Below are positions 1-64,000 of a stretch of 64,000 nucleotides of DNA, piece after piece. The notes beneath the pieces were generated by a model. That model had not been told where the DNA came from. It made no database searches and saw only the letters and a program-made list of their open reading frames with translations. This stretch comes from Lachnospiraceae bacterium. GTDB lineage: Bacteria; Bacillota; Clostridia; Lachnospirales; Lachnospiraceae. Made by a program: the position numbers and the translations under genes. The DNA lies in the NCBI GenBank assembly GCA_017468395.1, contig JAFUIR010000021.1:62001-126000 (forward strand). Direction: 5' to 3'. Positions within the stretch are counted from its first letter, which is position 1. Every line of letters begins with the position of its first letter.

Positions 1-1326
1 ATACATGAGAATACTAACTTTACCTTTTGCTTTGCCAGTGCACAGATGAATGATTGTCCATGAAATAACTCCAAGAGCAATTCCTTCAGAGATACTGTAG
101 CAAAGAGGCATACCAATAATGCAAAGGAATGCAGGAACTGCTTCTACGGCATTTTCCCATTCGATTTTTGCAACAGACGCAATCATGTAGAAACCTACAA
201 TAATCAAAGCCGGTGCTGTTGCAAATGAAGGAATTGTCAAGAACAAAGGTGAGAAAATCATAGCAAGCAGGAACAACAAACCTGTTGTAACCGCTGTAAG
301 ACCTGTTCTACCACCTTCAGATACACCGGAAGCACTTTCTACGAATGTTGTTGTGGTTGATGTACCAAGAACCGCACCTGCACTTGTTGCAATAGCGTCC
401 GCCATAAGCGCTCCTTTGATTCTGGGCAATTTTCCGTCTTTATCCAGCATATTTGCTTTGGAAGCAACACCAATCAAAGTTCCCAGCGTATCAAAAATAT
501 CCACAAACAGGAACGCAAAGATAATGACAGCAAACTCAGCAATATTGTTAAGTGCACTGAAATCCGCTTTAAACACCTGTCCAAAAGTCTTTCCTAAAGA
601 AGAGAAATCAAAAGAAACAAATGCTGTAGGAATCACAGAATACATACCAAGTTCTGCATTTGGAACATACAGTCCGGTCAATTCACAAATAATACCCAGT
701 ACCCATGTGATCAAGATACCCAAAAGAATACCGCCTTTTACTTTCTTGGCAATTAAGATTGCTGTAATAAGTACACCAATCAGTGCCAGAAGCGCTCCCA
801 TACCAACAGAGTTAAAGTTTGTTTTAAATGTCTGATAAGTAAGAAGTGTAGAATCACTGTTTACAACCAGTTTTGCATTCTGCAAACCGATAAATGCAAT
901 GAACAAACCAATACCTGCACTTACAGCGGATTTTAATGTCATAGGAATGGCATTAAAAATCGCTTCACGCACATTTGTCAGAGACAGCACAATGAAGATT
1001 AACCCTTCAACCAATACTGCCAACAATGCAATCTGCCAGGAATATCCGTAGCCGATAACAACTGTGTATGCAAAATATGCATTCAGTCCCATACCGGGTG
1101 CCAAAGCAAACGGATAGTTGGCCATGAGTGCCATCATCAATGTTCCGATGAAAGATGCCAAGGCTGTTGCAAGAAGTACTGCATTTGCATCCATTCCTGA
1201 AGCAGAAAGGATGTTGGGATTAACTGCAAGTATGTAAGCCATAGTCATGAAAGTTGTAACACCTGCCATGATTTCAGTTTTTACATCTGTGCCGTTCTCC
1301 TTAAGTTTAAAAAATTTCTCTAACAT
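1..1326 (-). CDS. NCS2-family purine permease (AzgA/PbuG type), 3' end off the window
   Basis: The reverse strand is open from an ATG at 1326, preceded by a strong GGAGGG Shine-Dalgarno, to base 1, giving 442 residues without a stop; the C-terminus lies beyond the window. The protein is a polytopic membrane transporter with many hydrophobic helices. The segment GTSTTTTFVESASG followed by GGRTGLTAV is the hallmark of the AzgA/PbuG subgroup of the NCS2 family, which imports hypoxanthine, guanine or adenine by proton symport. It is the last visible gene of a nucleoside salvage operon, 35 bp after the deaminase gene, which fits uptake of purine bases that feed the phosphorylase upstream. The exact substrate cannot be read from the sequence. 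Confidence 0.9.
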   Translation of the reverse strand, partial: MLEKFFKLKENGTDVKTEIMAGVTTFMTMAYILAVNPNILSASGMDANAVLLATALASFIGTLMMALMANYPFALAPGMGLNAYFAYTVVIGYGYSWQIALLAVLVEGLIFIVLSLTNVREAIFNAIPMTLKSAVSAGIGLFIAFIGLQNAKLVVNSDSTLLTYQTFKTNFNSVGMGALLALIGVLITAILIAKKVKGGILLGILITWVLGIICELTGLYVPNAELGMYSVIPTAFVSFDFSSLGKTFGQVFKADFSALNNIAEFAVIIFAFLFVDIFDTLGTLIGVASKANMLDKDGKLPRIKGALMADAIATSAGAVLGTSTTTTFVESASGVSEGGRTGLTAVTTGLLFLLAMIFSPLFLTIPSFATAPALIIVGFYMIASVAKIEWENAVEAVPAFLCIIGMPLCYSISEGIALGVISWTIIHLCTGKAKGKVSILMY

Positions 1327-1361
1327 TTTTCTTTCCCTCCTATGTAAATTGTTTAGAGAAT

Positions 1362-2666
1362 TTATTGTAAAAGCATCCGCTTTACAATCCTGTTTGCGCC
1401 CTCATAAATATCCACGGCGCTTTGTCCCACGAAAAATGCCCCTTCCTGATAAAGAATCTGCCCATTAATCATGGTCATTATTACATTTTGTTTACTACCG
1501 CTATATACAAGATTTTTCGGTATATTATGTATGGGCTGCATATTGGGCTGGTTTAAATCAATCAAAATGATATCAGCCAATTTTCCCTCTTTTAAAACAT
1601 CCGCATCCGTAAGTCCCATAGCCTTTGCACCATTGACCGTAGCCATACGCAGCACTTCTGCGGCATCCATGCAGGACGCATCACTTTCCCGCAGTTTCGC
1701 CAGTGCGGAAACCAGATACATTTCACGGAACATATCCAGACAATTGTTGCTGGCAGGTCCGTCCGTGCCAATGGCAACGGGAATATCTTCCCTGGCAAAC
1801 CGGCTGATGGGTGCAATCCCGCTTGCCAGTTTCAAATTAGAAGCCGGATTGGTTACCACATACATTTTCCGCTTTTTCAAAATCTCAATTTCTTCTTCTG
1901 TGACGTGTACACAGTGGAACCCGCCACCACCGTACTCAAACAGCCCTAAGGAGTCCAAAAACTTAATAGGTTCTGCTCCGTATCTTTCTTTACAGTCTGC
2001 CACTTCTTTGACAGTTTCATTCATATGGGCATAAACCGGCGCTTTCAGCCTGTTTGCAACTTCTGCCAGTTCCCTCAAAATCTCATGGGAACAGGTATAC
2101 TCCGCATGAAAACCAAGCCTGTAGGACACCAAGCCATTTTTGCTGTTCCACTTTTTATACTCCTCTTGTGTCTGCTTTACAGAGGAAGTAAAATTGTTCA
2201 GTCCGCTTACCAGCACACAGCGCATGCCCATTTCTTCGCAGGCTCTGCCCACCGCATCCGGATTTATATACATATCAAAAATGCCCGTAACACCGCTTGT
2301 TAAATATTCTAACACCGCCAATTTGGTCAGTTCATAAATATCTTCTTCCGTAAGATGCGCCTCTGCCGGAAAAACCTTTTCATTTAACCATTCCTGCAAG
2401 GGCAAATCATCCGCATAAGAACGAAGAAACGTCATGGCCGAATGGGTATGGGCATTTTTAAAGCCGGGCATCAACAAATTCCCATGACAATCAATTTCCT
2501 TATCCCATTTTATGTCAGAAGCCGTTTTACCTTGCACCCCCGAAACGTTTTCCTTTTTGGCACCTACATATGCAATTTTCTCTCCGCAAACCCAGACTTC
2601 CCCCGTAAATAAAGGGCTGTCTTTTTCCATTGTTAAGATTCTTGCATTGTGTAACCGGATATTCAT
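1362..2666 (-). CDS. mtaD: Amidohydrolase, S-adenosylhomocysteine/5'-methylthioadenosine deaminase family
   Basis: This 434-residue cytosolic metal-dependent hydrolase belongs to the TrzF/MtaD branch of the amidohydrolase superfamily. It shows the metal ligands in NAHTHSAMTFLR near residue 75, HMNE near 215, a conserved HCVHV near 250, and GTDGPASNN near 300. Family members deaminate S-adenosylhomocysteine, methylthioadenosine or adenosine; related enzymes act on guanine or cytosine analogues. The start codon overlaps the stop of cdd by four bases, showing translational coupling. Operon partners (purine nucleoside phosphorylase, cytidine deaminase, purine permease) suggest a role in nucleoside salvage, so adenosine or a methylthio-nucleoside is the likely substrate. 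The family assignment is firm, the substrate is not. Confidence 0.82.
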   Translation of the reverse strand: MNIRLHNARILTMEKDSPLFTGEVWVCGEKIAYVGAKKENVSGVQGKTASDIKWDKEIDCHGNLLMPGFKNAHTHSAMTFLRSYADDLPLQEWLNEKVFPAEAHLTEEDIYELTKLAVLEYLTSGVTGIFDMYINPDAVGRACEEMGMRCVLVSGLNNFTSSVKQTQEEYKKWNSKNGLVSYRLGFHAEYTCSHEILRELAEVANRLKAPVYAHMNETVKEVADCKERYGAEPIKFLDSLGLFEYGGGGFHCVHVTEEEIEILKKRKMYVVTNPASNLKLASGIAPISRFAREDIPVAIGTDGPASNNCLDMFREMYLVSALAKLRESDASCMDAAEVLRMATVNGAKAMGLTDADVLKEGKLADIILIDLNQPNMQPIHNIPKNLVYSGSKQNVIMTMINGQILYQEGAFFVGQSAVDIYEGANRIVKRMLLQ

Positions 2667-3094
2667 GCCAAATTTTCTCCTCCAAAACCATGGGGTAACA
2701 ACTGCGATAATGTGAAAATTTCAAATTCATCCACTGATTTTGCAACAATAATTTCAAAATCGTCCGTACAAAATTCTTTCATTACCTGCCTGCAAACACC
2801 ACAGGGATACGCATAAGTTTCGGGCTTTTCACCTTTTTTTCCGCCACATATGGCAATGGCTCTAAAAGCTCTCTCTCCTTCACTTACCGCTTTAAAAAAA
2901 GCCGTCCGTTCCGCACAGTTTGTAGGTCCGTACGCCGCATTTTCAATATTGCAACCACTATAAATTGCTCCTTTTTGAGCCATGAGGGCTGCTCCTACCG
3001 CATAACCGGAATAGGGAACGTAAGAAAAATTTCTTGCCTTAAGGGCTTGTTCAATCAGTTCTTGTACGGGAATATCTGTCTCGTTTTTTATCAT
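2663..3094 (-). CDS. cdd: Cytidine deaminase
   Basis: This 143-residue enzyme matches the small tetrameric, cysteine-ligated cytidine deaminases. It deaminates cytidine and deoxycytidine to uridine and deoxyuridine in pyrimidine salvage. The active site is visible as CNIENAAYGPTNCAERTA, carrying the first zinc cysteine and the catalytic Glu, and PCGVCRQ, carrying the other two zinc cysteines. Length is normal for the family (about 130-140). The ATG at 3094 follows a GGAGA Shine-Dalgarno. It sits 38 bp after the phosphorylase and overlaps the start of mtaD by four bases, so the three are co-transcribed. Confidence 0.95.
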   Translation of the reverse strand: MIKNETDIPVQELIEQALKARNFSYVPYSGYAVGAALMAQKGAIYSGCNIENAAYGPTNCAERTAFFKAVSEGERAFRAIAICGGKKGEKPETYAYPCGVCRQVMKEFCTDDFEIIVAKSVDEFEIFTLSQLLPHGFGGENLA

Positions 3095-3132
3095 CGTTTG
3101 TTCTCCATAAAGGAAGGTTCTATGGTGTTACC

Positions 3133-3957
3133 TTATTCAAACATGGGAAGCGCTACAAGAAGCAAATTTGCAAAATTTTTGGATGCCATATCTGCCGCTT
3201 CCTGCACTTCCTCGTGACTTAGTGCTTTACCGCTCATTCCTGCCGCCAAATTACTGATACAAGAAACACCGCAAATGCGCAGTCCCATATGATTTGCCGC
3301 AATGGCTTCCACCACCGTACTCATACCAACCGCATCCACACCAAGGGTCCTGAGCATCCTTATTTCTGCGGGAGACTCATAAGACGGACCTGTCAGTTGG
3401 GCATACACACCCTCTTTTAAATCAATGGCATTTTGAGCAGCACTTTTTCTAAGTACTTCCTGCAATTTCAAGTCATATATCTGTGTCATATCCGGGAAAC
3501 GCACGCCAAGTTCCCAAATATTTTCCCCAATCAAAGGATTGGGAGCAAAAGCAGCCACATGGTCTGTAATCATCATCAAATTTCCGGGGGCAAAATCCCA
3601 GTTCACACCGCCTGCCGCATTGGTAAGGAACAAAATTTTAGCACCAAGCAGCCCCATAAGACGAATGGGAAGCACTACATCGGAAATATCATATCCCTCG
3701 TAATAGTGCACTCTTCCTTTCATGCACACGACTTTTTTGTCACCCACATACCCGAAAATGAATTTCCCCGCATGTCCGGGAACCGTAGATACCGGAAATC
3801 CCTGTATCTCACTGTAAGGAATTTCCTTCTCTATCTTAATATGGGACGCAAAATCTCCAAGTCCGGAGCCCAGCACAATAGCAATCTCCGGAACAAAATC
3901 TGTCATTTTTCTCACACATTGCATACAACTCTGTATTTTTTCATAAATTGCAGTCAT
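3133..3957 (-). CDS. punA: Purine nucleoside phosphorylase, trimeric inosine/guanosine type
   Basis: This 274-residue enzyme phosphorolyses inosine and guanosine (and deoxy forms) to the base and ribose-1-phosphate. Visible family marks are IAIVLGSGLGDF (phosphate-binding loop), KGRVHYYEGYD, FLTNAAGGVN and GPSYESPAEIRMLRTLG, followed by DAVGMSTVVEAIAA. The open frame extends upstream to a GTG at 3975, but that codon precedes the AAAAGGAG Shine-Dalgarno; the ATG at 3957 lies seven bases after the Shine-Dalgarno and is the start chosen here. First gene of the salvage operon with a consensus promoter directly upstream. The Asn/Glu purine-site pattern places it in the class that prefers 6-oxopurines rather than the hexameric DeoD class. 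Confidence 0.94.
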   Translation of the reverse strand: MTAIYEKIQSCMQCVRKMTDFVPEIAIVLGSGLGDFASHIKIEKEIPYSEIQGFPVSTVPGHAGKFIFGYVGDKKVVCMKGRVHYYEGYDISDVVLPIRLMGLLGAKILFLTNAAGGVNWDFAPGNLMMITDHVAAFAPNPLIGENIWELGVRFPDMTQIYDLKLQEVLRKSAAQNAIDLKEGVYAQLTGPSYESPAEIRMLRTLGVDAVGMSTVVEAIAANHMGLRICGVSCISNLAAGMSGKALSHEEVQEAADMASKNFANLLLVALPMFE

Positions 3958-3982
3958 AAAATCACTCCTTTTCACTCTTTTT

Positions 3983-4011
3983 ATTATATCAGTAGGATTT
4001 GTTTATGACAA
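3983..4011 (-). promoter_or_regulatory. Sigma-A promoter of the nucleoside salvage operon
   Basis: On the minus strand TTGTCA (4011-4006) and TATAAT (3988-3983) are separated by exactly 17 bases, close to perfect vegetative consensus. The predicted start lies about 20 bases before the phosphorylase ATG, so there is no room for a purine riboswitch in the leader. Confidence 0.85.
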
Positions 4012-4013
4012 TC

Positions 4014-4046
4014 AAAAAAATAGTTCTAGGACTAATATCCTAGAAC
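4014..4046 (-). terminator. Intrinsic terminator of spoIVA
   Basis: A perfect 9-bp stem (4023-4031 with 4038-4046, GTTCTAGGA pairing with TCCTAGAAC) with a 6-base loop is followed on the minus strand by seven T. It ends three bases before the -35 box of the next operon. Confidence 0.9.
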
Positions 4047-4057
4047 CATTTCTTCTT

Positions 4058-5545
4058 TTAAATGATAATACATACCATCCCACCGTTGCTGTCATTAACG
4101 ATTTTTTGCATAGTTTCTTGCAATTTTATCTGACTTTCATCGCCGATCATGGCTATTTTGCCCGTAATTCCGTCATTTACCAGTTGTTCTACGGTCTTTC
4201 CGAAAATATTGGTATCCCAGATGCCGGCTTCTGAATCTGCCGCCTCATTAATAAAGCGGATTAAATCCTGTGCCTGTTCTTCTGAACCCACAATAGGCGC
4301 AATTTCCGTTTCAATATTGGCACGAATCATATGAATGGAGGGACTTTCGGCCTTGATTTTTACACCGAACTTGTTTCCATGTCTGATGATTTCCGGTTTG
4401 TTCAGTTTAATTTCCTCACGCTCCGGCGTTACCACTCCATACCCTTTAAAACGCACAGCCTGCAAAGCCTGCAGTACCTTAGAGTACTCTTTTTTCATGG
4501 CAGCCATCTCTTTTAGTTTGGAAATTAATTGATATTCGCCGGGAATCTCTTCCCCTACCAGTTCACTGAGCATCTCATAATAATAATTTTGGTCCACATC
4601 CATTTGCACCTTGATACAGCCGTTGGCCAAATTAATCTGCTCCAGTTTGCAGCGTTTCACGTATTCACTATCCAGAGTAACCGACTGCTCTTTGATGTCC
4701 CTGACCGTATTATATTTTTTCATCAGTTCTCTTACTTTAAAGACAATATCCTGTTTCATTTTGTTGCTTAAAGGAAGCATTTCCACCCATTTGGGCATAT
4801 AAAATTCCATGGCCGAAATAGGAAACTCATAAAGGATTTGTTCCATAATGTTGTTAATATCTTCTTTTTTCAGTTGTTCGCAATTTACCGGAAGCACCCT
4901 TACCTGATGCTTTTCACACAGTTCTTCTGCCAGTTTTACGGTACTTTCAGAAAAAGGATGCTCCGTATTTAACAGCACAATAAATGGCTTACGAAGTCTT
5001 TTTAAGGCCTGAATGGTTTTGTCTTCCGCATCTATGTACTGACTTCTTGGGATATCACCAAAACTGCCGTCCGTAGTAACCACAATTCCGATTGTGGAAT
5101 GGTCATTGATTACCTTATTGGTACCGATTTCCGCTGCCTGGGTAAATGGGATTTCATGGGTAAACCAAGGGGTTTTTACCATGCGCTCCACATTTTCCTC
5201 CAAGTGCCCCACTGCGCCTTCTACCATATAGCCTACACAATCAATGAGGCGCACCTTTACCTCTACATCGCCTCCCAGAAGTACCTGGGATGCTTCTTTG
5301 GGGATAAATTTGGGCTCTGTTGTGGTAATGGTCTTGCCACCGCTGCTTTGAGGCAGTTCGTCTCTCGCCCGTTCCCTGCTGTTTTCGTCCTCCATAAAAG
5401 GCAAAACCATGACATCCATAAATCTTTTTATAAAAGTGGATTTACCGGTTCTCACAGGTCCCACCACACCAATATAAATTTCTCCGTCTGTTCTATACTG
5501 TATATCTTTGTAAAGGTCGTAAGTATTTAAATCGTAATTTCCCAT
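4058..5545 (-). CDS. spoIVA: Stage IV sporulation protein A (spore coat base ATPase)
   Basis: SpoIVA is a cytoskeletal-like ATPase made in the mother cell that polymerises on the forespore surface and anchors the coat and cortex assembly. The 495-residue product has the expected N-terminal YKDIQYRTDGEIYIGVVG, the Walker A loop GPVRTGKST, IDCVGYMVEGAVGH as the switch region, and ends in the conserved hydrophobic tail GGMVCIII that targets the membrane. The frame extends upstream to 5602, but only the ATG at 5545 has a Shine-Dalgarno (AGGAGG at 5558-5553). That Shine-Dalgarno lies inside the 3' arm of the tyrS terminator, so translation from read-through mRNA would be blocked. Its presence shows that the organism forms endospores. 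Confidence 0.97.
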   Translation of the reverse strand: MGNYDLNTYDLYKDIQYRTDGEIYIGVVGPVRTGKSTFIKRFMDVMVLPFMEDENSRERARDELPQSSGGKTITTTEPKFIPKEASQVLLGGDVEVKVRLIDCVGYMVEGAVGHLEENVERMVKTPWFTHEIPFTQAAEIGTNKVINDHSTIGIVVTTDGSFGDIPRSQYIDAEDKTIQALKRLRKPFIVLLNTEHPFSESTVKLAEELCEKHQVRVLPVNCEQLKKEDINNIMEQILYEFPISAMEFYMPKWVEMLPLSNKMKQDIVFKVRELMKKYNTVRDIKEQSVTLDSEYVKRCKLEQINLANGCIKVQMDVDQNYYYEMLSELVGEEIPGEYQLISKLKEMAAMKKEYSKVLQALQAVRFKGYGVVTPEREEIKLNKPEIIRHGNKFGVKIKAESPSIHMIRANIETEIAPIVGSEEQAQDLIRFINEAADSEAGIWDTNIFGKTVEQLVNDGITGKIAMIGDESQIKLQETMQKIVNDSNGGMVCIII

Positions 5546-5586
5546 AAAAAAACCTCCTGCATATACTGTTACAATATATGCAGGAG
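5546..5586 (-). terminator. tyrS terminator whose 3' arm holds the spoIVA Shine-Dalgarno
   Basis: A perfect 12-bp inverted repeat (5554-5565 with 5575-5586, 9-base loop) is followed on the minus strand by G and seven T and then directly by the spoIVA ATG. The 3' arm reads TATATGCAGGAG, so the hairpin sequesters the Shine-Dalgarno of spoIVA. A transcript starting inside or after the 5' arm would expose it. The sequence CATATATT in the 5' arm and loop edge (5580-5573) resembles a sigma-E -10 element, but no convincing -35 is seen. Confidence 0.85.
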
Positions 5587-5608
5587 CCTTTTTCTTCATC
5601 ACAATATT

Positions 5609-6829
5609 TTACATAATTACACGTTTAAAATTCTTTTTACCGCGTTTTACAACCATACCATCCCCGGCAAACTGTGCAGGCTCGTAAACTGTCTTGATAT
5701 CTGTTACTTTTTCGTTTTCCACAGTCACACCGCCCTGTTCTACGGCACGTCTTGCTTCGGATCTGGAAGCCGTTAAACCTGCGGCAACAAGTACGCCCAG
5801 AATGTCAATCTTTCCATCCATGAACATATCTTCCGTAAGTGTTGCTGTAGGCATTTCTGCCGCATTTCCGCCTGCAAAAAGTGCTCTTGCACTTTCCTGT
5901 GCTTTTACCGCTTCTTCCTCGCCATGAACAAGTTTTGTCAGTTCAAAGGCAAGAATTTCTTTGGCCTGATTAAGCTGGCTGCCTTCCCATGTGTCCATTT
6001 TTTCAATTTCTTCCAAAGGAAGGAAGGTAAGCATACGGATACATTTCAAAACATCTGCATCGTCCACATTTCTCCAGTACTGGTAGAACTCGAAAGGAGT
6101 TGTCTTGTTAGGGTCAAGCCACACAGCACCTTTCTGGGTTTTTCCCATCTTTTTACCTTCTGAATTAAGAAGAAGTGTGATGGTCATAGCATATGCATCT
6201 TTTCCCAGTTTACGACGGATAAGTTCGGTACCGCCCAGCATGTTACTCCACTGGTCATCGCCGCCAAACTGCATATTACAGCCGTATTTCTCGTAAAGGG
6301 CAAGGAAATCGTAACTTTGCATAATCATGTAGTTAAACTCAAGGAAACTTAAGCCCTTTTCCATACGCTGTTTGTAGCACTCTGCGGTGAGCATACGGTT
6401 AACGCTGAAATGTACACCCACATCGCGGAGCAGTTCCACATAGTTAAGCCCTAAAAGCCAATCCGCATTGTTTACAAGCATTGCTTTTCCATCGGAAAAG
6501 TCAATGAATTTGCTCATCTGCTTTTTGAAACATTCCACGTTGTGGTCGATGGTTTCCTTGGTCATCATAGTACGCATATCGCTTCTGCCGGAAGGGTCAC
6601 CAATCATAGCGGTACCTCCGCCAATCAGTGCAATAGGTTTATTTCCTGCCATCTGCAATCTCTTCATCAGGCAAAGTGCCATAAAGTGTCCTACGTGCAA
6701 ACTGTCTGCTGTAGGGTCAAAACCGATATAAAAAACAGCCTTACCGTTATTAATCAGTTCTTTGATTTCTTCTTCGTCTGTGAGCTGTGCCAAAAGTCCT
6801 CTGGCTTTCAATTCGTCAAAAATTGTCAT
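5609..6829 (-). CDS. tyrS: Tyrosyl-tRNA synthetase
   Basis: This class I synthetase of 406 residues charges tRNA-Tyr. The ATP-binding HIGH motif appears as HVGH (residues 45-48) after FDPTADSL, and the KMSKS motif as KMGKT near residue 230. The C-terminal part, with [18 protein letters not shown], is an S4-type RNA-binding domain. Length is normal. The ATG at 6829 has a GGAGA Shine-Dalgarno. The gene is transcribed from its own promoter through a tyrosine T-box leader, and is separated from the T-box terminator by an unusual structured spacer of about 170 bases. Confidence 0.97.
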
Positions 6830-6855
6830 GTCTTTTCTCTCCTTTGCTTGTTGGT

Positions 6856-6996
6856 CTGCTTATTCTTGTACACGAATAAGCACCTGCGAAATTGCTTCGC
6901 AATTACTCGGTCGCGTTGCTCGCCATAACCAATCCTTGTCATCTGTTCATGCACGCATGACAGCTGTCAAGAATTGATTCTGTCTCTGCTTATTCG
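6856..6996 (-). repeat. Structured spacer between T-box terminator and tyrS, bounded by direct repeats
   Basis: About 140 bases that are neither T-box nor coding. TCTGCTTATTC occurs at both ends (6856-6865 region and 6986-6996), a 9-bp hairpin TGCTTATTC/GAATAAGCA sits at 6857-6882, and further short palindromes follow (GCGAA..TTCGC, CATGCACGCATG, TGACAGCTGTCA). The composition is unlike a normal leader and suggests a small non-autonomous repeat element or an extra RNA structure. Whether it recurs in the genome cannot be judged from this window. Confidence 0.4.
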
Positions 6997-6999
6997 CGC

Positions 7000-7273
7000 A
7001 AAAAACGCCCGTCCTTTTCAAAAGGACGAGCGCACTCGTGTTACCACCTAATGTTCCCATGTTTCTCACAAAACATGGCTTAGCAAGTATCTGTCAATAC
7101 TTTGGCAAATATCGGTGCCTACCGGCAAAGCCTACTAAACGGGATTTCATTTTTCGGTTTGCTGCTCCGAGATGTACTTCCTGCTATTCTTCTTGCGCCT
7201 CTCACCACCCGGCAACTCTCTGTCAGCCTTTAAATAACAGTACTCTTCTCTTCATCGCATTTTCATTTGATTT
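7000..7273 (-). promoter_or_regulatory. Tyrosine T-box leader of tyrS
   Basis: Reading the minus strand from the predicted start near 7273: a Stem I with the AGAGAG and GGTGGTGAG elements, a specifier loop GGAAGTACATC with the tyrosine codon UAC at 7176-7174, the T-box sequence AGGTGGTAACACG at about 7050-7038, and a competing terminator hairpin (CGTCCTTTT/AAAAGGACG, about 7007-7031) followed by six T at 7005-7000. The T-box binds uncharged tRNA-Tyr, which stabilises the antiterminator and allows tyrS transcription. The specifier agrees with the downstream gene. Confidence 0.93.
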
Positions 7274-7279
7274 TTACTC

Positions 7280-7308
7280 ATTATACAAACTTGGTTTTCT
7301 TTTGTCAA
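7280..7308 (-). promoter_or_regulatory. Sigma-A promoter of the tyrS T-box
   Basis: Perfect consensus on the minus strand: TTGACA (7308-7303), 17 bases, TATAAT (7285-7280). The -35 box begins only three bases after the stop codon of the upstream VWA gene. Confidence 0.92.
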
Positions 7309-7311
7309 CCG

Positions 7312-8520
7312 CTATTTTGTGGTCATTAATTTTACCATTGCCTGATTTAAGCCGTCCACTGTCAGTTTGTACATGGGAAATATTTTCTTAATGGCAGTCT
7401 CTGCCTCACGCCACGGAGCATGTCCGGGGGCCATTTTGGGATTCAACCAAACCACTTTTTTATACTTTTTCTTCAATAAAGTGAGCCATTCAAAACCGGA
7501 CAAACCACCATTGGGGCCTCTGTAGTTCCCTGTGTCGGAATACAGTTCCTCCGGTGCCATGGCCGCATCACCCACAATAATCACTTTATAATCACTGCCG
7601 TAATTTCTAAATACCCAGTCCGTATCTACCCAGTCACCGTTTTCACATTCCGGTGTCTTATATAGTTTACTGTAAATACAGTTGTGAAAATAAAAGGTCT
7701 TTACGTCCTTGTAATGATTTGACTTATGCACTGCCTGAAAAATATCATTCAATAATTTACTGAAAGGAATCATGGTTCCGCCGGAATCCATCAAAAGAAG
7801 CAGTTTAACCGCATTTTTTCGGGGCTTTTGCATAACAATCTGCAGACATCCGCCATTGTTGCATGTCTTATCTACAGTGCCGTCAATGTCCAGTTCCGTC
7901 TCCGGTATATCCAGCCTGGAAGAAAACTGGCGCAATTTACGGAAAGCCATCTGAAACTGACGGTTATCCAGCACTCTGTCATCACGGAAATCCCGGTATT
8001 TGCGCTCGCCGATTACCGCAAAAGCCGACTGATGCCCGGTTTTGCCGCCCACACGCAGTCCCCCTACATTTCCGCCGCTGTTACCAAAGGAAGTCTTACC
8101 CATGCTGCCAATCCAGAAACTACCGCCGTTGTGCTCACTGTCCTGGTCACGAAGTCTTTCCTTAAACTTCTGCTCTACCTCGTCCTTGGTCATGAACACC
8201 TGATTGTCTTCCATTTCGTTTAACATACTTCTGGCTTCTTCATCTGCCAGTTCCTGTAAATCCGACTTATCAAGCCATCGAAGCATCTGACCGGTAATTT
8301 CCCGTTCTGCCTTGACAGCCTTAAAACATTCATCAAAAGCCATATCAAATTTATCAAAATCTGTCTCGCTCTTTACGAGAATCATACGGGCCACATAATA
8401 AAAACCGGTCAGGGAATTGCCGCACAAATCCTTTTCCAGCGCCTCCTGCAGCGTCAAAAACTCCCCAAGAGTCACATGCAGTCCCATCTCCCTAAGAGTA
8501 TGGAAAAATTTCAAAAACAT
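7312..8520 (-). CDS. VWA-domain protein of the CoxE family, MoxR partner
   Basis: This 402-residue cytosolic protein has a helical N-terminal half, a glycine-rich linker near residues 130-160, and a C-terminal von Willebrand A domain. The metal-site motif appears as LLLLMDSGGTM, in which the canonical D-x-S-x-S pattern is altered to D-x-G-x-T, so metal binding may be weak. A second VWA mark is VIIVGDAAMAP, and the C-terminal half contains GGLSGFEWL. It lies 13 bp downstream of a MoxR ATPase; such pairs act as chaperone-like machines that insert cofactors or mature complexes. The client is not encoded nearby, so its role is unknown. Start at 8520 has an AAAGGA Shine-Dalgarno. Confidence 0.8.
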   Translation of the reverse strand: MFLKFFHTLREMGLHVTLGEFLTLQEALEKDLCGNSLTGFYYVARMILVKSETDFDKFDMAFDECFKAVKAEREITGQMLRWLDKSDLQELADEEARSMLNEMEDNQVFMTKDEVEQKFKERLRDQDSEHNGGSFWIGSMGKTSFGNSGGNVGGLRVGGKTGHQSAFAVIGERKYRDFRDDRVLDNRQFQMAFRKLRQFSSRLDIPETELDIDGTVDKTCNNGGCLQIVMQKPRKNAVKLLLLMDSGGTMIPFSKLLNDIFQAVHKSNHYKDVKTFYFHNCIYSKLYKTPECENGDWVDTDWVFRNYGSDYKVIIVGDAAMAPEELYSDTGNYRGPNGGLSGFEWLTLLKKKYKKVVWLNPKMAPGHAPWREAETAIKKIFPMYKLTVDGLNQAMVKLMTTK

Positions 8521-8533
8521 AGTCTGTTTTCCT

Positions 8534-9349
8534 TTAATTTGCTTGATGTTTCACCAGTTCCAAATCCTCATCCTTTTTCACCACTACACCGATGAATGGC
8601 AGGGTGGATTTGATTTTTTCCGTAGGGATTCCGCCCACCTGAAGGGCATTAATCCAGTCGATGAGTTCAGAGGTGCTGGGTTTTTTGCGGATGTCGCGCA
8701 TGGCACGGATATCATAAAAAGCCTCCATGGCACTCTTTAACAAAGCCTCCTCCACATTGGGATGATGCACTTTTACAATCTGCTCCATCAGCTCCGGATT
8801 AGGAAAATCAATGTAATGGAAAATACATCTTCTAAGGAAGGCATCCGGAAGTTCCTTTTCCGCATTGGAAGTAATAATCACAATGGGACGGTGCTTTGCC
8901 TTTACGGTGCGCTTAGTCTCATTAATGTAAAACTCCATTTGATCCAGTTCCCACAAAAGGTCGTTAGGGAATTCCAGATCCGCCTTATCAATTTCGTCAA
9001 TCAAAAGCACTACCTGCTCATCCGAGTCGAAGGCTTCTCCCAATTTTCCCAATTTAATATATCTGGAAATATCGTCCACGCCCTCTTCCCCAAACTGACC
9101 GTCATAAAGTCTTTGGATTGTATCGTAAACATACAGACCTTCCTGTGCCTTTGTGGTGGATTTAATATTCCAAATAATCAATTTCTTGCCAAGGGCTTTT
9201 GACACCGCCTGGGCAAGCATGGTTTTGCCGGTTCCCGGTTCCCCCTTTATAAGCAGTGGCTTTTTCAGTGCGATTGCCACATTCACGCTGGCCATCAATT
9301 CCTCACTTGCCACATATTCTCCTGTAGACGAAAACATCATTTCACTCAT
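8534..9349 (-). CDS. MoxR-family AAA+ ATPase
   Basis: This 271-residue ATPase shows Walker A GEPGTGKT near residue 37, Walker B VVLLIDEIDKAD, sensor 1 ITSNAEKELPD and the arginine pair FLRRC. It fits the MoxR branch of AAA+ proteins, which work with VWA proteins as cofactor-insertion or maturation chaperones. The ATG at 9349 follows a perfect AAGGAGG Shine-Dalgarno. It is the first gene of a two-gene operon with the CoxE-like protein and is transcribed divergently from metF; the two promoters overlap. Confidence 0.88.
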   Translation of the reverse strand: MSEMMFSSTGEYVASEELMASVNVAIALKKPLLIKGEPGTGKTMLAQAVSKALGKKLIIWNIKSTTKAQEGLYVYDTIQRLYDGQFGEEGVDDISRYIKLGKLGEAFDSDEQVVLLIDEIDKADLEFPNDLLWELDQMEFYINETKRTVKAKHRPIVIITSNAEKELPDAFLRRCIFHYIDFPNPELMEQIVKVHHPNVEEALLKSAMEAFYDIRAMRDIRKKPSTSELIDWINALQVGGIPTEKIKSTLPFIGVVVKKDEDLELVKHQAN

Positions 9350-9360
9350 GTCATTCCTCC

Positions 9361-9408
9361 TTGAAAATCTTTCTCTACTATGTTACGATATTCCTGTTTT
9401 AAAAGCAA
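9361..9408. promoter_or_regulatory. Overlapping divergent promoters of moxR and metF
   Basis: Plus strand for metF: TTGAAA (9361-9366), 17 bases, TACGAT (9384-9389) with an extended TGT directly before the -10. Minus strand for the MoxR operon: TTGCTT (9408-9403), 17 bases, TAACAT (9385-9380). The two -10 boxes share bases 9384-9385, so the promoters should exclude each other. Both are below consensus. Confidence 0.45.
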
Positions 9409-9433
9409 GAATAATCCGAAAGGACGACCAAAA

Positions 9434-10297
9434 ATGCAAACCATAGCAGAAATCATTAAAAGTAAAAAAACTTCGATTTCCTTTGAAGTTTTCCCACCCA
9501 AAAAAGACGGGGAATTTGAAGCCGCATTTGAAACTTTAGATGCCTTAAGTGCACTTTCCCCGGATTTTATCAGTGTTACCTACGGTGCAGGCGGCAGCAA
9601 ATCCAAAAAAACCATCGAAATTGCTTCTTACATTCAAAATACTTTACATATTCCTGCCCTTGCCCATTTGACCTGTGTAGGAAACAAAAAAGAAGAAATT
9701 TTGACCATTGTGGAAGACATGAAAAAGAATAATCTGTCCCACGTGCTGGCTCTTCGCGGAGACCGTCCCAAGGATATGACCGATGAGCAGTACAATTCCC
9801 GTGATTTTATGTACGCTTCGGAATTAATGCGCTTTTTGCGTGCAGAAACCAATATGCGTTTCGCCGGCGCATGCTATCCCGAGAAGCACTTTGAATGTTT
9901 CAGCAAAGAAACCGATCTGGTTCATTTGAAGGAAAAACAGGATGAGGGTGCGGAATTTTTCATTTCCCAGTTGTTCTTTGACAATGATTACTTTTATGAT
10001 TTCAGGGAACGGGCTGCTAAGAAAGGCATTGTAGTACCTATCAGTGCAGGTATTATGCCTATCACATCCCCCAAACAAATCGGCACTTCCGTCTCGCTGT
10101 CAGGCTCTTCCGTACCGAAGGCTTTTGCAGACATTATCGCAACTTACGGCGACAACGCGGAGGATATGCGCAAAGCAGGAATCGACTACGCAATCCGCCA
10201 GATTCGCGATTTACAGTCAAACGGTGTGGACGATATTCACATTTACACCATGAACAAGCCGAAAATGGCTGCTGAAATCGTGGCAGGAATCAGATAA
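9434..10297 (+). CDS. metF: Methylenetetrahydrofolate reductase
   Basis: MetF reduces 5,10-methylenetetrahydrofolate to 5-methyltetrahydrofolate for methionine synthesis and, in acetogens, for the methyl branch of carbon fixation. The 287-residue product has ISFEVFPPKK at its N-terminus, VTYGAGGS, HVLALRGDRP and the FAD/folate-site stretch FFISQLFFDNDYFYDF. The frame is open upstream to 9380, but the ATG at 9434 is preceded by AAAGGA and is where the family begins. It stands alone, divergent from moxR and convergent with gpsA. No SAM riboswitch is visible upstream. Whether it uses NADH or ferredoxin partners cannot be told. Confidence 0.95.
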   Translation: MQTIAEIIKSKKTSISFEVFPPKKDGEFEAAFETLDALSALSPDFISVTYGAGGSKSKKTIEIASYIQNTLHIPALAHLTCVGNKKEEILTIVEDMKKNNLSHVLALRGDRPKDMTDEQYNSRDFMYASELMRFLRAETNMRFAGACYPEKHFECFSKETDLVHLKEKQDEGAEFFISQLFFDNDYFYDFRERAAKKGIVVPISAGIMPITSPKQIGTSVSLSGSSVPKAFADIIATYGDNAEDMRKAGIDYAIRQIRDLQSNGVDDIHIYTMNKPKMAAEIVAGIR

Positions 10298-10308
10298 AAA
10301 ATAAGTTA

Positions 10309-10347
10309 AGCCGTCCATTTGTGATGAATGGACGGCTCTTTTATTTT
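10309..10347. terminator. Bidirectional terminator between metF and gpsA
   Basis: An 11-bp stem, AGCCGTCCATT at 10309-10319 and AATGGACGGCT at 10327-10337, has a 7-base loop. T-rich tails follow in both directions (CTTTTATTTT on plus; TAACTTATTTTTT on minus), fitting the convergent genes. Confidence 0.88.
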
Positions 10348-10381
10348 AGAAAGTTTTTGCAATCTACTCCCTAACTTAAAT

Positions 10382-11395
10382 CTATTCTTCCCACTGTGCG
10401 TCGATAACTTCAATTTTCTTGTCCCGAAGCATCAAATCTTTTACCGCCTCCGAAGCAGGTTTATTTTCAAACAATACTTTATTTACCTGTTCAATGACGG
10501 GAAGTTGCACGTTGTATTTCGCAGCAAGTCCCATAGCGGCTTTTGCGGAATATACGCCTTCCACCACCATTTTCACTTCTGCCATTGCCTCTTCCATGGT
10601 TTTACCCTGTCCGATTAAAATACCGGCTCTGCGGTTTCTGGAGTGCATGGATGCGCAGGTTACAATCAAATCGCCGATTCCTGTCAGACCGCAGAAAGTT
10701 TCAAATTTTGCTCCCATAGCCATGCCAAGTCTTGCGATTTCCATACTTCCTCGTGTAATTAAAGCAGCCTTCGAGTTATCTCCATAGCCAAGACCGTCCG
10801 CAATACCTGCCGCCAAAGCAACCACGTTTTTCAGTGCGCCGCCCAGTTCGATGCCCAGCACATCGCTGCTTGTATATACACGGAATACATCATTCATAAA
10901 CATATTTTGCAGCATCTCCGCAGTTTTGCGTTTTTTTGCACCCACAACAATAGCCGTAGGGATTCCTCTGCCCACCTCTTCTGCATGGGAAGGACCAGAC
11001 AAAACCGCAACCTGTGCCTTCGGCACTTCTTCTTCAATAATTTCCGAAAGGGTCATAAGGGTAGATTCTTCCACACCTTTTGCCACGTTGACAATCACTT
11101 GGTCTTCTTTCACAAACTCTTTCAGCATTTTGGAAGTACCTCTTGTAAAAGGGGAAGGTACAGCAAGAACAAGTACCTCTCTTCCCTCCACCGCTCTTTG
11201 CAAATCTGTGGTAAATTCCATATTTTCCGGCAAAATTACCCCGGGAAGTTTATCCACATGCTCGTGCTTTTCCCTAAGCATGTCAATTTCCTCTTGAAAT
11301 TTGGACCATACAGTCACTTCATGTCCGTTTTTGTGCAAAAGCACTGCCAGAGCCGTTCCCCAACTTCCGGCACCGATTACGCTTACTTTCGACAT
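10382..11395 (-). CDS. gpsA: NAD(P)-dependent glycerol-3-phosphate dehydrogenase
   Basis: GpsA reduces dihydroxyacetone phosphate to sn-glycerol-3-phosphate, the backbone of phospholipids. The 337-residue protein shows the Rossmann loop VIGAGSWGTALA at its N-terminus, VLSGPSHAEEV, the catalytic Lys region ALKNVVALAAGIADGLG and GLTGIGDLIVTC. It is directly coupled to plsY, which consumes its product: the plsY stop and gpsA start share base 11395. This order (DUF512-der-plsY-gpsA) is common in clostridia. Last gene of its operon before the shared terminator. Confidence 0.97.
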   Translation of the reverse strand: MSKVSVIGAGSWGTALAVLLHKNGHEVTVWSKFQEEIDMLREKHEHVDKLPGVILPENMEFTTDLQRAVEGREVLVLAVPSPFTRGTSKMLKEFVKEDQVIVNVAKGVEESTLMTLSEIIEEEVPKAQVAVLSGPSHAEEVGRGIPTAIVVGAKKRKTAEMLQNMFMNDVFRVYTSSDVLGIELGGALKNVVALAAGIADGLGYGDNSKAALITRGSMEIARLGMAMGAKFETFCGLTGIGDLIVTCASMHSRNRRAGILIGQGKTMEEAMAEVKMVVEGVYSAKAAMGLAAKYNVQLPVIEQVNKVLFENKPASEAVKDLMLRDKKIEVIDAQWEE

Positions 11396-12051
11396 TATAT
11401 TGCCTCCTTATTTTTCTTAAATAAGTACGTTTTGCGCTCTGTTCCTGTCAAAAGACGTTTGATATTCTCTCTGTGCTTCCAGAATGCCAAAACTGTCAGA
11501 AATCCTGCGAGAATATATAGTTCAATTAGTTGTGCCTGGGTCAATTCTCCAAATACGCCCAGTTGTCCGCAAACAACCATTTCAATCATAAATCCCAAAT
11601 AAATCAAAAGTGAGCCCAATGATACATAGTGGGTCAAAATAAAGGTTCCAAAAAAGAGTATGATTCCCATAGGCAAAAAATACCAATGAAAAGATGCAAT
11701 CAAACCTGCCGTGGCCGCAATTCCTTTTCCGCCCTTAAATCCCATATAAAAAGGATAGTTATGTCCCAAAATCGCACCCGCTGCCGCATAAAGGCAAAGC
11801 AGATAAATAGAGTCCGCATTACTTCCTCCAAAAATAAGGCGGGCAGCCACCACTGCCAAAATACACTTTATGGCATCCCCAAAGAACACGATAATTCCCG
11901 CCTTTGTGCCAAGTACACGCAGTGCATTGGTCGTACCTGAGTTACCGCTTCCGTGCTCCCTGATATCAATACCATGAGCCTTTCCATAAAAATATGCAGT
12001 CTGGAATAAACCAAAAAGATAACCGATTGCCAAACAAATAATGCGTTCCAT
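11395..12051 (-). CDS. plsY: Acyl-phosphate:glycerol-3-phosphate acyltransferase
   Basis: PlsY is an integral membrane enzyme that transfers an acyl group from acyl-phosphate (made by PlsX, also in this window) to glycerol-3-phosphate. The 218 residues hold five or more hydrophobic helices. Conserved loops are visible: the first with REHGSGNSGTTNALRVLG, the second with GHNYPFYMGFKGGKGIAAT, and a third region with HYVSLGS. Start and stop each overlap the neighbouring genes by one base, so der, plsY and gpsA are translationally coupled. Confidence 0.96.
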   Translation of the reverse strand: MERIICLAIGYLFGLFQTAYFYGKAHGIDIREHGSGNSGTTNALRVLGTKAGIIVFFGDAIKCILAVVAARLIFGGSNADSIYLLCLYAAAGAILGHNYPFYMGFKGGKGIAATAGLIASFHWYFLPMGIILFFGTFILTHYVSLGSLLIYLGFMIEMVVCGQLGVFGELTQAQLIELYILAGFLTVLAFWKHRENIKRLLTGTERKTYLFKKNKEAI

Positions 12052-13388
12052 TATTCTTTTTCCTTTCGTTCTCTTATGATAAACCGAAGGGGTGTTCCTT
12101 TAAATCCAAAAGTCTCCCGAATCTGGTTTTCAATGTATCTTGTGTATGAAAAATGCATTAATTCTTTATCATTTACAAAAATAACAAAAGTAGGAGGTTT
12201 TACGGAAACCTGAGTAATATAGTAAAGTTTCAGTCTCTTACCCTTATCGGAAGGAGGCTGCTGCATTGCCACTGCCTCTGCCATAATTTCGTTAAGCACA
12301 CCGGTTGCCACGCGCATTGCATGGTTTTCACTGACCATATCAATGGTTTCAAACAATTTGGGTAGTCTCTGTCCTGTTTTTGCTGATACGAAAAGCATTT
12401 CCGCATAAGGCATAAAGGACAGGGTATTTCTGACTTTCTCCGTAAATTTATAGATAGTCTTATCGTCCTTTTCCACTGCATCCCACTTGTTTACCACGAT
12501 AATAACTGCTTTACCCCTGTCATGGGCAATGCCTGCGATTTTGGCATCCTGCTCCGTAACACCTTCCGTTGCGTCAATGACCATAACCACCACATCCGCA
12601 CGCTCTACCGCACTGACGGTACGCACAATCATGTAATGCTCCAGTTCTTCCTTGATTTTGTTTTTACGGCGAAGTCCTGCCGTATCAATAAACACATAAT
12701 CTTTTCCGTTGTAAGCAATATCTGTGTCCACCGCATCTCTCGTTGTTCCGGCAATATCGGACACAATGAGACGGTTTTCGCCCAGCAGTTTATTAATGAT
12801 GGAAGACTTTCCTACATTGGGTTTTCCCACAATGGCCACTCTTGTGCGCTCATCTTCTTCCTCTTCATACAAAGTTTTGTCAAAGTAAGAAGTAACCTCG
12901 TCCAGCATTTCACCAAGCCCCAAACGGTTGGCTGCGGAAATAGGATGCGGATCGCCAATTCCCAAATTGTAGAACTCATAAACATCCGCCATATATTTAT
13001 TGAAACTGTCTACCTTATTTACCACAAGAACAATGGGTTTATGGGATCTTCTGAGCATATCTGCCACTTTGGAATCCGCATCCACCAGTCCCTGTTTTAC
13101 ATCTACCATAAAAATAATAACGTCCGCTGTATCAATGGCTATCTGAGCCTGCTCACGCATCTGGGACAAAATAATGTCCTTGCTGTCAGGTTCAATACCG
13201 CCTGTATCAATCAATGTAAAAGATGTATCCAACCAGGAAATATCCGCATAAATACGGTCTCTGGTAATACCGGGAGTATCTTTTACAATAGAAATCATTT
13301 CTCCTGCCAGAGCGTTAAACAGCGTAGATTTTCCGACATTGGGACGACCTACTACTGCCACAATCGGCTTTCCTTTCTTCTTTCCCAT
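12051..13388 (-). CDS. der: Ribosome biogenesis GTPase Der (EngA)
   Basis: Der has two tandem GTPase domains and a C-terminal KH-like domain and assists assembly of the 50S subunit. Both G1 loops are visible, GRPNVGKST near residue 15 and GKPNVGKSS near residue 185, with DTPGITRDR and DTAGLRRK switch regions and NKVD/NKWD specificity motifs. The KH-like part begins near residue 355. The length of 445 is typical. It lies between a DUF512 gene and plsY in the usual clostridial order. Confidence 0.97.
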
Positions 13389-13402
13389 ATCTGCCTCCGT
13401 TC

Positions 13403-14734
13403 TTATTTATTCAAAATTGCATTAACAAACCCATAACCATTTGATTTTACAATATCTATTTTGACTTGTAAAGCCTTTTCAAGGTCTTCCACCGTCAAAT
13501 CATCAAGGAAAACCCTCTCTCCACTTCGAAGTACATTTTCCGGCAAAAGAAGTCTTGTTCCCAGTTTTTGCCCCTGTAACTGGGCCTGAATATCCTGCCC
13601 TGTCAAAAGCCCCGAAACCGTAATGTTTTCCCCAAAGAAATCGTTTCTGATTGCGTAAACCATTATTTCAAGCCCCGGATAAAGTTCTCCCATTTTATCT
13701 GCCATTTTTTTGATGTAGGGATACGCCAGTTTCCCCGTCACCAACGACAGACTGCCACTTTCTTTTAACCGCTGCTGCTCCGTGGTTTCCCTTTCCAGTT
13801 TTGAAACTTCCCCAAAAAATTCATTCCAAAGAAGGCGTACCATGCCCACACCGTTTTCCAGTTGCAGATAACCGTCATATCTTTCTTCCTCAGGCATTTC
13901 CCTGCCTGCCAAAATATACCATTCATCGCTGGCATGAATGAAATGAAGCCCATATTTAGGATAAATTTCCTTCTGCCACCTTTCAATCATATCTATAACC
14001 CGGCAGGCATCCTCTTTAGTAAAAGGCTCCAAAGGATAAAGCCCTTCCCGGTATTTGGATAAACCTACAGGTACTACCGAAACACTTTCCAAGCAAGGCA
14101 GATATTTCGTCATTTCGCGGATGCTGAATTCCAATTCTTCCCCGTCATTTACACCTTTGCAAAGCACAATCTGACCATTCATGGTAATGCCTGCCTCAAA
14201 AAGTTTATCTACTTTTTTCAGGGCTTCTCCTGCAAAGCGGTTGTTCAACATTTTGCAGCGCAGCTGCGGATTCATGGTCTGGAAAGAAATGTTGATGGGT
14301 GACATATGATACCGGATAATTCTGTCTATATCGTTGTCAGACATATTGGTCAGTGTCACATAATTTCCCTGCAGAAAGGAAAGTCTGGAGTCATCATCTT
14401 TAAAATAAAGAGTCTCCCGCATTCCCTTTGGCATCTGGTCAATAAAACAAAAAATACATTTGTTGTGACAATGCCTGTATTCATCCATCAAGCCGTTTTC
14501 GAACTCAATTCCAAGGTCTTCATCGGGGTCTTTGTCAATCTCCAAAAGCCATTCTTCCCCGTCCGGTTTTTGCACCAAAACCTCGATATACTCATCTTGC
14601 ACCAGAAACTGATAGTCAAAAATATCTTCTATCTTCGTATCATTTATGGCAAGCAGCACATCCCCTGCCTCAATTTCCAATTCCTCGGCTATACTCCCCG
14701 GCAGAACATTCTTTATAACATGTCTATTTTTCAT
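13403..14734 (-). CDS. DUF512 protein with PDZ and radical-SAM-like domains
   Basis: This 443-residue protein begins with a PDZ-like domain ([19 protein letters not shown], residues about 8-60), followed near residue 90 by [12 protein letters not shown], a CxxxCxxC pattern of radical SAM enzymes, and by the DUF512 domain with [13 protein letters not shown] and [13 protein letters not shown]. The function is unknown; the cysteine pattern suggests a [4Fe-4S] cluster. The gene opens the der-plsY-gpsA operon, a conserved clostridial association. Its mRNA should start with a long hairpin leader (14735-14863). The ATG at 14734 has an AAAAGGAG Shine-Dalgarno. Confidence 0.85.
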
Positions 14735-14863
14735 ACGCTCTCCTTTTGTGCCTGTGAAAGTTTCCCCTGCACCACATAAATATCCCTTTTTTCAGCACGT
14801 TTTTTGAGAACTTCAAAATGGTGATTTTATGTGGTGCATGGTGCTTTCACAGTTACCAAACCT
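14735..14863 (-). promoter_or_regulatory. Long hairpin leader of the DUF512-der-plsY-gpsA operon
   Basis: The predicted 5' untranslated region of about 128 bases folds into a two-part stem: outer 9 bp (14752-14760 with 14844-14852, CTGTGAAAG/CTTTCACAG) and inner 13 bp (14768-14780 with 14826-14838, TGCACCACATAAA/TTTATGTGGTGCA), capped by a loop of 45 bases that includes an A-rich stretch. It is not followed by a T-run, so it is not a terminator. It matches no riboswitch class I recognise. Confidence 0.55.
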
Positions 14864-14869
14864 TCCTCT

Positions 14870-14915
14870 ATTGTACTAGAAATTCCTTGACGTGTCACTA
14901 GCATAATGTTATAAA
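14870..14915. promoter_or_regulatory. Overlapping divergent promoters of prs and the DUF512-der operon
   Basis: Plus strand for prs: TTGACG (14887-14892), 17 bases, TATAAA (14910-14915). Minus strand: GTGACA (14898-14893), 17 bases, TACAAT (14875-14870). The plus -35 lies directly against the minus -35, so RNA polymerase can probably occupy only one at a time. Confidence 0.75.
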
Positions 14916-14959
14916 TTAAATGATGAAGAGTACCACAAAAACATACATTGGAGGAAGTT

Positions 14960-16153
14960 ATGCCTAATCTACGTGAACTGGAAAACGCGATGCCGGTTGC
15001 CCCCTTAAAAATCGTTGCATTGCCTTCCGCAGAAAAATTGGGTCGTAAAATAAACGACTACCTTGTAAATTTCCGAAAAAATATCAAAAATGATTTAGTA
15101 AAAAATGATCCTGCTTTCCACGGCTATATCGAAAGCAACTATCTGGCTGACGTGGAATGTCCCCGATTTGGCTCAGGCGAGGGAAAAGCCGTATTCCACG
15201 AGACAATCCGAGGAAAAGACCTTTTTATCATAACTGACGTTTGTAACCACAGTATTACATACAATATGAACGGTTATACAAACCACATGTCTCCCGATGA
15301 CCATTATCAGGATTTAAAACGTGTCATCGCTGCCTGTGAGGGTAAAGCCCACCGTATCAACGTAATTATGCCTTTCCTTTACGAGGGAAGACAGCACAAA
15401 AGAAGCGGCCGAGAGTCTTTGGACTGCGCTTATGCTTTAAGCGAACTTCGGGATATGGGTATCAGCAACTTTGTAACCTTCGATGCCCACGACCCCAGAG
15501 TACAAAACGCCACTCCTTTAAACGGCTTTGACAACTTCACACCGCCCTATCAGTTCCTGCGTGCACTTCTTAATGCCGAGGAAGATTTGATTGTGGATAA
15601 AGACCACTTGATTGTTATCAGCCCGGACGAAGGTGCTTTGGACCGTGCAATTTATTTTGCATCTGTTCTCGGTGTAGACACAGGTATGTTCTACAAACGC
15701 AGAGATTACTCTACTATCGTAAACGGAAAGAACCCTATTGTTGCCCATGAATTTTTAGGAGACAATATTGAAGATAAAGACGTCATTATCATTGACGATA
15801 TGATTTCTTCCGGTGAAAGTATGTTAGATACCGCAAAGCAGTTGAAAGCCATGCATGCAAGAAGGGTTTACATCTGCTGTACTTTCGGTCTTTTCACAAA
15901 CGGTCTGAAAGCCTTTGATGAAGCTTACGAAAAATGTCATTTTGATAAGGTTATTACCACAAACCTTACTTATCTTCCACCCGAAATTTACAACAAGCCT
16001 TATTTCGTGGAAGCTGACATGAGTAAATTTATGGCATCCATCATTGACTTTATGAATCACGATGTATCTCTTGCCAACACAATGGCGACCACCGAAAAGA
16101 TTCACAGTATTTTAGACGCTTACAACGAGCGCAAACCTTACGAAATTGATTAA
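14960..16153 (+). CDS. prs: Ribose-phosphate pyrophosphokinase (divergent long form)
   Basis: Prs makes PRPP from ribose-5-phosphate and ATP for purine, pyrimidine, His and Trp synthesis. At 397 residues this is longer than the classical form of about 315. It retains IIDDMISSGESM, the PRPP-binding loop, FVTFDAHDPRVQNATP with the catalytic-site histidine region, and a pyrophosphate-site region NVIMPFLYEGRQHKRSGRES. The frame starts at a TTG at 14948, but the ATG at 14960 lies after GGAGG at 14950-14954 and is used here. Sequences of this kind are typical of Lachnospiraceae. Monocistronic, with its own promoter and terminator. Confidence 0.92.
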   Translation: MPNLRELENAMPVAPLKIVALPSAEKLGRKINDYLVNFRKNIKNDLVKNDPAFHGYIESNYLADVECPRFGSGEGKAVFHETIRGKDLFIITDVCNHSITYNMNGYTNHMSPDDHYQDLKRVIAACEGKAHRINVIMPFLYEGRQHKRSGRESLDCAYALSELRDMGISNFVTFDAHDPRVQNATPLNGFDNFTPPYQFLRALLNAEEDLIVDKDHLIVISPDEGALDRAIYFASVLGVDTGMFYKRRDYSTIVNGKNPIVAHEFLGDNIEDKDVIIIDDMISSGESMLDTAKQLKAMHARRVYICCTFGLFTNGLKAFDEAYEKCHFDKVITTNLTYLPPEIYNKPYFVEADMSKFMASIIDFMNHDVSLANTMATTEKIHSILDAYNERKPYEID

Positions 16154-16161
16154 TTAACCAT

Positions 16162-16207
16162 AAAAAAGAACTGTTGGAAAATAGTTGTACCCAACAGTTC
16201 TTTTTAT
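16162..16207. terminator. Bidirectional terminator between prs and the histidine kinase
   Basis: A 13-bp stem (16165-16177 with 16191-16203, AAAGAACTGTTGG/CCAACAGTTCTTT) with a 13-base loop. It has a T-run on plus after the stem and six T on minus, and slightly overlaps the end of the kinase gene. Confidence 0.88.
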
Positions 16208-18666
16208 TTTTGTATTTCTTCTACCATTTCATAAAAGTTCAAAACTACTTTAAACAAATCTCCGTCCAAGATGATATTCAGTTTACCACCCTGCACTTCT
16301 ACCAGACTTTTGGCAATAGAAAGACCAAGACCGCTTCCTTCTGTTGTACGTGATTCATCGCCTCTGATAAATCGCTCCGTCAATTCCTCCGGTTTCACAC
16401 ACAAAGGATTCTTGGAAATATTTTTCACGGACAATATAATTTGTCTTTCTTCATTTTGTATATTTCTGGTTAGTTCCACATAAACCCTTGTTCCCTCTAA
16501 AGAATATTTGAAAATATTATTAAACAGATTTTCAATCACTCTCCACATCCGTGCCGGGTCTGCATTAATGAAGAAAACTTCGTCCTCATAAGTTTCTACA
16601 ATGGTCAGGTTCTTTTGCTCGAATTTTTCGGAAAATTCGCCTACGGACTGTTTTAACAGTTCCGCCAGATTAATTCTTTCAATGTTCAGCACAATATTTC
16701 CGGATGAAATCTTGGAGGCTTCCACCAAATCATCCGTCAGTTGTTTCAGTCGCTGGGATTTTGCATCCAAAACTTCTATATACCCTTTTACCGGCTCCGT
16801 CTCGATTTTTTCACGTTTCAATAGCCCCACATAATTAATAATGGATGTCAAAGGGGTTTTAATATCATGGGAAACATTGGTAATCAGATCTGTCTTCATC
16901 CGCTCGTCTTTCATACTGGTTTCCACCGCTTTTTTAATGCCGTTACCAATACTGTTTACAGCCTCTGCCAGCGCCCGGTTTTCCCCGTGCATTTCCTCTG
17001 CATTTAGTTGGTAATCCATCTCGCCTTCCCTTATACGGATAATACCATCTACTATTTTTTTGCGGCTTATGCTTGCTTTTACCACGATGTAACTATAGAC
17101 AATATCTATCACAACCACCGGCATTAAAAACATTATGCCGACAAATGCGTATACAAACCGTCCCCTCCTCAATCCTTCTATTATGAGAAGCACCGCCAAA
17201 GAGCCGCCAATCATGTTTACAAATACCAGAAAAATAATAGGGCTTACTGCTCTGACAAGAATGCCCTTATTGTCATAACATTTTGTCAGTTGCCTCCACA
17301 GGGCTTTCATAAGTCCCCAAATCCATTTTACCAGTCTTGCACACAAACTGTTGCTCCAGAACGTATGCATCTTTAGCCTTCTGATAAAACTATACCAGAA
17401 CATGCTGAAAGTAAGACTGAACAGCAATGCAATGAATACTGCCACATTTCGCATGGCTTCTTCCTGACTTCCGTACACAATCTCATGGAAAAAGTCGGAA
17501 ATTCCATAGTAGACAACAAAGAACCAGGCTACAAAGACTCCCATCACCACAGCTGCCAAAATCAGCATGATTTCTGTGGGGACATAATCAAACCACTGCG
17601 CTTCTAAAACAACTTCCCCTTCTTTGTCTTTCTTTCTTCCCGCCATTACACTTAAAAAAATCAATAAAAAAAACCAAATAATTAAAGATACCACACTAAT
17701 ACCGATATAAGTCCACACATTTTGCAAAACAGCAAAACTGACTACCGCAGTTTTGTAAGTATCATTTGCAGGATAAGTTGTATCCACGCAAAAATAGAAT
17801 TTCGCATTTTCCCTAAACACATATTCATAGCGCTCAAACATCCAGCGTATGCTTTCTTCCGAAAAGCCTTTAATATTTGTCCTGAAAGATAAATCCTTTA
17901 AATCATAGGCAGCATATCCGTCTTTTTGGACAAAATACTCTTCTGCTTCTTTGATAGAAGTTACCCCGCTGTTTGTAAAAACTTTTGTTTCTTCCCCTGT
18001 GGCCGGAATAAAACAGGCATAGCGGAAATTGGTGTTTTGGGTTACCAGACTGTCTTTTACGGAATTATATATGGAATAATTGTATCCAAGGTCGTTTACC
18101 GCCACTTCCAGACTGCCCAAAAGAAGGTAATAATCCTCCCATGTATCCACTCTCTCCCGCAACGGCACACCGTCCACAGGCAGATATTTTTCTTTCACTG
18201 CATTATTGGTGGTTTCCTCATCTGCTTTTCCATACAAATTTGCCTTTACCGCTTCATATTCAAAACCATTATTATACCACCTGAGTAAATCCTCCAGCAG
18301 GTAAACCGCTGTAATATCACTTCCTTCGTATTCCAAATCTTTACGGTTTGCATAGGCAGTAATATCAATAAGATTTTCTCCGTCGTAACTGCCTTTCTCC
18401 CCCAGTTGTCCGCCGATAACAATGGAAGAAATGGCATCGGATATCTGGTCTTTGAAAATCATCCGGAAGGTATAAGTATCTTCAAAACAAGAGGCTTCAG
18501 AGAATGGTTCCAATTCATAACTTCTGATTGCACCGGTTCTGTCATCCTGCACCGCTAAATTTGACAAAAGTATAATGGTACACACTGTAGCAGTAGCCAA
18601 TAAAAGATGCTGCACTATAAGAAGCAACACTCTTACCGGGCCGGGCAAAGCTTTTTTCTTGTCCAT
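16204..18666 (-). CDS. Sensor histidine kinase with large extracytoplasmic domain
   Basis: This 820-residue membrane kinase has an N-terminal transmembrane helix (residues 12-36), an extracellular region of about 270 residues without a recognisable domain, then several further helices (around 315-340, 365-390, 405-425, 470-530). The dimerisation domain holds the phosphoacceptor His600 in NVSHDIKTPLTSII; the ATPase domain shows NLFNNIFKYS (N box) and GSGLGLSIAKSLVE (G2 box). The helix arrangement is unusual, with four or five helices between sensor and catalytic parts. It is the partner of the response regulator 21 bp upstream. The signal is unknown. Confidence 0.9.
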   Translation of the reverse strand: MDKKKALPGPVRVLLLIVQHLLLATATVCTIILLSNLAVQDDRTGAIRSYELEPFSEASCFEDTYTFRMIFKDQISDAISSIVIGGQLGEKGSYDGENLIDITAYANRKDLEYEGSDITAVYLLEDLLRWYNNGFEYEAVKANLYGKADEETTNNAVKEKYLPVDGVPLRERVDTWEDYYLLLGSLEVAVNDLGYNYSIYNSVKDSLVTQNTNFRYACFIPATGEETKVFTNSGVTSIKEAEEYFVQKDGYAAYDLKDLSFRTNIKGFSEESIRWMFERYEYVFRENAKFYFCVDTTYPANDTYKTAVVSFAVLQNVWTYIGISVVSLIIWFFLLIFLSVMAGRKKDKEGEVVLEAQWFDYVPTEIMLILAAVVMGVFVAWFFVVYYGISDFFHEIVYGSQEEAMRNVAVFIALLFSLTFSMFWYSFIRRLKMHTFWSNSLCARLVKWIWGLMKALWRQLTKCYDNKGILVRAVSPIIFLVFVNMIGGSLAVLLIIEGLRRGRFVYAFVGIMFLMPVVVIDIVYSYIVVKASISRKKIVDGIIRIREGEMDYQLNAEEMHGENRALAEAVNSIGNGIKKAVETSMKDERMKTDLITNVSHDIKTPLTSIINYVGLLKREKIETEPVKGYIEVLDAKSQRLKQLTDDLVEASKISSGNIVLNIERINLAELLKQSVGEFSEKFEQKNLTIVETYEDEVFFINADPARMWRVIENLFNNIFKYSLEGTRVYVELTRNIQNEERQIILSVKNISKNPLCVKPEELTERFIRGDESRTTEGSGLGLSIAKSLVEVQGGKLNIILDGDLFKVVLNFYEMVEEIQK

Positions 18667-18687
18667 TCTTTTTCCTCCTAAAGTACT

Positions 18688-19383
18688 TTAACTTTGTTTG
18701 TCAATTTTATACCCAACTCCCCATACAACTTTTAAATATCTGGGTTCCTTGGGGTTAATTTCAATCTTTTCCCTGATATGTCTGATGTGTACCGCAACAG
18801 TATTATCCGCTCCGATGGCATCTTCATTCCAGATACTTTCATAAATCTGGTCAATAGAAAAAACTTTTCCCTGATTTTTTACAAGCAGAAGCAAAATATT
18901 GTACTCGATGGGGGTCAGTTTTACCGCTTCCCCGTCCACGGTCACTTCCTTTGTCTCGTCATTGATGCAAAGACCGCCTGCCGTATAAACTGCCGCATTT
19001 TGCTTTTCTGCACTGCCAAGCGTCGTATATCTGCGTAAATTGGACTTCACTCTGGCAATCAGTTCCAGCGGATTAAAAGGTTTGGTCACATAGTCATCCG
19101 CCCCGATATTCAGTCCCAGAATCTTATCTGTATCTTCTGATTTTGCCGAAAGAATGATAATCGGAACACTGCTGTATTCCCGGATTTTCAAAGTGGCATG
19201 AATACCGTCTAAACGGGGCATCATCACATCAAGAATCAAAAGATGGATTTCCTCCTTTTTCAGCAGTTCCATTGCTTCCACGCCGTCATATGCCTTATAG
19301 ACCTGATATCCTTCATTCTTTAAATAAATATCAATAGCCTCCACAATTTCTCTGTCATCATCACATACAAGTATATTTGCCAT
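18688..19383 (-). CDS. OmpR/PhoB-family response regulator
   Basis: This 231-residue regulator has a receiver domain with the acidic pocket DDD (residues 8-10), phosphoacceptor Asp52 in LLILDVMMPRLDG and the conserved Lys in VTKPFNP, followed by a winged-helix DNA-binding domain of the OmpR class (LTPIEYNILLLL, AVHIRHIREKIE, VVWGVGYKI). The open frame reaches 19440, but MANILVCDDD at 19383 is the family start and has a GAAAGGGA Shine-Dalgarno. Co-transcribed with the kinase that follows. It resembles VanR-type regulators; its targets are unknown. Confidence 0.93.
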   Translation of the reverse strand: MANILVCDDDREIVEAIDIYLKNEGYQVYKAYDGVEAMELLKKEEIHLLILDVMMPRLDGIHATLKIREYSSVPIIILSAKSEDTDKILGLNIGADDYVTKPFNPLELIARVKSNLRRYTTLGSAEKQNAAVYTAGGLCINDETKEVTVDGEAVKLTPIEYNILLLLVKNQGKVFSIDQIYESIWNEDAIGADNTVAVHIRHIREKIEINPKEPRYLKVVWGVGYKIDKQS

Positions 19384-19464
19384 GTCTGTTCCCTTTCTCA
19401 TTGGTTCTGTTTTATTGAAACACATAATCTTTAAAAGCAAACTAGGTTTTTTATTAATACTTTC

Positions 19465-20361
19465 TTAAATCAAGCGCAAAAACGCCCCTAAATTCCCTCT
19501 TTTTCCGTTGCTGGCCCTGTGGGAAAACAAAATTTCAGGATTACAGCAGGTGCAAACGTCTGTTACGGTAATATTTTCTTTTAAGATACCGCTTTCCAGC
19601 AAAGTGCGCTCTACGGCCTGCCAAAGCCCCAACTGATACTTGCCCTGTGCCTTACCGGGAAGCAAAATCCCATCCTCTTTTGCGCCCCCAAAAGCCTCTT
19701 CAAAGGCCGTTGCCACATCCTCGCTAACTTCATAGCACTCCTGACAAATGGACGGGCCTATGGCTACTACAATGTCTTTTTCCATACATCCGTAGTCTTC
19801 CACCATAAGTCTGACCATCTCCCGGCTGATACGGGAAACTGTTCCTTTCCAGCCCGAATGAGCCAGACCGATAACCTTTTTTACCGGATCTGCAAAATAA
19901 ACCGGAACGCAGTCCGCAAAAAAAAGTGCCAGACAGATTCCCTTTTCCGAGGTTACCAGACCGTCAATGTCTTCAAAATCTTGCGGGCAGGTAAGACCTT
20001 TTCCCCGGTCTGCTGCGGTTACTTTACGGATATTGGCAGTGTGGGTCTGATGGGAGCAGACCATGTCTTCCATATCACATTCCATAACCTTTGCAATACG
20101 TCTGTAGTTTTCGTAAACCGCTTCTTTTTCGTCCCCTCTGGTAAAACTCAAATTCATGGTGCTGAAAATCCCCTGGCTGACGCCGCCAAAGCGGGTGGTA
20201 AATAAATGTTTTACCCCTTCTGTTTTTTTAAACGCCGGAAAACCCAAATAAGGAACTCCATATTTTTCCAGTAACACAACAGACGGCTGTTTAGGGCCGT
20301 CTGATTCTTTGCGCTTAATGTCATATTTCGTCATCATTTTTGTAACATTTTGTTGTTCCAT
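19465..20361 (-). CDS. pgeF: Peptidoglycan editing factor PgeF (YfiH/DUF152, laccase domain)
   Basis: This 298-residue protein has the DUF152 copper-oxidase-like fold. The metal-site motifs are visible: SHQTHT, ADCVPVYFADP and GLAHSGWKGT, plus CTCCNPEILFSHR near the C-terminus. Homologues remove wrongly incorporated serine from UDP-MurNAc precursors, and some act as purine nucleoside phosphorylases/adenosine deaminases; which activity dominates here cannot be read. It lies 15 bp after yraN and 81 bp before the response regulator, with no terminator in between. Confidence 0.88.
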   Translation of the reverse strand: MEQQNVTKMMTKYDIKRKESDGPKQPSVVLLEKYGVPYLGFPAFKKTEGVKHLFTTRFGGVSQGIFSTMNLSFTRGDEKEAVYENYRRIAKVMECDMEDMVCSHQTHTANIRKVTAADRGKGLTCPQDFEDIDGLVTSEKGICLALFFADCVPVYFADPVKKVIGLAHSGWKGTVSRISREMVRLMVEDYGCMEKDIVVAIGPSICQECYEVSEDVATAFEEAFGGAKEDGILLPGKAQGKYQLGLWQAVERTLLESGILKENITVTDVCTCCNPEILFSHRASNGKRGNLGAFLRLI

Positions 20362-20376
20362 ACAAACCTTCTCCCT

Positions 20377-20733
20377 CTAACGGCCAATGTGATAAAAGGC
20401 ATTTTTTATCCATGAAACTTCCTCTTCGCAGATTGCCACCACATCATACCGTACCGGCGTACTCTCCCCCAGTTTGTGTATCATGCGGTAATAATCTGCC
20501 ACTTTACAAATCTGCTTTTGCTTTTTATAATCCACTGCCTGGGCAGGACTTCCCTGCCGCAAACTCCTTCTGTATTTTACTTCCACAAAGACCAAATAGT
20601 CCTCATGTCTTCCGATAATATCAATTTCTCCGTGGCGGTTACGAAAGTTTCTCTCCAGTATCTTCATCCCCTTTTCCTTGAGATACTCTGCCGCCAGTTC
20701 TTCTTTCTTTGCCCCTATTTCCCTGGTATTCAT
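20377..20733 (-). CDS. yraN: YraN-family (UPF0102) endonuclease-like protein
   Basis: A 118-residue protein of the UPF0102 family with the restriction-endonuclease-like core: GAKKEELAAEYL, the acidic pair in HGEIDIIGRH, and FVEVKYRR, giving the E...D...ExK pattern of the PD-(D/E)xK fold. Its biological role is not established; the family is commonly linked to rnhB, as here. It follows the FlhB-like gene by three bases in the rnhB operon. Confidence 0.9.
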   Translation of the reverse strand: MNTREIGAKKEELAAEYLKEKGMKILERNFRNRHGEIDIIGRHEDYLVFVEVKYRRSLRQGSPAQAVDYKKQKQICKVADYYRMIHKLGESTPVRYDVVAICEEEVSWIKNAFYHIGR

Positions 20734-20736
20734 TCG

Positions 20737-21012
20737 TTATTTTTTTACTTTCCCCTTAATTTTGTCCATGGAATCCACAAAAATCAGAATTTCCGCCACT
20801 ACTTCGTATAATTCCGGCGGAATCATATCCCCGATTTCCAGCCGTGACAAGGTATCTGCCAATTTGTCATCCCTGTGGATTGGAACATCCGATTCTTTTG
20901 CTTTTTCAATAATTTTTTCTGCCAAAACACCCCTGCCGGATGCAACCACTTTTGGGGCTTCATCCTGCGGGTCATACTCAAGGGCAATGGCCTGTTTTAT
21001 TTTTTCTTTCAT
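20737..21012 (-). CDS. Free-standing FlhB C-terminal domain protein (FlhX/YlqH-like)
   Basis: The 91 residues match only the cytoplasmic C-terminal part of FlhB/YscU: IALEYDPQDEAPKVVASGRG, then VPIHRDDKLADTLSRLEIGDMIPPELYEVVAEIL. In full FlhB this part follows the self-cleaving NPTH motif; here the protein begins just after the point where NPTH would be, and has neither NPTH nor the membrane domain. It therefore equals the cleaved FlhB-CC fragment. The neighbour 10 bp upstream carries a FliK-like domain, the natural partner of FlhB-CC. The same pair next to rnhB is known in Bacillus as ylqG-ylqH. No function is established. Confidence 0.85.
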   Translation of the reverse strand: MKEKIKQAIALEYDPQDEAPKVVASGRGVLAEKIIEKAKESDVPIHRDDKLADTLSRLEIGDMIPPELYEVVAEILIFVDSMDKIKGKVKK

Positions 21013-21022
21013 ATATTTTACC

Positions 21023-22720
21023 TCAGGCTCTTACATCGAAGGCATACTGCGAAAGAACGGTTACATTCTTTTCACTTTCCACAATACGGTCCAAAATACT
21101 TTTTTCTTCGTCCTGCGTCTCTTTGGTTATCATTTCGCAGTTCATGGAATACCCTCTTTTGGCCAGTCTCTCATTCAGTATATGAATATGCTCCTGAATA
21201 AAATCTATCATCTCGTCATCCCGCAGATAGAACTTGGTATTGACTTTCCGGTTTTGCATGGCAACATAAACATCCACCGGTCCCAAGTTTTCCATATCAA
21301 GGTGCAAAAATGCACTGACATTTCCGTCCTCTCTTGCAAGATTCTTTTTGTTGGTATATACATACAACTCCCCATGAGCCTCTTTCCCGCTCATTTTAAG
21401 AGGTAGTTGCACATAAGTAAAAGCTTGATTTAACTGATTCATGAAGTCTACGTTATTTTGCATATTGGTCACGGATTTCATGATATTGCCCTGCTCCATA
21501 CCTGGGGTATCACTTAACACCCTATGGATTTCTGACAGTTGCTTGCTGATACGCTCATATACCTTCTGCACATTATTTTTATCTAAAACCTGCTCCGGCT
21601 CTAACAGCCACTGATTCATCATTTGTGTGCGAAGCAGGTTAGTAAATTCTTTTTCTCCTACGGCTTCCATTACATCAAAAACCGTGGCTGTACCCTGCTC
21701 CATGGCAGAAAGCAGTGCCTGCACTTTACTGTTTACTCCCTCTGCCGGCAACTGTCCAAGCATCTCTTTTAAGGTCTGCAAACCACTGTCAGTTAAAACG
21801 GTATTTAGCGGACCGTTTATAAAGTCATTTAGCCCCTGCTGACCTTGCACCTGTACCTGCATCTGTACCTGTTCCTGTGCTACATTACCTGTTTCAGCAT
21901 TTCCACCACCAGCAGACTCTATCATGGTCTGACTGCCAAAAACTGCGCTCTGACTGACATTTTCCCCGGTAACAGTCATCTCCTTTGCAGGCTGTAAAGC
22001 AACATCCTGCCCTGTCTGCCCCTCTGTAAGTGCTGCTGATAATTTTGTCATAAGCACCAGGGCTTCCTTTGCATTTCCCTGCTTAAGCAAATTTTCCACA
22101 TAACCGGAAACATCTCCCAGCACCTGTTTCATGCCCTCTGTCAACTGGTGCTGCATAGCCTTATAGTTTTCCAGTTGCCCTAAATTTTCCGGTGTTACAT
22201 CAATATCCAATTGATGGAGACTGATAATATCTCTTAAAGTCGCATCCATATAGGCATTAACATCACGGTATACGCTTTGCAGGCTGTTTCTGTCAATGCT
22301 CATTCCTTCCTGCATCATAGTCTGGGTCATTTCTATGGTCGTATCATTTGCGGGCAAAGACGCCATTTCAAGGGCTTTTAATACATTGGCATCCGTTGCG
22401 GTATTGGCAAACAAAGGACTTAAGGATAAGGCTTTGCCATTATTTCGCACCTCAAAAGTCATGATTTTCCCCAAATCAATGACCATTTCGCGCTCCAGTC
22501 TGGCAGACAGCACCATATCATCAGCCAGTTTTATCTGCACCTCACTGCCATTTTTACTAATTACTTCCCCTTGCAGGGTTTGTCCCGGCGTTAAGGCTTT
22601 TATCTGCCTGTTTAGTTTCAGCATATTCAGATTTTTCTGTCCGATTACAACCGTCTCACCGCCATTTTTGCCTTCATTTTGAACGGTATTTGTACTTCGG
22701 AAAAGTTCCGAAAGTTTCAT
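21023..22720 (-). CDS. Hypothetical protein with FliK-like (flagellar hook-length control) C-terminal domain
   Basis: A 565-residue cytosolic protein. After a short conserved N-terminus (ALTPGQTLQGEVI, an OB-like region about 45-105) comes a long helical, Gln-rich middle with a low-complexity run of Gln/Val/Met near residue 285. The last 150 residues resemble the FliK C-terminal domain: VQLPLKMSGKEAHGELYVY, FLHLDMENLGPVDVYVAM, and a C-terminal helix. In B. subtilis the equivalent position holds ylqG. It directly precedes a free FlhB C-domain, suggesting that the two interact. There is no flagellar gene in the window. Confidence 0.75.
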   Translation of the reverse strand: MKLSELFRSTNTVQNEGKNGGETVVIGQKNLNMLKLNRQIKALTPGQTLQGEVISKNGSEVQIKLADDMVLSARLEREMVIDLGKIMTFEVRNNGKALSLSPLFANTATDANVLKALEMASLPANDTTIEMTQTMMQEGMSIDRNSLQSVYRDVNAYMDATLRDIISLHQLDIDVTPENLGQLENYKAMQHQLTEGMKQVLGDVSGYVENLLKQGNAKEALVLMTKLSAALTEGQTGQDVALQPAKEMTVTGENVSQSAVFGSQTMIESAGGGNAETGNVAQEQVQMQVQVQGQQGLNDFINGPLNTVLTDSGLQTLKEMLGQLPAEGVNSKVQALLSAMEQGTATVFDVMEAVGEKEFTNLLRTQMMNQWLLEPEQVLDKNNVQKVYERISKQLSEIHRVLSDTPGMEQGNIMKSVTNMQNNVDFMNQLNQAFTYVQLPLKMSGKEAHGELYVYTNKKNLAREDGNVSAFLHLDMENLGPVDVYVAMQNRKVNTKFYLRDDEMIDFIQEHIHILNERLAKRGYSMNCEMITKETQDEEKSILDRIVESEKNVTVLSQYAFDVRA

Positions 22721-22725
22721 ATGCT

Positions 22726-23490
22726 TTATCCTTCCATAAAATTCTTAATAAAAGATTTCCGGTGTATGGGAGTAGGACCGTATTTCTTTAAAGCCTCGAT
22801 ATGAGACGCACTGCCATAGCCCTTATTTCCCGCAAAATCGTACTCCGGGAACACCTGCGCATACTGCACCATCATTCTGTCCCTTGTGACTTTTGCGATA
22901 ATGCTGGCAGCGGCAATGGAAATACTTTTGGCATCCCCTTTGATAATGGGCACCTGCTTTATGTCCACACCGGGAATGGTCACTGCATCGTTTAGTAACA
23001 GATCCGGTGCCGGACTTAATTTGGAAACCGCCTCCCGCATAGCCTCATAGGTTGCCTGCAAAATATTGATTTCATCAATTCTTTCCGGCGAAGCAAAGCC
23101 AAGCCCTGTGGCCACGGCTTTTTCCATGATTACATCATAAAGTTCTTCTCTTTTCTTTTCGGATAATTGCTTGGAATCATTTATATACAAAATATCACAA
23201 TCTTTAGGTAAAATAACCGCTCCTGCCACTACAGGACCTGCAAGAGGACCTCTGCCCACTTCGTCAATGCCGCAAATATAAGAATAAGAAGCATATTCCC
23301 GCTCAAATTTCTGCATCTGCTTTGTGCGCTCTGCTTCCTTCTCATAGGCGATTACTTTTTTCTCCGCAGACAAAATTATGGCTTTTACACCACTTCTTTC
23401 GTCGGTTTCATATCTCTTTATAAGTTCAGGCAGCATCTGAATATCCGCTGCCTGAAAAATCGCTTTAATTTCACTTGTCTTTTGTTCCAT
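22726..23490 (-). CDS. rnhB: Ribonuclease HII
   Basis: RNase HII removes ribonucleotides from DNA and RNA from RNA-DNA hybrids. The 254-residue protein has the catalytic start ICGIDEVGRGPLAGP (with the DE pair), INDSKQLSEKKREEL, and later SIAAASIIAKVTRD. An N-terminal extension of about 70 residues precedes the catalytic core; this is normal in Firmicutes. It is followed after 5 bp by the FliK-like gene and preceded by lepB, in the conserved order rplS-lepB-rbgA-rnhB. Confidence 0.96.
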   Translation of the reverse strand: MEQKTSEIKAIFQAADIQMLPELIKRYETDERSGVKAIILSAEKKVIAYEKEAERTKQMQKFEREYASYSYICGIDEVGRGPLAGPVVAGAVILPKDCDILYINDSKQLSEKKREELYDVIMEKAVATGLGFASPERIDEINILQATYEAMREAVSKLSPAPDLLLNDAVTIPGVDIKQVPIIKGDAKSISIAAASIIAKVTRDRMMVQYAQVFPEYDFAGNKGYGSASHIEALKKYGPTPIHRKSFIKNFMEG

Positions 23491-23502
23491 CTTTTGTCAC
23501 CT

Positions 23503-24066
23503 TTATTGATGTTCTAATATGCCAAATCTGCTAAGGGGCCAAATGCGGAACCATGCACGTCCGATAATGTCCTCTCTATGAATGTTGCCTACCACTTCCG
23601 AGCGGCTGTCCGCACTGTTATTTCGGTTATCTCCCAGCACAAAATATTCATCAGCCCCAAGAGTCACAGGTTCAATAGCTCTGCCGGGGTCCAAAATCAC
23701 TTCTTTTCCGTAGCCTTCTTTCAAAACAGTTCCGTTCACATAAATGACACCGTCCTCGTCAATCTGCACTGTTTCGCCGGGCATACCGATAATTCGTTTA
23801 ATATAAAATTCATCGCTGTACTGGAAAGGAAAAACAATAATATCAAAGCGCTTGGGGTCATTGAAACGATAAGTGATTTTATCCACAATCAGATTATCTC
23901 CTACCTTTTCCGGGTCATTTTTGTCAGTCCCGTACAAAGTAGGCTCCATGGAAGCACCGTTTACAATGGTACGCTGACCCACAAAATTCACAATCAAATA
24001 GGTTGCCACCAGTACAATCAAAAGATAAACACTGGTGCTGAGTAATTCTTTTACAAACTTATTCAT
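23503..24066 (-). CDS. lepB: Signal peptidase I (second copy)
   Basis: This 187-residue membrane protease cleaves signal peptides of exported proteins. It has one N-terminal transmembrane helix (residues about 10-28), the catalytic Ser in NGASMEPTL, the catalytic Lys in YIKRIIGMPGE, and box E GDNRNNSADSR. Its start overlaps the stop of rbgA by one base. A second signal peptidase gene lies just upstream of rbgA (24928-25521); the two are distinct in sequence, so they may divide substrates. Confidence 0.95.
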   Translation of the reverse strand: MNKFVKELLSTSVYLLIVLVATYLIVNFVGQRTIVNGASMEPTLYGTDKNDPEKVGDNLIVDKITYRFNDPKRFDIIVFPFQYSDEFYIKRIIGMPGETVQIDEDGVIYVNGTVLKEGYGKEVILDPGRAIEPVTLGADEYFVLGDNRNNSADSRSEVVGNIHREDIIGRAWFRIWPLSRFGILEHQ

Positions 24067-24911
24067 TATTCTTCACACCTTTCCAAGGTAATTTGGCCTA
24101 ATCTGCCGCTTCTGAAATCGTCAATCAAAATACCTGCGGCTTTATCGTAATCCGGTTCTTCCCCTTTGCCCAAACACATCCGGGCTTTGGCAATCAGCGC
24201 CAGATTTTCCACGGGTTTTTCCTGGATTTCTATGCCATATCTGTCCTTTATGACCTGCGGATAATTTTCATTCAAAAAAGTAATCAGGTCTAAAGCCATT
24301 TCCGAACGGATAATAATATCATCATTAATAGAACCAAGAAAGGCCAGCCGCATTCCAACATTCTGGTCTTCAAATTTGGGCCACAAAATCCCCGGAGTAT
24401 CCAAAAGTTCCAAAGATTTATTCAAGCGAATCCACTGCTTTCCCTTAGTTACACCGGGCTTATTTCCAGTTTTAGTACAGGCTTTTCCCGCAAAAGAATT
24501 GATAAACGTCGATTTTCCCACATTAGGGATTCCCACAACCATGGCTCTGACAGGTCTGCCCACAATACCACGCTTACGGTCTCTTTCAATTTTTTCTTTA
24601 CAGGCTTCCTGCACCATGGCAGAAATGGACTTCATTCCCGCACCGCTTCTGGCATTAATCTCTAAAACATGAAAACCTTGCTTTTTAAAATGCTCTGCCC
24701 ACTTCCGGTTCCATCCGGCATCTGCCAAATCCGATTTGTTTAACAAAATCATTCTGGACTTATTTTTTGCCAGTTCGTCAATATCCGGATTGCGGCTGGA
24801 AAGGGGTGCTCTCGCATCCACCAGTTCAATCACCAAATCTATTAACTTAATGTCTTCCTGCATCATACGCTTCGCTTTTGTCATATGACCGGGATACCAC
24901 TGATAATTCAT
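24066..24911 (-). CDS. rbgA: Ribosome biogenesis GTPase RbgA (YlqF)
   Basis: RbgA is a circularly permuted GTPase needed for late 50S subunit assembly. In the 281 residues the G4 motif LLNKSDL comes before the G1 loop GIPNVGKST and G3 DTPGI, as expected for the permuted order, after the N-terminal YQWYPGHMTKAKR. The C-terminal RNA-binding part follows. Its position between two lepB genes and before rnhB is the common Firmicute arrangement. Confidence 0.96.
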   Translation of the reverse strand: MNYQWYPGHMTKAKRMMQEDIKLIDLVIELVDARAPLSSRNPDIDELAKNKSRMILLNKSDLADAGWNRKWAEHFKKQGFHVLEINARSGAGMKSISAMVQEACKEKIERDRKRGIVGRPVRAMVVGIPNVGKSTFINSFAGKACTKTGNKPGVTKGKQWIRLNKSLELLDTPGILWPKFEDQNVGMRLAFLGSINDDIIIRSEMALDLITFLNENYPQVIKDRYGIEIQEKPVENLALIAKARMCLGKGEEPDYDKAAGILIDDFRSGRLGQITLERCEE

Positions 24912-24927
24912 ATTTTTCCTCTTTCTA

Positions 24928-25521
24928 TCACTTCACAAAGCCTGTTCCTTCCAAAGTTCCGTTAGAATGAAACCATGCTTCGCCTAAAATATGCTTTTTT
25001 TCGATGGGACCAATATTGGCCGCACGGCTGTCCTCACTATTGTTTCGGTTGTCTCCCAAAACAAAATACTCATCTCTTCCCAACAAAATGGGCGTTTCTG
25101 CAATTCCTGCATCTGCCATTTTATCAAAGATAACTTCCGTATTTTCTTCCATCACATTATTTACATAAAGTCTTCCGCCCACAATCTGCACCGCATCTCC
25201 CGGCTTGGCAACCACCCTTTTGACATAATAGTGGGAATTTTCATTGCCGTTTGGAAGAAAAACTACCACATCCCCCACTTTCGGCGATGACAACAAATAG
25301 GCAATACGGTTAATGTAAACCTTTTCCCCATTGTCGATGGTAGGCTCCATGGAAACACCGATAACGCGGGTAGTCATACCTACAAAATAAACTAAAACAA
25401 AGGCAATAAAAACAGATACGAGAATACCAAATAACCAACTGAAAATTTCCCGTACCGTGGATGAACTGATTTTTTTTCTTCTGTGATAAAAACTAAGTCC
25501 TTTACGTTTTCTTCTAGGCAT
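24928..25521 (-). CDS. lepB: Signal peptidase I (first copy)
   Basis: This 197-residue type I signal peptidase has a basic N-terminus (RRKRKGLSFYHRRKK), a transmembrane helix near 30-50, the catalytic Ser in IGVSMEPTI, the catalytic Lys in YVKRVVAKPGD, and box E GDNRNNSEDSR. It is the first gene after the rplS terminator. An extended -10 element TGATATACT lies upstream near 25560-25570 on the minus strand, suggesting its own promoter, though no good -35 is seen. Confidence 0.95.
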   Translation of the reverse strand: MPRRKRKGLSFYHRRKKISSSTVREIFSWLFGILVSVFIAFVLVYFVGMTTRVIGVSMEPTIDNGEKVYINRIAYLLSSPKVGDVVVFLPNGNENSHYYVKRVVAKPGDAVQIVGGRLYVNNVMEENTEVIFDKMADAGIAETPILLGRDEYFVLGDNRNNSEDSRAANIGPIEKKHILGEAWFHSNGTLEGTGFVK

Positions 25522-25583
25522 CGTTCCATTCCTTTACTACCTGTTTAGGCCCAAAGCAAGTATATCACACTTTGTCCAAAGAG

Positions 25584-25612
25584 AAAAGGACAATTCCTAA
25601 GAATTGTCCTTT
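25584..25612 (-). terminator. Terminator after rplS
   Basis: A 12-bp perfect stem (25585-25596 with 25601-25612, AAAGGACAATTC/GAATTGTCCTTT) has a 4-base loop and is followed on the minus strand by TTTTCTCTTT. It lies 16 bases after the rplS stop. Confidence 0.85.
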
Positions 25613-25628
25613 CGTTAAGCATCATTAA

Positions 25629-25976
25629 TTATCTTACGATTTCTTTAACTTTTGCTTTCTTACCAACGCGGTCTCTCAAGTAGTTCAGTTTTGCACGTCT
25701 TACTTTACCACGTCTTACAACTTCGATTTTCTCTACGTTGGGGGAATGCAAAGGCCATGTTTTTTCAACGCCTACACCGTTAGAATTTTTTCTAACTGTG
25801 AAAGTTTCTCTGTTGCTACCGCCCTGTCTTTTCAGTACGATACCTTCAAAAACCTGGATTCTTTCGCGGTTACCTTCTTTGATTTTACCGTATACTTTAA
25901 CAGTATCACCTACGTTAAAATCAGCAACTGTTTCTTTGAGCTGTTCAGCTTCAATGCTTTTAATGATGTCGTTCAT
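25629..25976 (-). CDS. rplS: 50S ribosomal protein L19
   Basis: L19 lies at the 30S-50S interface. The 115-residue protein carries the expected [22 protein letters not shown] and [13 protein letters not shown], with [28 protein letters not shown] towards the C-terminus. It is separated from trmD by 144 bases containing its own promoter and leader, so it is uncoupled from the trmD operon at least in part. Confidence 0.98.
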
Positions 25977-26080
25977 TTTATATCTCCTTCTTTCCTGGAT
26001 GTTCTTAATACACTTCGTAACAGAGGACCATCTCGTTTTCGCAACGCTAATACTTTACCATATACTTATCACAAATGCAA
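25977..26080 (-). promoter_or_regulatory. rplS promoter and possible L19 autoregulatory leader
   Basis: Minus strand TTGCAT (26080-26075), 17 bases, TAAAGT (26057-26052) with a TGG extension before the -10. The following leader of about 70 bases contains GATGGTCC and GAACATCC segments that could pair, in the place where Firmicutes carry the L19 leader motif. I cannot confirm the fold by eye; the promoter call is firmer than the leader call. Confidence 0.4.
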
Positions 26081-26120
26081 GAATTATTTGGTATTTTCTG
26101 CATTATTATTTGCATTATGG

Positions 26121-27590
26121 TTACTTTTTTTCAAACCAATACACCTTTCCTTTGGAAAAATACAGTCCCAGACTGCTTTGCAACGCCATGGAAACCTCAT
26201 TTTCCTCCTTAACCTGTCCAAAAGGTGTGTAGCCTTTTTCCAACTGCAAATTGATTATGAATGTTTCCAATGCCTTGCCGATTCCGCATTTGCGGTACTC
26301 CGGAAACACTTCCAGCATCCCACTGCTACCTTCCTCATGGATTCCCACAAATCCGGTAAGAACATCGCCTGCAAAAGCTCCGTACATACAGCCGTGGGCA
26401 ATTCTGCCTTGCACATAAGACATATCTGCATTTTCATAATGCCCGGAAACAGTCTCTACATGCTCCATTCCAAGGCTTCTGATTTCGATAGGCACCTCCT
26501 GCCCGTCCACCACTATAGCAGCCTTTACTGCGAGTAGCATCTCTTTACGGGTATAAACTGACTGATAGCACCCCATCACCAATTTCAGTCCCAAAACTTC
26601 CTGTGCAATTTCATTAATACATTCCTGATGGGAAACAAACATCCAATAGTCCTGATTTTGATTGTATTTCTCTATCTTGTCTTTGTTTTCTTCCAGAATT
26701 TTTCCCGCTGCTTCTTTTGTTTTGGCGGTCATCATAATTGCTCCGCTGACTTTATCCCGAAGAAGGACTCCGTCTTTTTCAAAATAGAGAATTTGCGCTT
26801 GTCCTCTGCGAATCAGTTCAATCATATCAATATGCAGAAGTTTGTCCTTCATAAGCATTTGTATACAGGCCTGGTCCCGTTCGTAAAGTTTGTATAAATC
26901 CGGTCTGCGCTCCTTGGTGCGCTTTATAGATTCTTCCAAACGCCATTCCCTGATTTTTTTATGGTCGCCGGAAAGCAGCACCTTCGGCACTTCTTTTCCC
27001 ATCCATGAAACAGGTCTTGAAAACTGGGGATATTCCAACAAATTTCCGTGAAAACTTTCTGTTTCTGCGGACACCTCGTTATTAAGCACTCCGGGCACCA
27101 AACGGGCAATAGAGTCAATCATGACCATGGCAGGAAGTTCCCCGCCGGTAAGTACATAGTCACCGATGGAAACATAATCTGTCACTATTTCTTCCAGCAC
27201 TCTTTCATCAATACCTTCATAGTGGCCGCAAAGGAAAATAAGTTCCTCTTCTTTGGCAAACTCTTCCGCCATGTGCTGGGTAAAGGGTGCTCCCTGTGGA
27301 GTGAGGTAGATGGTTCGAGGTTTCTTGTTTTTTCCGGATTTTGTGCCATTTTCACCACTAACACATACTGACTTCCACGCATCATAAACGGGCTGTGCCT
27401 GCATAAGCATGCCTGCGCCGCCGCCATAGGTATAATCATCCACTCTGTTATGCTTATTTGTTGTGAAATCACGAATATTTACAGCATCAATACTGATAAA
27501 TCCGTTTTCAGTAGCTCTTCCTAAAATGCTGGTGCCAAGTCCCTGTAAAATCATTTCGGGAAAGAGGGTCAAAACATGAAATTTCATCAT
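26121..27590 (-). CDS. trmD: tRNA (guanine37-N1)-methyltransferase fused to a GNAT acetyltransferase domain
   Basis: Residues 1 to about 238 are a complete TrmD, which methylates G37 of tRNAs to prevent frameshifting: FHVLTLFPEMI, RVDDYTYGGGAGM, CGHYEGIDERV, SIGDYVLTGGELPAM, and EWRLEESIKRTKERRPDL at the end. Normal TrmD stops here. The frame runs on for another 250 residues. The extension has FRSLGM-like GNAT strands and an acetyl-CoA loop in EVFPEYRKCGIGKALE (433-438 RKCGIG), like FR47-type acetyltransferases. No stop or frameshift separates the parts. The acetyltransferase substrate is unknown. Operon: rpsP-khpA-rimM-trmD. Confidence 0.93.
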   Translation of the reverse strand: MMKFHVLTLFPEMILQGLGTSILGRATENGFISIDAVNIRDFTTNKHNRVDDYTYGGGAGMLMQAQPVYDAWKSVCVSGENGTKSGKNKKPRTIYLTPQGAPFTQHMAEEFAKEEELIFLCGHYEGIDERVLEEIVTDYVSIGDYVLTGGELPAMVMIDSIARLVPGVLNNEVSAETESFHGNLLEYPQFSRPVSWMGKEVPKVLLSGDHKKIREWRLEESIKRTKERRPDLYKLYERDQACIQMLMKDKLLHIDMIELIRRGQAQILYFEKDGVLLRDKVSGAIMMTAKTKEAAGKILEENKDKIEKYNQNQDYWMFVSHQECINEIAQEVLGLKLVMGCYQSVYTRKEMLLAVKAAIVVDGQEVPIEIRSLGMEHVETVSGHYENADMSYVQGRIAHGCMYGAFAGDVLTGFVGIHEEGSSGMLEVFPEYRKCGIGKALETFIINLQLEKGYTPFGQVKEENEVSMALQSSLGLYFSKGKVYWFEKK

Positions 27591-27617
27591 TGTTTCTCCA
27601 AATAATTTATTATAATA

Positions 27618-28127
27618 CTAGTCAAGTAATCCGTCCATCAAATGAATGGTCATTTTGCCTGCTTCCACATCCACATCCAAAACACATTCTTTAATAGCAG
27701 GAATCAGAACTTCCCCACCATTTTTCATGGAGATGGTATACACATCATTGGCACCTGTCTGTATAACTTCCGTCAACGTACCAAATTCCGTTCCGTCCTC
27801 CAAGTAAACCTGCAAGCCTTCCAAATCCGCAATAAAATATTCGTCTTTGCGAAGTCTCACAGCATGTTCCCTGTCTACATAGAGATTCTTTCCCTTGTAT
27901 CTTTCGATATCATTTATATTATCAAAACCTTTGAATTTCAATATGACAAACTGTTTGAAAAATTTGACACCTTCAATTTCCAAAGTTACTTGTTCTTTTC
28001 CTGTATCCAAAATCACATTTTTAAGTCTGCGGAAACGCTTTGGGTCATCTGTTGTAGGAAATACCTTTACTTCCCCGCGCACGCCATGGGTTGATGTAAT
28101 CGCCCCAACCTGTAATAATTGTTCCAT
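27618..28127 (-). CDS. rimM: 16S rRNA processing protein RimM
   Basis: RimM helps assemble the head of the 30S subunit by binding S19. The 169-residue protein has the N-terminal [23 protein letters not shown], followed by a PRC-barrel domain ([29 protein letters not shown]). The frame is open to 28163, but the ATG at 28127, with an AGAGG Shine-Dalgarno, begins the conserved sequence. A terminator-like hairpin lies between khpA and this gene, so rimM-trmD may be expressed less than rpsP. Confidence 0.96.
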
Positions 28128-28161
28128 TTTATCCTCTTTCTTTGATAACTCACAAATAACC

Positions 28162-28189
28162 AAAAAGGGACACTGTTAAAAGTGTCCCT
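28162..28189 (-). terminator. Attenuating terminator between khpA and rimM
   Basis: A 9-bp stem (28166-28174 with 28181-28189, AGGGACACT/AGTGTCCCT), 6-base loop, then TTTTT on the minus strand. It starts seven bases after the khpA stop. With no promoter visible in the 40 bases before rimM, it likely works as a partial terminator that lowers rimM-trmD relative to rpsP. Confidence 0.75.
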
Positions 28190-28196
28190 GATTTTC

Positions 28197-28424
28197 TTAG
28201 ATGATCTCTACATCCACTCTCTTATTGTCTTTGGATGATGCTGCTTTCACAACAGAGCGGATTGCTTTGGCGATTCTACCCTGTTTACCGATTACTTTAC
28301 CCATATCTGCGGGTGCAACATGAAGTTCAACAGTGACATTTTTTCCTTCTGCCTTTTCTGTTACAACAACTTCCTCCGGATTATCAACAAGGGCTTTTGC
28401 AATAACTTCAACTAATTCCTTCAT
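28197..28424 (-). CDS. khpA: KH-domain RNA-binding protein KhpA (YlqC)
   Basis: This 75-residue protein is a single type II KH domain with the GxxG-type loop in VGKVIGKQGRIAKAIRSVVKAA. KhpA partners with KhpB/Jag and binds many RNAs; in Firmicutes it affects cell elongation and division. It lies in the classical rpsP-khpA-rimM-trmD order. Confidence 0.95.
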   Translation of the reverse strand: MKELVEVIAKALVDNPEEVVVTEKAEGKNVTVELHVAPADMGKVIGKQGRIAKAIRSVVKAASSKDNKRVDVEII

Positions 28425-28478
28425 AATCCACCTCCAAAATCCATCAACAAATTCTTTTACAAACTACACAAGAAAAAC

Positions 28479-28724
28479 TTATTTCTCAATACCAGCCTGT
28501 TTGAAGAGTTTGCCAACGATTTCTGTAGGCTGAGCACCATTTGCAAGCCATTTTTTAGCCAGTTCTTCGTTTACTTTTACTGTGCAAGGCTCTGTGCTGG
28601 GATCATAAGTACCGATCTCCTCGATGCATCTGCCGTCTCTGGGGGAACGAGAATCTGCTACAACGATTCTATAAAAAGGAGCTTTCTTCTGTCCCATTCT
28701 TCTTAATCTGATTTTTACTGCCAT
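28479..28724 (-). CDS. rpsP: 30S ribosomal protein S16
   Basis: S16 is an early 30S assembly protein. The 81 residues show [30 protein letters not shown] and [12 protein letters not shown], standard for the family, ending in LFKQAGIEK. The gene is 78 bp downstream of ffh without an obvious terminator, so ylxM-ffh-rpsP are probably one unit. Confidence 0.98.
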
Positions 28725-28802
28725 TTCTTTTTACCTCCAACGTATTGTTTGAAAAATTAATATTTATCTATGATAAGCAATCCGAGTTTCCCAAAGCATA
28801 TG

Positions 28803-30170
28803 CTAAAAAGGAAATCTTCCGCCTCCCATACCACCAAACATTCCTCTGCCGCGTTTTCCCATACCGCCGCCAAACTGTTTCATCATTTTCTGGCTTTGTT
28901 CAAACTGTTTGATAAAACGGTTTACCACTGCAATATCAACGCCTGCACCTTTTGCAATACGGTGCTTTCTGCGAGGATTTAATAATTTCGGGTTTCTTCT
29001 CTCCTGGGGTGTCATGGAAAGAACAATAGCCTCCATATGAGCTAATTTCTTTTCATCCACCATGGATTCGATGTCACCCATTTTGCTGCCCATACCGGGC
29101 ATCATACTAAGCAGGGAACTGATGCCGCCCATTTTACGCATCTGCTTCATGCTTTCCAGGTAATCTTCAAAATCGAATTTCCCTTTCTTCATGCGGGAAG
29201 CCATTTCTTTTTCTTTCTGCTCGTCTATTTCCAGATTGGCTTCCTGCACCTTGTCAATAAGGGAAAGCACATCACCCATACCAAGGATTCTGCTGGCCAT
29301 TCTGTCAGGATAAAACTGTTCCATATCGGAAAGTTTCTCTCCCATACCTACATAAAGAATAGGTTTTCCTGTAACTGCTTTGACGGAAAGTGCCGCACCA
29401 CCTCTGGTATCACCATCCATTTTGGAAAGGATAACACCGTCAATGCCCACTTTTTCATCAAACTCTTTTGCCACATTTACTGCGTCCTGACCGGTCATGG
29501 CATCCACTACAAGGAGCGTCTGATGCACTTCGATTTCGGCTTTGATTTCCTGCAGTTCCGCCATCATGTCTTCATCGATATGAAGCCGTCCGGCGGTATC
29601 TATGATAACTACATTGTGACCATTCTTTTTGGCATGCTCCATGGCAGCCTTTGCAATATCCACAGGCTTATGACCTGTTCCCATGGAGAAAACATCAACT
29701 TCCTGTTTTTCTCCGTTTATCTGAAGTTGTTCGATAGCTGCGGGACGATATACGTCACAGGCTACCAACAGTGATTTTTTCCCTTTTAATTTAAACTTGC
29801 CTGCCAATTTTGCGGTAGCGGTTGTCTTACCTGCACCTTGCAGACCTGCCATCATAACAACGGTAATGGACTTTCCGGGCTGAAACTGTACCTCTGTGGT
29901 TTCGCTTCCCATCAGAGCAATCATTTCCTCGTTTACAATCTTAATAACCATCTGTCCGGGATTAAGACCATTCATTACGTCCGCACCGATGGCTCTCTCT
30001 TCCACCGCCTTGACAAACTGCTTTACAACCTTAAAGTTTACGTCCGCCTCTAACAGCGCCATTTTTACTTCTTTTAAGGCTGCCTTGACATCATCCTCAG
30101 TCAAACGTCCCTTGCTTCTTAAGTTTTTAAATACATTTTGCAATTTGTCCGTTAAACTTTCAAATGCCAT
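28803..30170 (-). CDS. ffh: Signal recognition particle GTPase Ffh
   Basis: Ffh binds signal sequences of nascent membrane proteins together with 4.5S/6S RNA. The 455 residues comprise the N domain, the G domain (GLQGAGKTT, DTAGRLHIDE, SKMDGDTRGG) and the C-terminal Met-rich M domain with MRKMGGISSLLSMMPGMG, ending in a glycine-rich tail. It follows ylxM by four bases. FtsY, its receptor, is also in this window (32819-33751). Confidence 0.98.
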   Translation of the reverse strand: MAFESLTDKLQNVFKNLRSKGRLTEDDVKAALKEVKMALLEADVNFKVVKQFVKAVEERAIGADVMNGLNPGQMVIKIVNEEMIALMGSETTEVQFQPGKSITVVMMAGLQGAGKTTATAKLAGKFKLKGKKSLLVACDVYRPAAIEQLQINGEKQEVDVFSMGTGHKPVDIAKAAMEHAKKNGHNVVIIDTAGRLHIDEDMMAELQEIKAEIEVHQTLLVVDAMTGQDAVNVAKEFDEKVGIDGVILSKMDGDTRGGAALSVKAVTGKPILYVGMGEKLSDMEQFYPDRMASRILGMGDVLSLIDKVQEANLEIDEQKEKEMASRMKKGKFDFEDYLESMKQMRKMGGISSLLSMMPGMGSKMGDIESMVDEKKLAHMEAIVLSMTPQERRNPKLLNPRRKHRIAKGAGVDIAVVNRFIKQFEQSQKMMKQFGGGMGKRGRGMFGGMGGGRFPF

Positions 30171-30174
30171 TTGG

Positions 30175-30543
30175 TTATAACTCCTCTATCAACTGCTTGG
30201 ATAACTCTTTGATTTGTTCGATTTTGTTAAGGTTTGCCCCTGCTTTTGGAACATTTGATTTTTCCTCTCCAAGTTCACATGCCAACTTGTGAATCTCACC
30301 GGCCGTTTTCTTCGTTTCCTGAAAGCGTTCCAGCAAATGAAGTTTTTCCTCGTACTCCTGTAAAATCCGGTCGCATCTTTTTATCAAATCATGGACACCC
30401 TGTCTGCTGATGCCTGCCTCCTGCGCTATTTCGCTTAAGGACAAATCATTGTAAACAGCGTCTTCATAAATCTTTCTCTGATGCTCCGTAAGCAGTTCGC
30501 CGTAAAAATCATACAGCAGTCCCTGTTCAAAAATCTTTTCCAT
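30175..30543 (-). CDS. ylxM: YlxM-family DNA/RNA-binding protein associated with the SRP
   Basis: This 122-residue protein has a helix-turn-helix of the sigma-region-4 type (LSEIAQEAGISRQGVHDLIKR). YlxM homologues stimulate SRP GTPase activity and bind SRP RNA in streptococci. The frame is open to 30591, but the ATG at 30543 with an AAAGGTGG Shine-Dalgarno matches the family start MEKIFEQGLLYDFYGELL. It opens the ffh operon from a strong promoter directly upstream. Confidence 0.93.
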   Translation of the reverse strand: MEKIFEQGLLYDFYGELLTEHQRKIYEDAVYNDLSLSEIAQEAGISRQGVHDLIKRCDRILQEYEEKLHLLERFQETKKTAGEIHKLACELGEEKSNVPKAGANLNKIEQIKELSKQLIEEL

Positions 30544-30562
30544 ATCTGTTACCACCTTTAGC

Positions 30563-30591
30563 ATCATACACGAAAAGAAATAAGGTGTCAA
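30563..30591 (-). promoter_or_regulatory. Sigma-A promoter of ylxM-ffh, -35 inside the preceding terminator
   Basis: Minus strand TTGACA (30591-30586), 17 bases, TATGAT (30568-30563). The -35 hexamer is part of the 3' arm of the terminator hairpin of the YitT-family gene, so terminator and promoter are fused. Confidence 0.85.
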
Positions 30592-30612
30592 GTATTTTTT
30601 CTTGACACCTTA
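30581..30612 (-). terminator. Terminator of the YitT-family gene
   Basis: A 12-bp stem (30581-30592 with 30601-30612; TAAGGTGTCAAG on both strands by symmetry) has an 8-base A-rich loop and is followed on the minus strand by TTTCTTTTC. It lies nine bases after the gene's stop codon. Confidence 0.8.
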
Positions 30613-30620
30613 CATATTTC

Positions 30621-31484
30621 CTACAACTTCTCGCTGAAATAACTCTTGTACCCTTCCCCGTAAATTTCGCTGGCACTGCTGACAATCATAAATGCCATAG
30701 GGTCTTCCTCTTTCACGATGCTCTCCGCTTTATGATAAACCTGTTTTTTTATGACACACATAATGACCTTCTTTTCCTTGCCGCTGTATGCACCGTATCC
30801 CTGCATATGGGTCACCCCAAGGTCCAATTCTTCCAGAAATCTTGCAGTCAGTTCTTCCGATTTATCACTGATAATATAAAGCAGTTTTGCTCCGTCCTTT
30901 CCGTAAAGCACCAAATCAAGGACTTTGGATGTGACAAGTACGGAAAGCCCCGCATACAAAGCCCTGTCTATATCCTTAAACACCAAAATGGAGCATACAA
31001 TAATCGTACAGTCTATGATGAGAAATAACGCGCCTGTTTTCAAATGCGGAAAACGAAGCCGGAGCAACTTGATAATAATATCTGTTCCTCCCGTGGTCGC
31101 GCCCCGCTTAAATACTGTTCCGATGGAAACCGCAACCAATGCCCCGCCAACCGCAGCCGCCAAAAAAGGTTCTTCGGTCAAAGGACCGTATGCTGCAAAA
31201 ATATTAGTAAAAACAGAAACAAGTAAAATACAGTAAATGGTGGATACCAAAAAACGAAAACCAAATTTCCACAAGCCCAGCATCAAAATGGGAATATTAA
31301 AAAGCAAAAACAATGTACCTGTTTCTACCGGAATCACACGGCTTAAAATGATGGATATACCCGAAACTCCGCCGGGTGCCAAATTATTGGGGTCTAAAAG
31401 CAGACTGATTGCCGCTGCATAACAGATGGCCGCCAGTGCAATTATCAAATAATCCATGACTTTCTTTTTCCAAGTTTTTTTCAT
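30621..31484 (-). CDS. YitT-family membrane protein (DUF161 + DUF2179)
   Basis: A 287-residue integral membrane protein with five or six helices, glycine-rich loops typical of the family (NLAPGGVSGIS, FKRGATTGGTDI) and a C-terminal cytosolic DUF2179 domain of about 85 residues (LLYIISDKSEELTARFLEELDLGVTHMQGYGAYSG). The function is unknown. The frame reaches 31529, but the ATG at 31484 has a GGAAGGAG Shine-Dalgarno and is chosen. Flanked by terminators on both sides, so it is a single-gene unit; its own promoter was not recognised. Confidence 0.88.
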   Translation of the reverse strand: MKKTWKKKVMDYLIIALAAICYAAAISLLLDPNNLAPGGVSGISIILSRVIPVETGTLFLLFNIPILMLGLWKFGFRFLVSTIYCILLVSVFTNIFAAYGPLTEEPFLAAAVGGALVAVSIGTVFKRGATTGGTDIIIKLLRLRFPHLKTGALFLIIDCTIIVCSILVFKDIDRALYAGLSVLVTSKVLDLVLYGKDGAKLLYIISDKSEELTARFLEELDLGVTHMQGYGAYSGKEKKVIMCVIKKQVYHKAESIVKEEDPMAFMIVSSASEIYGEGYKSYFSEKL

Positions 31485-31515
31485 AAGCACTCCTTCCCGA
31501 AAAATGATATTTTCG

Positions 31516-31549
31516 AAAAAAATCCGCATATATAATATATGCGGATTTT
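31516..31549 (-). terminator. Terminator of the plsX-ilvA operon
   Basis: A 14-bp perfect stem (31519-31532 with 31536-31549, AAAATCCGCATATA/TATATGCGGATTTT) with a 3-base loop, followed on the minus strand by seven T. Confidence 0.9.
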
Positions 31550-31584
31550 ATCAGCGTTATCCTTTTAAGAAATAACACTTCTTT

Positions 31585-32796
31585 TTAAATGTTTGTGGCT
31601 TTCAGTTTGGGCTGATAACCTTCTTTTTCCAAAGCAGACATAATCTGTGCCTTGTGGTCTGTGCCAAAAGCCTCCATGGTGATACGCAGTTCCACTGCTG
31701 CACTTCTGTTTGTGGATACAAACTGGTTGTGCTCCAGTTTAATAACATTACCGCTTTCTTTTGCAATAATACCGGAAACTCTGCAAAGTTCGCCGGGCTT
31801 ATCGGGAAGCAGCACGGAAACCGTGAAAATTCTGTCTCTGAAAATCAGTCCCTGCTGTACAACGGAAGACATGGTGATAATATCCATATTACCGCCGCTT
31901 AAAATAGAAACAATCTTTTTGCCTTTTACATCTAAATGTTTTAGTGCTGCCACCGTAAGAAGACCGGAGTTTTCCACTACCATTTTATGATTTTCCACCA
32001 TATCAAGGAAGGAAACTACCAACTCCTTATCATCCACGGTAATAATATCATCCAGATTTTCCTGAATGTAAGGAAACAACTTAGAACCCGGAGTTTTTAC
32101 AGCCGTACCATCCGCAATGGTGCTTACAGCGGGCAGTGTTACCACTTTTCCCTGACGGATAGATTCCTGCATACAGTTTGCACCTGCGGGTTCCACACCG
32201 ATTACTTTAATATTGGGATTCAGCATTTTGGCCAGTGTGGAAACACCTGTTGCCAGGCCGCCGCCACCGATTGGTACCAATATATAATCCACCAAAGGAA
32301 GTTCTTTAAAAATCTCCATAGCAATGGTTCCCTGTCCGGTAGCCACTGTCAAATCATCAAAAGGATGAATAAAGGTATATCCGTTCTCCTTCGCCAATTC
32401 CAACGCCTTTGCACAAGCCTCGTCATAGACATCGCCGTAAAGAACTACCTGTGCTCCGTAACTTTTTGTGCGGTTTACTTTCATAAGTGGTGTACCGGTA
32501 GGCATAACGATGGTTGCCTTAGCACCGTAGCATTTTGCCGCATAAGCAACGCCCTGGGCATGGTTTCCTGCCGATGCGGTAATGAGACCTTTTTGTCTCT
32601 CTTCATCGGAAAGTGTGCTCATTTTGTAATAGGCACCGCGCACCTTATAAGCACCGGTAAACTGCATGTTTTCCGGTTTCAAAAAGACTCTGTTTCCGGT
32701 CTGCTGGCTTAAATAGTCACTAAAAATCAACTTCGTCTCTAAGGTTACTCTTTTCACCACCTCTGAAGCTTCTTCAAATTTCTCTAAAGATAACAT
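31585..32796 (-). CDS. ilvA: Threonine ammonia-lyase (threonine deaminase)
   Basis: This PLP enzyme converts threonine to 2-oxobutanoate and ammonia, either for isoleucine synthesis or threonine catabolism. The 403 residues show the PLP lysine in FTGAYKVRGA, SAGNHAQGVAYAA, the phosphate-binding loop PIGGGGLATG and a C-terminal ACT domain from about residue 325 (TVSVLLPDKPGELCRVSGIIA). It is shorter than the two-ACT biosynthetic form and resembles the single-ACT TdcB-like type. It lies 22 bp after ftsY, at the end of an operon otherwise devoted to lipid, chromosome and secretion functions. Confidence 0.93.
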   Translation of the reverse strand: MLSLEKFEEASEVVKRVTLETKLIFSDYLSQQTGNRVFLKPENMQFTGAYKVRGAYYKMSTLSDEERQKGLITASAGNHAQGVAYAAKCYGAKATIVMPTGTPLMKVNRTKSYGAQVVLYGDVYDEACAKALELAKENGYTFIHPFDDLTVATGQGTIAMEIFKELPLVDYILVPIGGGGLATGVSTLAKMLNPNIKVIGVEPAGANCMQESIRQGKVVTLPAVSTIADGTAVKTPGSKLFPYIQENLDDIITVDDKELVVSFLDMVENHKMVVENSGLLTVAALKHLDVKGKKIVSILSGGNMDIITMSSVVQQGLIFRDRIFTVSVLLPDKPGELCRVSGIIAKESGNVIKLEHNQFVSTNRSAAVELRITMEAFGTDHKAQIMSALEKEGYQPKLKATNI

Positions 32797-32818
32797 TTCC
32801 TTATAGTTCCTTCCCTGA

Positions 32819-33751
32819 TTATTCCTTTACATCAAACAAAGCGTTTACAAATTCGTCCGAGTTAAACTTTTGTAAATCTTCAATGGTCTCACCCACACCG
32901 ATAAACTTCACCGGCACATGGAGTTCGGACTGAATCGCCACTGCAATACCGCCCTTTGCCGTTCCGTCCATCTTGGTCAGAATAATACCCGTAAGATCCG
33001 CCACTTCCCCAAATTCTCTTGCCTGGGCAAGGGCATTTTGTCCTGTAGTACCGTCCAGAACAATGAGATTTTCCCTGTGGGCATTAGGGAATTCCCTGTC
33101 AATAATACGGTTCATCTTTTTCAACTCTTCCATAAGATTTTTCTTATTGTGAAGACGTCCCGCAGTATCACACAAAAGCACATCGCAGTTTCTTGCTTTT
33201 GCGGCACTTACGGCATCAAATACCACACTGGCAGGGTCAGAACCTTCTTTGGCACTGATAATTTCAACGCCGGCTCTGTGCGCCCACTCTGTAAGTTGTT
33301 CTGCAGCCGCTGCGCGGAAAGTATCCGCCGCCGCAATAAGCACCTTCCGGCCCTGGTCTTTTAATTTGCCTGCCAGTTTGCCAACGGAGGTGGTTTTGCC
33401 TACACCGTTTACACCGATTACCAAAATCACAGACTGCTTGTTTTCAAATTCATAAGCAGTTTCTCCTACCTGCATTTGTTCTTTGATACTGTCAATCAGC
33501 AGTTGTTTACAATCTGCGGGCTCTTTTATGTGTTTTTCCTTTACCTGTGTCTTCAAGCGGCTGATAATCTCACTGGTGGCTTTCACACCGATATCACCCA
33601 TAATCAGGATTTCTTCCAATTCCTCATAAAAATCATCATCAATGGATGAAAATCCGCTAAACACATTGTCAATCCCTTTGACAATATTGTCTCTGGTCTT
33701 GCTTAAACCAGCCTTTAACCGGGAAAAAAAGCCTTTCTTTTCCTCGCTCAT
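32819..33751 (-). CDS. ftsY: Signal recognition particle receptor FtsY
   Basis: FtsY docks SRP-ribosome complexes at the membrane. The 310-residue form has a short basic N-terminus (FFSRLKAGLSKTRDN) instead of the long acidic A domain of E. coli, then the N and G domains: VIGVNGVGKTTS, AADTFRAAAAEQL, CDTAGRLHNKKNL, LTKMDGTAKGG and GVGETIEDL. It follows smc by 18 bp. Confidence 0.98.
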   Translation of the reverse strand: MSEEKKGFFSRLKAGLSKTRDNIVKGIDNVFSGFSSIDDDFYEELEEILIMGDIGVKATSEIISRLKTQVKEKHIKEPADCKQLLIDSIKEQMQVGETAYEFENKQSVILVIGVNGVGKTTSVGKLAGKLKDQGRKVLIAAADTFRAAAAEQLTEWAHRAGVEIISAKEGSDPASVVFDAVSAAKARNCDVLLCDTAGRLHNKKNLMEELKKMNRIIDREFPNAHRENLIVLDGTTGQNALAQAREFGEVADLTGIILTKMDGTAKGGIAVAIQSELHVPVKFIGVGETIEDLQKFNSDEFVNALFDVKE

Positions 33752-33769
33752 GGAAAATCCTCCTAAAAT

Positions 33770-36700
33770 TTAGTCAGTCAGGTCTTTGTCAATCAAGTTG
33801 ACACTTACCAATGTTGACACACCCTTTTCCTGCATGGTAATACCATACAGGCGGTCTGCTCTTTCCATCGTTCCGCGTCTGTGGGTAATTACAATAAACT
33901 GGGTATTCTTGGTCAATTTATGTAAGTAACTTGCAAATCTGGTAACGTTGTTTTCATCCAGCGCTGCCTCAATCTCGTCAAGAAGACAGAATGGTGACGG
34001 CTTTAAGTTCTGGATTGCAAAGAGCAGGGAAATCGCCGTAAGGGCTTTCTCGCCACCGGAAAGCTGCATCATATTCTGCAATTTCTTTCCGGGGGGCTGT
34101 GCAATAATCCGGATGCCTGCCTCCAGGATATCCTCATCCTCCATCAGTTCCAGCGTACCTTTACCACCGCCGAACAATTCCTTAAATACCTTGTCAAATT
34201 CACGGTTTATTTCCGCAAATTTATCGTGGAACTGTTTACGCATGGCAGTATCCAATTCCTCAATAATGCCTTGCAGCGTCTTTTCTGCTTCCACAAGGTC
34301 ATCGTGCTGGGTCTTTAAGAATGTGTATCTTTCCATCAGGTTTTTGTAATCTTCAATGGCATTGACGTTTACATCACCTAACTTTTTGATTTGGTCTTTT
34401 AAGGAAGAAATCTCTTTTTTCATGGCAGATAAATCCGTCATCTCTTCATCACGGATAGATGCTGCGTCGGAAAGGGTAATCTCATATTCATCCCACATGT
34501 AATTAATCTGGTTTTCAATGGACTCTTCCAATTTTTCTTGCTGGGTATTCAAACGGTAAACTTCTTTATCCAGTCCTGTCATGCGCTCGGACATTTCTTC
34601 TCTGGATTTAAAGAAATTTTTCTGTTTTGCAGAAAGTTCTTCCTTGCGGGTAATATCGTTTTTCAGTTTCTGCTCCGCTTCACTCTGGGATGTATGGGAC
34701 AAAGCAATAGTCTTTTCAATTTCTAAGATATTGTGTTCTTTGTATGCAACAGTTTCCCTGCTGTCTTTCAGACTATCTTCAATTTCTGTAAGTTCGCTGA
34801 CCAGACGGGCAATCTCGCCGTCAATACGGTCCACGTTCTGCTGGTGGAAACCTTGGGTCTGGAGCATTTTCTCCACTTTGACATCCCACTCAGAAACTTT
34901 GGCAGCCGCCTCTGTTTCTTCCCCGCGTTTTTCCTCCAATTCCTTCTGGAACTGAGATATTTGTACTTCTGTATTTTTCTCTACTTCCTCGGAAATGGAA
35001 AGTTCTTTCTGAATCTCGTCCTTGCTTGCCTTAATCTCCAGAATCTGCTTTTCAATTTCCTGTGATTCTTTCTTCAAGGAGTCGAAACCTTCTTCCGTTT
35101 CTTCTTTTCTTTCCTTGGCAGCAGTGACATTCATGCGTGCAGTGTTCTGCTCAATAAATTTACGCTGGATATCGCCTTTTAACGTTTCCAATTCCAAACG
35201 CATTTTATTTCTGCGCTCTTTGGTATCTTCTATCTCTTTATTTAAATTATCAATGGTGCGCAAAAGATCTTTTACTTTCTTTTCCAGTTCTTCCATCTCA
35301 CGGCGTCTGCCCAGCAGATTGCTGTTATTTTTAAAGGCACCACCGCTGATAGCACCGCCGGGAACAAGCAGTTCTCCTTCCAAAGTAACCATACGGATGC
35401 CGTACTCGTACTTTCTGGCAATTTTTACCGCATTGTCCACGTTATCTACTACCAAAATACGGCCAAGCATTGCTTTTGCCACATTTTTGTACTTATCTTC
35501 GATTTGCACCAGTTCATCCGCCATGCCCAAAGCGCCTTTTTCTTCCAAAGATTCCGGCTGCTTAAACTCCTGGGGATTGGTAATGCTGGTCAGAGGCAGG
35601 AATGTTGCTCTTCCCAGTTTATTGGTCTTTAAGAAACCAATCATTTCCTTTGCGGTTTCTTCCGTATCCGTAACAATGTTCTGGATATTACCGCCAAGCG
35701 CGGTCTCAATAGCGGTTTCGTACTTCTTGTCTACTTTGATAATGTCCGCAACAACACCGATAATGCCTTTTACCTTGTCTTTCTGCTCCATTACCTTTTT
35801 GACACTGCCGCCATAACCTTCATAGCGCTCTGTCAGGTTGGAGAGAGCCTCCAGTTTGGATTTTTCCTGATGATACAATTCCTGTGACATGCGCAGTTTC
35901 TTATCTTTTTCGGATAAACCTTCACGGATATTGCCAAGTTCCAGTTCCATGCCCGCTGCTTTTTCGTTCATGGTGCCGAGTACTGCCGTTACTTCTTCAA
36001 ATTCTTTTTGCAGTTTCTTTAAATTTTCTTCCTGTAAAGCCTCATCGGATTTTACACGGAGCAAACGGGAATTCAGTTCCGCTTTGCGGATGCTGATTTG
36101 TTCCATCATGGTATCATAACGGCCCATTTTGGACTTAATGGTTGCGCGCTGGTTCAATTCACCGATAATGGTGTTTTTACCGCTCTCAATGTCGTCATTT
36201 AACTGTGCAATACGGTTTTGAACCGCAAGAAGCATTTCCTTCACTTCATCGCGGGTGGCAACAATCCGGTTTACCTGCTCGTCAATAACACTCTTCTCCT
36301 GAAGAATGTCCTTCTTTTCCATATTTTTTTCGTCAATCTGTTCCTGTACAGTTTTCTGCCTGTTCTGCAAGTGCGCATCGTTACTTCTTGCGGAGTTAAT
36401 CTGCTCTTTTAAGACATTGATTTCGCCTTCCAGTTTTCCGCGAAGCACACTGGTATCCGTAAGGGAAGTTCTTGCCTGTTCGATAGCCTCATCCAGACTT
36501 TCGATTTCCGCCTCAACTCGCTCGTATTCTTCTTTGATTTTTTCGTACTGTTCGGTTGTCTCGTTCAAATCTTTGCTTGCCAGTTCATATTTTTCCTCTA
36601 TGGACTGCAACTGTTCTTTCAAACGGTTGTTTTCAAGCAAAAATACATTAACATCCAGTTTTTTTAACTCTTCTTTCTTTTTCAGGTAAACTTTTGCCAC

Positions 36701-37330
36701 TTCGGACTGTTTCTCCAAAGGACCAACCTGTTTTTCCAATTCAGAAAGAATATCTTTCACACGCACAAGATTTTGCTGTTCATCTTCCAGTTTCTTCTGC
36801 GCTGCATATTTTCTGCGTTTAAATTTCACGATACCTGCCGCTTCATCAAAAAGTTCACGGCGTTCCTCCGGCTTACCGCTGAGGATTTTATCAATCTGTC
36901 CCTGACCGATAATAGAGTATCCTTCTTTACCGATACCGGTATCGTAAAACAGTTCATTTACATCTTTCAGACGGCAAACAGAACCATTAATCAGATATTC
37001 ACTTTCACCGGAACGGTAAATTCTTCTGGCAACAGTGACTTCATCATAATCAATGGCAAGTTGATGGTCTGAATTATCCAAGGTAATGGCAACAAAGGCG
37101 TAACTTAAGGGTTTTCTCGCTTCTGTACCGGAAAAAATGACATCCTGCATAGAGGCACCTCGAAGCTGCTTAATACGCTGCTCGCCAAGCACCCATCTTA
37201 CCGCATCCGCCACATTACTTTTTCCGCTGCCGTTAGGTCCTACAATTCCTGTAATACCATTATGAAATTGAAATGTAAGTTTGTTTGCAAAGGATTTAAA
37301 CCCACAAATCTCAATACTTTTTAAATACAT
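33770..37330 (-). CDS. smc: Chromosome segregation ATPase SMC
   Basis: SMC organises and segregates the chromosome as a long antiparallel coiled-coil dimer with ScpA/ScpB. The 1186-residue protein starts with SIEICGFKSFANK and the Walker A loop GPNGSGKSN (31-39), has a hinge near residues 510-670 (GVVADIIKVDKKYETAIETALG), two long coiled coils rich in Glu/Lys/Leu, and a C-terminal head with the signature LSGGEKALTA and Walker B FCLLDEIEAALD. Length is typical. Order rnc-smc-ftsY is the usual one in Firmicutes. Confidence 0.98.
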   Translation of the reverse strand: MYLKSIEICGFKSFANKLTFQFHNGITGIVGPNGSGKSNVADAVRWVLGEQRIKQLRGASMQDVIFSGTEARKPLSYAFVAITLDNSDHQLAIDYDEVTVARRIYRSGESEYLINGSVCRLKDVNELFYDTGIGKEGYSIIGQGQIDKILSGKPEERRELFDEAAGIVKFKRRKYAAQKKLEDEQQNLVRVKDILSELEKQVGPLEKQSEVAKVYLKKKEELKKLDVNVFLLENNRLKEQLQSIEEKYELASKDLNETTEQYEKIKEEYERVEAEIESLDEAIEQARTSLTDTSVLRGKLEGEINVLKEQINSARSNDAHLQNRQKTVQEQIDEKNMEKKDILQEKSVIDEQVNRIVATRDEVKEMLLAVQNRIAQLNDDIESGKNTIIGELNQRATIKSKMGRYDTMMEQISIRKAELNSRLLRVKSDEALQEENLKKLQKEFEEVTAVLGTMNEKAAGMELELGNIREGLSEKDKKLRMSQELYHQEKSKLEALSNLTERYEGYGGSVKKVMEQKDKVKGIIGVVADIIKVDKKYETAIETALGGNIQNIVTDTEETAKEMIGFLKTNKLGRATFLPLTSITNPQEFKQPESLEEKGALGMADELVQIEDKYKNVAKAMLGRILVVDNVDNAVKIARKYEYGIRMVTLEGELLVPGGAISGGAFKNNSNLLGRRREMEELEKKVKDLLRTIDNLNKEIEDTKERRNKMRLELETLKGDIQRKFIEQNTARMNVTAAKERKEETEEGFDSLKKESQEIEKQILEIKASKDEIQKELSISEEVEKNTEVQISQFQKELEEKRGEETEAAAKVSEWDVKVEKMLQTQGFHQQNVDRIDGEIARLVSELTEIEDSLKDSRETVAYKEHNILEIEKTIALSHTSQSEAEQKLKNDITRKEELSAKQKNFFKSREEMSERMTGLDKEVYRLNTQQEKLEESIENQINYMWDEYEITLSDAASIRDEEMTDLSAMKKEISSLKDQIKKLGDVNVNAIEDYKNLMERYTFLKTQHDDLVEAEKTLQGIIEELDTAMRKQFHDKFAEINREFDKVFKELFGGGKGTLELMEDEDILEAGIRIIAQPPGKKLQNMMQLSGGEKALTAISLLFAIQNLKPSPFCLLDEIEAALDENNVTRFASYLHKLTKNTQFIVITHRRGTMERADRLYGITMQEKGVSTLVSVNLIDKDLTD

Positions 37331-37345
37331 ATGCGTTCCCCAAAA

Positions 37346-38047
37346 TTATTTCTTTCTCTTGTTTTTTAAAAGTAAAAGTGCCTCGTAAGCGGCATGCTGC
37401 TGGGCTGATTTTTTATTTTTTCCATAGCCTCTGCCCAAAACTTTGCCATCCATATGCACTTCCACAACAAATTCTTTTTCGTGTTCCGGTCCGTTTTCAC
37501 TGACCAATTCATAACAAATTTCTGCCTTTAGTTCCTTTTGTGCCAATTCCTGCAAGGTTGTCTTGCTGTCAAAAAACAACTGCTTATCTTCCAAGTCGGA
37601 CAAAATAAACCGGTAAATAAATTCCTTAGCCTTACCGATTCCGCCATCCAGATATATGGCACCTATCAGCGCCTCCATGGCATCGGACGTAATGGAATCC
37701 CTGTCTCTGCCGCCGGTACTTTCTTCCCCTTTTCCAAGGAGCATAAATTTCCCAAGTTCCAAGTCTCTGGCACAAAAAGCAAGGGACGGCTCACAAACCA
37801 TGGCGGCTCTGGTCTTTGTCAAAGTTCCTTCCGGCTTATCCGGGTACTCGTGATATAAAAAATCACTGGAAATAAGTTCCAAAACTGCATCGCCCAAAAA
37901 CTCCAAGCGCTCATAATTTCCCAGTTTATTTATTTTTTGTTCATTTGTAAAAGAACTGTGGGTAACCGCCTGTTTTATCAATGCTTTATTATCAAAAACA
38001 TAACCGATTCTTCTTTCCAGTTCTTCCAGTGTATATCCTTGCAGCAT
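37346..38047 (-). CDS. rnc: Ribonuclease III
   Basis: RNase III cuts double-stranded RNA in rRNA and mRNA processing. The 233-residue enzyme has the catalytic signature YERLEFLGDAVLEL with the acidic residues and DAMEALIGAIYLDGG, then a C-terminal double-stranded RNA-binding domain (KTTLQELAQKEL ... GYGKNKKSAQQHAAYEALLLL). The open frame reaches 38074 but the ATG at 38047, after AAAGGTGG, fits the family. A perfect 14-bp hairpin lies 24 bases upstream of the start and is a possible target for the enzyme itself. Confidence 0.97.
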   Translation of the reverse strand: MLQGYTLEELERRIGYVFDNKALIKQAVTHSSFTNEQKINKLGNYERLEFLGDAVLELISSDFLYHEYPDKPEGTLTKTRAAMVCEPSLAFCARDLELGKFMLLGKGEESTGGRDRDSITSDAMEALIGAIYLDGGIGKAKEFIYRFILSDLEDKQLFFDSKTTLQELAQKELKAEICYELVSENGPEHEKEFVVEVHMDGKVLGRGYGKNKKSAQQHAAYEALLLLKNKRKK

Positions 38048-38071
38048 GAATCCACCTTTCGCAAAGTTAAA

Positions 38072-38105
38072 CAAAGTATTCCTAAAAGCGATTAGGAATA
38101 CTTTG
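38072..38105 (-). promoter_or_regulatory. Perfect 14-bp hairpin in the acpP-rnc junction
   Basis: The arms 38072-38085 (CAAAGTATTCCTAA on plus) and 38092-38105 pair without mismatch around a 6-base loop. On the minus strand only three T follow, so termination would be weak. Its place just before rnc suggests an mRNA processing or attenuation site. Confidence 0.6.
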
Positions 38106-38124
38106 CATTAGTTTCAGATATCAA

Positions 38125-38355
38125 TTAATTGATTGCACTTTTAATCATTTCCACTGCTTCTTCTACTGTTGAGATTTTCTCTGCTTTCTCAGGTGGAACC
38201 TCAATATCGAATTCTTCTTCAATTCCCATAACAATCTGGAATACATCTAAAGAATCTGCTCCCAAATCATCTGTAAAAGTTGTCTCCATTGTAATTTCCT
38301 GCGGGTCAACGTTCAGTACATCCGCAATAATCTGTTTCAGTTTTTCAAATTCCAT
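38125..38355 (-). CDS. acpP: Acyl carrier protein
   Basis: A 76-residue acidic protein that carries growing acyl chains on phosphopantetheine attached to Ser35 in DDLGADSLDVFQIV. The surrounding sequence is the standard family motif. It lies between plsX and rnc, in the conserved order plsX-acpP-rnc. Confidence 0.98.
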   Translation of the reverse strand: MEFEKLKQIIADVLNVDPQEITMETTFTDDLGADSLDVFQIVMGIEEEFDIEVPPEKAEKISTVEEAVEMIKSAIN

Positions 38356-38370
38356 AGCCTGATCCTTCCT

Positions 38371-39381
38371 TTAATCCTCTAATGTAATTTTTTCTTTGAT
38401 TTTATCAGTAATCTTCTGTTCTGTAAATGTTACACACTGCAAAATAGAATTTCTGATTTCAATAGCTTTAGAACTTCCGTGGCTCTTTACTACCAGCCCG
38501 GAAAGTCCCAGCATAGGAGCTCCGCCGTATTCATCGGTACTAAAGCCCTTCAAAGTTTTTTTCAGTGCCGGTTTAATCAAAAGTGCACCGATTTTTGTCT
38601 TAAGTGAGGACATCAATGTACCCTTAATCTTTTTAAGGAAAACAGCACCTACACCCTCGTACATTTTTAAAACCACATTTCCTACAAAAGCCTCGCAGAC
38701 AATAACATCTGCCAAACCTAACGGAATATCCCTGGCTTCCACACTGCCCACAAAATTGATTTCCGGACAGTTTTTGAGTAACGGAAATGTCTCTTTTACC
38801 AGTGCATTACCTTTTTCTTCTTCTGCACCGATATTGACAATTCCTACTCTCGGATTTTTAATACCCATTACATTTTCCATATAAACGGAACCCATTTTAG
38901 CAAACTGTACCAGATGTGAAGGTCTTGCATCTACGTTTGCACCGCAGTCAATCAGCAAAGAAACACCGTTTTCGGTAGGAATCAGGGGTGCCAAAGGCGC
39001 TCTTTCCACACCTTTGATTCTTCCCACAATGACCTGTCCGCCCACCAATACCGCACCGGTACTTCCTGCGGACACAAAACCGTCACAGGTTCCGTCTTTC
39101 ACAAGCTGCATGGCCTTTACGATAGATGAATCTTTCTTTTTACGGATTGCCATAACCGGCGGCTCCGCTGTCTCAATAATTTCCGTTGCAGGTACGACCG
39201 TAACTTGGGCAGGATTATATGTATATCTTCCCAGTTCTGCTTCCACAGCAGCCTGAATACCTACCAAATATACTTTCACACGTTTATCTGCATTTACAGC
39301 TTCCACAGCACCTTTTACAATTTCAACCGGCGCATTATCACCGCCCATTGCATCCACTGCAACACGAATCATATCTGACAT
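38371..39381 (-). CDS. plsX: Phosphate acyltransferase PlsX
   Basis: PlsX converts acyl-ACP to acyl-phosphate, the donor used by PlsY (11395-12051). The 336 residues begin with RVAVDAMGGDNAPVEIVKGA and contain IGRIKGVERAPLAPLIPT and DGFVSAGSTGAVL. It opens the operon plsX-acpP-rnc-smc-ftsY-ilvA, with a promoter 60-90 bases upstream. In many clostridia rpmF directly precedes plsX; here a TraX-like gene and a terminator lie between. Confidence 0.97.
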   Translation of the reverse strand: MSDMIRVAVDAMGGDNAPVEIVKGAVEAVNADKRVKVYLVGIQAAVEAELGRYTYNPAQVTVVPATEIIETAEPPVMAIRKKKDSSIVKAMQLVKDGTCDGFVSAGSTGAVLVGGQVIVGRIKGVERAPLAPLIPTENGVSLLIDCGANVDARPSHLVQFAKMGSVYMENVMGIKNPRVGIVNIGAEEEKGNALVKETFPLLKNCPEINFVGSVEARDIPLGLADVIVCEAFVGNVVLKMYEGVGAVFLKKIKGTLMSSLKTKIGALLIKPALKKTLKGFSTDEYGGAPMLGLSGLVVKSHGSSKAIEIRNSILQCVTFTEQKITDKIKEKITLED

Positions 39382-39442
39382 TTTTCTATCCTTCCCACGA
39401 ATTTGGGCTTATCACACAAATTCATATTAAATATCCTATTTA

Positions 39443-39471
39443 ACTATACTAGACACCTTTGTAAAAATCAA
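39443..39471 (-). promoter_or_regulatory. Sigma-A promoter of the plsX operon
   Basis: Minus strand TTGATT (39471-39466), 17 bases, TATAGT (39448-39443). The leader contains a small hairpin with GAATTTG/CAAATTC arms. No FapR-type operator was recognised. Confidence 0.7.
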
Positions 39472-39486
39472 GACAAAATTGCGTTT

Positions 39487-40209
39487 TCATACAAGCCCCA
39501 AAAGAACTGCCGTAATATATAAAACGCTCAAATGAAGGGGATAAAAAACATAGAAGAAATATTTATTCCCCTTTCCCCGCTTTCCGTTGTATGCAAAAAC
39601 CGGTATAAAGGCAAAAGGCGCCGGAAACTCCCATGCAAATGCAATGACACCTGCCAGAGCCTGCTCAAATAAGTTTCTCCGGAATAAATAAAGTGCCAAA
39701 ATGGCAATGATACCCCGTCCCCCGTAGTCAACACCTAAAAACCGCGCCCCGAAAAAACCTATTCCTGCGCAAACAATACACAAACTAATTCTTAGAATTT
39801 TGGAGAAACGTTGCTGCTCCCAAATCCGGTCTATGAAAATAATTGTAACCAAGCCTATAAACAAAGTAAAAAATACATTTTGGTATCCTGTGTAGAATGC
39901 TCTTCCCGAAAAAGCGAAATCAAAGGGAATTTCCGAAATAAAGGCAAAGGCCAAAAGCCGCAGCGCATATTTGATTCTGTTTTTTGTATATATAAAGCCT
40001 TGTATCAAAAGAAAACAAAAAATCGGAAAAGCAATCCGGCCTATACCTCGCAGCACGGTATCTAAAATACTTAACTGCTCACAAAGTCCCGGCTTTGTCA
40101 CACTGAATTTTATGATTGCCCTTTCCACTATCAATGCACCTATGTGGTCTATGAGCATGGTGATTATGGCTATCCATTTCAAATCGGTTCCGGTCAATCC
40201 TTTTTTCAT
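39487..40209 (-). CDS. TraX-family membrane protein
   Basis: A 240-residue polytopic membrane protein beginning LTGTDLKWIAIITMLIDHIGAL, with GRIAFPIFCFLLIQGF and a final FYVFYPLHLSVLYI, all typical of the TraX family (named after the F-plasmid pilin acetylase). Chromosomal copies are widespread in Lachnospiraceae and their function is unknown; membrane acyl transfer is a guess from the family name. It lies alone between the rpmF terminator and the plsX promoter and interrupts the usual yceD-rpmF-plsX order. Confidence 0.85.
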   Translation of the reverse strand: MKKGLTGTDLKWIAIITMLIDHIGALIVERAIIKFSVTKPGLCEQLSILDTVLRGIGRIAFPIFCFLLIQGFIYTKNRIKYALRLLAFAFISEIPFDFAFSGRAFYTGYQNVFFTLFIGLVTIIFIDRIWEQQRFSKILRISLCIVCAGIGFFGARFLGVDYGGRGIIAILALYLFRRNLFEQALAGVIAFAWEFPAPFAFIPVFAYNGKRGKGNKYFFYVFYPLHLSVLYITAVLLGLV

Positions 40210-40234
40210 AGTGCCCCCTTAAGCAAATAATCAG

Positions 40235-40266
40235 AAAAAAGGCTCCCCATCATTTTGGGGAGCCTT
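40235..40266 (-). terminator. Terminator of yceD-rpmF
   Basis: A 10-bp stem (40239-40248 with 40257-40266, AAGGCTCCCC/GGGGAGCCTT) with an 8-base loop, followed by six T on the minus strand. It lies 13 bases after the rpmF stop. Confidence 0.92.
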
Positions 40267-40278
40267 GTCTGCTACTCA

Positions 40279-40458
40279 TTAGTCAACGCTGATGATTTCT
40301 TTTTTATTGTAAGAACCACAAGCCTTGCAAACTCTGTGAGGCATCATCAGTGCACCACATTTGCTACATTTTACTAAAGTAGGAGCGCTCATTTTCCAGT
40401 TTGCTCTTCTCTTATCTCTTCTACCTTTGGAAGATTTATTCTTAGGACAAATAGACAT
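40279..40458 (-). CDS. rpmF: 50S ribosomal protein L32
   Basis: A short 59-residue protein read on the minus strand from an ATG at 40458, preceded by a GGAGGTGT Shine-Dalgarno, to a TAA at 40279. It starts MSICPKNKSSKGRRDKRRAN and contains KCSKCGALMMPHRVCKACG, the two CxxC pairs of the zinc-binding L32 form. It follows yceD by two bases, the standard pairing. Confidence 0.97.
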   Translation of the reverse strand: MSICPKNKSSKGRRDKRRANWKMSAPTLVKCSKCGALMMPHRVCKACGSYNKKEIISVD

Positions 40459-40460
40459 CG

Positions 40461-40988
40461 TTACACCTCCTTATTCGCGTTAAAGATATCTTGCAATACC
40501 GCCATACGCGGGTCAGGGACAAATGTATCACATCCGCACTCCCCGTCATTTAAGTCATGTCCGCACACTTTACAAATTCCTTTGCAATCGTCTTTGCACA
40601 AAACTTTTTCCGGCTGGTTCATCAAAAGTTCGTTGTAAATCAGAATCTCCGTATCCAGGCTATACCCTTCCATCAGATCCAAATCGTCTTCCTCGGAAAT
40701 CTCACCAATTTCTTCCGTCCTGGGCGAAACTTCTCTTTCAAAATCAAGGATAACCTTGACAGAAACAGGTTTCAAACATCTGTCGCACTGCATATCCAGC
40801 ACTACTTCTGCCTTACCGCAAACCTTCGCCCTATTAGCACTACCATAGGTAAATGTAAAGGACACCGGAGTTTTTTCTACAATAGAATAGTCCACTCCGT
40901 AACTTTTGAAAGTTTCCATCTCGATGGGCACTTCCATGGTCTTGGTTTTGCCTTCGGTTGTAAAAACATCGGTCAAATTCACTAACAT
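40461..40988 (-). CDS. yceD: YceD-family protein (DUF177), rRNA accumulation factor
   Basis: This 175-residue protein belongs to DUF177, whose members are encoded next to rpmF and are needed for normal 23S rRNA levels in some bacteria. Visible marks are the CDRC pair and a C-terminal cysteine cluster (CKDDCKGICKVCG, GECGCDTF), which may bind metal. The frame extends to 41027; the ATG at 40988 has CAGGAGA in front and is used. Transcribed from a consensus promoter. Confidence 0.9.
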   Translation of the reverse strand: MLVNLTDVFTTEGKTKTMEVPIEMETFKSYGVDYSIVEKTPVSFTFTYGSANRAKVCGKAEVVLDMQCDRCLKPVSVKVILDFEREVSPRTEEIGEISEEDDLDLMEGYSLDTEILIYNELLMNQPEKVLCKDDCKGICKVCGHDLNDGECGCDTFVPDPRMAVLQDIFNANKEV

Positions 40989-41052
40989 ATCTGTCTCCTG
41001 ACGAAAACCTGTATTCCCTGAATACATACGCTTTCGTATTCACACTCGATTA

Positions 41053-41081
41053 ATTATACATACCATATACTGGTTTGTCAA
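41053..41081 (-). promoter_or_regulatory. Consensus sigma-A promoter of yceD-rpmF
   Basis: Minus strand TTGACA (41081-41076), exactly 17 bases, TATAAT (41058-41053), with TATG just before the -10. A perfect vegetative promoter, fitting high expression of a ribosomal protein. Confidence 0.93.
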
Positions 41082-41120
41082 CATCATTTTTTATTCCAAT
41101 GAAAATTTTTCAGACAAAAT

Positions 41121-42329
41121 TTAGTTCATATTTTCAAATGTTTCGCGGATTGCCTTAATAAAATCCAAACTGTTTAAAATCACAGGATTTTCACAGGTGG
41201 AAATAAGAGAAAGACTCTTTGTCATTTTTCCGTCTTCTACAGTTTTTACACAGGCCTTTTCCATTTTTTCAGCATAATCCATCAACGCCTGATTTCCATC
41301 CAGTTCGCCTCTCTTTTTCAGGGCACCTGTCCATGCAAAAATAGTTGCAATGGAGTTTGTGGATGTCTCTTCACCCTTCAAATGCTTGTAATAATGGCGC
41401 TGTACGGTACCGTGAGCTGCTTCATATTCATACACACCGCTGGGGGAAACAAGCACGGAAGTCATCATGGACAAATCGCCGTAAGCAGTTGCCACCATGT
41501 CGGACATTACGTCACCGTCATAGTTTTTGCATGCCCAGATAAATCCGCCTTCGGAACGTATAACACGGGCTACAGCATCGTCAATCAATGTGTAGAAATA
41601 TTCAATGCCCAGTTCCTCAAATTTTTCTTTATATTCATTCTCGTAAATTTCTTGGAAAATATCCTTAAATGTATGGTCATACTTTTTGGAAATAGTATCT
41701 TTGGTGGAGAACCACAAATCCTGTTTGGTATCTACTGCATAAGAAAAACAGGATCTTGCAAAACTGCTGATGGACTCCTTTGTATTGTGAATACCCTGAA
41801 GAATACCCTCACCTTTGAAAGTATGGATAACTTCTCTTGTTTCAGTGCCGTCTTCAGCGGTAAATACCAGTTCTGCTTTACCTGCGCCAGGCACTTTAAT
41901 TTCTGTATTTTTGTATACATCACCATAAGCATGTCTTGCAATAGTAATGGGTTTTGTCCAGTTCTTTACATAAGGAACGATTCCGTTTACCAAAATAGGA
42001 GCACGGAAAACCGTACCATCCAAAATAGCGCGGATAGTTCCGTTAGGGCTCTTCCACATCTCTTTCAGATTATACTCTGTCATTCTTGCCGCATTGGGAG
42101 TAATGGTTGCACATTTTACCGCAACACCGTATTTAAGTGTAGCATTGGCGGAATCCACTGTAACTTGATCGTTTGTCTCGTTACGGTACTCCAAACCCAA
42201 ATCATAGTACTCGGTTTTTAAGTCTACAAAGGGAAGAATCAGTTCATCTTTAATCATCTTCCACAAAATTCTGGTCATTTCATCTCCGTCCATCTCTACC
42301 AGGGGAGTGGTCATTTTAATCTTTTCCAT
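41121..42329 (-). CDS. icd: NADP-dependent isocitrate dehydrogenase, eukaryote-like type
   Basis: The 402-residue enzyme oxidises isocitrate to 2-oxoglutarate. It belongs to the type II family found in eukaryotic cytosol and some anaerobes: [47 protein letters not shown] and [15 protein letters not shown]. The open frame begins with a GTG at 42332; the ATG at 42329 is seven bases after GGAG and is preferred. Operon with a GntR regulator and a Re-type citrate synthase: together with an aconitase elsewhere this makes 2-oxoglutarate for glutamate synthesis. No clear terminator follows. Confidence 0.95.
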
Positions 42330-42331
42330 CA

Positions 42332-43036
42332 CTATTCTCCTTTTTCTTCCGCACGCTCATAGGCTTCATGCAGTCCGCTCTTTACCATGTTTTCGTAGGC
42401 ATTAATCATATGTTTGTTTGCCAACTGCTCCGCCAAATCCGCATCTTTTGCTTTGATGGCTTCCATAATAAGTTCATGTTCATGGTTGGAAGCCGATCCT
42501 CTTGAAACGGTGGCAAGGGTTTTTTTGCGCACTCTCAGCACATATTCGTGGAAATCTTTTAATTGATGCTCCAGCATTTTACTGTTGCATGCTTCATACA
42601 TAATTTCATGAAAACGTCCATCCAGTTCCGCAAGTTGCTCCAAATGCCCTTTTTCCGCATGGAATTTTGCAAGATATACGTTCTCTTCCATCTCTTCCAT
42701 CTGCTCTTTGGTAATATGTTCTGTGGCCCATCTTGCAGCCAGACCTTCCAACAAAGAGCGGATCATGTAAATATCTTTTACATCTTTTTCCGTAATTCCT
42801 GTTACATAGGCACCTTTGTTGGGAATAATCTGAATCAGACCTTCCAGTTCCAACTGACGGAATGCTTCCCTCACAGGAGTTCTGCTGACACCCATTTCCT
42901 CACCGATGGCAACTTCTTTCAATTCCTCGTGTTCTGCATATTTACCGCTTAAAATATCATCTCTGAGTTTGTGGAATACACGTCCACGCAAAGAATATTT
43001 ATCTGTCACTTCCTGTTTTACGTCATAATTAGCCAA
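42332..43036 (-). CDS. GntR-family regulator, FadR/FCD subgroup
   Basis: A 234-residue repressor-type protein with an N-terminal winged helix ([38 protein letters not shown]) and a C-terminal all-helical FCD ligand domain ([31 protein letters not shown], with the His residues that bind metal and a carboxylate ligand). The start codon is TTG at 43036, eight bases after an AGG; no ATG is available. It lies inside the operon it probably controls: a large palindrome with the FCD-type core TTGTATACAA overlaps the operon promoter. The ligand is plausibly citrate or 2-oxoglutarate. Confidence 0.9.
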
Positions 43037-43087
43037 TTCGCCAACCTAACCTTTCCCATAGACTGTGAAATCACCTTCACAGCGTCT

Positions 43088-44515
43088 TTATAACGTGATA
43101 TTCAGACGTTTACAAACATCATCAATCGTATTAACAAGTTCCTCATCTGTCAGAACAGTCACACGACCGCCGGCATATTCTTCATCTACCCAAACCTTGA
43201 CATTTTTAACAAGTTCACTGGTTTTCTCAACCTGCGCATCGCCTTTTAACTTATAATAAGTGTTAATCCAATGTGCAATACCGGCCAGTCCCGATGTATT
43301 GGAAACCGCACAAAGTACCGGTCTGTTCAGGAATTTTTCTGTATCAAAAATATTATAAATTTCTTCGTTCTTAAGCAATCCGTCTGCGTGAATACCGGCT
43401 CTGGTCACGTTGAAATTTTTACCTACAAAAGGAGTTCTGGAGGGAACCTTATAACCGATTTCCTTCTCGTAATATTCAGCCAGTTCTGTGATAACTGTAG
43501 TATCCATTCCGTTTAAATGACCGCGAAGCTGCGCATATTCAAATACCATGGCCTCCAAAGGCGTATTTCCTGTTCTTTCACCGATACCAAACAAAGAGGT
43601 ATTAATACCGCTGCATCCATAAAGCCATGCTGTGGTGGAGTTTACAACTGCTTTGTAGAAGTCGTTATGACCATGCCATTCAATGAGTTCGGAAGGCACG
43701 CCCGCATGGGTGTGAATCGCATAAATAATACCCTGTACGCTTCTGGGAATAACCGCACCGGCATAGTTGACACCATACCCCATGGTATCGCAGGCACGAA
43801 TCTTGATGGGGATTTTGTACTCATCCATCAGTTTCATCAGTTCCAGACAGAAAGGCACTACATACCCGTAAATATCGGCTCTTGTAATATCTTCCAAATG
43901 ACATCTGGGGCTGATTCCCTCTTCCAGACACTCTCTGATAACACTGAGATAATGGTCCATAGCCTGTCGTCTGGTCATTTTCAGTTTCAGGAAAATATGA
44001 TAATCGGAACAACTTACCAAAATACCGGTTTCTTTCATGCCGATTTCTTTTACCAGTTTAAAGTCTTCCTTGCTGGCACGGATCCAGCTGGTTACCTCCG
44101 GGAACTGATATCCTCTTTCCATACATTTGTAAACAGCATCCCTGTCTTTCTTACTGTAAAGGAAAAATTCTGATGCGCGAATCATACCGTTGGGACCACC
44201 CAATTTATGCAGATAGTCAAAAATAGTCACAATCTGTTCTGTAGTATAGGGTGCTCTGGACTGCTGTCCGTCACGGAATGTTGTATCTGTAATCCAAATA
44301 TCCTTCGGCATGTTGTGAGGCACGATTCTATCGTTAAACGGAATCTTCGGCACTTCTGAATAAGGAAACATATTGCGGAACACGTTAGGTTTTTTTACAT
44401 CGTCCAATATGTACATATGCTCTTCGATGGACAATAAATTGTTCCTTTCATTCATGCTGACCGGTCTGTTTTGGAACATGTCATTTTTTCTCATATCGGT
44501 AACCATACCTTTCAT
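43088..44515 (-). CDS. Re-citrate synthase-like enzyme of the isopropylmalate/homocitrate synthase family
   Basis: A 475-residue enzyme of the DRE-TIM metallolyase family. The metal-site start is WITDTTFRDGQQSRAPYT, followed by SCSDYHIFLKL, CDTMGYGVNY, IEWHGHNDF and NTPLEAMVFEYAQLRG. This longer, divergent group includes the Re-citrate synthase of Clostridium kluyveri. Its operon with isocitrate dehydrogenase supports the same role: condensing oxaloacetate and acetyl-CoA. Homocitrate or isopropylmalate synthesis is less likely in this context. The start is uncertain among ATG codons at 44515, 44506 and 44494; none has an ideal Shine-Dalgarno. Confidence 0.85.
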   Translation of the reverse strand: MKGMVTDMRKNDMFQNRPVSMNERNNLLSIEEHMYILDDVKKPNVFRNMFPYSEVPKIPFNDRIVPHNMPKDIWITDTTFRDGQQSRAPYTTEQIVTIFDYLHKLGGPNGMIRASEFFLYSKKDRDAVYKCMERGYQFPEVTSWIRASKEDFKLVKEIGMKETGILVSCSDYHIFLKLKMTRRQAMDHYLSVIRECLEEGISPRCHLEDITRADIYGYVVPFCLELMKLMDEYKIPIKIRACDTMGYGVNYAGAVIPRSVQGIIYAIHTHAGVPSELIEWHGHNDFYKAVVNSTTAWLYGCSGINTSLFGIGERTGNTPLEAMVFEYAQLRGHLNGMDTTVITELAEYYEKEIGYKVPSRTPFVGKNFNVTRAGIHADGLLKNEEIYNIFDTEKFLNRPVLCAVSNTSGLAGIAHWINTYYKLKGDAQVEKTSELVKNVKVWVDEEYAGGRVTVLTDEELVNTIDDVCKRLNITL

Positions 44516-44570
44516 TTTCTAATACGTTATAGCAGAAACAATATACACTTTCCCTGTCTCTGTTATAAAT

Positions 44571-44610
44571 CACCTCGTATAATTGTATACAATCATACGA
44601 GGTGTGTCAA
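44571..44610 (-). promoter_or_regulatory. Promoter of the citrate synthase operon with a 34-bp GntR-type operator
   Basis: Minus strand TTGACA (44610-44605), 17 bases, TACAAT (44587-44582). Bases 44571-44604 form a palindrome with one mismatched pair: outer CACCTCGTAT/ATACGAGGTG and inner ATTGTATACAAT. It fills the whole spacer and the -10 and touches the -35. The inner core is the usual binding site of FCD-type GntR repressors, one of which is encoded in this operon. Confidence 0.85.
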
Positions 44611-44636
44611 TAGAAGAACTGATTTTCTTACAAGTT

Positions 44637-45548
44637 TTATTTTAATAAATTTTGTAATGATACCATACCGTAACCTTGTTTGCACCATGGTTCCCCCAAA
44701 TCCTGGGCTGAATAAAGTATTTTTTTCTTGGCATGGTCATTTTTATAATTTTCATGATGTGCATATAATACGCCTGCCACACCCGACACAATAGCCGTTG
44801 CCATGGAGGTACCGCTCTTTTTTGTATAAGCATTATGAAATCCCCTAATGCTTTTTTTGCAATTGGCATCACAGGACACAATAGCCGTTCCCGGAGCAAC
44901 AATGTCCGGTTTACGTTCCGCAAACCGCCCGCAAACGCCTCTGGCGGAATAAGTTTCACACCTGCCCGGCATATCTTTAAAATATTCCCCGTCATGGCAT
45001 CCAACCGTAATGATCCTAGAACTTCTTCCAAGGGCAGAAATACTGCCGGGCTCCGGTCCCTTATTTCCTGCCGCACAGACCACCAGCAGTCCCTCTTCCC
45101 ATGCTTTTTCCATGTATCTGATAAGCATTCTTTCTTTCGTTTTGTCTTGTAACTCTCCGATTCCCACCGAAATATTCAGTACACGGATTTTGTATTTTAG
45201 GGCATTTTCAATTACCCAGCCTATTCCCTCTGCCATGGCATCAGCCATTCCGTTTCCCTCATGATTTAGTACCTTGCCCACAAATAATTTTGCAAATGGA
45301 GCCACGCCCTTGTATTTTCCTGCTGAAAGTCTGCCATCTCCTGCTATAATGCCACACACATGGGTTCCGTGTCCGCTATCATCATAAACACTGTTTTTTC
45401 CATTTACAAAATCTTTAAATCCCACAATTCTATTGGACAAATCCGGATGAAGCATAACACCGGTGTCCAAAACTGCTATGGTAGGTACGCTCTCCGGTTT
45501 TATATTATATGTTGTTTCACAACCAATTTGGTTTCTTACTCTGAACAT
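44637..45548 (-). CDS. Subtilisin-like serine protease without signal peptide
   Basis: A 303-residue S8 peptidase. The catalytic triad is clear: Asp in IAVLDTGV near residue 28, His in DSGHGTHVCGIIAG near 60, and Ser in KKSGTSMATAIVSG near 245, with the oxyanion Asn in CAAGNKGP. There is no signal peptide and only about 20 residues before the core, no propeptide, so it resembles intracellular subtilisins. The ATG at 45548 directly follows a T-run of the preceding terminator, and no Shine-Dalgarno is visible. An in-frame stop lies a few codons upstream, so no longer N-terminus exists. Confidence 0.9.
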   Translation of the reverse strand: MFRVRNQIGCETTYNIKPESVPTIAVLDTGVMLHPDLSNRIVGFKDFVNGKNSVYDDSGHGTHVCGIIAGDGRLSAGKYKGVAPFAKLFVGKVLNHEGNGMADAMAEGIGWVIENALKYKIRVLNISVGIGELQDKTKERMLIRYMEKAWEEGLLVVCAAGNKGPEPGSISALGRSSRIITVGCHDGEYFKDMPGRCETYSARGVCGRFAERKPDIVAPGTAIVSCDANCKKSIRGFHNAYTKKSGTSMATAIVSGVAGVLYAHHENYKNDHAKKKILYSAQDLGEPWCKQGYGMVSLQNLLK

Positions 45549-45587
45549 AAAAACATCCCGGCTTTTTTCATATCATATGCCGGGATG
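45549..45587 (-). terminator. Terminator of the sortase-surface protein operon
   Basis: A 9-bp GC-rich stem (45554-45562 with 45579-45587, CATCCCGGC/GCCGGGATG) with a 16-base loop and five T on the minus strand. The T-run abuts the ATG of the subtilase gene. Confidence 0.8.
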
Positions 45588-45600
45588 CCCTAAATAGGTC

Positions 45601-48309
45601 TTACTTATATTTTCTTTTCCTTGGTTTATAAAAAATTACTGCCATGGATAAACTGAAAAGTCCTGCCGCAAAAAGCCACTTGGGCTGGAATGTGTCGCCG
45701 GTATCCGGCGATTCATCCATACGGCTGCTTAAATTTACATTGGTACGGTAAATACCAAAAGGTGACAGATGGGACAAGGTCATCACTAAATTTCCCTCCT
45801 CATCATAATGATAAGGAACACTCTCCAATTGCCCGTTTCTGTCCATGGTCACAATTCGGATGCTGCCGGTTCCCTCAATCTTAGGCACGGGCATCACTAC
45901 CTGCAAGGAATTGTTTCCAAGTTTTTTTATGGACACATCACTGTTTAAATCAAATAATTCCATCGTAAAATAAACCGTATTTCTGGGAAGGTTTTGTTTA
46001 TATACATTTTGGAAGGATGTATCCAGTTTTTCCTTGATACCTTCGTCTCCGTCAGCCACTTTCAGATAAAGAGAACTTACATCGCCTTCCAAAGATGCCT
46101 TAATCCGGGATGCCAAGCCCAAAACTTCCGCTTCATTTACCACCTGAATATCATAACTTTCCTGCGGTCTTTGGGAAATTCCATAGGACATATCATCCAA
46201 ACCTTCTACTTTATAAGTTTTGCCGTCAATATAAATGTATTCCGGTATATATGCCTCCTGCAATTCATCCGGTGTAAGGTTACAGGTAATGGCTGTGATG
46301 ATGGAACGGCTTTCAGAACTTATATATCCAACAATTCCCCTGAAGCCGTAATTTTGCGCATCCAAAACGGTTCCCGCCAAATCATCTTCGGAAATTTTAC
46401 TGCTTACAACAGCAACAAGCACATCATTTAAAACCAAAGTTCTGGCTTTATCGTTGGACAGTCTGGTTGCTGTATCTTCATATGATATAGTAGGCAGAGT
46501 CTCTTCATGTTCAAATACAACTACTTTTGTAGAGGTACTCTTCTGGGTCTTGCTAAAGTCAATGGCACCAAGTCCTATTTCTTTTACTTCCTTGGTCACA
46601 TGGAAAGTCTGAATCGGACAATCTTCAAAAGCATTATCTTCTATCTTGGTTATATACTTTCCGCCTTGAAGGGAAGAAAGATTAATACATCCTGCAAAAG
46701 CACCTTCCCCGATTTCCCTCATGCCATCCGGGAAAACTACCTGTACCAGTTCATTGTGGTTTGCAAAGGCACCAGGCGCAATTTTCTTAACATTTTCAGG
46801 AATGGTCACTACTGCATAACTTCCCCTGTATGCAAGCAAAATACCGTCTCCCACAACGAGGAAGTCATCATTGCCGCCGGCCATCCAGTTTTCTATCCAA
46901 AGTGAGCCGTCAAAAGCTCTCGGTGCAATATCTGTTACCGTGGAAGGAATCGTCACATTTCTCAAATCCTTACAATAGTAAAATGCACCATATCCAATAG
47001 AGGTAACACTCTGGGGAATTGCTATTTTTTCAAGATTACTTCTGGCAAATGCAAATTCACCGATTTTTGTAATTCCATCCGGCATTACATAATCCGCTAC
47101 ATCTTCGCTCTTATAATAAGCCTGGTCAGCCAGAATATTTTCTCCTGTAACCGTAAATTTTGGAATCGAAATTACTTTATCTTCTGCCTCTTCAAAAACG
47201 CCGTCCGTGTCTTCTTCCCCTTCGTCCTTTTCCTCTTCTTCCACAGGATCCGGAGCGCCCAGAACGTTTGGAAGCGTATTATCAATAAAGACAAAAGCAC
47301 TGTTTCCTACAATCTGTGTTTGTCCCAAAATACTCTGTTTGTCGCCGGTGTCTTCACCGGGAACATAGTCCGGTTCTGTCGGGTCTTCCCCTTCATTGTT
47401 TCCGGTGTCTTCATATTCAGACTGGTCTTTATGACGTTTTAACCAATCTTCGTAATAGGTATATCCTTTAGTGCCTACATCTGCAATAATTTGCAGTTTC
47501 GGGCATCCGTCAAAGGCTGTAGAATGAATGGTATTTACCGAAGAAGGAATCCATACATTTTCCAGACTGACGCAATCTTCAAAGGCTCTGACGTCAATTC
47601 TTCTGACAGAAGCCGGAACTGACACTGCCTGCAAAGACTTGCAGTTACTAAAAGAATACGCCGGAATTTCTTCGATAATGTTGCTGATGGACAGGTTTTT
47701 CACACTGTTACAGCCCCAGAAAGCATATTCCGCAATATCAGTTACTGTGGAAGGCATGGAATAAGTTTCTTTTTCCCTGACAGGAATGAGCAAATATAGT
47801 TTGGTCATGTCTTTATCATAAAGACAGCCATCGGAAACTTTGAAATGCTCATGATTTTTATCAATGATAATTTCTTTCAAACTGCCACAACCGGCAAAAA
47901 CACCGATTCCCAAAGTTTTCAATTCATCACCAATTTCCACAATTTTTAAGGAATCGCAGTCAGAAAAAGCACCATTTCCAAGTTCGATTACGGAATCCGG
48001 AAGCACTACTTCTTTCAGTTCGCTACATCCCGCAAAGGCACGGTAAGCAATTTCTTCCACTTCTCCCTTAAAGGAAATGTATTTTACAGTAGTATTCCCT
48101 GCAAAGGCCTCTTCGCCGATACGGTTTACCGTAGCAGGAATAGACACGGTGCTAGCCGTGCCTACATACTTCACTAAAGTACTGCCATTCAATTGAAAAT
48201 CCGAAGCAACCGACGTATCCGCCGCTACTTCCGGTGCCGGTATCTGTGTCAAAATCAGTGCTGTCACCAAAAGTAACACTCCGACCACTTTCCGAATCGC
48301 TTTTTTCAT
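45601..48309 (-). CDS. BspA-like leucine-rich repeat surface protein with SPDTG sorting signal
   Basis: A 902-residue exported protein. It has a signal peptide (basic KKAIRKVV then hydrophobic GVLLLVTALILTQI, cut near A30), two blocks of BspA-type LRR_5 repeats (FAGCSELKEVVLPDSVIELG-like units, about residues 40-280 and 390-590), separated by an acidic linker rich in Glu/Asp, and a C-terminal domain before the anchor. The end is SPDTG (867-871), a hydrophobic helix and the basic tail KPRKRKYK. This is a cell-wall sorting signal of the SPxTG type recognised by class B sortases such as that of C. difficile. Last gene of the sortase operon. Ligand unknown. Confidence 0.88.
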   Translation of the reverse strand: MKKAIRKVVGVLLLVTALILTQIPAPEVAADTSVASDFQLNGSTLVKYVGTASTVSIPATVNRIGEEAFAGNTTVKYISFKGEVEEIAYRAFAGCSELKEVVLPDSVIELGNGAFSDCDSLKIVEIGDELKTLGIGVFAGCGSLKEIIIDKNHEHFKVSDGCLYDKDMTKLYLLIPVREKETYSMPSTVTDIAEYAFWGCNSVKNLSISNIIEEIPAYSFSNCKSLQAVSVPASVRRIDVRAFEDCVSLENVWIPSSVNTIHSTAFDGCPKLQIIADVGTKGYTYYEDWLKRHKDQSEYEDTGNNEGEDPTEPDYVPGEDTGDKQSILGQTQIVGNSAFVFIDNTLPNVLGAPDPVEEEEKDEGEEDTDGVFEEAEDKVISIPKFTVTGENILADQAYYKSEDVADYVMPDGITKIGEFAFARSNLEKIAIPQSVTSIGYGAFYYCKDLRNVTIPSTVTDIAPRAFDGSLWIENWMAGGNDDFLVVGDGILLAYRGSYAVVTIPENVKKIAPGAFANHNELVQVVFPDGMREIGEGAFAGCINLSSLQGGKYITKIEDNAFEDCPIQTFHVTKEVKEIGLGAIDFSKTQKSTSTKVVVFEHEETLPTISYEDTATRLSNDKARTLVLNDVLVAVVSSKISEDDLAGTVLDAQNYGFRGIVGYISSESRSIITAITCNLTPDELQEAYIPEYIYIDGKTYKVEGLDDMSYGISQRPQESYDIQVVNEAEVLGLASRIKASLEGDVSSLYLKVADGDEGIKEKLDTSFQNVYKQNLPRNTVYFTMELFDLNSDVSIKKLGNNSLQVVMPVPKIEGTGSIRIVTMDRNGQLESVPYHYDEEGNLVMTLSHLSPFGIYRTNVNLSSRMDESPDTGDTFQPKWLFAAGLFSLSMAVIFYKPRKRKYK

Positions 48310-48333
48310 CCTGCCTCATTCCTCATGAGTATT

Positions 48334-51300
48334 TTATACTACCATTGCTTTTTCTTTTTTATCCTTCTTTAAGAACAAGAACACTGCCAAACATCCAAGT
48401 CCCATTACAAAGAACCACTTGGGATGAATATCACCTGTTTTCGGTGAGGAATCCGTTGTTCCCGGAGAGGATAAATCCGTCACATCCACATAAATTACAT
48501 AGGGTGAGAAGTGTTCTGCGGTAAATGTAACGCAGGCAACACCATCAATAGTTGCAAATCTTGTGGACAATTTGTCAAGTCTCTCATTCACAACACCTGC
48601 CACCTTGTTGTTACCGGCATATTTAATCATAGAATCCGGCAAAGGAAGGGTTATGGTAATGGAAAGACCGCTGGTGTCTGTAATTTTTGTTTTTCCTGTG
48701 GAATCATACAAACTGATGTCCATAGGGAAGTATTTCAGATTTTTCACACTGCCATATTCGTTCAGCAGTGCCTTCAATACTTCTTCTGTTGCATCTGTAT
48801 CTTCTGTAATTTTAATCACAAAGTTATCAGAAGAACCATGCACTGTACCGGATACAACGCCGGTATTGGATAAACCGTTTTTATCAATTACGATAATAGT
48901 GCCCGGCTTATTTGAAGAACCACTGTTGTTATTATTGTTTCCGTTATTATTGTTGCTTCCGCTGTTTCCTGAATTACTGCTGTAATTAGGGTCTTTTTCA
49001 TATGTCGCCTCAATAATTATATTTTCCGCAGGCATAGTAAAGAAAGTTGCTGCAACAGAATTACTGATAAATTTCGCATTGGCACTCTCACTTACCCATT
49101 TGTCAAATCTCTGTCCTTTTGCAGGTTCATTTGCAATAACAGGAATCTGTGCGCCTGCCGCATAACTACCGGAACCCGTACCATTCTTAACTGTCAGCGT
49201 ATACAAAGTTGTATCTGTTGTACCATTGTTACCGCTGTTGCCGCCGGAACCACCATTTCCACTACCGCCTGAGCCGTTATTTCCTGAATTATTATCTTCA
49301 TCAACCACTTTATCGGGAACGCCGTCGCCGTCGGAATCAATCAATGTTCCTCTCTCATACTGCGCATAAGTAGTGGTATCTGCTTTAATATTGGTAATGG
49401 CAGGTCTCCAACCGGTAAAAGTATATCCCTCTCTGGAAGGATTCTGGGGCGTAATTGCATCGCCGCCGGGAGAAACCATCTGTGTGTAAAGAACGGTGTC
49501 GTCCCAATCCAAAAATGTTACGGTATACTTTGATTCTTCAGAGTCAATCTTTTCGTACAATGCCTGTACGTCCATATCTCTGCTGACATCGGAGAAATCT
49601 TGCGACCAACCGGTAAATCTGTATCCTTCTCTTCCTACCGGATCAGGCGCTGTGGCTGATGTATGCCACAAAAGAGTTTCTTCTTTCACAATCGCCAGTT
49701 CGCCGGAAGTATTATAATCCCAGAAAGTTACGGTAAAATATTTCTCAATTTCTTTTTCGGAAACTACAATATTTTCATATTCGTTTGCGTATGTCTCCGC
49801 AGCGGAACCGGGTTCACAGTAAAACTCGATAATCTTATTGCTGTCATATGTATCAAAAGCTGAAGGATCAATAAATGTTACACTACCGGGAATTTCCGCA
49901 TACTGCAAACCACTGCCGGTAAAGGCATTGTTACTGATACTCTTACAAGTGCTTGGAAGAATAACCTCAAACAAATTGGAGGTGTTTGCAAACGCATACT
50001 GAGGTACTCTTTCAATATAGGACAGAGACAAGTCTATGGAACCGATATTCTCACAATCCATAAATGCTTCATCATTTAAAGTTTTCACACCGGTCAATTC
50101 TTTTGCACTAACTGTTCTGCTTCTGGATTCCAGACATTGAACTACAGAAAGTTTCACGTCATCATCCGTTCCGTAAATAACAGAATCTGTACATACAAAG
50201 TAAGGACCTCCGGAGAATGAAACATCTGTCAGCGCTGTACAATCTTTAAAAGGACGAAGTCCCAGAGTTGTAACCTCCGGCGAAATAGTAACATTAGCCA
50301 ATTTTGCATTGTTTTGGAATGCGTAATCGCCAATAGTTTCGCCGCCTTTAACCATACGGAAAGTTGTCAGTCCTGACATGGAACCTTCTTTTGTGTCGGG
50401 TTTGGTATATTCATATGCAAAAGCATAGTCATGAATCTTCTCTGCACCGCCATTGATGGTAATGGTGGCCAAATCGGTACAACCGCTGAAAGAATAAGGT
50501 TCAAACTCCTCAATGGATGCCATGGTAATACTCTGGATGTCCGTATCGGGAGTACCCTTGCGGGAACCGGTCTTAGTCTCTTCGTTATACACATATCCGC
50601 CGTTAAACAAACCACTCTTTAAGCCTGTAACGCCTTCGGGAAGTACCACATTAAGGGCGGAGTTAATAATAGACCACTGGTTTTGGGAAACTTCCGTCTT
50701 TCCAAAAGAATTTATCCATGCATTATACTGCTCTAAAGCTTTGTCTGCCGCATCAATATATTCCTGTTCCATGTAAGGATAATCTGCAATAGTGTAAGTA
50801 GACAGTTCCGTAAAGGTAGGATAATCTACCAATTCTGCCCGGTTATTATCATAGTTATAAACAATTTCAAGGTTTGTAGGCCAGCCGCTGTAATATGTAA
50901 TATAAGTACGGGGCTGCGCACCTGCATTAATATTTCCGTTTGCATTCATGGCATACTGGAAAGGCACAATATTGCTTCCCACTGTACCTGTAAAAGTAAG
51001 CACAGGAGCCTTGGCTACACCGGTTGAAGCATCCGGCTCAAGGAAACTCTCGTCACCACAGCCATAAGTATCATTTATGGAGTGTGAAGAATCAATTACC
51101 TGCGTTGCAAACGCATCAGTGCCAATCTTGGTAATTGCACCGGCATTTTCAAAAATAACGTGCTGCAGATTATGGCATCCCTTAAAGGCCTCTTCATTAA
51201 TTGCCTTAACCGTAGAAGGAATCACAATCTTTTTCAGATAACAGTTATTTGAAAAACTTCCGGCATTAATTTCAGAAATACCATAAGGACCCACTCTTCC

Positions 51301-52938
51301 GGGGATAGTAACTTCTGCCACAGGACCGGACATCTCAAAATGCAAAAGCTGATTCTGAGAGTTTACCTGATACATAATCTTATTATCAGACTCCTCATCG
51401 ATAATAATAATTTCGTACTTATCATCTGCCGCATATTTAAATGCAATGGCATTCAATTTTGTAAAATCATGAGTCTTGGATTCATCTACACACTCAAAAT
51501 AAAATGTGGAGTGTACCTGGTCTTTAAAGTTTTGCACCGTGTATGCATCATCATCATATCCGGTAGTAGCCACCGGCTCAATATCGGAACGGAGCGCCGA
51601 AGGAGCCGTCTGCACGGTAATGCTGCGCAGATTACTACAATCCTTAAAGTTGTTTAATACCAATTTATAAGGGCTCTTATCATCGCCCACAAAGGACGCG
51701 GGAATCGTTACATTCTGTAAGGATGTACAACCCTTAAATACATAATAACCCAAATCTTTCAGGTTTACGTTTGCGCCCTCGCGTACACCAGCAATATCCA
51801 AATTGCTCAGTGCCCAGCAGCCGTCAAAAGCATGGTCATAAATATATTGCACACTGGCGGGCAATGTGAAATTGGTCAGTGCCTGACAGTTTTGGAATGC
51901 ATAGTCCGCAATAAAAGTAATATTGGAAAGGAAAGGAATATTTACTGTTTTCAAGTTGATACAGTCCGCAAAAGCAGCTTTACCGATTTCTTCCAGACCA
52001 TTTCCCAAAGTAACGGTATCCAGACCACCGCAAGTATAGAAAGCCCAGTTTCCGATACCTTTCAAATATTCACCGATTACCAATGTCTTGATATTAGTGT
52101 TGTTCGCAAAGATACCTTTCAAAGGATCTGTATTGATTTTGCCCTGCTCCTGTGCAATTTTCCAACCTTGAACCGCACCTGCATCATTAGCATCCACACT
52201 TTCCAGTGTCTGGTTTCCGATGTAAAATACTTTGATGTTTTTAATCCACTGGACATTTTCAGTTGCCGTCAACTCAAAAGCAGCCTCTGCACCTACCACG
52301 TCTTCATTTTTATTGTAATAAAACTGGGTCAACTCCAAGTCCTGCCAAGCATTTCTGTCGTTATAATAGCAGGGACGGTGCTCGGCAATTACTTTTTCTG
52401 TAATGATTTCGCCCTCTTCGTCCACCATTTCCTTGCCGTTTTCGTCCAACTTGGGCACGTCTTCATAAACAGCATAATACAGAGGATTTCCGGCTTTGTT
52501 TGCCGCCACATAACCCTCAAAGGAACCTTGGTTGCTGTTGTATTTCATATACGCATTCACTTCATCAGGAATTTCCAGATAGTTATTTACCAGATTTCTG
52601 CCGTTATAGCCCAAAATAACCGCAATCTTATTGTTGCTGGATTTAGACTCGTTTACATAAGCAAACTGGAAAGTACCGTCACCGGTAGTATAGATTTCTT
52701 TACAATCAGCATCTACAACCGGAATGGCACTGGTATGTTTGGTACTTGCCTCTTTGATATCACCTTTCCAAATCTGATTGTCCCATGTGTATTTTGTTCC
52801 TTCGCCGTTTACGTTTGCCGCTTCCGCTTTTGGAACCGGAATAGCCGCTACCACCAGGGCTGTAATCAAACAGATTGTTCCCATGGTTCTGCGAACCTGC
52901 TTCCTTAATTTCAAATTTTTCTTTGTCTTCTTAGTCAT
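48334..52938 (-). CDS. Giant BspA-like surface protein with InlB B-repeats and SPKTG sorting signal
   Basis: A 1534-residue exported protein. A basic start (KKTKKNLKLRKQVRR) and hydrophobic segment form the signal peptide, cut near A39. Residues about 280-1080 hold scattered LRR_5 repeats (FKGCTSLQNVTIPASF, FADCINLKTVNIP and others). Two InlB B-type repeats follow (EGYRFTGWSQDF, EGYTFTGWRPAI), then the calcium-type motif DSDGDGVPD, a Gly/Asn/Ser-rich linker, a third FDKW-type repeat, a second Asn/Ser-rich linker and an unnamed domain. The end is SPKTG (1498-1502), a membrane helix and KKDKKEK, a class B sortase signal. It probably spans the wall and binds host or food glycoproteins, but the ligand is not known. 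Confidence 0.9.
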   Translation of the reverse strand: MTKKTKKNLKLRKQVRRTMGTICLITALVVAAIPVPKAEAANVNGEGTKYTWDNQIWKGDIKEASTKHTSAIPVVDADCKEIYTTGDGTFQFAYVNESKSSNNKIAVILGYNGRNLVNNYLEIPDEVNAYMKYNSNQGSFEGYVAANKAGNPLYYAVYEDVPKLDENGKEMVDEEGEIITEKVIAEHRPCYYNDRNAWQDLELTQFYYNKNEDVVGAEAAFELTATENVQWIKNIKVFYIGNQTLESVDANDAGAVQGWKIAQEQGKINTDPLKGIFANNTNIKTLVIGEYLKGIGNWAFYTCGGLDTVTLGNGLEEIGKAAFADCINLKTVNIPFLSNITFIADYAFQNCQALTNFTLPASVQYIYDHAFDGCWALSNLDIAGVREGANVNLKDLGYYVFKGCTSLQNVTIPASFVGDDKSPYKLVLNNFKDCSNLRSITVQTAPSALRSDIEPVATTGYDDDAYTVQNFKDQVHSTFYFECVDESKTHDFTKLNAIAFKYAADDKYEIIIIDEESDNKIMYQVNSQNQLLHFEMSGPVAEVTIPGRVGPYGISEINAGSFSNNCYLKKIVIPSTVKAINEEAFKGCHNLQHVIFENAGAITKIGTDAFATQVIDSSHSINDTYGCGDESFLEPDASTGVAKAPVLTFTGTVGSNIVPFQYAMNANGNINAGAQPRTYITYYSGWPTNLEIVYNYDNNRAELVDYPTFTELSTYTIADYPYMEQEYIDAADKALEQYNAWINSFGKTEVSQNQWSIINSALNVVLPEGVTGLKSGLFNGGYVYNEETKTGSRKGTPDTDIQSITMASIEEFEPYSFSGCTDLATITINGGAEKIHDYAFAYEYTKPDTKEGSMSGLTTFRMVKGGETIGDYAFQNNAKLANVTISPEVTTLGLRPFKDCTALTDVSFSGGPYFVCTDSVIYGTDDDVKLSVVQCLESRSRTVSAKELTGVKTLNDEAFMDCENIGSIDLSLSYIERVPQYAFANTSNLFEVILPSTCKSISNNAFTGSGLQYAEIPGSVTFIDPSAFDTYDSNKIIEFYCEPGSAAETYANEYENIVVSEKEIEKYFTVTFWDYNTSGELAIVKEETLLWHTSATAPDPVGREGYRFTGWSQDFSDVSRDMDVQALYEKIDSEESKYTVTFLDWDDTVLYTQMVSPGGDAITPQNPSREGYTFTGWRPAITNIKADTTTYAQYERGTLIDSDGDGVPDKVVDEDNNSGNNGSGGSGNGGSGGNSGNNGTTDTTLYTLTVKNGTGSGSYAAGAQIPVIANEPAKGQRFDKWVSESANAKFISNSVAATFFTMPAENIIIEATYEKDPNYSSNSGNSGSNNNNGNNNNNSGSSNKPGTIIVIDKNGLSNTGVVSGTVHGSSDNFVIKITEDTDATEEVLKALLNEYGSVKNLKYFPMDISLYDSTGKTKITDTSGLSITITLPLPDSMIKYAGNNKVAGVVNERLDKLSTRFATIDGVACVTFTAEHFSPYVIYVDVTDLSSPGTTDSSPKTGDIHPKWFFVMGLGCLAVFLFLKKDKKEKAMVV

Positions 52939-52978
52939 GCTGTATCTCCTTACCTTTCCTCACGAAGTCTCCACAACA

Positions 52979-54136
52979 TTAGTTTATCCTTTTGGCAACC
53001 ACTACAAATCTGCCGTAATCCGTATAGTAATCACAGGTTGATAATGTCAATAGTTCATCCCCGTACTTGGCTGTCACACCGGTATCATAAAGGGACATTG
53101 CTGCCATTTCTTTCATGTTAGAATTGAATTCTGTTTCGGAGTTTACATCTATGAATTGATAATATTTAAAAACAATCTCATCTTCCTCATAGATTTTAGA
53201 ACGAAACACATACATCACCTCATAAGTGCCTTTTTCATAAATGGTGTCAAACTGTATGTATTTGTGCTCTTCGTAATAATCTTTGGAACTGTATTTGTCC
53301 AGTTTCCCAAACATTCTGCCGCTGGACATATGATGCCCGTAGACAATCAGATTGGTACTCCTTTCAATCACATCACAATCCTTGTCCAAAAAGATGCACC
53401 CGTTTTTGTCATACTCATGATCAAAGTTATGTTTCAGATAATATTCATTGTCAACTGTCTGCATAACAGGGTAATCTATATTTGTATCGGCTATTTTTAT
53501 CCATCCGATTAGTCTTTTATTCTTATTAAATAAATTTTTATATTCATCCAACACTTCCGGGATTACAATTTCGGTATCTTCGTCATAATTTATGACCACC
53601 GTAGACCCTGTTGTGGTGTTTTCCACCGGTTCTTTATCTTTAAGTTGTGCCAGTTCATTATAATTTTGCTCTGTCTGATGAGCCTGATAATAATAATATC
53701 CCAAATAGCCAAAGCAAAGAATGGCCATACAAACGCAAGAAAAAAGCAACAGTTTCCTTCTCCGCTCCTGCTTTTTCAGTTCAGCCTTAATGCTTTTTTG
53801 CATATTCTTATCATAATCTTCCAGCCGGACTTTCTTTTTTCTTTGGCCGGTACTTTTATTATTTGCTATTTTTTTCTTTGTATTTTGACCTGACGCCTGT
53901 CCTGTTTGACTGATTTTGTTTAACCGCTCCAAGATTTCTTCCTCAAAATCCTGACCGATAATGGTCCTGAAACGGTATTTTCCGCTTTTTAAATCATTTA
54001 AGAGTTGCTGCAGCCCCTCCCTATTTTCCAAGTTATATCTGCGTTTAATCTGTTCTATGTATTCGGCATCTCTTTTGGCCGCTTCATAATCCGTCCGGGT
54101 ACGAAAATCTCTTCCTGCTACCGTCCATTCTCCCAT
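52979..54136 (-). CDS. srtB: Class B sortase with long cytoplasmic N-terminus
   Basis: A 385-residue membrane transpeptidase that attaches surface proteins to peptidoglycan. The catalytic domain shows His268 in VYGHHMSSG, Cys368 in LTLSTCDY and Arg376 in YGRFVVVAK. One transmembrane helix lies at residues 129-150. Before it is an unusual cytoplasmic region of about 128 residues with a basic, helical segment (DYEAAKRDAEYIEQIKRRYNLE) and a Lys-rich stretch. The frame opens at 54178; the ATG at 54136 with GGAGG upstream is chosen. It heads the operon with two proteins that end in SPxTG, its likely substrates. Confidence 0.92.
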   Translation of the reverse strand: MGEWTVAGRDFRTRTDYEAAKRDAEYIEQIKRRYNLENREGLQQLLNDLKSGKYRFRTIIGQDFEEEILERLNKISQTGQASGQNTKKKIANNKSTGQRKKKVRLEDYDKNMQKSIKAELKKQERRRKLLLFSCVCMAILCFGYLGYYYYQAHQTEQNYNELAQLKDKEPVENTTTGSTVVINYDEDTEIVIPEVLDEYKNLFNKNKRLIGWIKIADTNIDYPVMQTVDNEYYLKHNFDHEYDKNGCIFLDKDCDVIERSTNLIVYGHHMSSGRMFGKLDKYSSKDYYEEHKYIQFDTIYEKGTYEVMYVFRSKIYEEDEIVFKYYQFIDVNSETEFNSNMKEMAAMSLYDTGVTAKYGDELLTLSTCDYYTDYGRFVVVAKRIN

Positions 54137-54283
54137 TCTAAAACATCCTCCGATAGAATGAATCCACACTCTGCCCAATTATATTTACATACAATTCTAT
54201 TTTACTATATCTTGAAATTAATGCAAGATTTATCCCACATATAGGGCAAATATTTTTTCAAAAAACTTTTTCCAAACCCAGAA

Positions 54284-54311
54284 ACATTGACATGCATTGC
54301 TACATAAGATA
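54284..54311 (+). promoter_or_regulatory. Putative sporulation (sigma-K-like) promoter of the cysteine-rich gene
   Basis: AC at 54284-54285, 17 bases, then CATAAGATA at 54303-54311, which fits the sigma-K pattern AC-N16/17-CATAnnnTA. A TTGACA at 54287-54292 is present, but no sigma-A -10 lies at the right distance. The identical CATAAGATA recurs upstream of the next gene. Inference from pattern only. Confidence 0.45.
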
Positions 54312-54342
54312 GAGCATAAACAAAATCTTGGAGGTAAATCAA

Positions 54343-54591
54343 ATGAGTGATTTAACTGCGACAAACTGCGGCTGCAATACAGCCAATACAAATTCTTGCG
54401 GATTCGGAATGGGTTCCGGATGCAATATTATCTGGATTATCCTTTTGCTCTCCTGCTGCGGAAATAACAATGACTGCGGATGCGGCGGCATTCTGGGCGG
54501 CAACAGCGGCTGCGGCAACAACAGCTGCGAATGGCTGATCTGGATCCTGCTTATTTCCTGCCTGTGCGGCAACAACAACTCTTGCTGCTAA
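54343..54591 (+). CDS. Small cysteine/glycine/asparagine-rich protein with two hydrophobic repeats
   Basis: An 82-residue protein with 14 cysteines. Two similar halves each hold a hydrophobic stretch followed by cysteines and Asn: WIILLLSCCGNNN and WILLISCLCGNNN, pointing to an internal duplication. The ATG at 54343 lies after GGAGG with good spacing. There is no signal peptide of the normal kind. Composition is like small structural or coat peptides of spores; the putative sigma-K-like promoter agrees with this, but no family was recognised. It has its own terminator and is followed by two further unknown genes. Confidence 0.75.
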   Translation: MSDLTATNCGCNTANTNSCGFGMGSGCNIIWIILLLSCCGNNNDCGCGGILGGNSGCGNNSCEWLIWILLISCLCGNNNSCC

Positions 54592-54607
54592 TCAGACCTA
54601 ACCCTAT

Positions 54608-54653
54608 AACATGGAATAGGCTCCGAAAGGAGCCTGTGTCCATGTTGATTTTT
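54608..54653 (+). terminator. Terminator after the cysteine-rich gene
   Basis: A two-part stem, AACATGGA/TCCATGTT (54608-54615, 54639-54646) outside and AGGCTCC/GGAGCCT (54618-54624, 54629-54635) inside with a GAAA tetraloop, followed by GATTTTT. Confidence 0.85.
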
Positions 54654-54672
54654 ACCTGTATTCCTAAAGTAT

Positions 54673-54698
54673 ACTTTTCCTCATGTCCACATAAGATA
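54673..54698 (+). promoter_or_regulatory. Putative second sporulation-type promoter
   Basis: CATAAGATA at 54690-54698 is identical to the element before the cysteine-rich gene; an AC lies 15 bases upstream (54673-54674) within GTATAC. It would drive the two genes that follow. Confidence 0.42.
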
Positions 54699-54765
54699 AA
54701 CCACGGAGTATTTCTCTGAAATTCACTAGATGCGGATGTCCAAGGACCTCCCGGAAAGGAACAGG

Positions 54766-55245
54766 ATGGAACATAAAGAGCATGACAGAGTATTGGCATT
54801 TGATACTCTTTTTACCACTAATCAATGCAGAATGCTAAAAACCGTCATGCCTTTTTTTGATGTTTCCATGCAGCGCCATCTCGCCATTTATATAAAATAT
54901 CTGGAACTGCAATATGCACTTACTTATTTTAAGAAAAATCCCTTTCCTCCTTTTTCCGGCGCTTGCGATACCCATAATATCTTTCAAGATATCCTTCCCT
55001 ACTGCTCTCCCGACGAAAAACAAAAGATTTCCCAATTCGAAAATATTTTTTCTGCCATGGAAAATTACCGGAACATGATGGAAATGATGTCCATGATGAA
55101 AGAAATGTTTCCTCAAGGAGAAGGTGCGCCAGACAGCGACATTCTGTCCGGCTTATTTGGCGGTGGCGGTGACATGAACGAAATGGGTAACCTCTTTGAT
55201 ATGTTCCAAATGTTCCAAAACAACAATCATAACGATAATACATAG
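54766..55245 (+). CDS. Hypothetical protein, Met/Gly/Asn-rich C-terminus
   Basis: A 159-residue soluble protein with no recognised domain. The N-terminal two thirds look globular and helical (DTLFTTNQCRMLKTVMPFF, HLAIYIKYLELQYAL), followed by a Met-rich helix MMEMMSMMKEMF and a flexible tail with GGGGDMNEMG and FQMFQNNN. The frame opens at 54730, but the ATG at 54766 directly follows GGAAAGGAACAGG and is preferred. It is 20 bp from the next gene, which also has a Met-rich helix, so the two may act together. Function unknown; a spore role is inferred only from the promoter. Confidence 0.75.
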   Translation: MEHKEHDRVLAFDTLFTTNQCRMLKTVMPFFDVSMQRHLAIYIKYLELQYALTYFKKNPFPPFSGACDTHNIFQDILPYCSPDEKQKISQFENIFSAMENYRNMMEMMSMMKEMFPQGEGAPDSDILSGLFGGGGDMNEMGNLFDMFQMFQNNNHNDNT

Positions 55246-55265
55246 TTTATTAAAAGGAGATTTTT

Positions 55266-55544
55266 ATGTCCCAACATGCAAAATGGATGGATGACCCTAT
55301 GGTCAGTCACATTTCCAAGGAAAAACTGGAATTTTTAGGCGAACTGGTGGCAGGCGGTCACGGAAAATCCCAAAAAGAAATGATGCCCTATATGATGTCT
55401 GTCATGAAAAAAGCCAAAGCAAACGGCATCACTTTCACTCCTGCGGATATTCAGACTATTATCACCGCCATCAAAAAATACAGTTCTCCCGAAGAACTTG
55501 CCAAAATGGATGAAATCATGAAAAAGGCGCCGCATCAAAAGTGA
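55266..55544 (+). CDS. Small hypothetical helical protein
   Basis: A 92-residue, Lys- and Met-rich protein with strong AAAAGGAG Shine-Dalgarno. Predicted helices: SHISKEKLEFLGELVAGG, QKEMMPYMMSVMKKAKAN and PADIQTIITAIKKYSSPEEL. No family recognised; the domain look is that of a small regulatory or structural protein. Its last codons are part of the terminator stem. Co-transcribed with the preceding gene. Confidence 0.8.
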   Translation: MSQHAKWMDDPMVSHISKEKLEFLGELVAGGHGKSQKEMMPYMMSVMKKAKANGITFTPADIQTIITAIKKYSSPEELAKMDEIMKKAPHQK

Positions 55545-55562
55545 TGTGACGCCAGTTTTTTA
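55526..55562. terminator. Bidirectional terminator between the small genes and leuS
   Basis: Stem GGCGCCGCATCA (55526-55537) with TGATGTGACGCC (55542-55553), 4-base loop and one internal mismatch. T-run on plus at 55555-55560 and five T on minus. It covers the stop codon of the small gene. Confidence 0.85.
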
Positions 55563-55576
55563 TTTTACTTTGTACC

Positions 55577-57994
55577 TTAGGGTTTTACTACAATATTTAC
55601 AATTCTTCCGGGAACATAAATTTCTTTTACAATGGTTCCTGCAAGTTTATCCCCAAGTGCCTCTTTTGCCTTTGCAATTACGATGTCTTTTTCTTCGTCC
55701 TTTGCAATCATGAGCTGTGCTCTTGTTTTACCGTTAATCTGTACTGCAATTTCAATTTCATTATCAACAGTAAGAGCCTCCTCATATTTAGGCCAAGGCT
55801 CATATGCAATAGTATTGTCGTGTCCCAGAATCTGCCACAACTCTTCGCCTACGAAGGGGCAAACACAGGAGAACATCTTTACAAATCCTTCTGCATATTC
55901 TTTAGGACAAGTGCCTACTTTATACAAATGATTGATGAAAATCATCATCTGGCTGATAGCTGTATTAAAGCCGAGTACCTCGAAGTCATTGGTAACTTTT
56001 TTCACGGTCTGATGATATACTTTTATAATTTCATCTTTATTTGCATCTGAAATATTTTCTGCATTGGTAAGGAAATTCCATACACGCACAATAAATCTTT
56101 TTGCACCGTCCACGCCGCTGGGATTCCAAGGTTTGGACACTTCGATGGGACCCATGAACATTTCATAAAGTCTCAAAGTATCTGCACCGTAATCTCTTAC
56201 AATATCACTGGGATTAACAACAAATTCAGGAAATCTCTTGCCCATCTTGATACCGTTGGCGCCCAGAATCATACCCTGATGAACCAGTTTTTTGAAAGGT
56301 TCTTTTACGGGAGAGAGACCTTTGTCATAAAGGTATCTGTTCCAGATTCTGGAATACATCAGGTGTCCTACCGCATGTTCGGGACCACCTACATACAAGT
56401 CAACAGGCATCCAGTGCTTCAAAAGTTCCTGATTGGCAAATTCTTTGTCGTTATCAGGGTCAATATATCTGAGGAAATACCAGCTGGAACCGGCACTTCC
56501 GGGCATGGTGGAAGTCTCTCTTTTTCCCACAACGCCGTTGTGATTGTATTCTTTCCACTCGGTTGCATTTTCAAGAGGTGCCTTACCACCCCTTCCTTTG
56601 TAATCTTCCAATTCGGGAAGAACCAAAGGAAGTTCCTCATCTGCAAGAACATGGATGCTTCCATCCTCCAGATATACTACGGGAACAGGTTCGCCCCAAT
56701 ATCTTTGTCTTGCAAAAATCCACTCACGGAAATGATAATTTACTTTTCTTCTGGCAATTCCCATTCCCTCAAGTTTCTGTGTAATTGCTTCTTTTGCCTC
56801 TTCTACCGTAAGACCTGTAAATTCCTCGGAGTTCATAAGTTTACAGCCTTTTCCAAGGTAATCGCCCTTTTCAAAAGCACATTCACTTACGTCTCTTCCC
56901 TCGATTACCTGAATCATGGGAATGTTATGCACGATTGCATATTCAAAGTCTCTCTGGTCATGGGAAGGTACCGCCATAACCGCACCTGTACCATAACTTG
57001 CAAGTACAAAGTCGCCGATAAATACAGGCACTTCTTTTCCGTTTACGGGATTAATTGCATAAATACCTTTCAGCATACAACCGGACTTTGTCTTATTCAG
57101 TTCTGTACGGTCCATATCGTTTTTCTTCAAAGTCTCGGCAATATAAGCCTCCACCTCTTCTTTATTCTCGATTCTGGGCATCAGATCTTTTACCAGTTGT
57201 CCGTCGGGAGCAAGCACCATAAAGGTAATACCATAAATGGTTTCAATACAGGTTGTATAAATAGAGAACTGACCGCCGCCTACGATGTTGAAATCCACTT
57301 CTACACCTGTGGAACGTCCAATCCAGTGTCTCTGAATATCCTTTGTTGACTCAGGCCAGTCAATTTCCTCCAAACCTTCCAGAAGTTTTTCCGCAAAAGC
57401 CACCTGGTCAATTACCCACTGCTTCATATTTTTGCGGACAACAGGATAGCCGCCGCGCTCGGACTTACCGTCAATTACCTCATCATTAGACAAAACGGTA
57501 CCCAGTTCTTCACACCAGTTTACCGGCATATCAACCAGTTTTGCATAGCCGTCCAAATATAACTGTTTGAAAATCCACTGTGTCCATTTATAGAACTTAG
57601 GATCACTTGTAGCAAGCACCTTTGTCCAGTCATAGTCAAAACCAAGACCTTTGAGCTGTTCTGAGAAAGTCTCAATATTCTTTTCTGTAAAGCCATTGGG
57701 ATGATTGCCGGTGCTTACTGCGTACTGCTCTGCCGGAAGACCAAAAGAGTCATATCCCATGGGATGAAGCACATTATAGCCCTGCATTCTCTTCATTCTG
57801 GACATAATGTCTGTTGCCGTATAACCTTCGGGATGTCCTGCGTGAAGACCTACTCCTGAAGGATAAGGGAACATGTCAAGGGCATAGTATTTGGGTTTTG
57901 AAAAATCCCATACATCTGTTTTAAAGGTATTATTCTCTTCCCAATACTTACGCCATTTTTCTTCCACTTCTCTGTGGTTGTAAACTTCTGCCAT
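55577..57994 (-). CDS. leuS: Leucyl-tRNA synthetase
   Basis: The 805-residue class I enzyme charges tRNA-Leu and edits mischarged products. The HIGH motif reads HAGH in PYPSGVGLHAGHPEGY; the KMSKS motif is changed to KMGKR in GIKMGKRFPEF; the editing domain is present (YGTGAVMAVPSHDQRDFEY). The frame opens at 58060, but MAEVYNHREVEEKW at 57994, after AAAGGAAG, is the family start. Unlike tyrS it has no T-box; its leader carries two hairpins, one around the promoter and one terminator-like. Confidence 0.96.
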   Translation of the reverse strand: MAEVYNHREVEEKWRKYWEENNTFKTDVWDFSKPKYYALDMFPYPSGVGLHAGHPEGYTATDIMSRMKRMQGYNVLHPMGYDSFGLPAEQYAVSTGNHPNGFTEKNIETFSEQLKGLGFDYDWTKVLATSDPKFYKWTQWIFKQLYLDGYAKLVDMPVNWCEELGTVLSNDEVIDGKSERGGYPVVRKNMKQWVIDQVAFAEKLLEGLEEIDWPESTKDIQRHWIGRSTGVEVDFNIVGGGQFSIYTTCIETIYGITFMVLAPDGQLVKDLMPRIENKEEVEAYIAETLKKNDMDRTELNKTKSGCMLKGIYAINPVNGKEVPVFIGDFVLASYGTGAVMAVPSHDQRDFEYAIVHNIPMIQVIEGRDVSECAFEKGDYLGKGCKLMNSEEFTGLTVEEAKEAITQKLEGMGIARRKVNYHFREWIFARQRYWGEPVPVVYLEDGSIHVLADEELPLVLPELEDYKGRGGKAPLENATEWKEYNHNGVVGKRETSTMPGSAGSSWYFLRYIDPDNDKEFANQELLKHWMPVDLYVGGPEHAVGHLMYSRIWNRYLYDKGLSPVKEPFKKLVHQGMILGANGIKMGKRFPEFVVNPSDIVRDYGADTLRLYEMFMGPIEVSKPWNPSGVDGAKRFIVRVWNFLTNAENISDANKDEIIKVYHQTVKKVTNDFEVLGFNTAISQMMIFINHLYKVGTCPKEYAEGFVKMFSCVCPFVGEELWQILGHDNTIAYEPWPKYEEALTVDNEIEIAVQINGKTRAQLMIAKDEEKDIVIAKAKEALGDKLAGTIVKEIYVPGRIVNIVVKP

Positions 57995-58057
57995 TTTTCT
58001 TCTTCCTTTCTCATTATAAAATGAAATGTGCTTTAACACACGCTTGCGTCCATACAC

Positions 58058-58103
58058 CAAAATTAAAATAGCCCTTCCACCTCATTTTAGAGACGAAAGG
58101 GCT
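58058..58103 (-). terminator. Terminator-like attenuator in the leuS leader
   Basis: A 14-bp stem with three G-U pairs (58090-58103 pairing with 58070-58083), loop TAAAAT, followed on the minus strand by ATTTTAATTTT. It lies between the promoter and the start of leuS, so it could attenuate leuS. No T-box consensus and no leader peptide rich in Leu codons was found. Confidence 0.6.
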
Positions 58104-58141
58104 TAATTCTCTTAACACTTCTCTTCAACGCTTAATATTCA

Positions 58142-58184
58142 AATGACTAGCCTTTATTTTAAAAGGCTAGTCATTAAATGTCAA
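58142..58184 (-). promoter_or_regulatory. leuS promoter with -10 in the loop of a perfect palindrome
   Basis: Minus strand TTGACA (58184-58179), 17 bases, TAAAAT (58161-58156). The -10 is exactly the 6-base centre of a perfect 14-bp inverted repeat (58142-58155 with 58162-58175, AATGACTAGCCTTT/AAAGGCTAGTCATT). The hairpin may also terminate the upstream EF-G gene, though the tail is weak; it may instead be an operator. Confidence 0.75.
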
Positions 58185-58210
58185 GCAAAATATGCCATTT
58201 TCACGTTTCT

Positions 58211-60304
58211 TTATTCCTCAGCATTGTTGGCTGCAACCTGCTCTGCTCTTGCTTTCACCTCTGCTTCCTGTACATCGCTGGGCGCCTGCTCGTATCTTGC
58301 AAACTCATACTCGTAAACGCCTCTGCCACCTGTCATGGAACGAAGGTCTGTGCAATATCCATAGAGGCTGCTCATAGGGATATCCGCTTCGATGGTCTGT
58401 TTACCGCCTGCTACAGGGTTCATACCAAGCACACGTCCACGGCGTTTATTAAGATCGCCCATAATATCGCCGGTGTAAGCATCAGGCACTGTAACTTTCA
58501 AAGATGCAATAGGCTCAAGGAGAATCGGGGTTGCTTCCATGAAACCTTTCTTAAATGCCTGAATGGTAGCCATCTTAAATGCCATTTCGGAAGAGTCTAC
58601 AGGATGGTAAGAACCATCATAGAGCACTGCCTTTACACCCACTACAGGATAGGCAGCCATAGGTCCTTTCAACATGGAATCCTGAAGACCTTTTTCTACT
58701 GCGGGGAAGAAGTTCTTAGGAACCGCACCGCCCACAACTTCCTGCTCGAATACATAAGGTGTTTCCAAATCTCCCGAAGATGAGAATTTCATCTTAACAT
58801 GACCGTACTGACCATGTCCGCCGGACTGTTTCTTATATTTGTATTCCACATCGGAAGTTTTCTTAATGGTCTCTTTGTAAGCAATTTTCGGACGTGTCAA
58901 CTCTACTTCCACTTTGTATTCATTAAGAAGTCTGCTGACAACGATATCCAGATGCTGGTCGCCCATACCGTAAAGCAGGGTCTGACGGTTTTCTGCATCG
59001 TTTACAACTTTCAAGGTCAAATCCTCATGGGTCATCTTCTGCAATGCCTGGGAAATCTTATCCACGTCTGCTTTGTTCTTCGGTTTGTAACGCAGATATG
59101 TATAAGGTGTAGAGATTTCAAACTTACCGAATTTGATGGTAGTTGCCTTTGTAGACAGGCTGTTACCGGTTCTTGCTGCGGTCAGTTTTGCAAGTGCACC
59201 AATATCGCCTGCGTGCAGTTCTTTTACTTCGATAGGCTTATTTCCCTGAAGCACATAAAGTTTGCCGACTTTTTCCTCGATGTCACGGTCAACGTTGTAA
59301 ATCATATCATCTGTTTTCAAAACACCGGAGTTTACCTTAATCAGGGAATATTTACCGATGAAGGGGTCTACGATAGTCTTCCAGATATAAGCCGATTTTG
59401 CTTTTGCAAAATCATAGTCTGCATGATAAATTTCGTTGGTCTTCATATTAATACCTGCCACCTCACGGTTTTCAGGGCTGGGCATGTATTTAATAATATC
59501 GTCAAGCAGTGTGTAAACACCCTGACAAAGTGTGTTGGAGCCCATACTCATAGGTACGATGGAACCGTCACATACGTTGCTGCGGAGTGCTGCACGGATT
59601 TCTGCCTCGGAGAATGTTTCGCCGCCAAAATATCTTTCCATGAATTCTTCACTGGTTTCCGCTACTGCTTCCATCAGTGTATCACGGCAAATCTGAAGGT
59701 TTGCCTTATTATATTCGGGAATATCACAGGGCACAACTTCTTTACCCTGCCATCTGTTACCTGTCTCAGAAATAACATTTACATATCCTACAAATTTTTC
59801 ATTTTCACGGATAGGCAAATGGAAAGGAGCCATTTTCTTTCCGTATGTGGCTGTCATATCTTCTACCACCTGACGGAAAGATGCATTGTCAACGTCCATA
59901 TTCGTTACATATACAAATCTGGGAATTTTATATTTTTCACAAAGTTCCCATGCCTTTTGTGTTCCCACTTCCACACCGGATTTACCGTTTACCACGATAA
60001 TTGCTGCACCTGCAGCGCTGATTGCTTCTTCTACTTCGCCGACAAAATCGAAATAACCGGGAGTATCCAAAATATTAATTTTATAACCTTCCCATTCAAT
60101 AGGAATTACGGAAGTACTGATAGAGAATTGTCTCTTTTGCTCTTCTTTACTATAGTCACTGAGTGTATTTCCATCCACTACTTTTCCCATTCTGGAAGTA
60201 ATGCCGGACAAATATGCCATTGCCTCTACTAAACTGGTTTTGCCGCTGCCCCCGTGACCTAGCAATACCACATTTCGGATTTTGTCAGTTGTGTAAACAT
60301 TCAT
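58211..60304 (-). CDS. Elongation factor G paralogue (FusA2-type)
   Basis: A 697-residue translational GTPase with the EF-G domain order but divergent from the housekeeping form. G1 reads LLGHGGSGKTSLVEA, G3 NILDTPGYFDF and G4 VTNMDVDNA. Domains III-V follow, including QSGGHGQYGHVKM and SSLYGYCTDLRSMTGGRG. In true FusA G1 is AHIDAGKTT; this sequence is of the EF-G-like type seen as a second copy in many bacteria. The role of such paralogues is unsettled. The open frame extends to 60403, but the ATG at 60304 with GGAGG six bases upstream starts the conserved part. The gene is alone, away from the ribosomal protein operons. Confidence 0.9.
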   Translation of the reverse strand: MNVYTTDKIRNVVLLGHGGSGKTSLVEAMAYLSGITSRMGKVVDGNTLSDYSKEEQKRQFSISTSVIPIEWEGYKINILDTPGYFDFVGEVEEAISAAGAAIIVVNGKSGVEVGTQKAWELCEKYKIPRFVYVTNMDVDNASFRQVVEDMTATYGKKMAPFHLPIRENEKFVGYVNVISETGNRWQGKEVVPCDIPEYNKANLQICRDTLMEAVAETSEEFMERYFGGETFSEAEIRAALRSNVCDGSIVPMSMGSNTLCQGVYTLLDDIIKYMPSPENREVAGINMKTNEIYHADYDFAKAKSAYIWKTIVDPFIGKYSLIKVNSGVLKTDDMIYNVDRDIEEKVGKLYVLQGNKPIEVKELHAGDIGALAKLTAARTGNSLSTKATTIKFGKFEISTPYTYLRYKPKNKADVDKISQALQKMTHEDLTLKVVNDAENRQTLLYGMGDQHLDIVVSRLLNEYKVEVELTRPKIAYKETIKKTSDVEYKYKKQSGGHGQYGHVKMKFSSSGDLETPYVFEQEVVGGAVPKNFFPAVEKGLQDSMLKGPMAAYPVVGVKAVLYDGSYHPVDSSEMAFKMATIQAFKKGFMEATPILLEPIASLKVTVPDAYTGDIMGDLNKRRGRVLGMNPVAGGKQTIEADIPMSSLYGYCTDLRSMTGGRGVYEYEFARYEQAPSDVQEAEVKARAEQVAANNAEE

Positions 60305-60651
60305 ATGATGCCTCCAATTCTCAGGTGCGTCTTTTTCTGCCACGCCCATGTAGTTGTTATTTGGTATTGTCCCCATAACGAAACCCTTATTTTGAAATAC
60401 CATGTGTCTATTTTACTAAATTTTCAATCATTTTACAAGTTTTATTCGTTATATTTTCTATATTTTGTTATTTTTTCTTTAACTGTTTTGCATATTTTGT
60501 TTAAATTGTATATGTTTTTCGAAAATTTTACTTCTTTTTACTCTACCGCTTTAAACTTTCGCACTTTAAAGTGTAAATATTTTCAGTTGACTTAAAGCTA
60601 TTTCCGTGCTATGTTTTAAATATTAAAACGAAGAAATCCGAGGATTTTATT
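60305..60651. promoter_or_regulatory. Divergent intergenic region with promoters of the EF-G paralogue and tyrA
   Basis: A 347-base gap, very AT-rich between about 60410 and 60560. Minus strand: TTGTAA (60438-60433), 17 bases, TAAAAT (60415-60410) fits a promoter for the EF-G gene, giving a leader of about 100 bases with a GGCGTGGC segment. Plus strand: TTGACT (60587-60592), 17 bases, TATGTT (60610-60615) for tyrA, with a 12-base palindrome CACTTTAAAGTG just upstream (60562-60574 region). No further gene is seen. Confidence 0.6.
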
Positions 60652-61755
60652 ATGGCAAAACTTACTTGTGGTTTTATCGGTCTGGGACTTATCGGCGGTT
60701 CCATTGCCAAAGCACTCAAAAATGCTGTTCCTGACGTAAAAATCATTGCATACGATGTAAATACCGCTTCAATGGATTTGGCTGTATCCGAACAGATTGT
60801 GGACGTGGCGACCTCAACCGTAGATGAGACATTCAACACCTGCGATTACTTATTTTTATGTGCTCCCGTCTCCCACAATGCAGAAAACTTGGAAACTGTC
60901 AAAAAAGTACTGTCTCCCAACTGTATTCTCACAGATGTGGGCAGCGTAAAAGGTGATATCCATGTACATATTGCAAAGGCCGGCCTTTCCCGCCAGTTTA
61001 TCGGCGGACACCCCATGGCGGGCAGTGAGCGCACAGGCTATATCAATTCCAAGGCACTGCTTTTGGAAAATGCCTACTATGTGCTGACTCCTACTGAAGA
61101 TGTATCTGCGGATAAAGTGGCGGCTTATCAGAATCTGGTCAAACTTATGGGAGCCATTCCACTTACCCTCTCTTGCAGCCAGCACGACTATGTAACTGCT
61201 GCAATCAGTCATCTGCCCCACATTATTGCCGCTTCCCTTGTGAATCTGGTGCGTGACAGCGATTCCCCGGACGGTCTTATGAAAATGGTTGCTGCAGGCG
61301 GTTTTAAAGACATTACCCGCATCGCCTCTTCTTCACCTGAAATGTGGCAGCAGATTTGCCTTACCAACACAGACAACATTTTAATGCTTTTAAATGATTA
61401 TATTGCTTCTTTGGAAAAAATCAGGGAAGACCTGGCAGACCAGTCCCCTACGGAATTATATGATTTGTTTTCCGATGCAAGAACTTACCGTGATTCCTTT
61501 ATCAATGCCTCCAGCGGTCCTATTAAACGTGTTTACACATTAAATGTAGACATTGCAGATGAACCCGGTGCTTTAGCGTCCATCGCCACTATGCTGGCAC
61601 TCCATGCCATCAGCATCAAAAACATTGGCATCACCCATAACAGGGAATTTGAGGACGGTGTCCTGCGCATCGAATTTTATGATGAAAATGCGGTGGAATC
61701 AGCCAAGCAGCTTCTGACATCCAAAGGATACCAGACTCACGATAAGAAATTTTAA
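60652..61755 (+). CDS. tyrA: Prephenate dehydrogenase with ACT domain
   Basis: TyrA oxidatively decarboxylates prephenate to 4-hydroxyphenylpyruvate for tyrosine synthesis. The 367-residue protein has the NAD loop GFIGLGLIGGSIAKAL, DVGSVKGDIH, GGHPMAGSERTGY with the catalytic His, SHLPHIIAASLVN, and a C-terminal ACT domain (LNVDIADEPGALASIATMLA) that likely senses tyrosine. The gene stands alone, not in an aromatic operon. Start after GAGGATTT. Ends in a shared terminator with ackA. Confidence 0.96.
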   Translation: MAKLTCGFIGLGLIGGSIAKALKNAVPDVKIIAYDVNTASMDLAVSEQIVDVATSTVDETFNTCDYLFLCAPVSHNAENLETVKKVLSPNCILTDVGSVKGDIHVHIAKAGLSRQFIGGHPMAGSERTGYINSKALLLENAYYVLTPTEDVSADKVAAYQNLVKLMGAIPLTLSCSQHDYVTAAISHLPHIIAASLVNLVRDSDSPDGLMKMVAAGGFKDITRIASSSPEMWQQICLTNTDNILMLLNDYIASLEKIREDLADQSPTELYDLFSDARTYRDSFINASSGPIKRVYTLNVDIADEPGALASIATMLALHAISIKNIGITHNREFEDGVLRIEFYDENAVESAKQLLTSKGYQTHDKKF

Positions 61756-61786
61756 TAAGAATCATTTTTACTCTAAGTAACAAAAC

Positions 61787-61820
61787 AGCCCCGCAGGCGC
61801 ACAACCTGTGGGGCTTTCTC
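61787..61820. terminator. Bidirectional terminator between tyrA and ackA
   Basis: An 11-bp GC-rich stem (61787-61797 with 61805-61815, AGCCCCGCAGG/CCTGTGGGGCT, one G-T pair), 7-base loop. T-rich tails on both sides; on minus TGTTTTGTT. Confidence 0.85.
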
Positions 61821-61825
61821 ATTTC

Positions 61826-63025
61826 TTATTTTGTCAGTTCATAAGTTTCTCTTGCAATGGCAAGTTCTTCATTGGTAGGAATTACCATTACTGTCGTTGC
61901 GGAATCTGCAGTACTGATGGCAATATCCTCGCCACGCTTGTTATTGGCTGCATCATCCAATTTTACTCCAAGGTAACCAAGATAGTTGTTCAAAATCTTT
62001 TCTCTGATGAAAGGACTGTTCTCGCCAACACCTGCTGTAAAGCAGATTACATCTACGCCGTTCATTGCTGCCACATAAGAACCAATGTATTTTGCTACTT
62101 TATAAGCAAAAGTCTCCATGGTCGCAATTGCATATTTGTCGCCCTTTAAGTATGCTGCCTCCAAATCACGGAAGTCGGAAGAAAGGTCGTTGGACATACC
62201 GTATACACCGGATTTTTTATTTAAGATAGTCATAACTTCATCAATGTTCTTATTTTCTTTATGTGCAATGAACTCGATGATTGCAGGGTCAATATCACCG
62301 GATCTGGTACCCATAATCAGACCTTCCAGAGGAGTCAGACCCATGGATGTATCTACGCATTTGCCGTTCTTTACTGCGGAAATGCTGGCACCGTTTCCAA
62401 GATGGCAAACGATAATCTTCAAATCTTCATAGTTCTTTCCAAGTACCTCTGCCGCTCTCTTGGAAACATAAGAATGGCTGGTTCCGTGGAAACCGTATCT
62501 TCTCACTTTATATTTTTCATAATAGGAAATAGGAAGACCATAAAGGTATGCTTTCTCAGGCATGGTCTGATGGAAAGCGGTATCAAATACTGCAACCATG
62601 GGAGTTTCGGGCATCAATTCTTTACAAGCATTGATACCAATCAGGTTTGCAGGATTGTGAAGAGGTGCAAGTTCGTTACACTCTTCGATTGCTTTCAGCA
62701 CATCATCATTAATCACTGTGGAACTTGCAAACTTCTCGCCGCCGTGTACAATACGGTGACCAACTGCACCGATTTCATCCAAAGATTTCACAACGCCGGT
62801 CTTTTCATTAGTCAGTGCCTCAAGCACCAGACGGATAGCATCTGTATGGTTTGCCATGGGAGTTACATTTGTCTCCTTCTCGCCGCCTGCGGGAGAATAA
62901 ACAATCTGGCTGCCTTCAATACCGATTCTTTCGCAAATACCTTTTGCAATCATTTTTTCTGTTTCTGCATCGATAAGCTGGAATTTCAAAGAAGAACTTC
63001 CGCAGTTAATAACTAAAATATTCAT
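61826..63025 (-). CDS. ackA: Acetate kinase
   Basis: AckA makes ATP and acetate from acetyl phosphate, the main energy step of many fermenters. The 399 residues start ILVINCGSSSLKFQLI, and show HRIVHGGEKF, VFDTAFHQTMP, RRYGFHGTSHSYV, HLGNGASISAVKNGK and FTAGVGENSPFIR. All standard motifs are intact. It lies 50 bp after pta; the two form the phosphotransacetylase-acetate kinase pathway. Confidence 0.98.
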   Translation of the reverse strand: MNILVINCGSSSLKFQLIDAETEKMIAKGICERIGIEGSQIVYSPAGGEKETNVTPMANHTDAIRLVLEALTNEKTGVVKSLDEIGAVGHRIVHGGEKFASSTVINDDVLKAIEECNELAPLHNPANLIGINACKELMPETPMVAVFDTAFHQTMPEKAYLYGLPISYYEKYKVRRYGFHGTSHSYVSKRAAEVLGKNYEDLKIIVCHLGNGASISAVKNGKCVDTSMGLTPLEGLIMGTRSGDIDPAIIEFIAHKENKNIDEVMTILNKKSGVYGMSNDLSSDFRDLEAAYLKGDKYAIATMETFAYKVAKYIGSYVAAMNGVDVICFTAGVGENSPFIREKILNNYLGYLGVKLDDAANNKRGEDIAISTADSATTVMVIPTNEELAIARETYELTK

Positions 63026-63075
63026 ATTCTTTTATCACCTTTCGTCACACAAAACCTTTTTCTAACTAATTTATC

Positions 63076-64000
63076 TTATACGAGCTGTGCCTGTACTGCT
63101 GTCAGGGCAACAACACCTACGATATCTTCCCAAGAGCATCCGCGGGACAAATCGTTAACAGGTTTTGCAATACCTTGCAGCATAGGACCGTAAGCTTCTG
63201 CACCGCCAAGTCTCTGTACCAGTTTGTAACCGATGTTACCTGCATCCAAGTTAGGGAAAATCATAACGTTTGCTTTACCGCCTACAGCGCTGCCGGGTGC
63301 TTTGGATTTTGCCACGGAAGGAACCAGTGCAGCGTCCACCTGCAATTCGCCGTCCAGTACCAGATGAGGATACTGCTCATGGGCAATTCTTGTAGCCTCT
63401 ACCACTTTATCAACCAAAGGATGTTTTGCACTGCCCTTTGTGGAATGGGACAACATAGCAATAACAGGTTTCGGACCGATTAAAGATTTGAAACTTCTTG
63501 CAGATGTTTCTGCAATCGCCGCAAGTTCTTCAGGTGAAGGATCCTGATTCAGACCACAGTCCGCAAAAATAAATGTGCCGTTGTCACCCTGATCTTTGAA
63601 CTGTGTATCCATTACGAAGAATGCGGAAACCAGTTTTACACCGGGAGCAGTTTTTAAAATTTGAAGTGCAGGTCTTAAAGTATCTGCTGTGGAATGGCAG
63701 GCACCTGCCACCATACCGTCCGCATCATTATTTTTAACCATTACGATACCGAAAGTCAGGTAGTCATTCAGCAAAATCTCTCTTGCCATCTCGGGTGTCA
63801 TACCTTTTGCCTTACGGGTTTCGTAAAGAAGATTCACATACTCTTCCAGTTTAGGAGTTTTCTTGGGATTCACAACAATTACTTTATCGAGGTCAACCTC
63901 CAACCAGCCGGCACCGTCCATAATCTTCTCTTCATCACCAATCATAATAATGTCAGCAATACCCTCTTCAATGATTTTTGCTGCTGCAATCAGTGTTCTC
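63076..64000 (-). CDS. pta: Phosphate acetyltransferase, 5' end off the window
   Basis: Pta converts acetyl-CoA and phosphate to acetyl phosphate for AckA. The reverse strand is open to the window edge (308 codons visible); the first residues seen are RTLIAAAKIIEEGIADI, an internal part of the N-terminal region, so roughly 20 to 25 residues are missing upstream. Family motifs are VAGACHSTADTLRPALQI, KLVSAFFVMD, FADCGLNQDPSPEELA, MLSHSTKGSAKHP and PGSAVGGKANVMIFPNLDAGNIGYKL. It is the short form without an N-terminal regulatory domain, judged from the numbering. Confidence 0.97.
   Translation of the reverse strand, partial: RTLIAAAKIIEEGIADIIMIGDEEKIMDGAGWLEVDLDKVIVVNPKKTPKLEEYVNLLYETRKAKGMTPEMAREILLNDYLTFGIVMVKNNDADGMVAGACHSTADTLRPALQILKTAPGVKLVSAFFVMDTQFKDQGDNGTFIFADCGLNQDPSPEELAAIAETSARSFKSLIGPKPVIAMLSHSTKGSAKHPLVDKVVEATRIAHEQYPHLVLDGELQVDAALVPSVAKSKAPGSAVGGKANVMIFPNLDAGNIGYKLVQRLGGAEAYGPMLQGIAKPVNDLSRGCSWEDIVGVVALTAVQAQLV

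Follow-up and report, generated by a model that had tools for sequence, protein, structure and literature searches.

A class B sortase gene contiguous with genes for two putative leucine-rich substrates in a Lachnospiraceae genome

How may a sortase that shares its cell with others find its own cargo? This question is raised by a locus in a window of 64,000 nucleotides (the whole stretch of DNA that was analysed) from a Lachnospiraceae bacterium, in which the gene for a sortase (SRT) is followed by genes for two leucine-rich proteins (LRR1 and LRR2) with C-terminal signals of the SPxTG type; the assembly holds two more class-B-like sortase genes (C6 and C10). It is highly probable that SRT is a class B sortase with LRR1 and LRR2 as private substrates, much as an earlier note on this DNA had proposed. 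SRT-LRR is a candidate surface-display locus whose signal occurs in at least 53 of 396 genomes of the family Lachnospiraceae, and SRT loci represent a widely repeated natural experiment on cargo selection.

The sortase gene and its neighbours

ORF calling and sequence reading place SRT, LRR1 and LRR2 contiguously on the minus strand, in that order, with intergenic gaps of 40 nt (SRT–LRR1) and 24 nt (LRR1–LRR2). The features of this region are as follows.

53912..54136, minus strand: N-terminal cytosolic module of SRT, residues 1–75
53687..53761, minus strand: membrane segment of SRT, about residues 126–150
52979..54136, minus strand: SRT, membrane-bound class B sortase of 385 aa, catalytic His268, Cys368 and Arg376
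48334..52938, minus strand: LRR1, secreted LRR_5 protein of 1534 aa with InlB-type repeats, main predicted substrate of SRT
45601..48309, minus strand: LRR2, secreted LRR_5 protein of 902 aa, second predicted substrate of SRT
45553..45588, minus strand: terminator-like hairpin with a T run behind it, probable end of the SRT-LRR1-LRR2 unit
44637..45548, minus strand: S8 subtilase, beyond the hairpin and without a signal peptide visible by eye

The SRT reading frame starts with ATG at 54136, with GGAGGA immediately 5′. Its product scores 54.8 bits against the Pfam Sortase model (cut-off 26.6) and 162.3 bits against the NCBIfam class B equivalog TIGR03064 (cut-off 153.75), and His268, Cys368 and Arg376, the residues named as catalytic in the earlier note, are invariant in two alignments of relatives (24 and 43 sequences). 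The YGH, TLSTC and GR stretches align to solved SrtB chains, and the 19 best PDB structural matches of the predicted model (mean pLDDT 77) are all SrtB enzymes. By sequence profile and modelled fold, SRT is a class B sortase, with predicted transpeptidase activity. The membrane segment was located by sequence reading and corresponds to a helix at residues 110–167 in the model. The N-terminal module (VxGRxFRTxxDYxxAxxD...FxTxxGxDF, from alignment) is helical in the model (block pLDDT 81–96), has no NCBIfam match and no Pfam match above the cut-off, and also occurs as stand-alone proteins of 176–205 aa without a sortase domain. The module was considered as the key to pairing between SRT and its signals, and rejected: it appears dispensable, because 11 of 14 SRTs outside the genus that lie beside such signals give no module match.

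LRR1 and LRR2 score 240.9 and 280.4 bits, respectively, against Pfam LRR_5 (gathering cut-off 27.7); InlB/Listeria-Bacteroides repeats are also present in LRR1, and both N-termini are Sec-like by eye. The description of the two proteins as giant suits LRR1 and fits LRR2, at 902 aa, less well.

The shared strand, the short gaps and the hairpin 3′ of LRR2 (folding energy −20.2 kcal/mol, equalled by none of 200 shuffles) indicate that the three genes are likely one operon, in agreement with the earlier proposal. A general terminator scan gave 10 matches (8.1 in shuffles) and missed this hairpin because its loop exceeds the limit of the scan. A promoter scan gave no excess of matches (29, compared with 28.1 in shuffles), and an Rfam search of 43–56 kb of the window gave no match.

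The S8 subtilase gene lies next to LRR2 in 19 of 25 same-genus loci, several of the others being incomplete, which speaks for its membership of the operon, whereas the intervening hairpin speaks against it here. Its product scores 118.2 against the NCBIfam mycosin model, under the 278.75 cut-off.

Sorting signals and the HPKW block

LRR1 and LRR2 both end, as had been described, in an SPxTG motif, a hydrophobic helix and a basic tail.

48337..48447, minus strand: C-terminal sorting signal of LRR1, SPKTGD-IHPKW with hydrophobic helix and basic tail
48415..48426, minus strand: HPKW block of LRR1, abutting the hydrophobic helix
45604..45711, minus strand: C-terminal sorting signal of LRR2, SPDTGDTFQPKW with hydrophobic helix and basic tail, including the SPDTG motif and a QPKW block

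The shared PK-W context pointed out previously is present in both proteins, and in LRR1 it extends to relatives. Among 80 loci chosen by their sortase alone, HPKW follows the motif in all 68 complete downstream LRR1 proteins, and it is invariant in 67 non-redundant rows while its codons differ. The first position of the motif is T rather than S in 61 of the 68, and the x position is K, Q, S, R or T. The IHPKW stretch occupies P3′ to P7′ in this LRR1 and P4′ to P8′ in most relatives. Conservation of this kind makes it likely that HPKW is a block read by the enzyme past the cleavage site, a role newly proposed here; no paper combining "HPKW" and "sortase" was found in the open-licence literature.

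Signals elsewhere in the genome are few. The DNA pattern for PxTG[DE] has 42 matches in the assembly (36 for the reversed control), and only three of the 42, when translated, combine a C-terminal motif, a hydrophobic stretch and a basic tail: LRR1, LRR2 and a VPKTG protein. The last, the sole other C-terminal sorting signal recovered by the genome search that had been advised, adjoins the C10 sortase and reads differently after the motif, without HPKW (VPKTGDEGPG); the assembly yielded no further class B sortase whose locus would be a better match. A signal profile, of which LRR2 is itself a part, ranks LRR1 first, LRR2 second (5e-18) and the VPKTG protein next (3.7e-4), followed by one chance-level match (0.93). 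Pfam Gram_pos_anchor gave six matches in the genome at E<=10, none above the cut-off, and is too weak to list anchors, as it also matches in 13 of 14 control genomes. Two long proteins singled out by this model, one at C6 (1681 aa) and one at C11 (1858 aa), have a C-terminal helix and basic tail but were not counted as substrates, as they contain no PxTG.

Across relatives, sortase clades and signal types (HPKW, RY or neither) differ together. In a tree of 57 sortases, three signal types require two label changes when four rows with no signal readable next to the sortase are left out, and six (least possible three) when those rows are treated as a separate state; 14 of the 39 HPKW rows had been selected for having the signal, and one 111-residue second sortase-like match in L208 was left out. 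Outside the genus the block is relaxed in five of 22 genomes examined (PLKW, SLKW, EPKW, and SPKW twice), four of which show no adjacent SRT. SRT is absent from the examined stretch of eight of the 22, with LRR1 at a contig edge in two and 1.5–5 kb upstream without SRT in six.

Proteins frequently carry Trp and Lys at membrane borders. HPKW, which abuts the helix and would place both residues at its outer face, may therefore be a membrane-interface or export feature, with the sortase reading only [ST]PxTGD; this is a tentative but substantial possibility. However, helices without HPKW are found in the VPKTG signal of this genome and in the TPKTAD-type signals of related sortases, and the block is strictly kept in LRR1, mostly kept in motif-bearing LRR2, and tracks the sortase clade. 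Moreover, three HPKW signals (L339, L340 and L353) have TAD in place of TGD, and the block is therefore retained where the pentapeptide changes.

The LRR2 signal is more variable. The motif is present in 43 of 63 complete LRR2-type ORFs from the sortase-chosen loci and absent from 20, and several same-genus LRR2 proteins retain only the terminal helix; judged from these sequences, LRR2 is a weaker substrate case than LRR1. With QPKW rather than HPKW here, the protein could be anchored in the membrane only, its SPDTG decaying or incidental. This is rather unlikely, as the motif, where present, has D or N at x in 43 of 43 cases followed by [HQ]PK[WY] in 41 of 43, and as the LRR2 signal ranks directly after that of LRR1 in the genome (with the stated overlap between profile and query). 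At the sequence level there are two signal types in SRT loci, recognised here for the first time: a K-type in LRR1 (x = K, Q, S, R or T) and a D/N-type in LRR2. One enzyme may therefore serve two signal types, and SRT may process them at different rates.

Proposed pairing of the sortase with its cargo

If LRR1 and LRR2 are private substrates of SRT, they would be exported by Sec and retained in the membrane via the C-terminal helix. Cleavage by SRT behind the threonine of the [S/T]PxTG motif would then let the enzyme link that residue to peptidoglycan, and the wall would thereby carry two long leucine-rich proteins on display. SRT probably reads more than five residues, namely the P2′ Asp and I-H-P-K-W between the cut and the helix, which would mark the cargo for SRT and not for the other sortases of the cell. 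What the displayed proteins might do was earlier suggested to be adhesion to mucus or fibre; the analysis of the SRT-LRR locus found no evidence supporting this.

Linkage and co-occurrence are consistent with such pairing. LRR1 follows the sortase in 24 of 25 same-genus loci. Among 37 same-genus genomes, an SRT orthologue (E<1e-80) is present in 26, all 26 of which have a strong signal; seven have the signal without an orthologue match, on contigs that end there, and four have neither. Where LRR1 is not adjacent to the sortase, an LRR1-type signal is found elsewhere in the genome (6 of 6 cases), and in G026 both SRT and the signal are present though unlinked. The 80 sortase-chosen loci and the same-genus set are not independent, because their genomes overlap.

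These data bear on an alternative in which three sortases with overlapping specificity share a pool of substrates, any of them anchoring LRR1 and LRR2, perhaps mainly the C6 sortase as the housekeeping enzyme; the operon would then be a matter of shared regulation and not of enzyme specificity. The two other sortases score below the TIGR03064 cut-off (131.9 and 111.4, compared with 153.75), and their matched parts have 43% and 51% identity with SRT; the C6 sortase has no adjacent sorting signal in its own genome, and the signals have PxTGD in common. The single SrtB of Clostridioides difficile is likewise reported to serve about seven substrates outside its operon. A shared pool is nonetheless improbable: within the genus, SRT and signals of the HPKW type are co-present or co-absent, contig edges apart, both are kept where unlinked, and sortases of the other clade adjoin VPKTG proteins without HPKW in four relatives as well as at C10. 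A pilus-type cluster in which LRR1 and LRR2 are polymerised is extremely unlikely: some class B sortases make pili, and 3psq and 4y4q are among the structural matches of SRT, but no Cna-type domain was found at E<=0.001 in Pfam and NCBIfam scans, and LRR proteins of 900–1500 aa are unlike pilins.

Private pairing therefore remains the preferred reading, and in silico there is good support for LRR1 and LRR2 as dedicated substrates, from the three signals among 42 matches, the invariant HPKW, the unlinked cases and the match between clade and signal, though less for LRR2 than for LRR1. That the system is self-contained, as also proposed, gains from the VPKTG protein that one other sortase has of its own, but is unproven because the assembly holds two more class-B-like sortases, for which cross-use is possible.

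Relation to known systems

The comparisons with characterised sortases draw on the available portions of four sources (PMC4591827; PMC4371152; PMC4155245; PMC11987632). In these, the motif of C. difficile SrtB is given as (S/P)PXTG; the N of the [S/N/P]PxTG form in the earlier note is thus not borne out, whereas its statement that NPQTN is not used is, as neither NPQTN nor NVQTG is cleaved. The enzyme cleaves SPKTG, PPKTG, SPQTG and SPSTG, and two native downstream residues raise cleavage at least two-fold for three of the four peptides. The proteins described here match its [S/P]PXTG, helix and basic-tail arrangement, although SPDTG, the LRR2 motif, is not among the peptides reported there as cleaved. 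SRT shares with this enzyme the class B fold (4ux7 and 5gyj are among its structural matches), SPKTG-type motifs and the Asp after TG in the tested substrate peptides. It differs in that C. difficile has a single conserved SrtB with no substrate in its operon, whereas SRT, LRR1 and LRR2 are contiguous, and in having HPKW, absent from those accounts, a D-type signal and the N-terminal cytosolic module.

Bacillus anthracis SrtB, whose substrate IsdC carries NPKTGDE, is the best match of SRT by both sequence and fold, and P2′ Asp is common to the two; its full activity is reported to require P5 Asp, P2′ Asp and P3′ Glu. Its substrate functions in heme uptake, however, and IHPKW has no counterpart in the published portions consulted. 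SRT does not belong to the NPQTN/heme-uptake (Isd) type of SrtB, as the adjacent proteins are LRR_5 proteins with SPxTG and without a NEAT domain (Pfam, E<=0.001). Recognition beyond the pentapeptide is thus on record, in those portions, for two class B enzymes, of B. anthracis and C. difficile. Signals in the loci compared here have similar PxT[GA] cores but differ by clade in the residues past the cleavage site (HPKW, RY or neither), and such recognition is therefore directly testable.

A contrasting case lies within the family. In the TPKTAD/RY loci of other family members (L356–L362), the sortase also carries this N-terminal module, and its gene precedes that of a sorting-signal protein, LRR2-like in six of seven, but their sortases are only 29–33% identical to SRT, and the signal is TP[KT]T[AG]... 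with [RV][YLF] replacing HPKW. LRR1 and LRR2 are of the BspA type and share LRR_5 repeats with such surface proteins, of which HupY/LrrG is one named case; identity with HupY was rejected, the HupY model scoring 66.2 and 106.1 bits against a 1250 cut-off. Among the open-licence papers listed for sortases of Lachnospiraceae or clostridia together with LRR or surface proteins, none concerned the SRT-LRR locus.

A further feature of LRR1 lies directly ahead of its signal.

48472..48909, minus strand: beta-rich domain of LRR1 in the predicted model, about residues 1344–1489
48505..48513, minus strand: HFS tripeptide, LRR1 residues 1476–1478, near the C-terminal end of the beta-rich domain

This domain has weak likeness to ZU5, FIIND, GAIN and dextranase C-terminal domains, and a PDB profile search with it gave chance-level matches only. 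In the available part of one report, autoproteolytic ZU5/FIIND domains are described as having an [HS]FS cleavage motif, with its role, at the domain end (PMC3210808). HFS fits this motif and is present in 109 of 112 LRR1 C-termini. It is conceivable, though very doubtful, that the domain has a ZU5/GAIN-like fold that cuts itself between the Phe and Ser of HFS, leaving LRR1 in two pieces, with the LRR part held non-covalently to a short stub that the HPKW-steered sortase would tie to peptidoglycan. If so, the LRR part could be shed by force or ligand.

The class B sortase and its locus

The sortase gene SRT is followed by genes for two probably secreted leucine-rich proteins, LRR1 and LRR2, and then by a subtilase gene (S8), in an assembly of 2.6 Mb and 29 contigs.

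Features of the sortase locus
54136..52979, minus strand: SRT, class B sortase
52938..48334, minus strand: LRR1
48309..45601, minus strand: LRR2
45548..44637, minus strand: S8 subtilase, separated from LRR2 by a hairpin and T run

Gaps of 40 nt (SRT–LRR1) and 24 nt (LRR1–LRR2) separate the first three genes, each start of which is preceded by a purine-rich stretch. Upstream of SRT, a small Gly/Cys-rich ORF lies on the plus strand together with two short genes, beyond which comes a putative leuS on the minus strand (the names leuS, citS, GntR and ICDH were assigned by reading the sequences). The Gly/Cys-rich ORF (54328–54591, plus), divergent from SRT, lies beside the sortase in 23 of 25 same-genus loci. 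Between S8 and a citrate-synthase-like gene, a predicted TTGACA-17-TACAAT promoter (44516–44639, minus) overlaps the palindrome CCTCGTATGATTGTATACAATTATACGAGG, which is possibly an operator for the GntR-like regulator encoded after it.

The assignment of SRT in the earlier note, as a class B sortase with His268, Cys368 and Arg376, is borne out: SRT exceeds the cut-offs of Pfam Sortase and the NCBIfam class B equivalog, its best solved relatives by sequence comparison are SrtB enzymes, the 19 best structural matches of its predicted fold are all SrtB, and the three residues are invariant in two SRT alignments (24 and 43 sequences). About 75 conserved residues N-terminal to the membrane segment form a helical module, modeled with good confidence, for which no Pfam or NCBIfam model exceeds its cut-off. 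This module (53912–54136, minus) also occurs in stand-alone proteins of 176–205 amino acids (L343, L363, L365, L367, L370), which appear to consist of a single membrane segment and a coiled-coil end; in L343, the stand-alone gene directly follows LRR1.

Three genes of the assembly match the sortase family, namely SRT and one gene on each of contigs C6 and C10. The C10 sortase directly follows a gene for a VPKTG protein, whereas the C6 sortase is flanked by a putative dnaJ end and a putative methyltransferase gene (read from the sequence), with no sorting signal found beside it; both are SrtB-like, yet fall under the class B equivalog cut-off. Therefore, of the counter-evidence named in the earlier note against a self-contained display system (a second class B sortase with a better-matching locus), the additional SrtB-like genes are present, but a better-matching locus is not. 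By eye, the C6 sortase (L002 1132–2052) has a lipoprotein-like start (VVATGC), which would be an unusual anchoring mode for a sortase.

Sorting signals of LRR1 and LRR2

Both LRR1 and LRR2 are LRR_5 (BspA-type) proteins, and LRR1 additionally contains InlB-type repeats. Downstream of each signal (SPKTGD-IHPKW in LRR1, SPDTGDTFQPKW in LRR2) come a hydrophobic helix and then a basic tail. In a genome-wide search of the kind proposed in the earlier note, the DNA pattern for PxTG[DE] gave 42 matches (36 for the reversed control), of which, translated singly, only LRR1, LRR2 and the 383-residue VPKTG protein of C10 have a C-terminal motif, helix and basic tail; the genome thus holds at least three signals, because the pattern misses those without Asp/Glu after TG. 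A profile built from 29 LRR1/LRR2 signals detects the same three proteins at E ≤ 3.7e-4 and one further match at 0.93.

Conservation was surveyed in the best 80 of 484 loci, picked by sortase patterns only; these are mostly Lachnospiraceae records, with some labeled Clostridium, Ruminococcus, Butyrivibrio, Acetatifactor or just 'bacterium', and one Muribaculaceae MAG. LRR1 lies downstream of the sortase in 71 of these best 80 (68 complete, 3 cut), with a gap below 150 nt in 57; six of the others have room yet no LRR1, and three have no room. In all six genomes whose sortase has no LRR1 beside it, an LRR1-type signal occurs elsewhere. Within these best 80 of 484 loci, [ST]P[KQSRT]TGD(x)IHPKW is present in 68/68 complete LRR1 proteins, and motifs in 43 of 63 complete LRR2-type ORFs (none in 20, a group that may include damaged copies or different LRR genes), which points to LRR1 as the constant and LRR2 as the optional putative cargo. 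The x position of the 43 LRR2 motifs is D in 37 and N in six, and [HQ]PK[WY] follows in 41. The 67 non-redundant LRR1 rows all agree at P, T, G, D, I, H, P, K, W and F, and at the Asp that precedes S/T by two positions, while the codons used there vary; Pro and Gly, for instance, are each written with all four of their codons.

In 14 of the 71 loci (from the best 80 of 484), 0.2–3.9 kb separates the sortase from LRR1, and other ORFs intervene in the ten of these loci that were inspected (L190, L201, L203, L216, L218, L219, L223, L224, L235, L257). Genome G064 has two LRR1–LRR2-type signal pairs (contigs C117 and C134) away from its sortase locus, L238.

Linkage in the genus and family

Among 37 same-genus genomes, including that of the window, an SRT orthologue (E < 1e-80) is present in 26, all 26 of which have a strong LRR-type signal (E < 1e-14). 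Seven have the signal without an orthologue match, and in these LRR1 (six genomes) or LRR2 (G025) starts or stops at a contig end or no more than 0.1 kb from it. The remaining four have neither (G007, only 59% complete; G011, with a weak signal match at 0.018; G018; and G023, with other sortases). LRR1 is the next gene after the sortase in 24 of 25 loci fetched around orthologues of the other genomes, the exception being G026, where the sortase and the LRR1-LRR2-S8-citS run are on separate contigs.

A survey of 396 same-family genomes (completeness of 90% or more) found the signal at E ≤ 1e-8 in 53, from 35 of 280 genera, and the N-terminal module at E ≤ 1e-5 in 94; every one of the 26 genomes whose module match reaches E < 1e-12 belongs to the 53. 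The 22 genomes that have the signal but no module match at that threshold were all fetched: SRT lies directly upstream of LRR1 in 14 (weak module match in three), and no SRT was found in the fetched stretch in eight. The HPKW block is relaxed in five of these 22 genomes (PLKW, SLKW, SPKW twice, EPKW), one of which shows an SRT next to LRR1. Nine module-bearing sortases from signal-less genomes, part of a longer list, are 29–34% identical to SRT, and seven precede a protein ending in TP[KT]T[AG]... with [RV][YLF] and without HPKW; a tenth module-bearing protein (L368) was left out for its weak sortase match.

Sortase clades and the HPKW block

The sortase, anchor and protein type are of known kinds. 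Among the open-licence papers listed by the literature searches, none was found that describes an invariant HPKW block, a split of two linked substrates into K and D/N types, the match of sortase clade to signal, or a sortase N-terminal module shared with stand-alone proteins.

A quick maximum-likelihood tree of 57 sortase catalytic domains, which has three long branches, was labeled HPKW (39 rows, 14 of them picked by their own signal, including L333, which reads SPKW), TAD/RY (7), other (7) or without readable signal (4). The three signal types require two label changes, the least possible, with the four rows that lack a readable signal uncounted, and six (least three) when these form a fourth state. 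A branch with SH-aLRT 96 separates the 39 HPKW rows plus three uncounted rows from the rest, another (SH-aLRT 97) sets off the seven TAD/RY rows, and a third group (SH-aLRT 95) comprises five VPKTG rows and the C6 gene; L371 and L355, labeled 'other', stand apart. At the level of sequence, sortase clades match the predicted signal types.

Sortase substrates are exported by Sec, retained by a helix, cut after Thr and transferred to peptidoglycan. LRR1 and LRR2 would similarly be exported by Sec and retained in the membrane by the C-terminal helix, whereupon SRT would cut after Thr and transfer the protein to peptidoglycan, probably recognizing IHPKW in the part released by the cut, a region whose residues are known to influence SrtB enzymes. 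C. difficile SrtB is described as linking Thr to diaminopimelic acid (PMC4591827), and three motifs are reported to be cut at least two-fold better by it with two native downstream residues (PMC4155245). For B. anthracis SrtB, full activity is reported to need P5 Asp, P2′ Asp and P3′ Glu, with none remaining without all three (PMC11987632). IHPKW occupies P3′ to P7′ in LRR1 of the window and P4′ to P8′ in most relatives. Because HPKW is kept where TG becomes TA (L339, L340, L353) and tracks the sortase clade, it is best explained as a candidate recognition element for SRT; a role in membrane positioning remains a rival.

The domain preceding the LRR1 signal ends in HFS in 109 of 112 C-termini. 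Its model (block pLDDT 73–90 in the core) has a weak likeness to ZU5, FIIND and GAIN that is no better than that to dextranase domains, and a ZU5 profile search of the domain gave no match. HFS is a reported autocleavage motif of PIDD and Nup98, as SFS is of CARD8 and NLRP1 (PMC3210808); that HFS of LRR1 is likewise an autocleavage site is improbable.
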